From positions 1-37,705 of IMG/VR virus record IMGVR_UViG_3300035188_000437: 37,705 nt of DNA; one strand, given 5' to 3'. Below, one piece after another: positions 1 to 37,705 of the stretch. Position numbers and translations under genes: made by a program. This DNA is from a virus. The first letter of the stretch is position 1, and every line of letters begins with the position of its first letter. Below the pieces are notes generated by a model. The model had not been told where the DNA came from and searched no databases. It worked only from the letters and a program-made list of their open reading frames with translations.

Positions 1-1527
1 CAAGTTCCGATTTATAGCGCGGACGAAGAACAGAAGCTGATGGCGACGCTATGGTCGGCGCAGGTGAAGAACGATCCGGTCGCGTTCGTGAGGATGGCGT
101 TCCCGTGGGGTAAGGCCGGCACGCCGCTGGAGGGCTTCACAGGCCCGCGTCAGTGGCAGTTGCAGGTGCTGATGGACCTGCGGGATCACATCCGTGAGAA
201 CAATGGCCGTATAGACTATGAGACGTTCCGCATGGCCACCTCATCGGGGCGCGGTATCGGCAAGTCGGCCCTCGTTAGCTGGCTTGTGATCTGGATGCTG
301 ACCACGCGCATAGGCTCGACGACCATCGTGTCGGCTAACTCAGAGGCGCAGCTCCGCAGCGTCACTTGGGCTGAGATCACCAAGTGGCTGTCCATGAGCC
401 TCAACACCCACTGGTTCGAGGTGTCCGCGACGCGAGTGCTACCGGCCAAGTGGATCGCGGAGCTGGTGGAGCGGGATCTGAAGTTAGGCACACGCTACTG
501 GGGCGTGGAGGGGCGGCTGTGGTCGGCTGAGAACCCGGACAGCTACGCGGGCGTGCACAACTTCGCGGGCGTCATGCTCGTGTTCGACGAGGCCAGTGGT
601 ATTGACGACAGTATATGGAGCGTGGCCAGTGGCTTCTTTACAGAGAACACTCCTAATCGTTTTTGGCTTGCTTTCAGCAACCCCCGCCGCAACAGCGGAT
701 ATTTCTACGAGTGCTTCAACAGTAAACGCGAGTTCTGGCGAACAAAGGTTGTTGACGCCAGAAGCGTGGAGGGAACTGATAAGGCAGTCTATCAGCAAAT
801 TATCGACGAATACGGACCTGACTCAAGCCAAGCCCACGTCGAGGTCTACGGAGCGTTCCCCAACGCATCGGATGACCAGTTCATACCGTCATCGCTGGTC
901 ATGGACGCGCAGACACGGCCACCACAGAAGGACCAGACAGCGCCGATAATCGTGGGCGTGGACCCGGCGCGGTTTGGGGCGGACGCTACGGTCATCGCTA
1001 TCCGGCAGGGCCGCGACATCATCGGCATCCGACGCTACCGCGGTGACGACACGATGGAGGTGGTGGGCAGGGTCATCGACATCATAGAAGAGTTCAGGCC
1101 AGCGATGGTCGTGATCGACGAGGGCGGCCTAGGCGCGGGCGTGGTCGACCGGCTGAAGGAGCAACGGTATAAGATCAGGGGCGTAAACTTTGGGCAACGG
1201 TCAAATCGTCCAATCATGTTCGGAAACAAGCGGGCTGAGATGTGGCACGCCATGCGGGAGTGGCTCAAGACAGCCTCCATCCCCAACGACCGGTTCCTCA
1301 AGAGCGACCTGACCGGGCCGATGATGAAGCCGGACTCGAAGGGGACTATATTCCTAGAGAGCAAGAAGGACATGAAGGCGAGGGGACTGGCCAGTCCCGA
1401 CGCCGCCGACGCTATCGCCGTGACGTTCGCGTATCCGGTCGCGCACAGGGAGGCGAGGCCAGTGGACAATCGACCGCGCATGACCTATGGTGGCAACGCA
1501 GCCTCTTCAGGATGGATGGGTCACTAA
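1..1527 (+). CDS. terL: Terminase large subunit, 5' end cut by window edge
   Basis: ATP-driven DNA packaging motor and headful nuclease. Base 1 is codon 2; the ATG lies at 37525 in the repeated end, so the full protein is 509 residues. In full-length numbering the deviant Walker A GRGIGKS is at 84-90, Walker B MLVFDE at 193-198 and a coupling motif FSNP at about 226-229. The RNase H-like nuclease half starts with VGVDPAR (Asp322), continues with VVIDEGG (Asp374/Glu375) and ends with SPDAADA (Asp468/Asp471), so both enzymatic halves look intact. The stop overlaps the next ATG. It follows the small terminase candidate and one unknown gene across the junction. Function is certain; the packaging type cannot be read from the sequence. 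Confidence 0.96.
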   Translation, partial: QVPIYSADEEQKLMATLWSAQVKNDPVAFVRMAFPWGKAGTPLEGFTGPRQWQLQVLMDLRDHIRENNGRIDYETFRMATSSGRGIGKSALVSWLVIWMLTTRIGSTTIVSANSEAQLRSVTWAEITKWLSMSLNTHWFEVSATRVLPAKWIAELVERDLKLGTRYWGVEGRLWSAENPDSYAGVHNFAGVMLVFDEASGIDDSIWSVASGFFTENTPNRFWLAFSNPRRNSGYFYECFNSKREFWRTKVVDARSVEGTDKAVYQQIIDEYGPDSSQAHVEVYGAFPNASDDQFIPSSLVMDAQTRPPQKDQTAPIIVGVDPARFGADATVIAIRQGRDIIGIRRYRGDDTMEVVGRVIDIIEEFRPAMVVIDEGGLGAGVVDRLKEQRYKIRGVNFGQRSNRPIMFGNKRAEMWHAMREWLKTASIPNDRFLKSDLTGPMMKPDSKGTIFLESKKDMKARGLASPDAADAIAVTFAYPVAHREARPVDNRPRMTYGGNAASSGWMGH

Positions 1528-1790
1528 TGGCGAAGAAGTCCGTATCGCTATCCGTTGGTCGCGGCGAGAAGCTGTCGACTAAGGCGGGCGCTGGGCTGAC
1601 GGCCAAGGGCAGAGCCAAATATAATGCTGCGACGGGCAGCAAGCTGAAGCCGCCGGCTCCCAACCCTAAGACGAAGGCGGACGAGGGGCGTAAAAAGTCG
1701 TTCTGCGCGCGCATGGGCGGCGTGGTCGCTAAGTCGAAGAACGCGGAGCGGGCGAAGGCGTCAATGAAGAGGTGGAACTGTGGCAAGTAA
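1527..1790 (+). CDS. Small basic phage protein, DUF6321-like
   Basis: 87 residues, starting on the ATG that shares its A with the terL stop (TAATG), so translation is probably coupled. It is rich in Lys, Arg, Ala and Gly. The conserved core (GRGEKLSTKAGAGLTAKGRA, then KYNAATGS, KPPAP and SFCARM near residues 60-65) is the pattern I associate with DUF6321 proteins, often found beside phage terminase genes. No catalytic motif is visible. The strong positive charge suggests nucleic-acid or virion binding, which is inference. The family name comes from memory of the motif and was not searched. Confidence 0.8.
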   Translation: MAKKSVSLSVGRGEKLSTKAGAGLTAKGRAKYNAATGSKLKPPAPNPKTKADEGRKKSFCARMGGVVAKSKNAERAKASMKRWNCGK

Positions 1791-1929
1791 GCCGGGCCTC
1801 TACGCCAACATTCACGCTAAGCGCGCGCGCATCAAAGCCGGGTCGGGCGAGAAGATGCGCAAGCCGGGCGCAGAGGGCGCACCGACCGCCAAGGCGTTCA
1901 AGCAGTCTGCTAAGACAAGGAAGAAGTAA
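1780..1929 (+). CDS. 49-residue basic protein, GLYANI family
   Basis: Starts at GTG 1780 inside the end of the previous gene, with a good ribosome binding site (GAAGAGG, 1766-1772) seven bases upstream. That site decides the start. The protein opens MASKPGLYANIHAKRAR and ends in a Lys/Arg-rich tail. GLYANI-type tiny basic proteins recur next to terminase or portal genes in many podophages; their role is unknown to me. With its two neighbours it forms a chain of three basic small proteins overlapping by 1-11 bases, so co-translation is likely. Confidence 0.75.
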   Translation: MASKPGLYANIHAKRARIKAGSGEKMRKPGAEGAPTAKAFKQSAKTRKK

Positions 1930-2066
1930 TGCCGCTAGTCAAGTCCACATCCAAAAACGCCTTCCGTAAAAACATCAAAGCCGAAGTCGCCGCTGGTAAG
2001 CCGGTCAAGCAGGCCGTCGCCATCGCCTATTCGACGAAGCGCGCAGCCGCAAAGAAGAAAAAATAA
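1929..2066 (+). CDS. 45-residue basic protein (SKNAFRKNIKAE type)
   Basis: ATG overlaps the previous stop by one base, and its own stop overlaps the portal ATG the same way. The protein opens MPLVKSTSKNAFRKNIKAE and continues VAAGKPVKQAVAIAYSTKRA before a lysine tail. This KNIKAE...GKPxKQAVAIAY pattern is widespread in phage genomes as a tiny conserved protein of unknown function. The overlapping start/stop chain and the conserved pattern make it a real gene despite its length. Confidence 0.8.
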   Translation: MPLVKSTSKNAFRKNIKAEVAAGKPVKQAVAIAYSTKRAAAKKKK

Positions 2067-4183
2067 TGCAAGCTGATGATGTCGTAGCGGCTGGCAAGGT
2101 CAGCGATAACCCGGACGATGACCGTCTGGCCACCATGCGTCACCGCTTTACGGTGGCGATGGCAGCCTATTCGGACAGCCGCGAAGACGAGCTAGACGAT
2201 CTGCGGTTCATGGCGGGCTCGCCGGACAACGCTTGGCAATGGCCGGCAGACGTGTTGGCGACACGCGGCGCGGTGCAGGGCCAGACGATCAACGCGCGCC
2301 CGTGCCTGACAATCAACAAGCTGCCGCAGCACGTGCGCCTCGTGACCAACGAGCAACGCCAGAACCGCCCGACCGCCCGCGTCATCCCCGCCGACGAGAA
2401 CGCGGATCCGGAGGTCGCGGAGATCTTCGACGGCATCGTGCGGCATATCGAGTATATGTCTGACGCCGACGTTGCCTATGACACGGCCTGCGACAACCAG
2501 GTCACATACGGCGAAGGCTATATCCGCATTCTGACGGAATACACGAAAGAAGACTCTTTCGAACAGGATCTTAAAATTGCTCGCGTCCGTAGCAGTTTCA
2601 GCGTCTATATGGACCCGATGATCCAAGACCCGTGCGGTCAGGACGCGAATTGGTGCTTTATTACGGAAGACATTCCGAAAGCTGAATATGAGCGCATGTA
2701 CCCCGACGCCACGCCTGTCACAGGTATGATGAGTCAGGGTGTGGGCGACCAGACGCTCAGCATGTGGGTCAGTCAAGAGACTGTCCGCATCGCAGAGTAT
2801 TTTTACGTCGACACTAAGCGCGCCAAGCTCAATCTCTACCCAGACAATATTACGGCGTTCGATGGCACGCCGGAGGATCGTCGATTAAGAACCGCGTATG
2901 GCAAGCCGCTGCGCAGCCGCGAGAGCGACCGTCGTAAAGTCATGTGGATCAAAACCAACGGCTACGAGGTGCTGGAAGAACGCGAGTGGGCGGGTAAATA
3001 CATCCCCGTCGTCCGCGTGATCGGCAACGAGTTCGAGGTCGACGGTCAGATCTACATTAGCGGTCTAGTGCGTAACGCTAAAGACGCGCAGCGCATGTAT
3101 AACTACTGGGTCAGCCAAGAAGCGGAAATGCTGGCGCTGGCCCCCAAAGCGCCGTTCATCGGCTATGGCGGCCAGTTCGAAGGCTACGAAACCAACTGGA
3201 AGACGGCCAATACGAACAACTGGCCGTATCTGGAGGTCAATCCCGATGTTACCGACGGAGCCGGCAACCCGCTACCGCTACCTGAACGCGCCCAGCCTCC
3301 GATGGCTCAAACGGGCCTTATTCAAGCCAAGATGGGGGCTGGCGAAGACATCAAGTCGACCACTGGCCAGTACGATAGTAGCATTGGGGCGACTTCCAAC
3401 GAGCGGACGGGTCGTGCGATCCTCGCTCGGGAGCGGCAAGGCGACACGAGTACTTATCATTATGTCGACAACCTCGCGCGCGCGGTAAAATACGTCGCGC
3501 GTCAGCTCGTCGATTTGATCCCGAAGATCTACGACACGCAGCGCGTGGCTCGCATCATCAACGTCGAGGGCGAAGTGGACATGGCGCGCATCAATCCGGC
3601 TCAACCGGAGGCGGTGCGCAAGATTGTCAACGAAGAGGGTATTGAGATCGCCAAGATCTACAATCCGAACGTCGGCACTTACGACGTGCATGTGTCCTCT
3701 GGCCCCAGCTACATGACCCGTAAGCAGGAAGCTATGGACACGATGGGCCAGATCCTCCAGACGAATCCGGCGCTTTGGTCGGTTGCGGGCGATCTGTTCG
3801 TCAAAAACATGGACTGGCCAGGCTCTGAGACGATGGCCAAACGGTTTGAGAAAATGCTTGACCCAAAAGTGCTTCAGGACACCGACGAATCGCCGGAAGC
3901 GCAGGCCATGCGTATGCAGATGGAGCAAATGGCGCAGGAAATGGAGGCCACAACGGCCCAGATCCAGCAGCTTATGCAGTCCTATGAGATGCAGAAGCTG
4001 GCGATTGACGAGCAAAACGCGCAGATTAAGGCTTATGACGCCGAAACCAAGCGTCTGTCGGCCATGCAGGCGGGCATGACGCCTGAACAGGTGCAGGACA
4101 TTGTTCAAGGCACCATCGCGGCGGCGCTGGACATGGGCGACATCGTGCCGGGCAACACGCCAATGAGGGAAATGGGACAATGA
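2066..4183 (+). CDS. Portal protein, P22 type
   Basis: 705 residues, close to the usual length of P22-type portals. The dodecameric portal would sit at one capsid vertex, pass DNA during packaging and carry the tail. Recognisable P22-family segments include the N-terminal RFTVAMAAYSDSREDELDD, the NKLPQHVRLVTNEQRQNRP stretch near residue 90, and the GRAILARERQGDTSTYHYVD segment. From about residue 606 a Met/Gln/Glu-rich coiled coil runs to the end, matching the barrel region of P22 portals. It follows the tiny basic genes by a one-base overlap, and its stop overlaps the next ATG by four bases. Confidence 0.93.
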   Translation: MQADDVVAAGKVSDNPDDDRLATMRHRFTVAMAAYSDSREDELDDLRFMAGSPDNAWQWPADVLATRGAVQGQTINARPCLTINKLPQHVRLVTNEQRQNRPTARVIPADENADPEVAEIFDGIVRHIEYMSDADVAYDTACDNQVTYGEGYIRILTEYTKEDSFEQDLKIARVRSSFSVYMDPMIQDPCGQDANWCFITEDIPKAEYERMYPDATPVTGMMSQGVGDQTLSMWVSQETVRIAEYFYVDTKRAKLNLYPDNITAFDGTPEDRRLRTAYGKPLRSRESDRRKVMWIKTNGYEVLEEREWAGKYIPVVRVIGNEFEVDGQIYISGLVRNAKDAQRMYNYWVSQEAEMLALAPKAPFIGYGGQFEGYETNWKTANTNNWPYLEVNPDVTDGAGNPLPLPERAQPPMAQTGLIQAKMGAGEDIKSTTGQYDSSIGATSNERTGRAILARERQGDTSTYHYVDNLARAVKYVARQLVDLIPKIYDTQRVARIINVEGEVDMARINPAQPEAVRKIVNEEGIEIAKIYNPNVGTYDVHVSSGPSYMTRKQEAMDTMGQILQTNPALWSVAGDLFVKNMDWPGSETMAKRFEKMLDPKVLQDTDESPEAQAMRMQMEQMAQEMEATTAQIQQLMQSYEMQKLAIDEQNAQIKAYDAETKRLSAMQAGMTPEQVQDIVQGTIAAALDMGDIVPGNTPMREMGQ

Positions 4184-4536
4184 GCTGCGCGGATCTGATT
4201 GGACATTTGTTTTTAGCCCGCGATGTGACCCATTCGGTGCATTTGAACACGCGCAGCTACGCCAAACACAAGGCTCTGGGCGGTTTTTATGAAAAAGTCA
4301 TCGATTTGGCTGATGATTTGGCTGAAGCCTATCAAGGCCGATACGGTCTGATTGGACCGATCACGCTGCATTCTGCTAAAAAGACCAATAATGTCGTTGA
4401 ATTTCTTGAAGATTCTCTGAAAGAGATCGAAGAGGCGCGTAAAGAGTATAAAGACGACTCCGCCATCCAGAACATCATCGACGGCATTGTAGACTTATAT
4501 CTCTCAACGCTGTATAAATTGAAATTCCTAGCCTAA
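4180..4536 (+). CDS. Dps/ferritin-like small protein (DUF5856-like)
   Basis: 118 residues, mostly helical. It contains HLNTRSYAKHKALGGFYEKV followed by DLADDLAEAYQG, giving two histidines about nine apart and then a D-x3-E pair. That layout resembles the metal-site helix pair of Dps and ferritins, and the pattern fits what I recall as DUF5856. Many phages carry this family near head genes. A four-helix ferritin-like fold is inference. Iron binding or DNA protection in the virion would be a guess. The ATG overlaps the portal stop (ATGA). Confidence 0.7.
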   Translation: MSCADLIGHLFLARDVTHSVHLNTRSYAKHKALGGFYEKVIDLADDLAEAYQGRYGLIGPITLHSAKKTNNVVEFLEDSLKEIEEARKEYKDDSAIQNIIDGIVDLYLSTLYKLKFLA

Positions 4537-4546
4537 AGAGGGCATT

Positions 4547-4822
4547 ATGGGTCTGAAATCTACTACTGTCTGCTTGGGCTATCAGCAGATCACGTCGCTT
4601 AGCTCCGCTGCCGGTCTGACCGTTCCGCAAGGAGCGACGCTGGCTCTGATCGTGCCGGAGACGCAGAATGTGCGTTGGCGCGATGATGGAACTGACCCTA
4701 CGGCGAGCGTCGGCATGCCGATTTTCGTCGGCGCGTCTCTCAGCTATGATGGCGACTTCAATAAGATCAAGTTTATTGAAGTGACGGCCAGCGCCAAACT
4801 GAATGTTAGCTATTACGCATGA
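4547..4822 (+). CDS. Small virion-type protein, unknown
   Basis: 91 residues, preceded by AGAGGG eight bases before the ATG. It is beta-rich, with LTVPQGATLALIVPETQNVRWRD... and a repeated small-residue pattern, and no enzymatic motif. The segment ATLALI...QNVRWRDDGTDPTASVGMPI resembles small head-decoration or head-fibre proteins in podophage genomes. Its stop overlaps the next ATG by four bases. A structural role is inferred from its place between portal and coat. Confidence 0.6.
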   Translation: MGLKSTTVCLGYQQITSLSSAAGLTVPQGATLALIVPETQNVRWRDDGTDPTASVGMPIFVGASLSYDGDFNKIKFIEVTASAKLNVSYYA

Positions 4823-5031
4823 CGATCCGACTGCGTTGCATATTTGGTGATGAACTGCGGTTAAGACCGCAGTTGAAGATCTATCCTGCGTCATATGAGG
4901 GTGGATTAGGGCCGTTTATGCCTGCTATTGGCGAAGGTGGTTCGGGGCCGATCCCCTCGCAGACCATTTTTGACCGTTCCGATGTTCCGATTCTAGACCG
5001 CGCGGGCGTTGAAATAGAGACGAGGGCGTAA
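4819..5031 (+). CDS. 70-residue hypothetical protein in head module
   Basis: I do not recognise this family. The protein is Pro/Gly-rich in its middle (YEGGLGPFMPAIGEGGSGPI) and ends near DRSDVPILDRAGVEIETRA, which resembles short phage linker proteins with an FDRSG-type tail. It is coupled at both ends by overlaps (ATGA upstream, TAATG downstream). Its start codon lies within a 15-base copy of the intergenic repeat found at 36.3 kb, and a perfect 9-bp hairpin lies 34 bases into the gene. Both are reported separately. Confidence 0.6.
   Translation: MTIRLRCIFGDELRLRPQLKIYPASYEGGLGPFMPAIGEGGSGPIPSQTIFDRSDVPILDRAGVEIETRA
4853..4874 (+). other. Perfect 9-bp stem-loop inside a small gene
   Basis: AACTGCGGT (4853-4861) and ACCGCAGTT (4866-4874) are exact complements around a TAAG loop. 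There is no T-tract, so it is not a canonical terminator. It sits 34 bases after the ATG of the 70-residue gene, where it could slow ribosomes or act in RNA processing; that is inference. Confidence 0.5.
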
Positions 5032-6131
5032 TGGCTTATATTTATAATCTTACTGATTCTTGGACCGCTGTGGGCACGTCCTATAGCGGGATCAAAATGG
5101 CTGTTACGAATACAGCTTCAGCCGCGTCGTCAAAACTACTCGATTTGTCAGTATCCGGGGCGACTACAGGATCGTTTACTGTCGATAAAAGCGGCAATGC
5201 CGCTGTCTCTGGAACCATGTCATCTGGCGCTACGACCATTACGGCTGCGTCTGCAACCGCTCTTACAGTCGGCGCAAATGGCGCGACTAATCCAGTCTGG
5301 ACCGTTAACTCAAGCACCGCCAGCGTCGCCACAGGTGTCTCCGTTACTGGCGCTGCGGCTGCTGCCGGTGTCGCTCTCGCGGTTACGTCTAGCGGAACGA
5401 ATGAAGCTCTTAAAATTGATGGTAAGGGCTCTGGTAATATTTCTCTTAATTCTGTCGGCACGGGCAACGTTGGCATCGGCGCAGCGCCTCTGGCCAGCAC
5501 TAAATTCTACGTTTACAAAGCTGACGGTAACTTTGCTTTTGGCGTTGCTGGAACAACTAAAGGCATTCGATTTGCCACTACGTCAGTTAATGCGTCTATG
5601 GACGCGACTGACAATACACTAGCCGCAAGCTATCAGCCGTTTAAAATTACCGCATCCGAACTTCAACTTGGTGCTATAACTAAACCGGATTCGGATAACG
5701 CCTATACATTAGGCGCGAGCGGCGCGCGTTGGTCTGCTGTTTGGGCTGTCAATGGCACTATTCAGACGTCTGACGTAAACGCAAAAACCGAAATTATCGA
5801 CTCCCCTCTGGGGCTCGATTTCATCGAATCTCTGCGCCCTGTCGCGTATAAATTCAAAGTTGGCGGAAATATCATCGACCGTGACGCCGCCGATTCATCA
5901 AAAGTGACTATTACGGCTGTTCCAGGAAAGCGCCAGCATTTCGGTCTGATCGCGCAGGAAGTTAAAACAGCGCTTCCCGCTGGTGTGGACTTTGGCGGTT
6001 GGGTTCTGACTGATGCGGCGGACCCGGATAGCGAACAGGGTCTGCGGTACGAAGAATTTATTGCGCCGCTTATTAAGGCTGTTCAGGAACTGAAAGCTGA
6101 ACTCGACGCAATTAAAGCCTCGCTCCCTTAA
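5031..6131 (+). CDS. Fibre-like protein with S74 self-cleaving chaperone domain
   Basis: 366 residues. The N-terminal 150 are low-complexity beta-rich (Ala/Ser/Thr/Gly) with fibre-type phrases such as GSGNISLNSVGTGNVGIG. From about residue 240 there is a Peptidase_S74 intramolecular chaperone: SDVNAKTEI supplies the Ser247/Lys252 dyad at the five-residue spacing known from endosialidase chaperones. It is followed by GLDFIESLRPVAYKF, RQHFGLIAQEV and a C-terminal helix. In characterised members the domain helps trimerise a fibre and is then cut off. Its place between portal and scaffold, rather than with the tail genes, is unusual and suggests a head or neck fibre. It starts on the TAATG overlap. 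Confidence 0.83.
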   Translation: MAYIYNLTDSWTAVGTSYSGIKMAVTNTASAASSKLLDLSVSGATTGSFTVDKSGNAAVSGTMSSGATTITAASATALTVGANGATNPVWTVNSSTASVATGVSVTGAAAAAGVALAVTSSGTNEALKIDGKGSGNISLNSVGTGNVGIGAAPLASTKFYVYKADGNFAFGVAGTTKGIRFATTSVNASMDATDNTLAASYQPFKITASELQLGAITKPDSDNAYTLGASGARWSAVWAVNGTIQTSDVNAKTEIIDSPLGLDFIESLRPVAYKFKVGGNIIDRDAADSSKVTITAVPGKRQHFGLIAQEVKTALPAGVDFGGWVLTDAADPDSEQGLRYEEFIAPLIKAVQELKAELDAIKASLP

Positions 6132-6206
6132 TGGTAGACAAAACATTTGTCTATGTAATATAAGGAGTGAACCGACTAGCCGGATAGCTAGGTATAGGAG
6201 CATCGC
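6132..6206 (+). promoter_or_regulatory. Short leader with two inverted repeats before scaffold gene
   Basis: This gap holds a perfect 8-bp hairpin (TAGACAAA 6135-6142, loop ACA, TTTGTCTA 6146-6153) and a second 5-bp pair (CTAGC 6176-6180 / GCTAG 6187-6191). An AGGAG precedes the GTG at 6207. The first hairpin has no T-tract, so it may be a weak terminator or processing site, or only spacing DNA. No convincing promoter is seen. Confidence 0.4.
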
Positions 6207-6986
6207 GTGAGCGAAGACGAACAGGCTGTAGCGGAAATCAGCCCCGCGCCGGAACCGGAAGCTACGGCAGCACCGGAATCTGCTGATACGACGCCGGAGG
6301 AACAGCAGCCTACAAAATCGTTCTCTCAGGAAGAGTTGGACGCGATTGTAAGCAAGCGCCTTGCAAGAGAACAGCGCAAATGGGAAAGAGAGCAGGCCCA
6401 ACGGCTTGCGGAGCAGCAGGCTAGAACGCCCGCCGCACCTCCACCTGCGCCGGATGATTTCGAGAATGCTCAGCAATACGCGGAAGCGTTAGCGGAGCAA
6501 AAGGCTCGTGATCTTCTAGCCCAGCGCGAGGCCGCAGCTCAACAGGCAGCGATCTTGGAGTCCTATAAGGACCGTGAGGAAGAGGCTAGGGACCGATACG
6601 AGGACTTTGAACAAGTCGCGTATAACCCGAACCTTCCTGTCACGGACGTTATGGCTCAAGCCATCCAGGCTTCTGATATTGGTCCAGAGGTAATTTATTA
6701 CCTTGGCTCCAATCCAAAAGAAGCCGGGCGGATTTCCAAACTGCCGCCTGTCTTGCAGGCAAAAGAGATCGGGAAGATCGAGGTCAATTTGACCACGAAC
6801 CCGCCGGTTAAGAAAACCTCAACCGCGCCCGCACCTCTTGCTCCTGTCACGGCTACCCGGTCAAACTCAGGCCCCCGGTATGATACGGCAGACCCACGGT
6901 CTATAAAGTCGATGTCAACCTCGGAATGGATTGAAGCGGAACGGCTGCGCCAGATCAAGAAGTGGGAAGCGCAAAACAGACGCTAA
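6207..6986 (+). CDS. Capsid scaffolding protein
   Basis: 259 residues. The start is GTG, chosen because AGGAG lies eight bases upstream and the ORF opens with the acidic tail typical of the class (MSEDEQAVAEISPAPEPEA). FSQEELDAIVSKRLAREQRK near residues 40-60 is a hallmark of phage scaffolds, followed by a long Glu/Gln/Ala-rich coiled coil (residues about 55-130). The C-terminal part ends basic (RLRQIKKWEAQNRR), as expected for the coat-binding end of P22-type scaffolds. It lies directly before the coat gene. It would guide procapsid assembly and then leave or be degraded. Confidence 0.85.
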   Translation: MSEDEQAVAEISPAPEPEATAAPESADTTPEEQQPTKSFSQEELDAIVSKRLAREQRKWEREQAQRLAEQQARTPAAPPPAPDDFENAQQYAEALAEQKARDLLAQREAAAQQAAILESYKDREEEARDRYEDFEQVAYNPNLPVTDVMAQAIQASDIGPEVIYYLGSNPKEAGRISKLPPVLQAKEIGKIEVNLTTNPPVKKTSTAPAPLAPVTATRSNSGPRYDTADPRSIKSMSTSEWIEAERLRQIKKWEAQNRR

Positions 6987-7016
6987 GTCTTCTTAGCTTC
7001 TTGAAAGGACTACGAG

Positions 7017-8213
7017 ATGAGTAACTCGATTCTTACAATCGACATGATTACCCGGAAAGCGTTGGAGATCTTAGAAAACAACCTTGTCCTGACGCGCACC
7101 GTTAACCGCCAGTATGACGACTCTTTCGCCGTTGAAGGCGCGAAGGTCGGCTCGACCCTGCGTATCCGCCTGCCCGACCGCGCTTTGGTCACGGACGGCG
7201 CTGCGCTTCAGGTTCAGGACGACAACGAGCAGTACACGACCCTGACCGTCTCGTCGCAGAAGCACATCGGCGTGAACTTCACGACCGCCGAACTGACGAT
7301 GCAGTTGGACGACTTCGCGGAACGTGTTCTGAAGCCGCGTATTTCGCAGCTCGCCGCCAGCATCGACGCTGACGTTGCGAACTCCTTCAAATACATCGGC
7401 AACTCGGTCGGCACGCCCGGCACGACCCCGGCCACCTCGCTCGTTCTGTTGCAGGCGCAGCAGAAGCTGAACGAGAACGCCGCTGTCATGTCGCCGCGCT
7501 ATGCGACGGTTAACCCGGCTGCTAACGCTGCGCTGATCGAAGGCATGAAGGGCCTGTTCAACCCGGTTTCGGCCATCAGCAAGCAGTTCAAGAACGGCAT
7601 GTTCGGCGAAGGCATCCTCGGCTATGATGAGCTGAATATGTCGCAGTCGGTCAAGCAGTTCACGACCGGCTCGCGCGCCGGCACCGTGACGGTCAGCACC
7701 TCGGTCACGACCGAAGGTTCGACCAGCATCGTCCTGACGGGCCTTGGCTCGACGACGATCAAGGCCGGTGACGTGTTCACGATTGGCAGCGTTTACGCCG
7801 TCAACCCGCAGACCCGTGAGTCCACCGGCTCGCTGTATCAGTTCGTGGCTCTGGCTGACGTTACGGCGTCGACCACCGCGACGGTCACTGTTCCGGCGAT
7901 GTATTCGGCTGGTCAGGCTCTCGCCACGGTTGACGCTCTGCCGGTTTCCGGCGCGGCTGTCACCTTCTACGGCTCTGCTTCGACGCAGTATCCGCAGAAC
8001 CTGATCTATCATCGTGACGCCATCGCGTTCGCCACCGCCGACCTGCTTATGCCGCAGGGCGTCGACATGGCTTCGCGTCAGGTCCACAATGGTATCAGCC
8101 TGCGCGTCGTGCGTCAGTATGACATCAATAACGACCGCCTGCCGTGCCGTATTGACGTGCTGTATGGCTATTCGGTCATTCGTCCGCAGATGGCTGTCCG
8201 TCTGTGGGGCTAA
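7017..8213 (+). CDS. Major capsid protein, P22 coat type
   Basis: 398 residues, slightly shorter than P22 gp5. The N-terminal region (MSNSILTIDMITRKALEILE, then LTRTVNRQYDDSFAVEGAKV and GSTLRIRLPDR) is the P22-coat pattern. Helices at FTTAELTMQLDDFAERVLKP and the C-terminal SLRVVRQYDINNDRLPCRID also fit. A Ser/Thr/Val-rich central insert (about residues 220-315) probably corresponds to the Ig-like I-domain of P22 coat. AAAGGA precedes the ATG. Codon use is strikingly uniform and C-rich compared with neighbours, as expected for the most abundant protein. A strong terminator follows. Confidence 0.92.
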   Translation: MSNSILTIDMITRKALEILENNLVLTRTVNRQYDDSFAVEGAKVGSTLRIRLPDRALVTDGAALQVQDDNEQYTTLTVSSQKHIGVNFTTAELTMQLDDFAERVLKPRISQLAASIDADVANSFKYIGNSVGTPGTTPATSLVLLQAQQKLNENAAVMSPRYATVNPAANAALIEGMKGLFNPVSAISKQFKNGMFGEGILGYDELNMSQSVKQFTTGSRAGTVTVSTSVTTEGSTSIVLTGLGSTTIKAGDVFTIGSVYAVNPQTRESTGSLYQFVALADVTASTTATVTVPAMYSAGQALATVDALPVSGAAVTFYGSASTQYPQNLIYHRDAIAFATADLLMPQGVDMASRQVHNGISLRVVRQYDINNDRLPCRIDVLYGYSVIRPQMAVRLWG

Positions 8214-8219
8214 CATTAG

Positions 8220-8243
8220 AGGGGGCTTCGGCCCCTTCTTTTT
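8220..8243 (+). terminator. Rho-independent terminator after coat gene
   Basis: GGGGC (8222-8226), a TTCG tetraloop and GCCCC (8231-8235), extended by G-T and A-T pairs, followed by TTCTTTTT. It lies seven bases after the coat stop. It probably ends part of the transcripts and sets a high coat-to-downstream ratio, since the late genes continue in the same direction. Confidence 0.85.
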
Positions 8244-8263
8244 CTAATTCAAGGAGTTAATCC

Positions 8264-8737
8264 ATGACGACTACTGCGAATGCGGCTTACCCGCTTGAGA
8301 CGTTTGGCCCCTACAGCGGCATCCCGAATGGCGATGGCGGCTACCAGTATTCGGCGGGCAACCGCACCGAACCGCTGGTTCTTCCGCAGGGCGCTCCGGC
8401 GGTTCTGACCGGCGCTACCGTTACGGTTACGGCTGCCAATCTGGCGGCTGGCATTGTGACGATGGATTCCGGTGGCACGGATGCTGGCACCTACACGTTC
8501 CCGACGGGCGCGCTGATTGACGCGGCTTTCCCAAGCGTTGCAGTCAACGCGGCGTTTGATGTTGTGTTCATCAACATCGGTGACAACGCCGCTAATGACG
8601 TGACGTTCGGCGCGGGCACGGGCAACAGCATCGTCGGCAGCGCGGTTGTCATCGACGGCGCGACCACGCCATCCTCGGCTATCTTCCGTTTCCGCAAGAC
8701 GGGCACGGCGGCTTATTCGATCTATCGCATCGCGTAA
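8264..8737 (+). CDS. Capsid decoration candidate, beta-rich
   Basis: 157 residues with AAGGAG before the ATG. It is acidic, has no cysteine and is rich in Ala, Gly, Thr and Val with alternating hydrophobics (AVLTGATVTVTAANLAAGIV, FDVVFINIGDN). C-terminal phrases such as SSAIFRFRKTGTAAYSIYRI resemble head-decoration or head-fibre proteins that follow coat genes in other phages. I know no exact family. A structural role is inferred from composition and from lying directly after the coat gene. Confidence 0.65.
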   Translation: MTTTANAAYPLETFGPYSGIPNGDGGYQYSAGNRTEPLVLPQGAPAVLTGATVTVTAANLAAGIVTMDSGGTDAGTYTFPTGALIDAAFPSVAVNAAFDVVFINIGDNAANDVTFGAGTGNSIVGSAVVIDGATTPSSAIFRFRKTGTAAYSIYRIA

Positions 8738-8752
8738 CTATAGGAGAAGGCA

Positions 8753-9208
8753 ATGCCTAACACTAAAGCTGTCGGTGTTGCCTTCTCTGATCCCGAACTC
8801 GTTGCTGGCACGACCATCACGGGTGCGACGATCAGTGGAGGCACTATCTCCGGCGCTACCTCTGTCTCGGCAGGCGATATTACCACGACTGGCGGCCTCT
8901 ATCTGAAATCGGCTACTGTTGCGGCGGCGGGCTCTACGCAGGCCAACGCAGCGGCTGTTTCGGATGGTTTTACGCTGGTTTCAGCGGCTGACGGCACTAA
9001 AGGTGTCCTTCTGCCGCCGGCTGTTGCAGGCCGCACGGTCATCCTAAAGAATAATGCTAACGCTGTTCTGAAGGTTTGGCCGGCGTCTGGCGATGCTGTA
9101 AATGCCATCGCAGCGGACTCGAATTACGTTCTTGCGGCTTATACGTCCTCGCTTCTGGTGGCGTATGACTCGACGACTTGGTATTCAGTCCCGCTTTTGG
9201 CGTCCTAA
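8753..9208 (+). CDS. Head fibre/decoration candidate
   Basis: 151 residues, strong AGGAGAAGG site before the ATG. After a short N-terminus (MPNTKAVGVAFSDPEL) comes a Thr/Gly/Ile repeat (TTITGATISGGTISGATS, residues 20-37), a pattern seen in fibre shafts. The C-terminal half (GRTVILKNNANAVLKVWPAS through AYDSTTWYSVPLL) matches a small beta domain common in phage decoration proteins, with its NA-L-V-PA-GD-NAI phrasing. It probably projects from the capsid. The family assignment is from memory. Confidence 0.65.
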   Translation: MPNTKAVGVAFSDPELVAGTTITGATISGGTISGATSVSAGDITTTGGLYLKSATVAAAGSTQANAAAVSDGFTLVSAADGTKGVLLPPAVAGRTVILKNNANAVLKVWPASGDAVNAIAADSNYVLAAYTSSLLVAYDSTTWYSVPLLAS

Positions 9209-9218
9209 TTCAATCTTA

Positions 9219-9240
9219 CAGACGGGCTACGGCCCGTCTG
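9219..9240 (+). terminator. Strong 9-bp stem-loop without T-tract
   Basis: CAGACGGGC (9219-9227) and GCCCGTCTG (9232-9240) pair perfectly around TACG. It sits between the decoration gene and the next ribosome binding site. Lacking a T-run, it is probably a leaky terminator or an mRNA stabiliser/processing site. Confidence 0.55.
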
Positions 9241-9260
9241 GCCCTTACCATAGGTGAAAA

Positions 9261-9563
9261 ATGGCCCTTATTTATTTGCGCCATGAGCGTCATGGCGTTA
9301 AGATTGCCACGCTAGAAATGGAAGCCGAAGCCGACGAAGAGAACGGCTGGGAAAGGTTCGATCCGAATGACGACGACAGCGGGCGATCAGATCAACGGAG
9401 CCCTGAGACTACTGGGCGTCCTCGCAGAAGGCGAAACGCCCTCGGCCGCGATGTCGCAAGACTCGTTGAGCGCTCTGAATCAAATGATCGACTCGTGGAA
9501 CACGGAACGTCTAGCGGTCTTTTCGACGCAAGATCAAACCTTTCTATGGACTCCCGGTCTTAG
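9261..9563 (+). CDS. Small hypothetical protein overlapping gp4-like gene
   Basis: 100 residues, AGGTG before the ATG. The first 39 residues (MALIYLRHERHGVKIATLEM, then EAEADEENGWERF) match a small phage protein pattern, HxxHGxKVAxxExEAxxDExNGWER, that normally stops at about this length. The rest reads through the start of the next gene in another frame for 197 bases and is Arg/Ser-rich. That tail looks like out-of-frame translation with no function of its own. The short domain is well supported; the long C-terminus is doubtful. Confidence 0.6.
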   Translation: MALIYLRHERHGVKIATLEMEAEADEENGWERFDPNDDDSGRSDQRSPETTGRPRRRRNALGRDVARLVERSESNDRLVEHGTSSGLFDARSNLSMDSRS

Positions 9564-10080
9564 AAGCCAGACCCTTGGCCCGACCGGCGATTTCGTCGGC
9601 AACCGCCCGGTTTTGCTAGACGACGCGACTTACTTCCGCGATCCGCAGACCAATGTGTCCTACGGGATCAAATTCATCAATCAGCAGCAGTATGATGGCA
9701 TCGCCGTCAAAACTGTGACCTCGACATATCCGCAGGTCATATTCGTGAATATGACTTTCCCTGACATTGAAATGTTCATCTATCCGGTGCCGTTGCGGCT
9801 GCTGGAATGGCATTTCATTTCGGTCGAGGAGCTGACGCAGCCGGCTACTCTGGCTACGTCATTGACGTTCCCGCCCGGCTATCTTCGCGCATTTCGCTAT
9901 AATCTAGCCTGTGAAATGGCTCCTGAGTTCGGCGTCGAGCCGTCAGCGCAGGTGCAGCGCATCGCCATGTATAGCAAGCGCAATCTGAAGCGCATCAATA
10001 ACCCTGATGACATCATGGCGCTGCCTTACAGCATCGTGGGCACCCGCCAGCGCTATAATATTTACGCCGGGAACTACTAA
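9367..10080 (+). CDS. Head-tail adaptor, P22 gp4-like
   Basis: 237 residues. The N-terminal half (TAGDQINGALRLLGVLAEGE, SQDSLSALNQMIDSWNTERL, FLWTPGLRSQTLG) is the pattern of P22 tail accessory factor gp4 and related adaptors, which bind under the portal ring and seal packaged DNA. It is longer than P22 gp4 (about 166 residues); the C-terminal half is a beta-rich extension. The gene directly before gp10-like protein keeps the P22 order. The ATG lies inside the previous ORF, with no clear ribosome binding site, so coupling is likely. P22 gp4 also has muramidase activity, which cannot be judged here. Confidence 0.82.
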   Translation: MTTTAGDQINGALRLLGVLAEGETPSAAMSQDSLSALNQMIDSWNTERLAVFSTQDQTFLWTPGLRSQTLGPTGDFVGNRPVLLDDATYFRDPQTNVSYGIKFINQQQYDGIAVKTVTSTYPQVIFVNMTFPDIEMFIYPVPLRLLEWHFISVEELTQPATLATSLTFPPGYLRAFRYNLACEMAPEFGVEPSAQVQRIAMYSKRNLKRINNPDDIMALPYSIVGTRQRYNIYAGNY

Positions 10081-11513
10081 TGAAGACGCCGATCCTTGGC
10101 TCGTCTTATGTAGCGCGTAGTGTAAATGCGGCTGACAATCGCATGGTCAATCTTTTCCCTGAGATTGTTCCTGAAGCCGGAAAAGAACCGGCGTTCCTCA
10201 ATCGCGCGCCAGGTCTGACACTTATAACTTCTGTCGGGACTGGGCCCATTCGCGGCCTATATACGTTTGGCGGCGAAGGATATATCGTATCTGGTCTTGG
10301 CCTGTATAAAATAAATACGTCTTGGACAACATCGTATATAGGGCTGATAAATGGCTCTGGCCCCGTAAGCATGGCCGATAATGGCACGCAGCTATTTATC
10401 GCCGCGAATGGTCCGGGCTACATATACAATAGACTTACAGATCAGTTACTTGCGATCTCTGACGCTGATTTTACTGGCGCAGTTACCGTTGGCTATATAG
10501 ACGGTTATTTTGTTTACAATGAGCCAAACAGCCAAAAGATTTGGGTAACATCTTTATTGGACGGTTTGTCGGTTAATCCGTTAGATTTTGCTAGTGCCGA
10601 AGGTTCGCCTGATAATGTGGTCGCGCTTATTGTTGATCACCGCGAAGTGTGGGTATTTGGCACCAATTCCACCGAAGTCTGGTATGACGCGGGGTTGGCT
10701 GATTTTCCTTTGGCTCCGGTGCAAGGGGCGTATAACGAAATTGGCTGTATAGCGCCTTATTCTGTGGCCAAGATGGATAACTGCGTATTTTGGCTAGGGG
10801 CCGATGCACGCGGGCGTGGTATTGTTTATAGAACGCAAGGCTATACCGGCAAACGCATCTCAACGCACGCCGTAGAATGGCAGATCCAACAATACACCGA
10901 CATGTCCGACGCTGTTGGCTATACTTACCAGCAAGACGGACATTTTTTCTACGTTCTCAATTTTCCGTCCGCTAACACAACTTGGGTCTATGACGCCTCA
11001 ACGGAAGTTTGGCATGAACGCGCCGGGTGGAATAATGGCTCCTTCACGCGCCATCGCGCTAATTGCCAAATGTCCTTTAATAACAGGATTGTAGTGGGCG
11101 ACTATGAAAATGGTAACGTCTATTATTTTGACTTGAACTCTTATAAAGATAACAACGATATTCAAAAATGGCTGCGTTCTTGGCGAGCGCTTCCGACGGG
11201 TCAAAATGACTTAAACAGATCTGCGCACCATACATTGCAATTGGATTGCGAAACCGGAGTCGGACTTGATGGAACCGGTCAGGGCGTATCCCCTGAAATG
11301 ATGCTTCGATGGTCGGATGATGGTGGACATACGTGGTCTAACGAACACTTGGCGTCTATGGGGAAAATAGGCCAGTTCGGGTTTCGCGCTTTTTGGCGAC
11401 GGTTGGGCATGACATTGAAGATCCGCGACCGTGTTTATGAGGTGTCTGGAACTGATCCCGTAAAGATAGCTATTATGGGCGCGGAATTGCACGCGAGCGC
11501 GACGAATGCCTAA
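10080..11513 (+). CDS. Tail hub / packaged-DNA stabilisation protein, P22 gp10-like
   Basis: 477 residues, the same size class as P22 gp10 (472). The start SSYVARSVNAADNRMVNLFP and the motif GKEPAFLNRAPGLTLITSVG are typical of the Phage_stabilise family, followed by beta-propeller-like repeats (VSMADNGTQLFIAANG, VVALIVDHREVWVFGTNSTE, WYDAG). It would bind below the gp4 ring and carry the needle and spikes. It overlaps the previous stop by one base. Codon use in this gene and the next two is noticeably more A/T-ending than in the coat gene, with many ATA and TTA codons. Confidence 0.88.
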   Translation: MKTPILGSSYVARSVNAADNRMVNLFPEIVPEAGKEPAFLNRAPGLTLITSVGTGPIRGLYTFGGEGYIVSGLGLYKINTSWTTSYIGLINGSGPVSMADNGTQLFIAANGPGYIYNRLTDQLLAISDADFTGAVTVGYIDGYFVYNEPNSQKIWVTSLLDGLSVNPLDFASAEGSPDNVVALIVDHREVWVFGTNSTEVWYDAGLADFPLAPVQGAYNEIGCIAPYSVAKMDNCVFWLGADARGRGIVYRTQGYTGKRISTHAVEWQIQQYTDMSDAVGYTYQQDGHFFYVLNFPSANTTWVYDASTEVWHERAGWNNGSFTRHRANCQMSFNNRIVVGDYENGNVYYFDLNSYKDNNDIQKWLRSWRALPTGQNDLNRSAHHTLQLDCETGVGLDGTGQGVSPEMMLRWSDDGGHTWSNEHLASMGKIGQFGFRAFWRRLGMTLKIRDRVYEVSGTDPVKIAIMGAELHASATNA

Positions 11514-12591
11514 CGTCACAAATATAACGCCGCCGCGCGTCCCATTTCTAGAACCGGGCACAGATAGAATATCGCGAGAGTGGTATCGGTTCTTATTGAA
11601 TCTATTCAATCTTACTAGCGCCGGCACTAACGATTTCAGTATTCAAGACGCGCTCGTTGGTCCCGATCCTATGGGGTCAATCGAAGCTATAGCAAAACAG
11701 ACGCTTCAACAGGCGGAGCTGAACGTGGGGCCGTCTTTTGACGCCGCTAACATCGAGAGACAGATCAATGATCTAGCATCGTCTCCTAATACTTTATCTC
11801 CATTTGATCCTGCAAATTTGAACGCGGCCATTCAGGGGCTATACAATCAGCCAGTTTACGCGCCTCAGATAAAACAGGCCGCATATGGCGGGTTTCAAGA
11901 CAATAGTAATCAATTAGCCGCCACTAACACTTCAGTTCAGATCATGTATTTTGACACGACTGATGCGGCCGACCATGTGTGTCTAAATAACACTACAGCG
12001 GTATTTACGGGAACAATAGATGACGGAACACCACCGGGCGCGGGCACAGTTCTTACCGTTACTGGAATAACGTCAGGCTCCATTTATATGGGCATGACTC
12101 TTTCAGGCACGGGTATTACGCTAGGCACCAAGATAGTTGGTTTTGTTTCTGGGACTTATGGCGCGACTGGTGTTTATACGGTAAATACGTCTCAAGAAGT
12201 CGGCAGCACCACTATAACCGGGGCTATTGCGTCGCGGCTCACGGTCTTACGGCCGGGTGTCTACAACACCCAATTTAGCGCTCAGTTCATAAATGTAGGC
12301 ACCGCAGCCATCGATGACGTAAATGTCTGGTTTCGCAAGAACGGCGTCGATATAGCTGATTCCAATACGACGCTTAGTGTGTTAAATAAACATTCGGGCG
12401 TAGACGGCGCGGGGCTAATGACTGTAAATTTATTCGTTAGCCTAAATGCAAACGATTACATAGAGTTGGCTTGGTGGGCTTCAAATACAGACGTGCAATT
12501 AGCGGCCATAGCCGCAGGAGCATCGCCAACCCGGCCCGCTACTCCCTCGATTATCGCCACACTAAATTGTGTGTCTGGTCCGATAGATTAA
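11506..12591 (+). CDS. Tail fibre/needle-position protein with jelly-roll tip
   Basis: 361 residues at the position of the P22 needle gene. The N-terminus (TPPRVPFLEPGTDRISREWY then RFLLNLFNL) is a common anchor in podophage fibre proteins. The middle is helical. The C-terminal half looks like a TNF/C1q-type jelly roll: strands around TSVQIMYFDTTDA, SRLTVLRPGVYNTQFSAQF, DDVNVWFRKNG, DYIELAWWAS. Between the first two strands a module of about 75 residues is inserted (GAGTVLTVTGITSGSIYMGM, TLSGTGI, then GVYTVNTSQEVGSTTITGA). It probably binds the host or plugs the tail. It overlaps the gp10-like gene by eight bases. Confidence 0.7.
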   Translation: MPNVTNITPPRVPFLEPGTDRISREWYRFLLNLFNLTSAGTNDFSIQDALVGPDPMGSIEAIAKQTLQQAELNVGPSFDAANIERQINDLASSPNTLSPFDPANLNAAIQGLYNQPVYAPQIKQAAYGGFQDNSNQLAATNTSVQIMYFDTTDAADHVCLNNTTAVFTGTIDDGTPPGAGTVLTVTGITSGSIYMGMTLSGTGITLGTKIVGFVSGTYGATGVYTVNTSQEVGSTTITGAIASRLTVLRPGVYNTQFSAQFINVGTAAIDDVNVWFRKNGVDIADSNTTLSVLNKHSGVDGAGLMTVNLFVSLNANDYIELAWWASNTDVQLAAIAAGASPTRPATPSIIATLNCVSGPID

Positions 12592-12601
12592 GGATTATGC
12601 T

Positions 12602-14506
12602 ATGACCGCAGCTACGTTATCCCCGGCCCCCAAGCTTCAATTTTTTGACGCTAACGGAAATCCGTTGGTTGGGGGAAAGCTGTATTCTTACGCGGCTGGC
12701 ACAACCACACCTTTAGCTACTTACACCAGTTCGTCCGCAGGAACGCCTAACAGCAATCCGATTATTCTTGACTCCCGCGGCGAGGCTAATGTTTGGCTAA
12801 CAGGGGTTCTCTATAAACTGCGGTTAGAGACAGCTACCGGCGTCGAGATCTGGACAGTCGATAATGTCGGTAACGACATCCTTGCTCAGTTAGCCGCTTC
12901 TAACGGGTCGTCATTAATCGGGTATATTGCGGCCGGCGTAGGGGCTGAAGCAAGAACTGTTCAGTCTAAGCTTCGTGAATCGCTCAGCGTTAAAGACTTC
13001 GGCGCTGTCGGTGACGGTATTACGGATGATACGGCAGCGATCCAAGAAGCCATAACGGCAGCTATTGCGGCGGGCGCGGATGTTTTTTACCCTGCCGGCA
13101 CGTATAAGCAGGGACCGGTCACTCTTACAGATGCTTCACAGATTTACGTGCGGGGCTTTAACGCCGCCATTAATGCTTATGGAAGTATGGCTGGAAGTAC
13201 CGACGATACCAACAGAAATGCCGTCTTCAAACTCAGCGGAACTTGTTCTAGCGTTACCTTTTTTGGCCTTACCATCAACGGTGACGGTCTTCTGGCAAAT
13301 AGACAGCGCGGCATAGGCTATGACTACTATAGCCCGCCCATTCTTACAGACATAAATATCCTAAGCTGTGACTTTCACAACCTATTGATAGCCGTTATTC
13401 TACCGGGGGTTAACCAGGCGCGGTTTATCGACAATACGGTTAACGGCACTATTGGCTCGGATAGCGGGCAAGGAATCGGATTTGTTACAGAGATTTCTGG
13501 ATCAACAAAACCGCGATCTGTGCTGTTTTCGGGCAATACATTCTATAGAACAACGCGCCACGCCATTTATACGAACTATATTGAGGGTGGCAGCCTTGTT
13601 GGAAATCAGTTTCAAGAACATGCGCCATCATTCACTGGGGCAGCAACGACAGGCCGCGCCGCAATAGCTATCGCCAGATGCTTTGGCATATCAATATCCG
13701 CTAATACCTTTTTAGATTGCCGCGACGCAGCATTAATTGTTGACCAAGACTCGACGACGATTGTTTCTGCCATAACGGTGACAGGAAATACTTTTTATAA
13801 TACTCGTGGCGTTTCACTTAAAGTGGGCCGCACGGGGTCTACCGGGGAGTGCTATTTCGTAAATGTTACTGGCAATACTTTTGTCACCAATGGCGCGTAT
13901 AATTCCGCCGACATAGTTATAACGGACGTAAAACGGCTTAAATTTGCGGAAAACATCATAGACGCCAATCGTGCGTATCCGTTAACCAAGACAATCATAG
14001 ACATCTCTGAATACGATGCCGCGTATTTTGAGGATATAGACATATCCAATAATATCGGGTCTATATCCAGTTCAGGAAGCGCTCATTTTGTAACCATGAG
14101 TGTAGGTATATCTACGTCGCAATATGGCCCATATATGCTGAAAAATAACAGCATAACTGGCGTAACGCGGCTATACTTATACGCACCCGCTGGCGTCTGC
14201 TACAATGATAAAATACGGACTGATTGGGACTATGAATATACTATTTCATCGGCTGGCACGCCCAGCGTGGCGGGGTATAATACCTTCCGCGTATCTTTAG
14301 CCGCGCCGGGAAATATAACTTTCTTTAATAACGGCTATAATCAGCAAGTCATACGGCTGTATTTTGACAATGCCAATGCCACGTTGACAAACGCCATGTA
14401 TCTTGCAGGCGGCGCTAATTTTACCTCATCAACGTCCGACTATATGCAGCTCTTGTATAGATCTGGCGCTACAAACTGGTTTGAGCAATCGCGCAGCGTA
14501 AATTAA
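12602..14506 (+). CDS. Tailspike with pectate-lyase-type beta-helix
   Basis: 634 residues. The N-terminal head-binding domain has the very common podophage pattern LQFFDANGNPLVGGKLYSYA...TTTPLATYTSS, about residues 12-95. A linker and RTVQSKLRESLSVKDFGAVG, DGITDDTAAIQEAI then open a right-handed beta-helix (Pectate_lyase_3 type), with turns such as SVTFFGLTIN, ALIVDQDS, FVNVTGNTF and NNIGSISSSG. Such spikes bind and often cut surface polysaccharide. I cannot identify catalytic residues. AAGGA lies before the ATG. The C-terminal domain (residues about 530-634) is beta-rich and ends in LLYRSGATNWFEQSRSVN. Confidence 0.85.
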   Translation: MTAATLSPAPKLQFFDANGNPLVGGKLYSYAAGTTTPLATYTSSSAGTPNSNPIILDSRGEANVWLTGVLYKLRLETATGVEIWTVDNVGNDILAQLAASNGSSLIGYIAAGVGAEARTVQSKLRESLSVKDFGAVGDGITDDTAAIQEAITAAIAAGADVFYPAGTYKQGPVTLTDASQIYVRGFNAAINAYGSMAGSTDDTNRNAVFKLSGTCSSVTFFGLTINGDGLLANRQRGIGYDYYSPPILTDINILSCDFHNLLIAVILPGVNQARFIDNTVNGTIGSDSGQGIGFVTEISGSTKPRSVLFSGNTFYRTTRHAIYTNYIEGGSLVGNQFQEHAPSFTGAATTGRAAIAIARCFGISISANTFLDCRDAALIVDQDSTTIVSAITVTGNTFYNTRGVSLKVGRTGSTGECYFVNVTGNTFVTNGAYNSADIVITDVKRLKFAENIIDANRAYPLTKTIIDISEYDAAYFEDIDISNNIGSISSSGSAHFVTMSVGISTSQYGPYMLKNNSITGVTRLYLYAPAGVCYNDKIRTDWDYEYTISSAGTPSVAGYNTFRVSLAAPGNITFFNNGYNQQVIRLYFDNANATLTNAMYLAGGANFTSSTSDYMQLLYRSGATNWFEQSRSVN

Positions 14507-14518
14507 TAGGGGGCTGAA

Positions 14519-14857
14519 ATGGCCGTATATGTAAAAGTTTTAGTGCCGGCAAAAATTGCGGAGGCGTCGCAGACCACGCAGTATACGTCGACAGGTGTGA
14601 CCACAATCATAGACAAGTTTACGGCTACTAACTATGATTCGGCTACATACACGTTATCGGTCAATCTTGTGACATCGGGCGGATCTGCATCCAACACAAA
14701 TCTGATCGTTAAAACAAAATCTTTGCAGCCGGGCGAAACCTATACGTTTCCTGAAATTGTCGGGCAGGTTCTTGGCGCGGGCGATTTTGTGTCTACAATC
14801 GCTAGCTCTGGAACCAGCATCAATATCCGCGCTTCGGGCCGAACAATTACGCAATGA
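14519..14857 (+). CDS. Small beta-sandwich virion protein
   Basis: 112 residues after a GGGGG ribosome site. It has alternating hydrophobic strands (TTIIDKFTATNYDSATYTLS, NLVTSGGSASNTNLIVKTKS) and LQPGETYTFPEIVGQVLGAG near residue 75. This resembles small phage proteins that carry a fibronectin-like or decoration fold near tail fibres. No enzymatic motif is seen. It sits directly after the tailspike and overlaps the next gene by ATGA, so a tail or virion role is likely but unproven. Confidence 0.6.
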   Translation: MAVYVKVLVPAKIAEASQTTQYTSTGVTTIIDKFTATNYDSATYTLSVNLVTSGGSASNTNLIVKTKSLQPGETYTFPEIVGQVLGAGDFVSTIASSGTSINIRASGRTITQ

Positions 14858-15213
14858 CGACCCGGATCATAAATGACCGCGAAACGGCGCTGCGCATCGG
14901 CTACAAAGCGACTGATTGGGGATACCCGATAAGTTACGAAGAGCATGTAAAGAGCGCTGAAGGCTGGACTGTTGACGTCATAGAGCGCGACGACCAACCG
15001 ATAGGCGCGTTGTTTATATCAGATGATGGCGAAGTTCATGTCTCCATTCTGCCTGAATGGCGGCGTAAGTGGCTGACAAAAGGGCTTTTGAGGCAGATAG
15101 TCGCGCACCCCAAGTTTTATACGCGGGTAGACGATGGCCACGACTATATGTATGGTATTCTTGAGCGACTTGGCATGGTGAGCCGCCCTGACGGCACGGT
15201 AGGAAGGATCTAA
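14854..15213 (+). CDS. GNAT-like acetyltransferase-fold protein
   Basis: 119 residues. VIERDDQPIGALFISDDGEV, then HVSILPEWRRKWLTKGLLRQ give the beta4-beta5-alpha pattern of GNAT folds, with the Arg-rich segment at the usual acyl-CoA loop; the Q/R-x-x-G-x-G/A signature is degenerate (WRRKWLTKG). Many podophages, including T7 (gp13), have a GNAT-like protein next to the ejection proteins, where it may serve assembly instead of acetylating. Position before the ejection-protein genes supports that. Activity cannot be judged. Confidence 0.6.
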   Translation: MTTRIINDRETALRIGYKATDWGYPISYEEHVKSAEGWTVDVIERDDQPIGALFISDDGEVHVSILPEWRRKWLTKGLLRQIVAHPKFYTRVDDGHDYMYGILERLGMVSRPDGTVGRI

Positions 15214-15215
15214 CG

Positions 15216-15941
15216 ATGGGTTGGGGTAAAGCCGCAGCGGCTCAGAATCAAGCCACTCAGTTGGCGATGATTGCGCAGGCCCAACAGGCCGCGCAGGCTC
15301 AAAACGCGCTTCAGCAAGGGCAGACGCAGGCCGCTGGGGCGCTGAACAAAGGCATGGAAGCCTTTACGCCTTATCAGACTGTCGGCGTGAACGCTATCAA
15401 TCAGCTCGCCTCGCTATACGGGCCGAACGGCGAATATACGCAAATGCCGACATTTGCGCAGCTTCAGATGGACCCTAGCTATGCGTTCCGCGAACAGCAG
15501 GGCATGAAGGCGCTCCAGCAATCAGCAGCGGCGCGCGGCGGTCTTTTGTCTGGCTCAACGCTAAAAGGCATTCAGAACTACAGTCAAGGTCTAGCCTCTA
15601 CCGAATACGGTAATGCCTATAATCGGTTTATGCAGAACCGCCTAGCGGCCACACAGGCGCTTCAAAGTCTTGGCAGTTCAGGCATGAGCGCGGCGCAGGG
15701 CATGAGCAATGTCGGCGCTAATCTCGCCAATGTTTATACCGGCACGGGACAGCAACTCGCCAGCAACTATAACCAGCTAGGCCAGAACATCGGTCAGGGT
15801 TACGCCAACATCGGCGCTAATAACGCGGCGGCGTATATGGGGCCGACGAATGCGATGACTTCATTGCTTGGGCAGGCGCTTCAAGCTGGCGGGACGTATG
15901 CTGGCTATAAGGCTGGTATGGGTAAATCTCTCTTTGGCTAA
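15216..15941 (+). CDS. Ejection / DNA transfer protein
   Basis: 241 residues, rich in Ala, Gln, Gly and Asn, helical. MDPSYAFREQQGMKALQQSA, AARGGLLSGSTLKGIQNYSQ then GLASTEYGNAYNRFMQNR (residues about 88-145) is the well-known pattern of podophage and Mu-like DNA transfer/tail proteins. It corresponds in position to P22 gp7. It would be packed inside the head and injected ahead of the DNA. A good GGAAGGATC site precedes the ATG. Confidence 0.8.
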   Translation: MGWGKAAAAQNQATQLAMIAQAQQAAQAQNALQQGQTQAAGALNKGMEAFTPYQTVGVNAINQLASLYGPNGEYTQMPTFAQLQMDPSYAFREQQGMKALQQSAAARGGLLSGSTLKGIQNYSQGLASTEYGNAYNRFMQNRLAATQALQSLGSSGMSAAQGMSNVGANLANVYTGTGQQLASNYNQLGQNIGQGYANIGANNAAAYMGPTNAMTSLLGQALQAGGTYAGYKAGMGKSLFG

Positions 15942-15952
15942 GGTAATTTACG

Positions 15953-17623
15953 ATGCCAATTCAATATCGTCCTATCCCTGAGTTCGAAACGCCGAATTTG
16001 AACCTCATGGGTTCGTTTGCGCAGGGGCAGGCGCTTGCAGCAAATGCGCTCCAACAGCAGCGTTTAGAACAACAAATGCGGCTTGCTGAAGCAGCGGCGG
16101 GATATGCGGCTAATAAAGACATTCGTGAAGCCGATAAATTACAGGCCGAACAGCAGGCGAAAGAATTTGAGATAGCGTCTAAAAAATACGACTATCTCGT
16201 TAACATGACCCCGCGCATAAACGCGCAAAATTACCCGTCTTGGCGTAAACAGGTCGCAGAGACATTTCCGCTTGCCGCCGCGACATTGCCGGAAGCATAT
16301 GACCCGCAGTCGATTCAAATGATTGCTATGCAAGGCGCGGACCTGAAACCGCAGATCTTGCAACAGCAATTTGGGTCACAGACACGTATGCTGCGTGTCA
16401 GTCCTGCCGGAGGGCCGGCGCAAGAAATTTCGGGTTCGCGTATTGCGTCGGAAGATCTGGAACCGATGGAAGACGCGAATAAAAACCTTCTTGGCTATCG
16501 CGTGAAAGGCACTGGCGTTACTTATACACCGGAAGAAGCGGCGCAGTATGGCTACACGATGGCCCGCGAAGGCACAGGCAAAAATCCGCGTTCTTCGGCG
16601 CAAGGCATAGGTCAGTTCATCGACAGCACGTTTGTCGACACTTATCGCAAGACTTTTCCTGATCGCGCTAAAGGTATGTCAAAAGAAGCAATTCTGGCGC
16701 AGCGCGGCACTATGATTGATGGCGTGCCAGTTGAAGAGCCTATGCTTCAGGCGTTTACGGCGGCTAATCAACAGAAGTTGCGTGATGCAGGCTTTCAGCC
16801 ATCTAAAGGCAATACCTACCTAGCGCATTTTCTTGGTGCTGATGGCGCGCTTGACGTGCTTGGCGCGTCACCAGATACGCCAGTGTCGGAACTATTATCG
16901 CCTAAAGCGATTAAAGCTAACCCTGAAGTTTTTGCCAAGGCTAAAACGGCGGGTGATCTTATTCGCTGGGCTGGCGGTGGTGGAGCAACCAAGGCTCAAG
17001 AATCTGGCATTCGAGAGCCATTAAAATCGTTTACTCCTGCTCCGATAGGCACGGAAGAAGCTGCCGGACAAAAATCGGCGCTCAAATTCCTTGACGCTAT
17101 CGAATATAACCCGGAAACGGGTGCATCGCGTCCTGCGCAGTTAATGGAATCCGTTGGTGGCGGTCGGCCTACGCAGGTTCTTTACGGTCTTGCGCGGGCT
17201 TTTGGCGTGTCTACGGAAGGAACACGCGGCGAAGCGCGTCTCAGTTCATCGCAGAAAAACGCTCTTTTGGATAAAGTTGGCGGCAGTCTTGGCGGCAAGA
17301 GCTTTACTGACGAAGATCGTAAATTTGTCATGGAAGCTATTGGCGGTCTTGACGACACGGCAGTTCCAGTCGGTGATCGTCTAGCTAAATTCGATGAAGC
17401 CGTGCGTATGCTCTCGCGTCGTGCGGGCGTGCCGTATAAAGAAGCGCCGCAGTTAAGCCGACTGCGCGGCGTGGCGACGCCTGAAGGCGCGGCGGCTACA
17501 CGTGGCAAAGCCGGCGGCGAAGAGATGGTCACTATAGACATCCCCGGTCAGGGGCCGCATAAGTTCCCTGCGAGTGTTGCGGATAAAGTTCGCGCAGCTA
17601 TTGCGGCGCGGGGAGGTCGTTAA
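15953..17623 (+). CDS. Ejection protein with lytic transglycosylase domain
   Basis: 556 residues. The N-terminal 140 form Gln/Ala-rich helices. A transglycosylase-type domain follows: Glu206 in REGTGKNP is the probable catalytic acid and NPRSSAQGIGQFIDSTFVDT (211-230) is the classic NP-SSA-G-GQF motif of SLT-like internal virion proteins. GNTYLAHFLGADGALDVLGA near residue 283 also fits that family. The C-terminal part includes another helical region and a tail with GEEMVTIDIPGQGPHKFPAS. It should open a local hole in peptidoglycan during DNA entry. Its stop overlaps the next ATG. Confidence 0.83.
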   Translation: MPIQYRPIPEFETPNLNLMGSFAQGQALAANALQQQRLEQQMRLAEAAAGYAANKDIREADKLQAEQQAKEFEIASKKYDYLVNMTPRINAQNYPSWRKQVAETFPLAAATLPEAYDPQSIQMIAMQGADLKPQILQQQFGSQTRMLRVSPAGGPAQEISGSRIASEDLEPMEDANKNLLGYRVKGTGVTYTPEEAAQYGYTMAREGTGKNPRSSAQGIGQFIDSTFVDTYRKTFPDRAKGMSKEAILAQRGTMIDGVPVEEPMLQAFTAANQQKLRDAGFQPSKGNTYLAHFLGADGALDVLGASPDTPVSELLSPKAIKANPEVFAKAKTAGDLIRWAGGGGATKAQESGIREPLKSFTPAPIGTEEAAGQKSALKFLDAIEYNPETGASRPAQLMESVGGGRPTQVLYGLARAFGVSTEGTRGEARLSSSQKNALLDKVGGSLGGKSFTDEDRKFVMEAIGGLDDTAVPVGDRLAKFDEAVRMLSRRAGVPYKEAPQLSRLRGVATPEGAAATRGKAGGEEMVTIDIPGQGPHKFPASVADKVRAAIAARGGR

Positions 17624-20253
17624 TGGCCGACTATTCAGACATTATCTCGCAATACGGCGGCGCACCGGCTGGCGATTACTCCGACATAATTTCTCAATAC
17701 GGCGGCGTTCCTGAACGGAAAGCTGTTTCGCCGGTATTTGAGAAACCATTCTTCGGAACTGCGCCCAAGACAGGTGAAGAAGCGGTTAGCAACCTCCTTG
17801 ACATTGGCACGCTATTAGGCGGCGGCGCGGCTATTGCCGGCATGAATATCGCCCGCGAGCCCATGAAACCCGCCGTAGAAATGGCAAAAGGCGTTGTTGG
17901 TCTGCCTCTTATGGCTGGCCAAGCCGCTATGGGTGATGTCGCTGCGAGAGAACAGCTACGGTCACTTCCGGCTAATGTCTTAGCCGATTATGCTCGCGCG
18001 TATGGCTCTCCGCAGGCAGCGTATATGACCGCTGTTACTGAGCCCTCACGCTTTGCTATGGATGTTTCGACGCTGCCGGCGCTTGGTAGCACGGCGGCGC
18101 GAGTCGCCGGACGCGCTATTGGCACAAGCGCAGAAGCAGCGCAAGCCGGCGCGCGTAACATGATCGGGCGCGTTCTGCCGATTTCTAGCGACGAAGCGGC
18201 GATTCAGAACCGGCTTGCCGCGCTTACAGGGCCAGTCGCACCGGCGGATATTCGCGCTGCTTATGAGCAAGGCGTTCAGATCCCGCGCACACCTGGTATG
18301 CCTGCGCCGTCTTTGGCGGAAGCGACAGCGGCTGGCGGTGTAGAACTGCCGGGTCTTGCCGCGCTTGAAAAGAGCTACGGCGGCGTTGAGACGCCGGCTG
18401 GTCGCGCTATTCTTGAGCGCCCGCAGCAGCAGGCTGCGGCTATCCGCGACCAGTTGGCGCGAGTGGACGCTACAATCCAAGAGCGCGCTGGCGCGCTATC
18501 ACCGGAAGAATTGGCAAATCCGCGCATTATCCGCGACGTGCCTTTGCGCAATCTGGCTGAAGAACGTAAAGCGCTTGAATCTGAACTTGGCGCGCTTCAG
18601 CGGTATTTGCCGTCAACAGATCTTTATGAACGCGGCGTTTCTATCCAAGCGGCGGCAAAAGAAGGTGAAAAGCTCGCCAGTCAGGAAATGGAGGATATTT
18701 TTAAGAAACCTTTTGCCGGCAAATGGGGGCGAGCAAAAGAAAATATAGCGCCTGTCGTAAAGCAGGCTGAAAACATTCTTGCAGATCCAACGGCGGAATT
18801 TTCGCCTGCTACCGTGCCGGGATCTTTGGCGGAATACATAGCTAAACAGCGTCCGCAAGCAAAAGGCGATTGGGTTTCTTTAGGTGAAGGCGCGGGGTAT
18901 TACGCTGAACCAACTGAAGCCGCTCCGGTCATGGCGTCGTTTCGCTCAATCGGCAAACTTAACAAGGCCATAAACGCTGAATTATCCTCAGTTTTTAGGG
19001 CTTCTCCTAATGACGTTAAGGCCAATACGCGCAAAGCGCATTTGCTTCAGCTCAAAAAGAGACTGACTGATATTGTCGAATCCAGTGAAACCATACCTCA
19101 AGAAGCGCGGACGGCTTGGAAAGACGCTAATAAGGCTTTTGTTGATAAGATCGTAAAACCTTATCGAACGGGCGTGTCTGGCGATTTATTTCGGACAAAT
19201 ATTAAAAACGAAACCGTTCTGCCTCCAGACACAACGGTCGCCAAATTCTTATCCGATGGCCGCAACGCACGGCAATTTGCGACAACTTTCGGCGATAATC
19301 CGGCGGTCATGTCGGATGTAAATGATGCGATTCTGGCCATGGCGCGCAAAGAAGCCGTTACGGATGGCATAGTCGACCCAAAAGCCCTAGCGTCTTTTGT
19401 CGAAAAATATCGGGAGCCTTTAGATGTAATAGGCTCCGATGTTAACGACATCATTAGTCAAGTTCAGCGCAGCGCTACTAGAATGCAAACTGGTATTGCA
19501 AAACTCACCGAACAAGCGAAAGCGCTTAAAGAGACTGATTGGCGCGCTCTTGTAGATAGAGCTGAGAAATCATCGCAAGAGATGAGTTTTCTTAAAGAGC
19601 GTTTGCGCAAATCGCCTGAAGCGTTAGAAGCGCTGGCCAAAGAAGTATCAGATCGTGTGCTAGAAAATGTCACGGCTGGCGAACCTAAAGCCGCGCTTAA
19701 AAAGCTATCCGATCAGCGTCGCGCCATTATTGGCGCAGTCGGCAAGGAGCAATACGACGCTCTGCGCGCTTTGGCTGAAGATCAGCTTCAACTTAAAGAA
19801 GTCTCCAAAACCGCGCCTAGCACCGATGCACAGTTGCGCGCGGATATTAGTGGCTATAGCGCCGCTCAAAAGAATGACATCAAGTTGGCTATCGACGATC
19901 TGGCGCGCATGAAGCAGATGGAACGCCTATCAGCTAAAGCTCCCGCTAACTTAGGTGAAAAAGCAGCCGAAGAAGTTGCGTTCCAGTGGTATAACCCGCT
20001 GTCATACCCATACAATCTCATTCACGCGACGCAGCGGTTTCTCCAGAAACGTCAGAACGCGCGGGTGTCTGCGCGGCTTGCGCGCGACTTATACGAAAAC
20101 CCAGAACGTGTGCTGACCATATTGGAGCAAGGGACTACCAAACCCCGCGTCAAAACTACGCCACCGTCCGCCGAATCTAAAGTGCCGGCTGTCGTAGGCG
20201 CGGTCAATGTTCTTAGCCGTGGTCAAAATCGAAACGCAATGTCGAGGCAATGA
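17623..20253 (+). CDS. Large ejection / internal virion protein
   Basis: 876 residues, the position and size class of P22 gp16. Two tandem copies of DYSDIISQYGG open the protein (residues 3-13 and 18-28). A Gly/Ala-rich hydrophobic segment follows (about 60-105: IGTLLGGGAAIAGM...VVGLPLMAGQAAMGD). The rest is long Glu/Lys/Ala-rich helix and coiled coil, with a basic C-terminus. No enzyme motif is evident. It would be ejected into the host with the two preceding proteins. GGGGAGG lies before the ATG. Its stop overlaps the next gene. Confidence 0.78.
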   Translation: MADYSDIISQYGGAPAGDYSDIISQYGGVPERKAVSPVFEKPFFGTAPKTGEEAVSNLLDIGTLLGGGAAIAGMNIAREPMKPAVEMAKGVVGLPLMAGQAAMGDVAAREQLRSLPANVLADYARAYGSPQAAYMTAVTEPSRFAMDVSTLPALGSTAARVAGRAIGTSAEAAQAGARNMIGRVLPISSDEAAIQNRLAALTGPVAPADIRAAYEQGVQIPRTPGMPAPSLAEATAAGGVELPGLAALEKSYGGVETPAGRAILERPQQQAAAIRDQLARVDATIQERAGALSPEELANPRIIRDVPLRNLAEERKALESELGALQRYLPSTDLYERGVSIQAAAKEGEKLASQEMEDIFKKPFAGKWGRAKENIAPVVKQAENILADPTAEFSPATVPGSLAEYIAKQRPQAKGDWVSLGEGAGYYAEPTEAAPVMASFRSIGKLNKAINAELSSVFRASPNDVKANTRKAHLLQLKKRLTDIVESSETIPQEARTAWKDANKAFVDKIVKPYRTGVSGDLFRTNIKNETVLPPDTTVAKFLSDGRNARQFATTFGDNPAVMSDVNDAILAMARKEAVTDGIVDPKALASFVEKYREPLDVIGSDVNDIISQVQRSATRMQTGIAKLTEQAKALKETDWRALVDRAEKSSQEMSFLKERLRKSPEALEALAKEVSDRVLENVTAGEPKAALKKLSDQRRAIIGAVGKEQYDALRALAEDQLQLKEVSKTAPSTDAQLRADISGYSAAQKNDIKLAIDDLARMKQMERLSAKAPANLGEKAAEEVAFQWYNPLSYPYNLIHATQRFLQKRQNARVSARLARDLYENPERVLTILEQGTTKPRVKTTPPSAESKVPAVVGAVNVLSRGQNRNAMSRQ

Positions 20254-20510
20254 TGGTCGAATATCAAGTTCTCTTTGATGTGGCCATCGGCGTCATCGGT
20301 GTGCTGGGCGGCTGGACGCTCAACACCGTTTGGGCGGCTGTGAAGGATCTACAGGAAGCCGACAAAGAGCTGGCCGAAAAGGTCGGCAACATCGAGGTGC
20401 TGGTCGCCGGGCGCTATATCACTCGCGAAGAGTTTAACTCGACCTTGAACCAAGTGTTTGAGCGGCTCGACCGCATCCGTGATCTTCTCAGCACAAAGGC
20501 TGACCGATGA
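20250..20510 (+). CDS. Membrane-anchored lysis-cassette protein (holin candidate)
   Basis: 86 residues. One hydrophobic segment near residues 6-28 (VLFDVAIGVIGVLGGWTLNT then VWAA) is followed by a soluble coiled coil (DLQEADKELAEKVGNIEVLV) and AGRYITREEFNSTLNQVFER. The IEVLVAGxYxTRxEF pattern is common in phage genes just before the endolysin. It could be a single-span holin or an inner spanin-like protein; the sequence does not decide. ATG 20250 or 20253 are both possible. It overlaps the endolysin ATG by four bases. Confidence 0.65.
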   Translation: MMVEYQVLFDVAIGVIGVLGGWTLNTVWAAVKDLQEADKELAEKVGNIEVLVAGRYITREEFNSTLNQVFERLDRIRDLLSTKADR

Positions 20511-21013
20511 AAGAGAATTATGACGCCGCGCTGAAGGCGACGTTGCGTTACGAGGGCGGCAAGGTCGATGACCCGCGTGATCCTGGTGGCCGCACGGCTT
20601 ACGGCGTCACGCAGAACACCTATAATGCGTGGCGGGCGAAGCACGGGCTTAGCCAGAAGGACGTATTCCAGATCGCTGACTCAGAAGTCGCGGCGATCTA
20701 CAAACAAGAGTATTGGGATAAGATCCGTGGCGATGATCTGCCGGATGGGCTTGACATGGCTGTGTTCGATTTTGCCGTTAACTCAGGAGTGAGTCGGGCT
20801 TCGAAATATCTTCAGTCACTGGTCGGCGTCACGCAAGACGGCCAGATCGGCCCCAAGACAATCGCCGCCGCTAAAGCCTATCTTGGTGTCAGACTGACAG
20901 ACATGCGGCTGGGCTTCTTAAAAGGATTACCGACATGGGCTACCTTTGGTCGTGGTTGGTCAAACCGGATAAACGACGTTTATGCTGCTGTGCGGGGCTT
21001 ATGCTCGCGCTGA
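20507..21013 (+). CDS. Endolysin, GH108-type muramidase
   Basis: 168 residues. LRYEGGKVDD places the catalytic Glu16 in the GH108 RYEGG motif. DPGGRTAYGVT (25-35), YW (69-70) and AVFDFAVNSG (85-94) complete the N-terminal catalytic domain. The C-terminal half has the peptidoglycan-binding pattern DGQIGPKT (111-118). It cuts the glycan backbone of peptidoglycan. No signal peptide or membrane anchor is seen, so export by a holin is expected. The last 79 bases overlap a lipoprotein gene in another frame. Confidence 0.9.
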   Translation: MKENYDAALKATLRYEGGKVDDPRDPGGRTAYGVTQNTYNAWRAKHGLSQKDVFQIADSEVAAIYKQEYWDKIRGDDLPDGLDMAVFDFAVNSGVSRASKYLQSLVGVTQDGQIGPKTIAAAKAYLGVRLTDMRLGFLKGLPTWATFGRGWSNRINDVYAAVRGLCSR

Positions 21014-21081
21014 GCGGGTGCGCCGACCTTAAGTATTATGAATGTATCGCCCGTGATAGCACGTCGCGGCCATGTAACTAA
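20935..21081 (+). CDS. Small lipoprotein overlapping the endolysin (outer-spanin candidate)
   Basis: 48 residues in a different frame from the endolysin. ATG 20935 has AAGGA eight bases upstream. A basic patch (KPDKRR, 10-15) precedes a hydrophobic core and a canonical lipobox L26-S27-G28-C29, so it should be lipidated at Cys29. The mature tail is only CADLKYYECIARDSTSRPCN with three cysteines. This tail is familiar from small lysis-region genes of many phages. Its size, lipobox and overlap with the lysis gene fit an Rz1-like outer spanin, yet the tail is short and not proline-rich. Start at Met23 (21001) is unlikely, since it would leave almost no signal. Confidence 0.75.
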   Translation: MGYLWSWLVKPDKRRLCCCAGLMLALSGCADLKYYECIARDSTSRPCN

Positions 21082-21092
21082 AGGAGACAAAA

Positions 21093-21269
21093 ATGTTAGT
21101 TAACTGGATGACCACGATCCCCGGTATTCTGACGCTTCTGTCGGTGCTGTTCCATGCTTGGCAGACCAAGGACGTGAACTGGTCCGATCTTCAGAACGCG
21201 CTCGTCGCGCTTGGTCTTGTCGCCGCTAAAGACTGGAACGTGACCGGCGGCACCAAGCCGAATGATTGA
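21093..21269 (+). CDS. 58-residue lysis-region protein
   Basis: ATG follows a near-perfect AAAGGAGACAAAA site, the best in this block. A hydrophobic N-terminal stretch (TTIPGILTLLSVLFHAW, residues 7-23) could enter the membrane or be amphipathic. The rest reads NWSDLQNALVALGLVAAKDW and ends NVTGGTKPND. This pattern is common in phages beside the small lipoprotein gene; a pinholin/holin role is possible but not shown. Its end overlaps the next possible start by eight bases. Confidence 0.72.
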   Translation: MLVNWMTTIPGILTLLSVLFHAWQTKDVNWSDLQNALVALGLVAAKDWNVTGGTKPND

Positions 21270-21495
21270 AAGGGTCAGGTTGCAGAACCTAAAACCAAAG
21301 ATGAAACTGCCGCTGATCTTGATGCTGGCAAGTTTTAGTGGGTGTCAGTCGACCAGCAGGTGTCCCCCGCTGGTCGACTATTCAGCCGAACTCCAAACCA
21401 AAGCGGCTAAAGAATTACGCGCTCTCCCCAACGACAGCGCTGTCGCTCGGCTTGTCGTCGATTACGGTCAGCTTCGCCGAACGTGCCGGCTTTAG
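21262..21495 (+). CDS. Second small lipoprotein (Rz1-like candidate)
   Basis: 77 residues from ATG 21262, or 64 from ATG 21301. The latter gives a compact signal peptide MKLPLILMLASFSGC with Cys at 15 and is the better protein start, although neither has a strong ribosome site. The lipobox is F-S-G-C, slightly off consensus. The mature part has CPPLVDYSAELQTKAAKELR and ALPNDSAVARLVVDYGQLRR, helical, similar to phage Rz1-type/unimolecular spanin tails with CPPL and DY-LR phrases. It ends inside the opposing gene, an 81-base tail-to-tail overlap. Confidence 0.7.
   Translation: MIERVRLQNLKPKMKLPLILMLASFSGCQSTSRCPPLVDYSAELQTKAAKELRALPNDSAVARLVVDYGQLRRTCRL
21347..21379. other. 11-bp perfect stem-loop near convergent gene ends
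   Basis: AGTCGACCAGC (21347-21357) and GCTGGTCGACT (21369-21379) are exact complements around an 11-base loop. It lies inside the second lipoprotein gene, 36 bases before the end of the opposing DUF6378-like gene. It has no T-tract on either strand. It may act as a two-way transcription brake where the late and leftward transcripts meet; this is inference. Confidence 0.5.
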
Positions 21496-21798
21496 GTTAG
21501 CGCGCGTCTTATACTGGACCTGCTGGCGCGACATGGCGTAATCATCCGCAAACGTCGCCGCGAACAGTTCATAGTTCACAGCGTCAACATGGCTATCCTG
21601 GTGCGCCGGTGAGTTGAACGCGCGGGCGTTCTTGACGCAAGCAAGGATAATGGCGATCTCGTAGGGGTGAAAATCACGCCCAATTCGCAGCGTCGCCAGA
21701 TCCGCCGCAAGCTGGAAATTGTTCTCTATACCGCCGTAGCCCTCACCGCGCTGGTCGATGATGTTAGCGGCTTGCAGCAGTAGTTCTTGAGGATTCAT
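21415..21798 (-). CDS. DUF6378-like protein
   Basis: 127 residues. The core runs LLQAANIIDQRGEGYGGIEN, NFQLAADLATL, then YEIAIILACVKNARAFNSPA and HQDSHVDAVNYELFAATFAD. That order of RG-xYG-xxENF, a KxAR helix and a DSxVDxxxY helix is what I know as DUF6378, a helical family in many phages that resembles MazG-type folds. Nucleotide hydrolysis is a tempting but unproven role. The last gene of the leftward block; it overlaps its upstream neighbour by 35 bases. The C-terminal 27 residues overlap the lipoprotein gene on the other strand. Confidence 0.75.
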   Translation of the reverse strand: MNPQELLLQAANIIDQRGEGYGGIENNFQLAADLATLRIGRDFHPYEIAIILACVKNARAFNSPAHQDSHVDAVNYELFAATFADDYAMSRQQVQYKTRANLKPARSAKLTVIDDKPSDSAVVGESA

Positions 21799-21982
21799 CT
21801 ATCATCTCCATAATGGCCGCCCTTTCTCGCAACATTCTCAGCACTGTGAAGCGCTGATGCAGCCGCACTAGGATCGTAGAGCGCCGGGCGTGACGCATCT
21901 CATCCTCCAGAAGATCTTTCACTTCTGTCTCGGTAAGATCAGCAAGCTGATCGTTAAGGGTTTTCCATGTTAAGTTCTGCAA
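21764..21982 (-). CDS. Small helical protein, unknown
   Basis: 72 residues. LTWKTLNDQLADLTETEVKD, LLEDEMRHARRSTILVRLHQ and RFTVLRMLRERAAIM form two or three amphipathic helices. Similar short proteins with an LxxLTExEVxxLLxxE...RLHQRY pattern recur in phage genomes, often near replication genes. No function is known to me. It overlaps the helicase gene upstream by 29 bases and the DUF6378-like gene downstream by 35, so all are one leftward operon. Confidence 0.7.
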   Translation of the reverse strand: MQNLTWKTLNDQLADLTETEVKDLLEDEMRHARRSTILVRLHQRFTVLRMLRERAAIMEMIDESSRTTAASR

Positions 21983-23240
21983 GGGCGATTTCCGCTAAAG
22001 ATTTCTTGTCTTGTAGGCTAGACAGGATACGTTCGTCAATAGTTTTATTACACATGATGAGATAACACCAGACTTCGCGCGTCTGGCCGCTGCGATGCAG
22101 CCGGCCTACCGTCTGCTCGAACAGCTCCAGCGACCACGGCAGCGAGAGGAACACGATCTTATTGCCGCCAAACTGAAGGTTCAACCCATGGCCGGCGCTC
22201 TTAGGGTGGATCGCCAGCAGTTCGATCTTGCCGGCGTTCCAGCGCTCAATGGCGTCCGGCGCGTCAATCGTCGTGACGTTGAAGCTGCGCTGAAGCTCGG
22301 CTAACTCTTCTTTGTAATTGTAGACGATGATAGTGTTGTCGCGCTGGTTTTCGTCGAGGATGTCTCGGAGAGATTCAAACTTCTGGCGTCCAAACCACTG
22401 AGCATGGCCTTGACTATCATAAGCGAAGCCGGAGGTAAGCTGCTGAAGTTTGTTTGTGACAGCAGCCGCTGTCGGAGCCGTGATCTCTTCATGCACATAA
22501 TCCTTCTTCATGTTCTCGTAAGGCCCGCGATCCTCAAGATCGCACCGGATCTCGACGATGTTGAGCGGCGGCAACTTGTCCTTATACTCGCCAGGTTCCA
22601 GCACATAAGTCGCCGGTTTGATCGCCTCCATGACCTTTGGGAGCGCCTGCGGCAGCGGTTCCCATTGGCCGTAGTCGCGGTTCACGCAGTAGAAATACTG
22701 TTGCAGAAACGCGCCTTTGCTGCGGCCTAGCAGCGTCTGATCGACGACCTTGCACTGGCCGAACACGTCTTCCAGACCGTTCGATGTAAACGAGCCGGTC
22801 AGACCCCAGCGGATCTTGAACTTGTCAAGGATCTTAAGCAGGTGCTTGAAGCGTTTGCCGGACGGGTTCTTCAGCCGCGTCAGCTCGTCGAAGACGATAC
22901 CGTCAAAGTCTTTGGGATCAATCGACGGGATGTTGTCATAGTTGGTGACGACTATATCGACATCAGCCGCGAACGCTGCCTTACGTTGCGCCGGCGTGCC
23001 GACTGCGACGCTCATGCGTAAATGCTCGGCCCATTTAGGACGCTCGACAGGCCACACGTCAGTGCAGACGCGCTTGGGCGCTAACACGAGCCAGCGGTCG
23101 CAATGACCTTTGCTGGTCATGTCGGCCATCGCCGTCAACGTGATCGCTGTCTTGCCCGCGCCGACTGGCGCAAGGATCATGGCCCGGTCGCGGCTGAAGA
23201 GGAAATCTGCGGCAATATGCTGGTATGGTCTGAGATCCAT
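21954..23240 (-). CDS. SNF2-family DNA helicase/translocase
   Basis: 428 residues, superfamily 2. N-terminal LRPYQHIAADFL is the Q-like motif. Walker A is APVGAGKT (24-31). Motif Ia lies at LVLAPKRV, motif II is VFDEL (Asp118/Glu119), motif III LTGSF. The C-terminal RecA domain has motif V AIHPKSAGHGLNLQ and motif VI QTVGRLHRSGQ (376-386), which is diagnostic of the SNF2/Rad54 group. It is at the minimal length of phage SNF2-like proteins. It is next to a VRR-NUC nuclease, a pairing common in phages, so a role in recombination or DNA processing is likely. Confidence 0.9.
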   Translation of the reverse strand: MDLRPYQHIAADFLFSRDRAMILAPVGAGKTAITLTAMADMTSKGHCDRWLVLAPKRVCTDVWPVERPKWAEHLRMSVAVGTPAQRKAAFAADVDIVVTNYDNIPSIDPKDFDGIVFDELTRLKNPSGKRFKHLLKILDKFKIRWGLTGSFTSNGLEDVFGQCKVVDQTLLGRSKGAFLQQYFYCVNRDYGQWEPLPQALPKVMEAIKPATYVLEPGEYKDKLPPLNIVEIRCDLEDRGPYENMKKDYVHEEITAPTAAAVTNKLQQLTSGFAYDSQGHAQWFGRQKFESLRDILDENQRDNTIIVYNYKEELAELQRSFNVTTIDAPDAIERWNAGKIELLAIHPKSAGHGLNLQFGGNKIVFLSLPWSLELFEQTVGRLHRSGQTREVWCYLIMCNKTIDERILSSLQDKKSLAEIALAELNMENP

Positions 23241-23494
23241 CGGTCAATTTCTTCCTTAGACCATAGAACTTCGTAGTTCTGATTGAGCTGATCCATGTCA
23301 CGCGCAAACATCGCTTGTAGTGGCGATATTTTACCGCCGGGACGCTTTAACTCTATGAAATGCGTAGTGCCGTCCGGTAAGCAAACGATCCGATCAGACA
23401 CGCCGCGATTGGATGGCGACACGAATTTGTAAGCCTTGCCGCCAGCTTGCGCGACGCATTTCACAAGATACTTTTCAATGTCTTTCTCAAGCAT
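23177..23494 (-). CDS. VRR-NUC nuclease
   Basis: 105 residues. The PD-(D/E)XK core is visible as E3/E7 in the first helix, GVSDR (31-35, metal-binding Asp34), and FIELK (46-50, Glu48 and Lys50), followed by the Gln60 helix SPLQAMFARDMDQL. This is the short stand-alone VRR-NUC form found in phages, where Holliday-junction or flap cleavage has been shown for some members. First gene of the leftward block. Its 3' end overlaps the helicase start by 64 bases, so those last residues are outside the core. Confidence 0.88.
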   Translation of the reverse strand: MLEKDIEKYLVKCVAQAGGKAYKFVSPSNRGVSDRIVCLPDGTTHFIELKRPGGKISPLQAMFARDMDQLNQNYEVLWSKEEIDRWISDHTSILPQISSSAATGP

Positions 23495-23556
23495 AAAAAA
23501 GTTCTTGACACATCCATAACAGATTGTCTAGTGTCGAATCATCGAAAGGTATGGTA
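23495..23556 (+). promoter_or_regulatory. Divergent regulatory gap with candidate rightward promoter
   Basis: Separates the leftward nuclease operon from the rightward replication genes. TTGACA (23505-23510) is a perfect -35 hexamer; TCTAGT (23527-23532), 16 bases on, is a weak -10. GACAC (23507-23511) and GTGTC (23531-23535) form a small dyad over both elements, as an operator might. GAAAGGT (23544-23550) is the ribosome site for ATG 23557. No convincing leftward promoter is seen. Confidence 0.4.
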
Positions 23557-24651
23557 ATGTCACACAGCAACATCGTCGGCGGTTCGACCGCTAAGCGCTT
23601 GATTAACTGCCCCGGTTCGCGGGCGCTTGTTAACACAGTCCCTGAAAAGCCAAGCTCTAAATATGCCGAAGAAGGCTCGCGTCTGCATGACGCCATGCAC
23701 ATGATCTTGTCGCATGGCGGCAGCGTTGAAGATTATCCTGACAATGAGAAGCTAATCCTAGCGCTTGACTCATTGAACGAGATCGACCCTAATGCGGAGC
23801 TTGAGTTTGCCACGGAGGTGAATGTCCATTTTAACGACTTTCTTGCCGGAGTTTACGGTTCTTGCGATCTCGCTGGCCGTATTCGCAATCGTGCGATAGT
23901 CCTCGACTGGAAGTTCGGGGATGGCGTTGCGGTAGACGCCGAAGAAAATGAACAGCTTATGTTCTACGCCGCCGCCGGTATGCGAACGGAAGCGCTGCGC
24001 TGGGTATTTGAAGGCGTTGATGAGATCGAACTCATCATCGTGCAGCCGCCGTATGTAAAGCGTTGGCTTACAACCCCCGGTCGCATCAAGGCGTTCGAGC
24101 GCACGCTGTATGATGCTGTGCAGGCGTCATTTAAGCCTAACGCGCCATATGCTGCTGGAGATCATTGTCGTTGGTGCGCAGCTAAACCTGTCTGCCCTCT
24201 GCTTACAGGTCAGCTTGAGCGCGCTGTTGCGACCAAAGTTAAAGCTATTGACGTGGAGAAAGTCGGTAATGCTCTGGCGTTTGCGATCCTTGCGGAAGAA
24301 TGGGCTAAAAGCGTCCGTGAATTGGCCCAGACGATGCTGGAAAACAACGCACCTGTGCCGGGATGGAAGCTCGTCCCCAAGCGCGCCACTCGTCAATGGG
24401 TTGATGCTGAAGGAGCGCGAGAAGCTCTTGAGCAAATGGGACTGGATAATTCGGAATTAATCGAGACGACGTTGCGCTCGCCAGCGCAGATTGAGAAGGT
24501 AGCTAAGAAACATGGACTAGCTATACCAAAAGATCTGGTCGTCGCGGTTTCAACAGGTAACACCATCGCGCCGGAGAGCGATCCCCGACCGGCGGTGCTT
24601 ACGATAGGCAAGGACATTCGTTCTGCCTTCTCTAAACTTGAGGTCAAGTAA
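23557..24651 (+). CDS. DUF2800 RecB-like nuclease
   Basis: 364 residues from ATG 23557, chosen because GAAAGGT lies six bases upstream and DUF2800 proteins open with GGSTAKRLINCPGS-like sequence. EEGSRLHDAMH (about 35-45), then LEFATEVNVHFNDFLAGVYG, SCDLAGRIRNRAIVLDWKFG give the RecB-type nuclease order: H, a D in GSCDL, and D-x-K in LDWKFG. Near residue 205, HCRWCAAKPVCPLL supplies a Cys cluster that fits an Fe-S or zinc site. Phage members sit in replication/recombination operons. It is directly coupled to the next gene (TAATG). Confidence 0.85.
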   Translation: MSHSNIVGGSTAKRLINCPGSRALVNTVPEKPSSKYAEEGSRLHDAMHMILSHGGSVEDYPDNEKLILALDSLNEIDPNAELEFATEVNVHFNDFLAGVYGSCDLAGRIRNRAIVLDWKFGDGVAVDAEENEQLMFYAAAGMRTEALRWVFEGVDEIELIIVQPPYVKRWLTTPGRIKAFERTLYDAVQASFKPNAPYAAGDHCRWCAAKPVCPLLTGQLERAVATKVKAIDVEKVGNALAFAILAEEWAKSVRELAQTMLENNAPVPGWKLVPKRATRQWVDAEGAREALEQMGLDNSELIETTLRSPAQIEKVAKKHGLAIPKDLVVAVSTGNTIAPESDPRPAVLTIGKDIRSAFSKLEVK

Positions 24652-25277
24652 TGTCTAATATTGTGAAGTTCGGCAACGCCAATCTCCCCACCGCTGCGTC
24701 TCTGGCTGAGTCGCTGCGTAAACTCGATACTGAGGCTTCAGTTGGTTCGGTCATCCTGAAAATGGATAAGACCGGCCATTGGGTTTACGGTGCGGATCAG
24801 ACTGAGATCGACAAAGATGGACGCTGGGCGGTCAATCCGTTCTCGTTCGTTCACGGTTTCATTGCGTGGGGCGAAGGCGAAGTGCTTGGCGAGAAGATGG
24901 TGTCCATCACGGAGCCGCTTCCCGAACTGGACGTGGCACCGCCTGGCGCTAAGCGTGGTTGGGAGCCGCAGGTTGGCATGAGCGTCAAGTGCCTTGATGG
25001 TGAGGATGCTGGCACGGAAGCGCGCTATACGGTCACGTCCGTTGGCGGTAAGCGCGCTATGCACCAGCTTGCCATGAAGGTTGCCGATCAGGTCGAGAAG
25101 AATCAGGACGCGCCAGTGGCCGTCGTGAAACTCGGCTCGGAATATTATCAGCACAAATCCTACGGTCGCGTCTACACCCCGGTGTTTGATGTGATCGACT
25201 GGATCTCGCTCGACGGTGCGCCGGCTGAATCGGTCGATGGCTCCGCTGGTGACACTGGCCGTCGTCGTCGCGGCTGA
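24651..25277 (+). CDS. Probable DNA-binding partner of DUF2800 gene
   Basis: 208 residues. I recognise no named domain. MSNIVKFGNANLPTAASLAE opens it, followed by a beta-rich body (GSVILKMDKTGHWVYGADQT, NPFSFVHGFIAWGEGEVLGE, YTVTSVGGKRAMHQLAMKVA) and an acidic/basic tail ending GRRRRG. In many phages a DUF2800 gene is followed by a DUF2815-type single-strand DNA-binding protein; this gene holds that place and may be a functional analogue, by context only. Its coding end carries three consecutive in-frame stops and a terminator. Confidence 0.65.
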   Translation: MSNIVKFGNANLPTAASLAESLRKLDTEASVGSVILKMDKTGHWVYGADQTEIDKDGRWAVNPFSFVHGFIAWGEGEVLGEKMVSITEPLPELDVAPPGAKRGWEPQVGMSVKCLDGEDAGTEARYTVTSVGGKRAMHQLAMKVADQVEKNQDAPVAVVKLGSEYYQHKSYGRVYTPVFDVIDWISLDGAPAESVDGSAGDTGRRRRG

Positions 25278-25285
25278 TAATAGGA

Positions 25286-25318
25286 GGGCGGCGTAGGGGA
25301 GCTGCGCCGCCCTTTTTT
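25286..25318 (+). terminator. Strong Rho-independent terminator
   Basis: GGGCGGCG (25286-25293) pairs perfectly with CGCCGCCC (25305-25312) around an 11-base loop, followed by TTTTTT. It lies nine bases after the TGA of the DUF2800 partner, which is itself followed by in-frame TAA and TAG. It separates that two-gene unit from the rest of the replication block, allowing different expression levels. Confidence 0.9.
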
Positions 25319-25332
25319 ATGAGGGGCTTAAA

Positions 25333-25515
25333 ATGTCTAAATGGCGAAAAGCTAAGACGACAAAATCATGGGACCGCATCGGTCGCCCAAAATTAGGCGT
25401 CGATAAGAGCGAACTAATCAAGAAAATGAAAGAAATAGCGGAGCGAAAGAATGGCGTATCTGTTCCCGTATGCGGGCTACGACGGCCCGAAACGCAAACC
25501 ACCATCGCAGACTGA
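25333..25515 (+). CDS. 60-residue basic protein, unknown
   Basis: Starts 15 bases after the terminator with GAGGGG before the ATG. MSKWRKAKTTKSWDRIGRPK then LGVDKSELIKKMKEIAERKN is a strongly basic helical stretch; the last 20 residues overlap the next gene in another frame and look unconstrained. No family is recognised. A small DNA- or RNA-binding role would fit the charge, as inference. The good ribosome site and tight spacing to the next gene support it. Confidence 0.55.
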   Translation: MSKWRKAKTTKSWDRIGRPKLGVDKSELIKKMKEIAERKNGVSVPVCGLRRPETQTTIAD

Positions 25516-26137
25516 CGCAGCGCGTAAGCATCGGCTTCGCGTGGCGACGCGGGCGTTGCGTATGCTGGAGTCTGAGCCTGAACTGACCCCACAGCAGCGC
25601 ATGGCGCTAGAAGCAGCGGTCAATGCTGAATACACACCGACTAGCGGGATGCCGACGACATACCGGATGATCTTAGGCGAAGTCGCACGCAAGCATAAGG
25701 TGCCTTACAAATCGATCCTTGGCGTATCTCGACTGGCGCACATAACGCAGGCGCGGCGCGAATTTATATTCCGCTGCATGGAAGAGATCCCGAATGCGTC
25801 ATACGCTGGCGTTGGTCGTTACGTTAAGCGCGATCATACGACGGTGCTTTACGCGCACAAAAAAGGTCTGGCCGACCCGTCGTCGCTGGAGCCTTTGGAG
25901 CGTAAGATCGTCGTATATAATACTAAATCGGATAACGGATTTTCTTTCTTCGAGTCTGAAGTAATCCGGCTAATAAAAGAAGGTCTTAACCATGTGCAGG
26001 TAGCAAACCAGCTAGGCAAGACACCTCACCAAGTCACGTCAGCGCTCTGCGAGATCCGCCGCAAAGCGGTGAAAATGGAATGCACGGACATACCACCGGA
26101 CTTTGGCCGCGTGATGAAAAGGATAAGACATGACTGA
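25451..26137 (+). CDS. DnaA domain IV-like protein with C-terminal HTH
   Basis: 228 residues. Residues 71-140 follow the DnaA C-terminal domain: an opening helix YRMILGEVARKHKVPYKSIL, then ARREFIFRCMEEIP, ASYAGVGRYVKRDHTTVLYA. RDHTTV (128-133) is the DnaA signature that reads the DnaA box. There is no AAA+ ATPase. A second helix-turn-helix occupies about 168-205 (EVIRLIKEGLNHVQVANQLG then KTPHQVTSALCEIRRKA), of the GcrA/sigma-region-4 kind. It may bind the origin or act as a transcription regulator. It overlaps the next gene by eight bases. It is one of two DnaA-IV proteins in this genome. Confidence 0.82.
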   Translation: MAYLFPYAGYDGPKRKPPSQTDAARKHRLRVATRALRMLESEPELTPQQRMALEAAVNAEYTPTSGMPTTYRMILGEVARKHKVPYKSILGVSRLAHITQARREFIFRCMEEIPNASYAGVGRYVKRDHTTVLYAHKKGLADPSSLEPLERKIVVYNTKSDNGFSFFESEVIRLIKEGLNHVQVANQLGKTPHQVTSALCEIRRKAVKMECTDIPPDFGRVMKRIRHD

Positions 26138-26519
26138 CTACACCGACCTAATCGCACGGCTGCGCTTTTTTGATACGCAAGTTGCGAACTCATGCGCCGA
26201 CGCCATCACCGACCTAGAGGCCGAACTACAGGTCTCGCTGCATGTGAACGACCAGCTACGGGCACGGGTTGCGGAACTGGAAGCCGAGATAGAACACCTA
26301 GAACAAAACTTCACCGAATGGCTAAAAGAATATCGGAAAGCCGCCGACGCGATTGAGGAACTTATGGCGGCGCTGAAACCGTTTGACGAAATGCTACAGC
26401 GTGACTTTTCCATCATGGCTGACGACAAGCGTTACGCTGATGACTTTACGTCAACTGTGTTGATGCGTCTTGGCGACCTCCGCGCCGCCCGCGCCGCTTA
26501 TCTGGGAGAGAAGGAATGA
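26130..26519 (+). CDS. Coiled-coil protein, unknown
   Basis: 129 residues. After MTDYTDLIARLRFFDTQVAN, which resembles the opening of Lar-type and other small phage proteins, residues 28-60 form a clear coiled coil (DLEAELQVSLHVNDQLRARV then AELEAEIEHLEQNF). The rest is helical and acidic. No catalytic motif. It overlaps both neighbours by a few bases, so it belongs to the small-gene chain between the DnaA-like protein and the polymerase. Confidence 0.68.
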   Translation: MTDYTDLIARLRFFDTQVANSCADAITDLEAELQVSLHVNDQLRARVAELEAEIEHLEQNFTEWLKEYRKAADAIEELMAALKPFDEMLQRDFSIMADDKRYADDFTSTVLMRLGDLRAARAAYLGEKE

Positions 26520-26686
26520 TTGAAGATTTGTCGCTGTATCTTTTCTTTTACGGCTTTGGCCTAGCATCGGGAGTGTTTGTGTCATGGTTAGAATCCTACT
26601 CACAGTCACGCTACTGGCATCACCAGCAGCAGCTCAAGAGATCTCAGTCTGGGGTGGGCCGAACGGGCCAGTCGCAACAGAACTAA
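26516..26686 (+). CDS. Small single-span membrane protein
   Basis: 56 residues. ATG overlaps the preceding TGA (ATGATTGA), with GGAGAGAAGGA directly upstream as ribosome site. Residues 5-24 (LSLYLFFYGFGLASGVFVSW) form one membrane segment, followed by a polar tail rich in Gln, Ser and Arg. The 3' 103 bases also encode the start of a secreted protein in another frame, so two exported or membrane products come from the same DNA. Its role is unknown. Confidence 0.6.
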   Translation: MIEDLSLYLFFYGFGLASGVFVSWLESYSQSRYWHHQQQLKRSQSGVGRTGQSQQN

Positions 26687-26820
26687 GCTATCCTAACGAG
26701 AACTTCTACTACACGCCGCAGGGCATGATCTCAGCGCCGAAGGTCGGCAACATGACGATCTACAACGGCCCGAACGGTGAATATCTTGGCTACCACTATG
26801 GGGAAAGCAACAATGAATAA
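26584..26820 (+). CDS. Small secreted/periplasmic protein
   Basis: 78 residues. MVRILLTVTLLASPAAA is a textbook Sec signal peptide, with cleavage likely after Ala17 (AAA|QE). The mature 61 residues are beta-rich and carry a repeated phrase: GGPNGPVATELSYPNEN and YNGPNGEYLGYHYG. There is no cysteine, so it is not a lipoprotein. Phages often encode such small GPNG-repeat exported proteins, function unknown. Periplasmic location suggests an effect on the envelope, for example superinfection exclusion; that is a guess. The start lies inside the membrane-protein gene. Confidence 0.7.
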   Translation: MVRILLTVTLLASPAAAQEISVWGGPNGPVATELSYPNENFYYTPQGMISAPKVGNMTIYNGPNGEYLGYHYGESNNE

Positions 26821-26974
26821 GAAGATCATTCAAATAGCGGCGATAAGCGACGAAACCGTAGAGACACTTTACGCGCTGTGCGAAGACGGCAGCGTTTACT
26901 CCATGTATCTTAACGCCGATGATGGCTTAAGATTTTGGGTGCGCATACCGGAAATTAGCGGAGACGAACAATGA
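26813..26974 (+). CDS. 53-residue hypothetical protein
   Basis: MNKKIIQIAAISDETVETLY, then ALCEDGSVYSMYLNADDGLR form a beta-meander of the type often seen in tiny phage proteins (IxQIAxxxxxxxxxLYALCDDGxxW). ATG 26813 overlaps the previous stop and has GGGGAAAG nine bases upstream; this is preferred to a longer reading from 26777. No function is known. It overlaps the next ATG by four bases. Confidence 0.68.
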   Translation: MNKKIIQIAAISDETVETLYALCEDGSVYSMYLNADDGLRFWVRIPEISGDEQ

Positions 26975-27225
26975 CTGATAAACTTATAGACCCGTCCGCA
27001 GCGTCGGCGGCTATTCTTAACACATGTAACGAATACATGGTTAAGAATAAATCCATTATAGCTCAGCAGGAAATAATTTGGGGGCTTGTAGATAATCTAA
27101 GCGTCGTCATAGCCGTATCTCAGCCGCCACTTTGGGTTATGAAGGACATTCTATCGGCTATTTCTAACGCGCATGAACGCGACGTTAGCGGCTATAACGT
27201 AGTAGACCCGCGCGGGCTGCAATGA
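26971..27225 (+). CDS. 84-residue hypothetical protein
   Basis: Unrecognised. It is mainly helical (SAASAAILNTCNEYMVKNKS, QQEIIWGLVDNLSVVIAVSQ) with no signal peptide; the Val/Ile-rich stretch near residue 45-52 is too short to be a clear membrane span. ATGA overlaps at both ends link it to the small protein before it and to DNA polymerase after it, so it is surely translated with the polymerase, and might be a cofactor. No motif supports more. Confidence 0.6.
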   Translation: MTDKLIDPSAASAAILNTCNEYMVKNKSIIAQQEIIWGLVDNLSVVIAVSQPPLWVMKDILSAISNAHERDVSGYNVVDPRGLQ

Positions 27226-29108
27226 TCTGGCTAGATTTCGAGACAAGATCAGAATGCGATCTAAAAACAGCGGGAGTGTATAACTATGCACGACATCCAT
27301 CCACGCAAGTTATCTGTATGTCCTACGCCTATGGCGACGATCCCGTTCGGACATGGCGCATGGGCGAGCCTTTCCCAGAGATTAAAGGACAGATACGAGC
27401 CCACAACGCCGCCTTTGAGCGGCTCATCTTCTGGCATGTGCTTGGCGTGCCCATACCACTCGAACAGTTCTACTGCACCGCAGCACAAGCCAGAGCCAAC
27501 TGCGCGCCAGGAAGCCTGGAAGATGTCGGTCGCTTCGCTGGAACTGAAATGCGCAAAGATCATCGCGGCAATGCTTTGGTCCGTGCTTGCTGTATTCCTC
27601 CTTACCGTGACGATCTCATACCTGAGCTTATCGAATACTGCGAACAAGATGTCAGGACCATGCGCGCTGTCAGCAAAGCCATGCGTGATCTCACCGATGA
27701 AGAACTAGAGGACTATCATGCTAACGAGCGCATCAATGATCGTGGCGTTCTTGTCGATCAGCGTCTATGCCGCGCGGCGGTCAAATATGCGGCTGATGAA
27801 CTTCAAGAGATCGAAGCTACGGTTAAGACCGTCACGAACGGTGAGATTCAGACTGTCAGAAGCCCTCGAATGCGAGAATGGGTCTTCGAACGTGTTGGAT
27901 CAGAAGCGCGTAAACTTATGGAACGTGCCGATAAAGTCTCAATCGACAAGTCAGTTCGGGCCAACCTACTGGCCATAGACGATCCAGAGGAGGTGCCTCC
28001 CGATGTCAGAGAAGTCATACAATGCGCCGATGACCTATGGGCGTCTTCTGTTGCTAAGTTTAATCGCCTTGATAACCTTGCTTGTGCTGATGGTCGTGTT
28101 CGAGGCGCTTTTGTCTTTGCCGGCGGATCAGCCACGGGACGCGCTTCCTCGTATGGTGCGCAAGTCCACAACTTCACACGTAAGTGCGCCGATGACCCGG
28201 AAGCCGTGCGACATGCAATGGTTCGGGGTCATGCAATCGTGCCTAATTACGGACGAAGAGTCACGGACGTTTTGCGAGGTATGCTTCGGCCAGCCCTGAT
28301 CCCTGCGCCCGGCAAGCAGTTCGTCGTCGCGGATTGGTCGGCCATCGAAGGCCGCGTTAATCCGTGGTTGTCCGGTCGCGGTGAGGATAAGTTACAAGCG
28401 TTCCGCGATCATCTTGATCCTTACATTGTAAACGCTGCTGCGACGTTTCACGTCAAATATGAACAGGTTGACAAGTCGCAGAGACAAGTCGGTAAAGTTC
28501 AAGAACTTGCGTGCGGATTCGGCGGCGGCGTTGGCGCGTTTGCGGCGATGGGTCGCGCTTATGGCCTGCATTTGCCGGAGCCTGAAGCGAAGCGTATGGT
28601 CGACGCCTGGCGTCAAGCTAACCCGTGGTCAGTGCCGTTCTGGTCTGATCTTGAAGTTGCTTACATTCGTGCGCTGCGCAATCTAGGTAAAATATTTGAG
28701 GCTGGTCGTGTAAAATACTTGGCCGACAAACAGCACCTTTGGTATGCTCTGCCTTCTGGCCGGGTGCTTTGTTACCCGAACGCCCGGTTTGAAGAAGATG
28801 GTTCGATCACCTATTCAAAGGCGTCTTGGAAGCCTGCGGCGGATGCTAAAGAGTGGCCTCGGGGTCGGCTCTGGAGAGGGCTGGCTTGCGAGAACGTCAC
28901 ACAAGCGACCGCCCATGATCTTCTACGTGAGGCTCTGCGCCGTCTGCCTGACGTTGTGTTGCATGTTCACGATGAAATTGTTCTGGAGTCTGATCGGCCC
29001 GAAGAGGCGAAGGCGCTCCTTGAAGAAGTAATGACGACGCCGCCTGCATGGGCGGAAGGTCTGCCGTTAGAAGTAGAAGCCACCATTATGGAAAGATACG
29101 GCAAATGA
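27222..29108 (+). CDS. DNA polymerase, family A with 3'-5' exonuclease
   Basis: 628 residues. The N-terminal proofreading domain starts at once with DFETRS (Asp5, Glu7), a later exonuclease segment RAHNAAFERLIF and a third around residue 145. The polymerase domain has motif A ADWSAIEGRV (Asp371), motif B RQVGKVQELACGFGGG (Arg421, Lys425) and motif C VHDEIVLE (His583, Asp584, Glu585). All key residues are present. It is compact, lacking a 5'-3' exonuclease, as is common in phages. It replicates the phage genome together with the primase-helicase two genes downstream. Stop and next ATG overlap. Confidence 0.94.
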   Translation: MIWLDFETRSECDLKTAGVYNYARHPSTQVICMSYAYGDDPVRTWRMGEPFPEIKGQIRAHNAAFERLIFWHVLGVPIPLEQFYCTAAQARANCAPGSLEDVGRFAGTEMRKDHRGNALVRACCIPPYRDDLIPELIEYCEQDVRTMRAVSKAMRDLTDEELEDYHANERINDRGVLVDQRLCRAAVKYAADELQEIEATVKTVTNGEIQTVRSPRMREWVFERVGSEARKLMERADKVSIDKSVRANLLAIDDPEEVPPDVREVIQCADDLWASSVAKFNRLDNLACADGRVRGAFVFAGGSATGRASSYGAQVHNFTRKCADDPEAVRHAMVRGHAIVPNYGRRVTDVLRGMLRPALIPAPGKQFVVADWSAIEGRVNPWLSGRGEDKLQAFRDHLDPYIVNAAATFHVKYEQVDKSQRQVGKVQELACGFGGGVGAFAAMGRAYGLHLPEPEAKRMVDAWRQANPWSVPFWSDLEVAYIRALRNLGKIFEAGRVKYLADKQHLWYALPSGRVLCYPNARFEEDGSITYSKASWKPAADAKEWPRGRLWRGLACENVTQATAHDLLREALRRLPDVVLHVHDEIVLESDRPEEAKALLEEVMTTPPAWAEGLPLEVEATIMERYGK

Positions 29109-29830
29109 TTGCGGTTTGGTTTTCTTGCGGAGCCGCCAGCGCAGTTGCCGCAAAGCTAACGCTAGAGAGATATTCTGACGTTCGGGTTATTAACAACCCG
29201 GTCGTCGAAGAGGACGAAGACAATGAGCGCTTCTTGCGCGACGTTGAGTCATGGCTTGGCGTCAAGATCGAACGCGCCGTCAATAGCAAATACCCGTCCT
29301 GTTCGGCGCGCGATATATGGCAGAAGCGCGGGTTTATGTCTGGCCCGACTGGGGCCGTCTGCACGGTCGAGCTAAAGAAACGCGCCCGTCAGGAATGGGA
29401 ACGCGACAATAAAGCCGACTGGCATGTGCTGGGTTTTACGGTCGACGAGCGCCATCGGTTTGATCGTTTCGTCCTGTCGGAACGTGACAACGTGCTGCCG
29501 GTGCTGATCGACGCTGGCCTGACAAAACAGGATTGCCTCAACATGATCTTGGCCGCTGGCATTCAGCCGCCGCGCATCTATAGCAAAGGCTTTCCTAACG
29601 CCAACTGTATCGGCTGCGTTAAAGCTACGTCACCGACTTATTGGTCTTTAGTGCGTAAAGAATATCCTGACGTTTACGCTGACCGGGCAGCGCAATCGCG
29701 CAGTCTAGGTGTGCGGTTAGTGCGATATAAGAACAAACGAATGTTTCTCGACGAGTTACCGGAAGGCGCGACAGGCCGACCGTTAAAAAACATGCAGATC
29801 GACTGCGGAATATTTTGCGAGGAAAGATGA
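29105..29830 (+). CDS. PAPS-reductase-like (PP-loop) protein
   Basis: 241 residues from ATG 29105, which overlaps the polymerase stop as ATGA. VWFSCGAASAVAAKL (4-18) is the altered PP-loop found in phage members; the usual SGGKDS is absent. Asp/Glu-rich VVEEDEDNERF near 33-43 follows. Cysteines at 66, 86, 168, 171, 234 and 238 (NANCIGC, IDCGIFCEE) could hold a metal or Fe-S centre. Family members use ATP or PAPS to move sulfur or adenylate; the phage substrate is unknown. Lying between polymerase and primase suggests nucleic-acid modification or nucleotide metabolism over sulfate assimilation, as inference. Confidence 0.8.
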   Translation: MIAVWFSCGAASAVAAKLTLERYSDVRVINNPVVEEDEDNERFLRDVESWLGVKIERAVNSKYPSCSARDIWQKRGFMSGPTGAVCTVELKKRARQEWERDNKADWHVLGFTVDERHRFDRFVLSERDNVLPVLIDAGLTKQDCLNMILAAGIQPPRIYSKGFPNANCIGCVKATSPTYWSLVRKEYPDVYADRAAQSRSLGVRLVRYKNKRMFLDELPEGATGRPLKNMQIDCGIFCEER

Positions 29831-32103
29831 TTAACTATTTTACATCTCTTGCGCCGAAAGGCGAGACAGCGCTGATTGTCAAACAGATCGACACGGGCAA
29901 GCTGCACAAGGACGGTTCGCCTAAATACACTTGGCCGGCGTATCTGCCGAAGCACAAGCGTAAGGAAGGCGAGAGTTGGTTTCTCAACACCGGCTCGTTC
30001 ATCATGGATCGTATGCGCGACAAGCCGTCCGCCAGCGTGGCGAACTGCACGCATGTGCTGTTTATGATGCTGGACGACATTGGCACCAAGTCGAAGATTC
30101 CGTCACTAGAACCGACCGCTATCGTCGAGACAAGCCCCGGCAACTATCAATACTGGTATGCTTACAGCGACCAGCCGACCGTGGAGGAACATTGTGCAGC
30201 TCTTACCGCTATTGCTGAAGCTGGCTATACCGATCCTGGTGCTACTAACGCCGTGCGTAACTGTCGCCTGCCAGGCTCGGTTAACGTCAAGCCGGGACGC
30301 GACGCGTTTGTCTGTCGCGAAGTAGAGTTTCACCCAAAGAACGAATACACGCTCGCGGAAATTTGCACGGCGCTTGGCGTTACGCCGGCTGAGACTGGCA
30401 CTGCAAGACACGTCTCTTTTAGAGTAAAAGACACTGGCAATGACACAGTGCTGGCGTGGCTGAGCGAGAACGGTCTTGTTACGTCCGGCGTAAACGCCGA
30501 AGGTTGGTGCGGCGTCGTCTGCCCGAATCATGAAGGACACACAGATGGACAGATTGAAGCGCGATATAAGCCGCAGGATCGTTCATTCTGTTGCTATCAC
30601 GCTCATTGCGAGCATCTTGATAGCAAGTTCTTTTGCGATTGGGTATCGGAACAAGGTGGGCCGCGCGCTATCCCCGGCCTGCGAGACGATCTCATTGCCG
30701 ACTACACCAGCAAGATTAGTTCGCTGACGCCGACCGAAGCGTTTCCTGACGAGGCGGCGGTTCGAATTGCTGAAGTGGAGCGCAAGCAAGCGGGGCGCGA
30801 AGAACGCGCCACATGGCATAAACGCTTCGCTTATGTCGTCGATGATGACGGTTATTTTGACCATAAGACAGGTCAAGAGATCAGCCGCCGCGCGTTTAAC
30901 GCGATTTTCCGGCATGTCGAATGTAAGTCTACGGGCGAAAAACCGCGTCGGCTTGAGGCGTCGGTTTGGTATGATGAAAACCGCGAGGCTCAAAAGGGTT
31001 ATGTCTTGAAAGGCATGACCTACGCTGCCGGTGACGACTGGAAGGTTGCGCGCGATGGGCTCGTTTATGGCAACGTCTGGCGCGACGCCAGGCCGAAGGT
31101 CGAGAGCGCCGGTAATCCGCAGCTTTGGATTGACCATTGCCGGCGTCTCGTGCCGGACGAACGCGAACTTGAGCATATCTGGAACGTGATGGCCGTGAAG
31201 GCACAGCAGCCGCGCACGAAGATCAATCACGCGATCCTGCACGGCGGCAACGGCGGTATCGGCAAGGACACCATGTGGTATCCGCTGCTCTGGGCCGTTG
31301 GCGGCGAGCACATGAGAAACGTCGCGGTGATCGACAGCAATAAGATCAACAGCGATTTTGGCTACCATTATCAGACTGAGATCATGGTGTTAAACGAGCT
31401 GAAAGAGCCGGAAGCGAAAGAGCGCCGGGCGCTGGCGAACAAGCTCAAGCCGATCATCGCCGCGCCGCCGGAGATGCTGACGGTCAACCGCAAAGGTTTG
31501 CATCCGTTCGAGATGCCTAATCGGATCTTCATGCTGGCGTTCACGAACGAATCCATGCCGATCACGCTCGACAGTGACGACCGGCGCTGGTTCTGCGTCT
31601 GGTCTGACGCGCCGAAGATGACGCCGGAGGAGACGACGCGGATCTGGGACTGGTATAAGGCCGGTGGATTTGAGGCGGTTGCGGGCTGGTTGCGCGGGCG
31701 GGACGTGTCGCAGTTTAATCCGAAAGCGATTCCGTTTGCGACCGAATACAAGCAGCGTTTGATCTACACCGGCATGAGCAACGCGGAGAGCTACATTCAT
31801 CACCTTATCGAAAAGCAAGAATCGCCGTTCAAGACCGACATCATCTCTGGCCCCTGGCACATCATCCTTAAAGAGTTGTCACAGGCCGCGCCGGACAATC
31901 TGCGGACAAGGATCGTTCAGCCGGCGCTGTTTCATGCTCTGAAAGAGGCCGGATGGGTTGACAAAGGGCTTTGTAGCTCGCCTGAATATAAATCGAAGCG
32001 GCACATATTCGTGCGGCCTGACCTAGCGGCGTTGCCTAAAGCCAAGCTACGCAACATGGTCGAACCGGACTGGAAAGACAATGTCGTCCCACTTAAAGGT
32101 TGA
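29827..32103 (+). CDS. Bifunctional primase and SF3-type helicase
   Basis: 758 residues from ATG 29827 (AGGAAAG just upstream; a TTG at 29815 would add four residues). The N-terminal 200 residues resemble RepB/AEP-like primases: VLFMMLDDIGTKSK, ETSPGNYQYWYAYS, NAVRNCRLPGSVNVKPGR. A Cys/His-rich zinc site lies at about 226-270 (WCGVVCPNHEGH then FCCYHAHCEH). The C-terminal helicase has Walker A HGGNGGIGKD (472-481, Lys480), MVLNE as Walker B, and FTNESMPITLDSDDRRWF as the SF3/DUF5906 sensor. It should unwind and prime the fork for the polymerase. Confidence 0.9.
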   Translation: MINYFTSLAPKGETALIVKQIDTGKLHKDGSPKYTWPAYLPKHKRKEGESWFLNTGSFIMDRMRDKPSASVANCTHVLFMMLDDIGTKSKIPSLEPTAIVETSPGNYQYWYAYSDQPTVEEHCAALTAIAEAGYTDPGATNAVRNCRLPGSVNVKPGRDAFVCREVEFHPKNEYTLAEICTALGVTPAETGTARHVSFRVKDTGNDTVLAWLSENGLVTSGVNAEGWCGVVCPNHEGHTDGQIEARYKPQDRSFCCYHAHCEHLDSKFFCDWVSEQGGPRAIPGLRDDLIADYTSKISSLTPTEAFPDEAAVRIAEVERKQAGREERATWHKRFAYVVDDDGYFDHKTGQEISRRAFNAIFRHVECKSTGEKPRRLEASVWYDENREAQKGYVLKGMTYAAGDDWKVARDGLVYGNVWRDARPKVESAGNPQLWIDHCRRLVPDERELEHIWNVMAVKAQQPRTKINHAILHGGNGGIGKDTMWYPLLWAVGGEHMRNVAVIDSNKINSDFGYHYQTEIMVLNELKEPEAKERRALANKLKPIIAAPPEMLTVNRKGLHPFEMPNRIFMLAFTNESMPITLDSDDRRWFCVWSDAPKMTPEETTRIWDWYKAGGFEAVAGWLRGRDVSQFNPKAIPFATEYKQRLIYTGMSNAESYIHHLIEKQESPFKTDIISGPWHIILKELSQAAPDNLRTRIVQPALFHALKEAGWVDKGLCSSPEYKSKRHIFVRPDLAALPKAKLRNMVEPDWKDNVVPLKG

Positions 32104-32287
32104 CGCCTATCCGGTCTTTATGAACGTCTTGGCGAATTTAACCGATCAGCTTGATCTTTACCTTGACTGGGCGGCGACTCCGGGGGACGATGAGTGTCCG
32201 CCGGAGATCGTCGAGGGGCTATGTCAGGCCCATGAGACGGCCCGCGAGCTGCTGGAGGGCCTAGGCTATGGTCAGTCTCGTTCGTGA
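32081..32287 (+). CDS. 68-residue acidic protein, unknown
   Basis: Overlaps the primase-helicase gene by 23 bases. VFMNVLANLTDQLDLYLDWA then a Pro/Asp/Glu loop and IVEGLCQAHETARELLEGLG suggest two helices. It has no clear ribosome site and no known family. Its last 16 bases overlap a leftward gene on the other strand. Last gene of the rightward replication chain; I see no terminator behind it. Confidence 0.5.
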   Translation: MSSHLKVDAYPVFMNVLANLTDQLDLYLDWAATPGDDECPPEIVEGLCQAHETARELLEGLGYGQSRS

Positions 32288-32517
32288 TTGGTTGGTTGCC
32301 GCCTGTGCATTGCTGCTAGAATACGGACTCGGCGGCTTTCGTCTTGAACCTCGTCTAGCGCCCATTCGAGCGCGTTCCGTAGACGGGTGCTTTCATCGAC
32401 GGCCGCCGCTATAGTCCACTGGGCGCGTTGCCTGGCCTCGTTATATCCTTTAAGATAAGACTCAGATATTTCTTGCTGGAGCGCCTTCAGGCGGCGTTCA
32501 AACTCGGACTCGGTCAT
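32272..32517 (-). CDS. 81-residue coiled-coil protein, unknown
   Basis: ATG at 32517, read leftward: MTESEFERRLKALQQEISES then YLKGYNEARQRAQWTIAAAV and DESTRLRNALEWALDEVQDE. All helix, heptad-like, charged. A TTG six codons upstream is possible. Its ATG shares two bases with the opposite-strand gene that starts at 32516, so both genes read away from one CATG. It lies beyond the terminator that ends the leftward accessory operon, so it would need its own promoter, which I cannot see. Composition is coding-like; function unknown. Confidence 0.5.
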   Translation of the reverse strand: MTESEFERRLKALQQEISESYLKGYNEARQRAQWTIAAAVDESTRLRNALEWALDEVQDESRRVRILAAMHRRQPTNHERD

Positions 32518-32992
32518 GCCTAAAGGTTCCGTCAATTACATGTTCGCCCCTATAACACAAAAACAGAGGGAGGCGGAAGCCATGGACGCTGTGATGGACC
32601 GGCGAAACGCTATGCTGGCCCATACGGATTATTACGCCCCGACTGACGTAGAGAACTTTGGGCCGGCCATTGCCGACATCGCCAGCTATCAAGGCGTCCC
32701 CATGCCCGCGCCGGCGGGTAAGGGAGGCGTCTATCTGCCGCATCAATACACGGATTTGGTGGGGCAGTACTACATGGCCCCGGCTGACGCCGCCGTGAAG
32801 CGCCAAGCGTTTATGGATCGTTTTAGACAGTCTATGGCCGGCGTAATGCCTGGGGCTGCGCCTATCTTGCCGCAGAGCTTTCAGCGGCTGCCTGACGCTA
32901 CGTTTGCCGGCGGGCGCGATTATGTCGCGCCGCAAGGGCCAGAGTATGAACCGAGCGTTTTAAATTATCTTCGGGCGATGCTCGGATACTAA
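32516..32992 (+). CDS. 158-residue hypothetical protein (possible virion protein)
   Basis: From ATG 32516; ATG 32582 is an alternative with a far better ribosome site (GGGAGGCGGAAGCC before it), giving 136 residues. YLPHQYTDLVGQYYMAPADA, AVKRQAFMDRFRQSMAGVMP then GAAPILPQSFQRL and a Tyr/Pro-rich end are seen. There is no signal peptide or membrane span. The Pro/Tyr/Ala composition resembles small structural proteins, but no family is recognised. It is an isolated rightward gene between opposing units. Confidence 0.6.
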   Translation: MPKGSVNYMFAPITQKQREAEAMDAVMDRRNAMLAHTDYYAPTDVENFGPAIADIASYQGVPMPAPAGKGGVYLPHQYTDLVGQYYMAPADAAVKRQAFMDRFRQSMAGVMPGAAPILPQSFQRLPDATFAGGRDYVAPQGPEYEPSVLNYLRAMLGY

Positions 32993-33018
32993 AAAAGACC
33001 CCGGCGGGGGAGCCGGGG
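32991..33018 (-). terminator. Terminator of the leftward accessory operon
   Basis: CCCCGGC (32999-33005) and GCCGGGG (33012-33018) form a 7-bp stem around GGGGGA. On the minus strand it is followed by a run of six T (32996-32991 on the plus strand reads AAAAAA). It thus ends leftward transcripts 46 bases after the last accessory gene. The A-run overlaps the stop of the rightward gene, so it may also slow rightward polymerase. Confidence 0.85.
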
Positions 33019-33063
33019 CCAGTCACCATTGGGAGGAAACGTGCAGAAAGCACAAAAAGATTA

Positions 33064-33264
33064 TTAGCAGACGCCTTGGCCCATGTAAAGCAAGTCCAGC
33101 CGGCGCACGATCTCCATTTCAGTGAAGACGGGGCTCTCTTGCGCCCACGGCTCTACCGTGCGCCAGAACGCCCAGAGGGGTGGATTGACCTGATAGGCCG
33201 GCACGTCACGCGGCAGGTCAGGTATTACGGCCTGTATGGCCTGATATTGTTCCTCGAACGTCAT
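33064..33264 (-). CDS. 66-residue protein, last of leftward operon
   Basis: MTFEEQYQAIQAVIPDLPRD, then VPAYQVNPPLWAFWRTVEPW and AQESPVFTEMEIVRRLDLLY. Rich in Pro and Trp, with a mixed helix and loop look. No family that I can name. The ATG overlaps the stop of a membrane micropeptide ORF (ATGA). A strong minus-strand terminator follows. The gene chain and coding-like composition support it; function is unknown. Confidence 0.62.
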   Translation of the reverse strand: MTFEEQYQAIQAVIPDLPRDVPAYQVNPPLWAFWRTVEPWAQESPVFTEMEIVRRLDLLYMGQGVC

Positions 33265-33329
33265 TTCAGCCCCAACACCAGCTCGATTAAAACAGCGATT
33301 AAGATTGCCATGGCTTCACCTGTTTTCAT
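33261..33329 (-). CDS. Possible 22-residue membrane micropeptide
   Basis: MKTGEAMAILIAVLIELVLG then LK: nearly the whole peptide is one membrane segment. It starts inside the end of the DnaA-IV gene and ends on the ATGA of the next gene, so it fills the gap exactly as other genes in this operon do. The internal Met7 has AGGTGA upstream and would give 16 residues. Support is only positional and compositional. Confidence 0.35.
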   Translation of the reverse strand: MKTGEAMAILIAVLIELVLGLK

Positions 33330-33561
33330 AGCGTTTGATCCCGTGCATGATGGTCGTGTGGTCGCGCCCGCCTAGCACTTGTCCGATTAGCTGGAGCGGC
33401 GCGTTCAGCTCGTGCCTGGCGCGCCACATAATCTCGAACCGGGGCCAGATGACCCCTTTGCGGCGGTTGTGGCCGGTCAGGGCTTCGGTGGGTATGTTAT
33501 GATTCCGGGCTGTTTCCTCGATCAGCTCCCGAATCTCTTCGATCATCTCTTGCTTTTGCAT
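33316..33561 (-). CDS. Stand-alone DnaA domain IV protein
   Basis: 81 residues, almost entirely the DnaA DNA-binding domain. IRELIEETARNHNIPTEALT, then GHNRRKGVIWPRFEIMWRAR, and LQLIGQVLGGRDHTTIMHGI with GGRDHTTIMHG at 64-74, the DnaA signature. It has no ATPase. Such proteins could bind DnaA boxes in phage or host DNA, to recruit or block host DnaA or to regulate genes. Five DnaA-box-like elements lie 1.3-2.5 kb upstream of this gene. It overlaps the preceding gene by 65 bases. The start is ATG 33561; the ribosome site is weak. Confidence 0.87.
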   Translation of the reverse strand: MQKQEMIEEIRELIEETARNHNIPTEALTGHNRRKGVIWPRFEIMWRARHELNAPLQLIGQVLGGRDHTTIMHGIKRYENR

Positions 33562-33745
33562 GTTTTAGACTCTTGAACATGAAATTGAGCGCGTGCGCCG
33601 CCGTGACGACAGAACGCTCGTCAGCATAGGGCGCATGGATTTTCATTATGAGCGAGCCGTCGCGCCGATGCAGCGACAGCCCCTCTCCGACCTTCCAGCG
33701 GGTCATGACCCCACCGGGTTCGGTGTCAAGGTCAAGCCGGAGCAT
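33497..33745 (-). CDS. 82-residue hypothetical protein
   Basis: MLRLDLDTEPGGVMTRWKVG, then EGLSLHRRDGSLIMKIHAPY and ADERSVVTAAHALNFMFKSL. A beta hairpin followed by a helix; the last 22 residues overlap the DnaA-IV gene and are Arg/Asp-rich and probably loose. Its ATG lies inside the end of the gene upstream (14-base overlap). Met14 is an alternative start. No family is recognised; confidence rests on the operon packing. Confidence 0.5.
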   Translation of the reverse strand: MLRLDLDTEPGGVMTRWKVGEGLSLHRRDGSLIMKIHAPYADERSVVTAAHALNFMFKSLKHAKARDDRRDSGADRGNSPES

Positions 33746-33884
33746 GGCCGCGCTTCTCTAATTCGTTCTGGATGATCTTGGCGCGGTAATCGTCCTGCTC
33801 TGTCTCTAGCAGGATGTTAAGCGCCTCGTCGGACAGCCAGTGTAAGAGCTGGCTGAACTCAAAATAATCTTTCATGCGTGACAT
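33732..33884 (-). CDS. 50-residue hypothetical protein
   Basis: MSRMKDYFEFSQLLHWLSDE, then ALNILLETEQDDYRAKIIQN and ELEKRGHAPA, all helical. The start at 33884 is preferred because GGGGAG lies seven bases upstream and it begins two bases after the methyltransferase stop; a longer reading back to 33953 would run through the methyltransferase gene out of frame. Function unknown. Confidence 0.62.
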   Translation of the reverse strand: MSRMKDYFEFSQLLHWLSDEALNILLETEQDDYRAKIIQNELEKRGHAPA

Positions 33885-33886
33885 GG

Positions 33887-34435
33887 TTATGCTCCCCATT
33901 GTGCCGCCATCGCTTCCGCGACGCCTCCATAAGTGCGTGAACGTTCTTTCCATCTATCAGGGCCGGGCGGCATACGGTGAACACGCGCCGTGCGCCCCTC
34001 CACTATGTCCGTTGGCGTCAGAGGCGGGAGCCCCCTTAGCCATAGGCACGTAGCTTTCGTCTCGCCGTGGCCGAATTGCCAAGGCTGTATGATCTGGTCG
34101 GGCTTTCTGATTTTGCTGCTAATGATAGAGACGGGATTTTCCAGCGCTATGCGCGGGATCGGCGCGTCGAGCAACAGCCGCACGAAGTCCAGCGCTTCCG
34201 CCTGTTCTTCGCGTTTATCCTTGAACCAGCGCGCGCCGGACACGGCAAGATGCGTGCAAGGCGGGTGCGCTATCATCAAATCCCAGTCGTCGCCCAATAC
34301 GTCGCGCACGTCACCTTGATGGTGCGGGCCTGGCGTTTCAGACGAGAGCAAGTCGCATGACATGGCATAATGACCGCGCCGTGTGAATGCGTCCCGCACT
34401 GTCCCGCTAAACTCGCAAGCGATTAAAACTCGCAT
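33887..34435 (-). CDS. Short C5-type cytosine DNA methyltransferase
   Basis: 182 residues. MRVLIACEFSGTVRDAFTRR is the SAM-binding motif I, ending in an E-x-S-G variant. LMIAHPPCTHLAVSGARW (53-70) holds the PPC loop with Cys60, the expected nucleophile, and ALENPV (97-102) matches the ENV motif. The order fits C5 methyltransferases, but the target recognition domain is nearly absent, as in the short phage class whose activity is little tested. No restriction partner is present, so self-protection against host enzymes is the likely role. Tightly packed in the operon (TGATG with the gene upstream). Confidence 0.8.
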   Translation of the reverse strand: MRVLIACEFSGTVRDAFTRRGHYAMSCDLLSSETPGPHHQGDVRDVLGDDWDLMIAHPPCTHLAVSGARWFKDKREEQAEALDFVRLLLDAPIPRIALENPVSIISSKIRKPDQIIQPWQFGHGETKATCLWLRGLPPLTPTDIVEGRTARVHRMPPGPDRWKERSRTYGGVAEAMAAQWGA

Positions 34436-34530
34436 CAGAGCCCCCCTAGCAAGTGAATGAGGAAAAGGAACAGCGCGGGTATTGCCAGCGCTGCGCCGAT
34501 GGCGAAGGCTATCAGGTCACTCTTCCTCAT
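34435..34530 (-). CDS. 31-residue membrane micropeptide
   Basis: MRKSDLIAFAIGAALAIPAL, then FLFLIHLLGGL: a short basic start and one long membrane segment. ATG 34530 has AAGGA just upstream and overlaps the preceding gene by 14 bases; the stop overlaps the methyltransferase ATG. This packing, with a clear ribosome site, makes it a believable gene despite its length. The role is unknown; small phage membrane peptides often target host envelope or signalling proteins. Confidence 0.6.
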   Translation of the reverse strand: MRKSDLIAFAIGAALAIPALFLFLIHLLGGL

Positions 34531-34813
34531 AATCTTCCTTGCAGGCTGCATACACGTCACGGCTGGCGCATAGGATAGCCTCTATCCGTGCGAAGAGCGG
34601 ATCAGTCTGCTCTATGCAGCGGTCGGGCTCTTTAGCCTTGTCAGCGCTTATTGTGAGGTGTTCTAGCTCGATGTCATACGGGCCGGCAGCGTCGCCTGTG
34701 TCGCGGTCGCGCCCTTCCCATTTATAGGTGATGGTCGCAACGCCATAGGCGTATATCGCCATTCCCGGCCACGGCTGGAACTCATCAAGTTCATAGTCGA
34801 TATGGTAGGTCAT
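34517..34813 (-). CDS. 98-residue hypothetical protein
   Basis: MTYHIDYELDEFQPWPGMAI, then YAYGVATITYKWEGRDRDTG and AGPYDIELEHLTISADKAKE: an antiparallel beta sheet with a helical C-terminus (LFARIEAILCASRDVYAACK). Start ATG 34813 is set by GGAG six bases upstream and by the ATGA overlap with the gene before it; a TTG four codons earlier is less likely. Similar beta proteins with a YDIELExLxIxxD pattern occur in phage accessory regions. Function unknown. Confidence 0.65.
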   Translation of the reverse strand: MTYHIDYELDEFQPWPGMAIYAYGVATITYKWEGRDRDTGDAAGPYDIELEHLTISADKAKEPDRCIEQTDPLFARIEAILCASRDVYAACKEDYEEE

Positions 34814-34974
34814 TGGTTGCTCCAAACGTTTGTCCAGTATTCTTCGGCTGCGTTGTCGTAAACGTCGCGCAGGGTTAGCAGCGCGTCGCTTAGATATGTG
34901 GATTTGTTACTTGTGCGCGATAACAAGTCAATAAGCTCTAGTATTGCTTGCGCCTCTAGCTCTAGTTCGATCAT
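34810..34974 (-). CDS. 54-residue helical protein
   Basis: MIELELEAQAILELIDLLSR, then TSNKSTYLSDALLTLRDVYD and ends WTNVWSNQ. Two amphipathic helices. Both ends overlap neighbours as ATGA, the signature of translationally coupled genes. Its coding sequence contains one near copy of the 14-bp DnaA-box-like element (34897-34910). No family is recognised. Confidence 0.65.
   Translation of the reverse strand: MIELELEAQAILELIDLLSRTSNKSTYLSDALLTLRDVYDNAAEEYWTNVWSNQ
34897..34910 (-). repeat. Start-associated element, internal near copy
   Basis: Plus-strand TGTGGATTTGTTAC, one mismatch from copy 2, but inside the 54-residue gene and not before a start. It shows the element is not strictly tied to ribosome sites. 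Confidence 0.5.
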
Positions 34975-35423
34975 AGCGTAGCCCTCAAGAATTGACGCGC
35001 GATCATCTCCGCGTTGTCCAGCGACGCGATGGACGCGGCGAGCGACAATGACAGGCCGAACTTGGCAAGGAAGGCCGCCAGCTCGTCTTGCGGCACTTTG
35101 GCGATAATAGCGGCGGCTTGTTCTAGTTTAGCCTTCGGGACGCGCTTGCGCGGTATTGCGACGACTGGCGCCGGCTTGTTATGTGCCGGCCACCGATAAA
35201 CGCCATCGGTTTTTGTTGCTTCAGCCAAAATCACGGGCTTTAGCTTTTCATTGTAAATGCCGAATCGCGCCTCATAGGCTTTTTGTTCTTTTGATTTGTA
35301 ATTGCGAGCGCTCCCGCCGCGCACGCGAATGTTCGCGCCTTCTTGCGTGAACACGTTGCCGTGACCGATGTTAAGCATCGGGCCTTCCCATTTGCTTTCG
35401 CACCATGCTTTTAAGTTTGTCAT
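34971..35423 (-). CDS. 150-residue hypothetical protein
   Basis: Begins MTNLKAWCESKWEGPMLNIG and HGNVFTQEGANIRVRGGSAR; the middle (KSKEQKAYEARFGIYNEKLK, PVILAEATKTDGVYRWPAHN) is mixed; the C-terminus is Ala/Leu-rich helix. No named domain is seen. The ATG is preceded by AAGGA, which itself follows copy 1 of the start-associated element within one base. First gene of the lower, unbroken part of the leftward operon. Confidence 0.65.
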   Translation of the reverse strand: MTNLKAWCESKWEGPMLNIGHGNVFTQEGANIRVRGGSARNYKSKEQKAYEARFGIYNEKLKPVILAEATKTDGVYRWPAHNKPAPVVAIPRKRVPKAKLEQAAAIIAKVPQDELAAFLAKFGLSLSLAASIASLDNAEMIARQFLRATL

Positions 35424-35435
35424 GTCGTTATTCCT

Positions 35436-35449
35436 TGTGGATACGTTAC
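35436..35449 (-). repeat. Start-associated element, copy 1
   Basis: Plus-strand TGTGGATACGTTAC; read leftward, GTAACGTATCCACA, followed at once by the AAGGA site of the 150-residue gene. It differs at one position from copy 2. Its inner TATCCACA matches the last eight bases of the DnaA box TTATCCACA. Confidence 0.65.
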
Positions 35450-35477
35450 AAAATAGGCGACGCCGTGAAGCGCCGCC
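35449..35477 (-). terminator. Weak leftward terminator or attenuator
   Basis: Read leftward, GGCGGCG and CGTCGCC pair (one G-T) around an eight-base loop and are followed by TATTTTG. It lies between the 89-residue and 150-residue genes, directly before copy 1 of the start-associated element. The T-tract is short, so termination is probably partial, with the element restarting or controlling transcription. Confidence 0.5.
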
Positions 35478-35482
35478 TGTGA

Positions 35483-35752
35483 TTATGCTGCTTCTTCGTT
35501 CTGGCCGATAAGCATGTCGGCAATCTCGCGATAATTCACCCCATCAAGAAACGCCAGCGCATAGTCACGCGCCAATCCTTCCGGCGCGGTTTGTTCTATG
35601 ATCTCTTCGGCATAGTCGCGCAGGACAGACGCAAGTTCCCATCTGTCCATCCCGCGCCATCCCATATCGTCAACATCCATGCCGTCGAATATCTCCAGAT
35701 TGACCCGCCACGTCGCGTAGTTTGTCCAGCCGTTATAGGTATTGTCAGTCAT
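35483..35752 (-). CDS. DUF7249-like small protein
   Basis: 89 residues. YNGWTNYATWRVNLEIFDG at the start is the signature of a widespread small phage and plasmid family (NxWxNYxTWxVxLxxxN), which I recall as DUF7249. Helices follow: ELASVLRDYAEEIIEQTAPE, ARDYALAFLDGVNYREIADM. No function is established that I know of; members often sit in anti-defence or accessory regions. AAGGAG precedes the ATG, with copy 2 of the start-associated element just upstream. Confidence 0.75.
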   Translation of the reverse strand: MTDNTYNGWTNYATWRVNLEIFDGMDVDDMGWRGMDRWELASVLRDYAEEIIEQTAPEGLARDYALAFLDGVNYREIADMLIGQNEEAA

Positions 35753-35770
35753 CGTCGTCTCCTTTTGTTG

Positions 35771-35784
35771 TGTGGATATGTTAC
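35771..35784 (-). repeat. Start-associated element, copy 2
   Basis: Plus-strand TGTGGATATGTTAC; read leftward, GTAACATATCCACA. It lies ten bases before the ribosome site of the DUF7249-like gene and contains the TAA stop of the gene upstream. TTGTAA lies 17 bases before its TAACAT, so it could also serve as the -10 part of a promoter. Confidence 0.65.
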
Positions 35785-35927
35785 AGATACACGCGGTTTT
35801 TTACAATACGGCTACCGGGAAAATATGCTCTGATCTCCTTCCGATAGAACGAGAACTGCCCGATCTCGTCGCCTGTGCTGGCGTAGATGTACCAGATCTT
35901 TACCTTAGAGTTCTTACGCGTCTTCAT
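35781..35927 (-). CDS. 48-residue basic protein, first of leftward operon
   Basis: MKTRKNSKVKIWYIYASTGD, then EIGQFSFYRKEIRAYFPGSR and IVKNRVYL. Basic, with a beta-strand look. AAGGAGG seven bases before ATG 35927 is the best ribosome site in the operon, and copy 3 of the start-associated element ends two bases before it. Being first after the intergenic region, it is probably made early. No family is recognised. Confidence 0.65.
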   Translation of the reverse strand: MKTRKNSKVKIWYIYASTGDEIGQFSFYRKEIRAYFPGSRIVKNRVYL

Positions 35928-35941
35928 GTCATGTCCTCCTT

Positions 35942-35955
35942 TGTGGATATGTTAT
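35942..35955 (-). repeat. Start-associated element, copy 3
   Basis: Plus-strand TGTGGATATGTTAT; read leftward, ATAACATATCCACA, then AAAGGAGG. One difference from copy 2. It marks the left edge of the non-coding region. Confidence 0.65.
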
Positions 35956-36136
35956 CCTCTCACGTTTTTTGAGGGTCGTAAAGAGTTTTATTATGTTTTG
36001 CCCCATTTTGGGCGATTAATTGTGGATATAGTCGCGGATAGTTGTGAGATCGTCGTCGGCAATGCCCGCTCAACCCCAGGCGCGGCCTGCATATCGTCAT
36101 ATCGTCATGGGTGTAAGTACTGTGAGTTTTAGAATA

Positions 36137-36389
36137 AATGTAAACATAATAATATAGCGGTGGCAAAAAGATTTGAGCGACCGAAATCGTCATGGCGATT
36201 CGACGATCCGACGTTTTTTATCCCGCGCCGTCCAGGCGCAAACATTCTGCATGAACCTGCGTCGTCATGACGATCCGACGTTTTGCTGGCGCTTGTCGCG
36301 ACCTTCCAACTGCATGACGATCCGACGTTTGATTGTCAACTTAACGTAATGCTTTAAGTTTACATTCATGATGCTATAGGATTGTAAAC
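36137..36389. repeat. Inverted 9-mers flanking the direct repeats
   Basis: AATGTAAAC (36137-36145) and GTTTACATT (36358-36366) are exact reverse complements; ATTGTAAAC (36381-36389) is a one-mismatch third copy. They bracket the direct-repeat cluster. Possible protein sites, or chance in AT-rich DNA. Confidence 0.45.
36202..36330 (+). repeat. Three direct repeats, CGATCCGACGTTT core
   Basis: Core copies start at 36204, 36271 and 36318 (spacings 67 and 47). Copies 2 and 3 share the full ATGACGATCCGACGTTT (36267-36283 and 36314-36330). The ATGACGAT half also occurs inverted as ATCGTCAT at 36094, 36102 and 36187. The layout resembles iterons or operator arrays. Confidence 0.75.
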
Positions 36390-36492
36390 AGGGAGGGGGA
36401 CTGGGCCGAGGGATCTCCTTTAAGAAATACGCAGGCATTAAGAACAATTTTTTTATTTTATTTTCTAAACGCACCGTGCTAAAAAGTTTATT

Positions 36493-37008
36493 ATGTTCGA
36501 GTCATTACCTTATGAGCCGCGCAAAATAGAGGCGACGGAAGCCGTTTTGGAGCGCATCTACTTGGCCGCCCGCAAAGGGCTGAAGGGCGACACGCTCGCC
36601 TACGCCGCTGGCATGACGCCAACCGAATATCGGCGGCTCGTGCAGTTTGACCCTATTGCGGAGTATGCTGAACAGAAGGGCCGCGCCGAGGGTGAAGCCG
36701 AAATGTCCGAGGTGCTGCACAACGCCGCCCGCAGCGGCGACACCAAGGCGGCGCTGGACATCCTCAAGCATGTGCACAAGTGGACAGCGCCGCAGTCGGT
36801 GCAGGTGCAGGTCGAGCAGCGCATATCTATTATAGCGGCGCTAGAAGAGGCGCAGCAGCGCGTGATCCAAGGAGAGATATTAGATGCAAGCGCCATACGG
36901 GGTGATCTTCCAGAACCCGAACAAAGTATTCGTGGGGATGCCGCATGGGCGCAAACCACCGCTGTCGAAGGATCTGATAGACAAGATCAATCTGATCGCC
37001 CGCGCTGA
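36493..37008 (+). CDS. terS: Terminase small subunit candidate
   Basis: 171 residues. RKIEATEAVLERIYLAARKG, then LKGDTLAYAAGMTPTEYRRL form an N-terminal helix-turn-helix, and EAEMSEVLHNAARSGDTKAA with LDILKHVHKWTAPQ the central oligomerisation helices typical of phage small terminases. It should bind the packaging site and regulate the large subunit. The C-terminal 41 residues overlap the next gene in another frame and are Glu/Asp/Gln-rich. No clear ribosome site precedes ATG 36493; the T-rich tract upstream may supply the promoter. Assignment rests on motif, length and position. Confidence 0.8.
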   Translation: MFESLPYEPRKIEATEAVLERIYLAARKGLKGDTLAYAAGMTPTEYRRLVQFDPIAEYAEQKGRAEGEAEMSEVLHNAARSGDTKAALDILKHVHKWTAPQSVQVQVEQRISIIAALEEAQQRVIQGEILDASAIRGDLPEPEQSIRGDAAWAQTTAVEGSDRQDQSDRPR

Positions 37009-37525
37009 CGGGGCGTGGTACGAAGGCGACGGGGCGGACAAAGAATATTTTGACGTGCCCTACAAAGGGTCATGGGATGACAAATTCGCTAAGTCCGTGA
37101 AGGGCTACCCGGTCGAGTTCCTGTTCGTGCTGTTCTCAAACGTCAAAGAAAATCATACCGCGCCGCGCATAACGGATAGTAGCAAGACTATCTTTCAAGC
37201 GATCCTCGACAGCGACGTAAACTACTTTAACGACCGCGACTATGACGACGAGACGCTGACCGAGTTTTTGTCTGAGATGGGTATGCTCAACCAATCAAAG
37301 AAACCGGCGACCGAACGCAACGTGACGGCGTTTCTGTCTGAAGGTGAGGACAGGATGTGGGGCGGCAAGGAGCCGCACAAGTTCGCCAAAAGCGCCGAAC
37401 GCTGGCGCAATAAGTTCCTGTTAGCGCAGCCGGACGGGGCGTATTTTATGGGCGCGGGACACCTACCGGAGATCCTGCGCATGTATCCATCGCTCCACAT
37501 GATCGGCGGCGGAAAGGCTGAATAA
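36884..37525 (+). CDS. Unknown protein between terminase subunits
   Basis: 213 residues with AAGGAG nine bases before ATG 36884, which decides the start within the small-terminase gene. MQAPYGVIFQNPNKVFVGMP, then HGRKPPLSKDLIDKINLIAR and ADGAWYEGDGADKEYFDV; further FLFVLFSNVKENHTAPRITD and NVTAFLSEGEDRMWGGKEPH. Mixed alpha/beta, soluble, no signal peptide. I recognise no family or catalytic motif. Its stop overlaps the terL ATG, so it is co-translated with the packaging proteins and may act with them. Confidence 0.7.
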   Translation: MQAPYGVIFQNPNKVFVGMPHGRKPPLSKDLIDKINLIARADGAWYEGDGADKEYFDVPYKGSWDDKFAKSVKGYPVEFLFVLFSNVKENHTAPRITDSSKTIFQAILDSDVNYFNDRDYDDETLTEFLSEMGMLNQSKKPATERNVTAFLSEGEDRMWGGKEPHKFAKSAERWRNKFLLAQPDGAYFMGAGHLPEILRMYPSLHMIGGGKAE

Positions 37526-37705
37526 TGCAAGTTCCGATTTATAGCGCGGACGAAGAACAGAAGCTGATGGCGACGCTGTGGTCGGCGCAGGTGAAGAACG
37601 ATCCGGTCGCGTTCGTGAGGATGGCGTTCCCGTGGGGTAAGGCCGGCACGCCGCTGGAGGGCTTCACAGGCCCGCGTCAGTGGCAGTTGCAGGTGCTGAT
37701 GGACC
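37525..37705 (+). CDS. terL: terL start (5' part of the same gene as 1-1527)
   Basis: ATG 37525 overlaps the preceding stop (TAATG). It encodes MQVPIYSADEEQKLMATLWS and on to LQVLMD before the window ends. Bases 37528-37705 repeat bases 1-178 with one difference, which is silent (CTA versus CTG, Leu18). It supplies the missing start codon of the large terminase. It is the same gene, counted twice by the linear window. Confidence 0.95.
   Translation, partial: MQVPIYSADEEQKLMATLWSAQVKNDPVAFVRMAFPWGKAGTPLEGFTGPRQWQLQVLMD
37528..37705. repeat. Window-end repeat of bases 1-178
   Basis: 178 bases identical to the start of the window except A51/G37578. This is what a circular or circularly permuted phage assembly gives when cut at an arbitrary point. 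A real short terminal repeat inside terL would be unusual for a P22-like headful phage. Confidence 0.9.

Follow-up and report, generated by a model that had tools for sequence, protein, structure and literature searches.

Why do successive genes of one phage operon carry the same short, DnaA-box-like sequence ahead of their ribosome sites, and which protein would read it? DnaA is known for initiating replication and doubles as a transcription factor. The window analysed here, a 37.7-kb contig that makes up the entire record, belongs to a P22-like short-tailed phage with terminase, portal, coat and tailspike-like genes as well as a family-A DNA polymerase, a primase and a helicase. The leftward operon in question spans 35927 to about 33064 and contains small unknown genes, a methyltransferase-like gene and a gene for a DnaA domain IV (DnaA-IV) protein (Table 1). 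Elsewhere in the contig, a phosphoadenosine phosphosulfate reductase-like gene (29048-29830, +; phrog_424) lies between the genes for DNA polymerase and primase.

Table 1 Element copies, predicted promoter parts and genes in the window, with the sites of three relatives in the last row; the strand is given in brackets.
Feature	Position (strand)	Remarks
Element copy 1, ATAACATATCCACA	35942..35955 (-)	Operon head; directly 5' of AAGGAGG of orf 35781-35927
Element copy 2, GTAACATATCCACA	35771..35784 (-)	Precedes AAAGGAG of orf 35483-35752; overlaps TAA stop of orf 35781-35927
Element copy 3, GTAACGTATCCACA	35436..35449 (-)	Directly 5' of AGGA of orf 34971-35423
Extra TATCCACA box (CTATATCCACA)	36021..36028 (-)	~79 bp upstream of the box of copy 1, upstream of first gene
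-35-like TTTACG	35977..35982 (-)	Inferred; 22 nt before TAACAT of copy 1; TTGAC(A/G) here in relatives
-35-like TTGTAA	35801..35806 (-)	Inferred; 17 nt before TAACAT of copy 2
Terminator-like hairpin AGGCGGCGCTTCACGGCGTCGCCT	35455..35478 (-)	Tail ATTTT runs into copy 3; recurs before internal copies of relatives
-35-like TTCACG in hairpin loop	35464..35469 (-)	Inferred, weak; 15 nt before TAACGT of copy 3
48-aa orf, first gene of operon	35781..35927 (-)	No family match
89-aa orf, DUF7249-like N-terminus	35483..35752 (-)	PF23907, under its cut-off
150-aa orf, no assigned function	34971..35423 (-)	
DNA methyltransferase-like gene	33887-34435	Leftward operon
81-aa stand-alone DnaA domain IV	33316..33561 (-)	Proposed element reader; PF08299 E 6e-16; 1j1v E 2e-6
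228-aa protein with central DnaA-IV domain	25451..26137 (+)	Replication module; alternative reader; PF08299 E 4.5e-11
T(T/C)GCAATCG sites in relatives	L221 13219, 16335; L224 15193, 17443; L247 16338, 18585 (all -)	

The repeated element in the window

Three 14-mers with the consensus (G/A)TAAC(A/G)TATCCACA lie ahead of the ribosome sites of successive leftward genes. A first-pass annotation of this DNA had reported them; its coordinates proved exact, and the placement before ribosome sites was borne out, with a gap of 0-1 nt for copy 1, 7 nt for copy 2 and 0 nt for copy 3. Its count of eight matching bases out of nine also holds against the DnaA box TTATCCACA. Position 1 of the box, A or G in the element, deviates from the consensus, and the full nine-base DnaA consensus TTWTNCACA occurs nowhere in the 37.7-kb window.

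The core TATCCACA occurs four times in the window, always on one strand and always inside the same 600 bp. Markov-shuffled windows contain a mean of 0.6 copies, and none of the 400 generated has even three on one strand inside 600 bp. The fourth occurrence, annotated earlier as a partial copy near 36021, is real and is retained in the nearest relatives. No copy of the element was found in the window outside the operon region.

Several look-alikes were set aside. The near copy GTAACAAATCCACA, which the first-pass annotation had placed at 34910-34897, exists, but it lies inside orf 34810-34974, where it codes for SNKST with no start downstream, and was dropped from the set. The widespread variant GTAACATATCTACTGGGGGG was dropped as coding sequence (...LFVTYLLGGL* of a small membrane peptide). 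Two further sequences, also coding, were not counted: the polymerase gene contains GTAACTTATCCTCA at 28382, and the DnaA-IV gene contains ATAACAT(A/C)(C/T)CCACC, where it specifies a conserved HNxxT.

The AT-rich intergenic region between the divergent operons also contains three 12-bp direct repeats GACGATCCGACG (+), at 36202-36213, 36269-36280 and 36316-36327. The longer form of these repeats approximates TGACGATCCGACGTTT, and GACGATCCG-type repeats are also present upstream of the operon heads of relatives. The GACGATCCGACG repeats are candidate iterons or sites of another regulator. Together with the box at 36021, they would suit a phage replication origin in this gap, with the boxes forming part of it and DnaA-IV aiding initiation. 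We regard such a role as extremely improbable, since most boxes lie inside the operon ahead of successive genes, are tied to ribosome sites and promoters, and do not form an array at one place.

Conservation across relatives

With the DnaA-IV protein and the polymerase as queries, IMG/VR yielded more than 100 loci; these related contigs are not independent of each other, and the E-values and scans rest on fragmentary collections. The element recurs in more than 40 related contigs, on the same strand and ahead of non-homologous genes. Conservation before starts, as the first-pass annotation had anticipated, is thus what the relatives display, and random scatter was not found. In clade A, defined by a close DnaA-IV protein, nearly all loci covering the operon head contain between one and five intact elements. 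These invariably share the strand of the operon and precede a ribosome site, but the genes downstream are of many kinds. Copy 1 is kept in L127-L160. A de novo motif search of 151 clade-A upstream regions recovered the element as TAACaTATCcAC (LLR 193 vs 42 for shuffled sequences); in other clades, the search gave weak, composition-like motifs only. The end of the element is 7-38 nt from the start codon, mostly 12-23 nt, and the Shine-Dalgarno sequence lies downstream of the element. All 33 contigs examined that have at least two copies before ribosome sites are relatives, and each of the 57 unrelated contigs with the element has a single chance match. Distant DnaA-IV loci (L161-L198), most of them probably from unrelated phages, gave almost no element matches and none before a start, and were excluded.

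Clade B (L227, L229, L230, L237 and L243, with one copy in L240) has GTAACAAATC(C/A)ACA at the same position. Here ATC(C/A)ACA is retained and TAACAT is lost, while GTAAC is conserved in clades A and B. Genomes without detectable DnaA-IV (L248-L276) show no comparable element, and neither do seven genomes of the E branch, whose DnaA-IV has THPA or THAA instead of DHTT; each of these two groups is one branch of the polymerase tree. The co-occurrence of element and DnaA-IV appears to give consistent support for a pairing of the two, drawn from few independent evolutionary events. One exception is L240, with one element but a DnaA-IV similar to the proteins of D genomes, which lack the element. 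The DnaA-IV proteins of clades B and C are 61-78% alike, but their sites differ. Given this closeness and the L240 exception, we do not claim from the polymerase tree that operators were swapped together with DnaA-IV.

In the THPA/THAA relatives, T(T/C)GCAATCG is found near the operon-head promoter and just 5' of the DnaA-IV start. Clade E may have a changed operator, TTCGCAATCG, but its copies, at promoters and ahead of the DnaA-IV gene, are too few for a claim.

Predicted promoter context of the element

The first-pass annotation had likened the repeat to start-associated sequences. Its surroundings in relatives point to a unit other than a start-codon signal. Copies at operon heads are paired with a second TATCCACA 26-27 bp upstream, just 3' of a TTGAC-like -35, and many internal copies lie just downstream of a terminator hairpin and share bases with a -10-like hexamer, TAACAT. 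The presence of a -35 at 21-24 nt in 11/11 heads is partly circular, because the heads were selected by a similar pattern, and we used a selection-free scan instead. All viral contigs in IMG/VR were scanned for TATCCACA-N12-22-TAACRTATCCACA, with neither the -35 nor the exact spacing imposed. Of the 49 stretches found, 45 come from relatives, and all 45 have a spacing of 26 or 27 bp with TTG(A/C) immediately upstream of the first box; the remaining 4 are unrelated box-rich arrays with other spacing.

Heads without a spacer box (L141, L143 and L215) have the form TTGACG-16/17-TAA(C/G)TTATCCACA; here the box matches the DnaA consensus in full, and TAACTT or TAAGTT stands at -10 spacing. In L231 and MW202483.1, more distant relatives in which the order of genes is shared, the promoters of the homologous operon have the form TTGACA-17-(T/C)ATAA(C/G) or TTGACA-17-TACAAC, with TTATGCACA, TTATACACA or TTTTACACA in spacer and -10. 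Consensus DnaA boxes are present in all of these relatives. In L231, two consecutive promoters (13599-13640 and 13846-13890, -) have DnaA boxes arranged head to head, TTATGCACA against TGTGTATAA, over spacer and -10.

A GC-rich hairpin with a T-rich tail directly precedes 12/26 element starts, compared with 14/89 other starts. Among hairpin-preceded copies, a -35-like hexamer is found at 15-18 nt in 6/13 and at 9-12 or 21-24 nt in 0/13. Sigma-70 hexamers 16-18 nt apart are clear in C-type relatives and in L143 and L215, and partial at internal copies. In the window itself, one element-preceding hairpin is called as a terminator, and the head has no spacer box and matches -35 and -10 only weakly. 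A simple consensus promoter scan of the window listed none of the three element sites and was uninformative. Where other heads have their spacer box, the window has a CCTCAAAAAACGTGAGAGG inverted repeat (~35956-35976, -), which is a perfect CTCTCA..TGAGAG in L127 and is possibly the site of another regulator.

Because head boxes are paired beside a -35, internal copies follow terminators and relatives have promoters with consensus boxes, we interpret the unit as a predicted promoter with an embedded DnaA-type box. The spacing of the -35-like hexamers at hairpin-preceded copies would also be explained if the element were mainly a set of phage promoter hexamers (TAACAT and an initiator), with a coincidental likeness to the DnaA box and no box-binding protein. 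This is very improbable in our judgement: TATCCACA stands in head spacers without TAAC and at a fixed distance, the box-like half outlives TAACAT in clade B, and C-type promoters carry consensus DnaA boxes. The conserved GTAAC is only partly accounted for as -10 sequence, and a DnaA box alone is insufficient to explain it.

Candidate readers of the box

The first-pass annotation had named two DnaA-IV proteins and placed a DnaA-domain protein in the operon. The 81-aa DnaA-IV is indeed encoded there; the second protein, of 228 aa, is encoded elsewhere. The 81-aa protein scores 58.6 bits against PF08299, above the curated cut-off of 31.5. Its structural model has a pLDDT of 93.7, and the best structural matches are DnaA, including 1j1v and 3pvp bound to box DNA. 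In the alignment to 1j1v, its residues R33, D67, H68 and T69 correspond to the box-reading residues R399, D433, H434 and T435, whose contacts with DNA in that structure are established; E. coli domain IV positions 399 and 433-436 are R and DHTT in the phage protein. The DnaA-IV proteins of clade A retain R399, H434 and T436, and nearly all retain D433 and T435 as well (E. coli numbering). The 81-aa protein consists of domain IV only, with no AAA+ ATPase domain, and is not a full-length DnaA initiator. It is the putative reader of the element boxes. The 228-aa protein is a weaker candidate, because it lies outside the operon and is found only in the closest clade, with strong matches restricted to clade-A relatives. 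Its C-terminal part has a weak likeness to sigma region 4 (3mzy, E 0.006). We found no description of phage DnaA-IV regulators in the open-access papers searched, which is not proof of absence.

The boxes could instead be read by the DnaA of the host, tying early phage transcription to the level of the host initiator, while the phage DnaA-IV competes or acts elsewhere. The sequence xTATCCACA agrees with the chromosomal DnaA consensus box at 8/9 positions, C-type relatives have perfect consensus boxes, and bacterial DnaA represses box-containing promoters (PMC5835720). We nonetheless consider a host reader unlikely: the sites are absent from close relatives that lack phage DnaA-IV or have altered reading residues, the window contains no consensus box, and a host-read site would be expected to retain T at position 1. 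The phage protein, rather than host DnaA, would be the probable reader of the boxes. When DnaA-IV was used to look for a host among species genomes, the only matches were to what seems to be chromosomal DnaA.

Proposed mechanism

Taken as a whole, the comparisons incline us, somewhat beyond an even balance, to read the element as an operator inside a predicted promoter and as part of an autoregulatory DnaA-IV circuit, most likely acting by repression. The right half of the element, xTATCCACA, would be the DnaA-type box, and the left half, (G/A)TAAC(A/G)T, would overlap or abut the -10 of a sigma-70-like promoter whose short-leader mRNA would begin at the ribosome site or a little ahead of it. 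Within the leftward operon, gene cassettes would each tend to carry their own promoter, box and ribosome site, in some cases preceded by a terminator. Repressor sites are classically located between -35 and -10 and over -10/+1. Stand-alone DnaA-IV from the leftward operon would bind the boxes at these positions and exclude RNA polymerase, and rising levels of the protein would switch the operon off. The simplest model is negative autoregulation, because DnaA-IV is made from the leftward operon and the boxes occupy repressor positions. We infer promoter activity, binding by the phage protein and repression at the element; of these steps, we are least sure of the sign of regulation.

The putative circuit resembles the autoregulation of bacterial dnaA (and mioC), in which domain IV reads a 9-bp box at the promoters of its own unit and the bound protein represses; E. 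coli DnaA represses its own promoters in this way via DnaA boxes (PMC5835720). In contrast, the phage protein is domain IV alone, with neither AAA+ domain nor domain I, and the phage box merges into the -10 region and is present on several promoters of one operon.

Our data suggest that the phage has converted a domain of a replication initiator into a switch that regulates itself. A phage operon here appears to be run by nothing more than the DNA-reading domain of DnaA, and numerous natural versions of both the protein and its site occur next to one another, a small system in which the evolution of domain IV specificity can be tested. Short phage proteins whose sole annotation is 'DnaA helix-turn-helix' also gain a likely function from this reading. 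For the phage lineage as a whole, we give about even chances to a scheme in which stand-alone DnaA-IV would serve as a dedicated transcription regulator, promoter-terminator-operator cassettes would move with single genes, and operators would be branch-specific.

Comparison with known phage systems

The likeness to mycobacteriophage start-associated sequences (SAS) that the first-pass annotation had drawn extends to the layout. The SAS and ESAS of cluster K are short, asymmetric repeats that stand in one orientation before the starts of many unrelated non-structural genes, sometimes with an inverted repeat ahead of the repeat (PMC3203893, PMC12699233). The definition of SAS does not cover the element, however: SAS is a GGGATAGGAGCCC-type repeat that contains the Shine-Dalgarno sequence and lies 3-7 bp before the start (PMC3203893, PMC12699233), whereas the element differs in sequence and precedes the Shine-Dalgarno sequence; it also goes together with promoter hexamers, and there is a candidate protein to read it. 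The function of start-associated repeats in mycobacteriophages has so far been described only as proposed, and for repeats of this kind the present locus offers a possible reader as well as an explanation at the level of promoters.

The stoperators of cluster A mycobacteriophages, as described in PMC9283540, are asymmetric intergenic sites, possibly with a small helix-turn-helix reader; they are distributed across the genome and serve the immunity repressor. The element shares their single orientation, intergenic position and asymmetry, but has few copies in one operon instead of a genome-wide spread with an immunity repressor, and the phage shows no sign of lysogeny. The element is not a mycobacteriophage SAS, and it is not proven to be a stoperator.

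A stoperator-like road-block, in which DnaA-IV at intergenic boxes would stop elongating polymerase instead of or besides blocking initiation, would fit copies that are all asymmetric, have one orientation relative to transcription and lie in short intergenic gaps, many of them after terminator hairpins. At E. coli asnC, DnaA at a box reportedly blocks transcription in an orientation-dependent manner, which would provide a precedent. We judge this quite unlikely for the phage, in which there are only 2-6 copies in one operon and the head pairs in the -35/-10 spacers fit control of initiation; no prophage was found among the species genomes searched, and no integrase among about 30 proteins scanned.

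Podoviridae sp. ctNMl277 (MW202483.1) resembles the phage described here in its P22-like structural genes, polymerase, primase and divergent operon, which follow an identical order, and its divergent operon likewise contains a methyltransferase and a 'dnaa protein helix-turn-helix'. In contrast, its polymerase is 63% identical, and in its promoters consensus DnaA boxes take the place of the 14-bp element.
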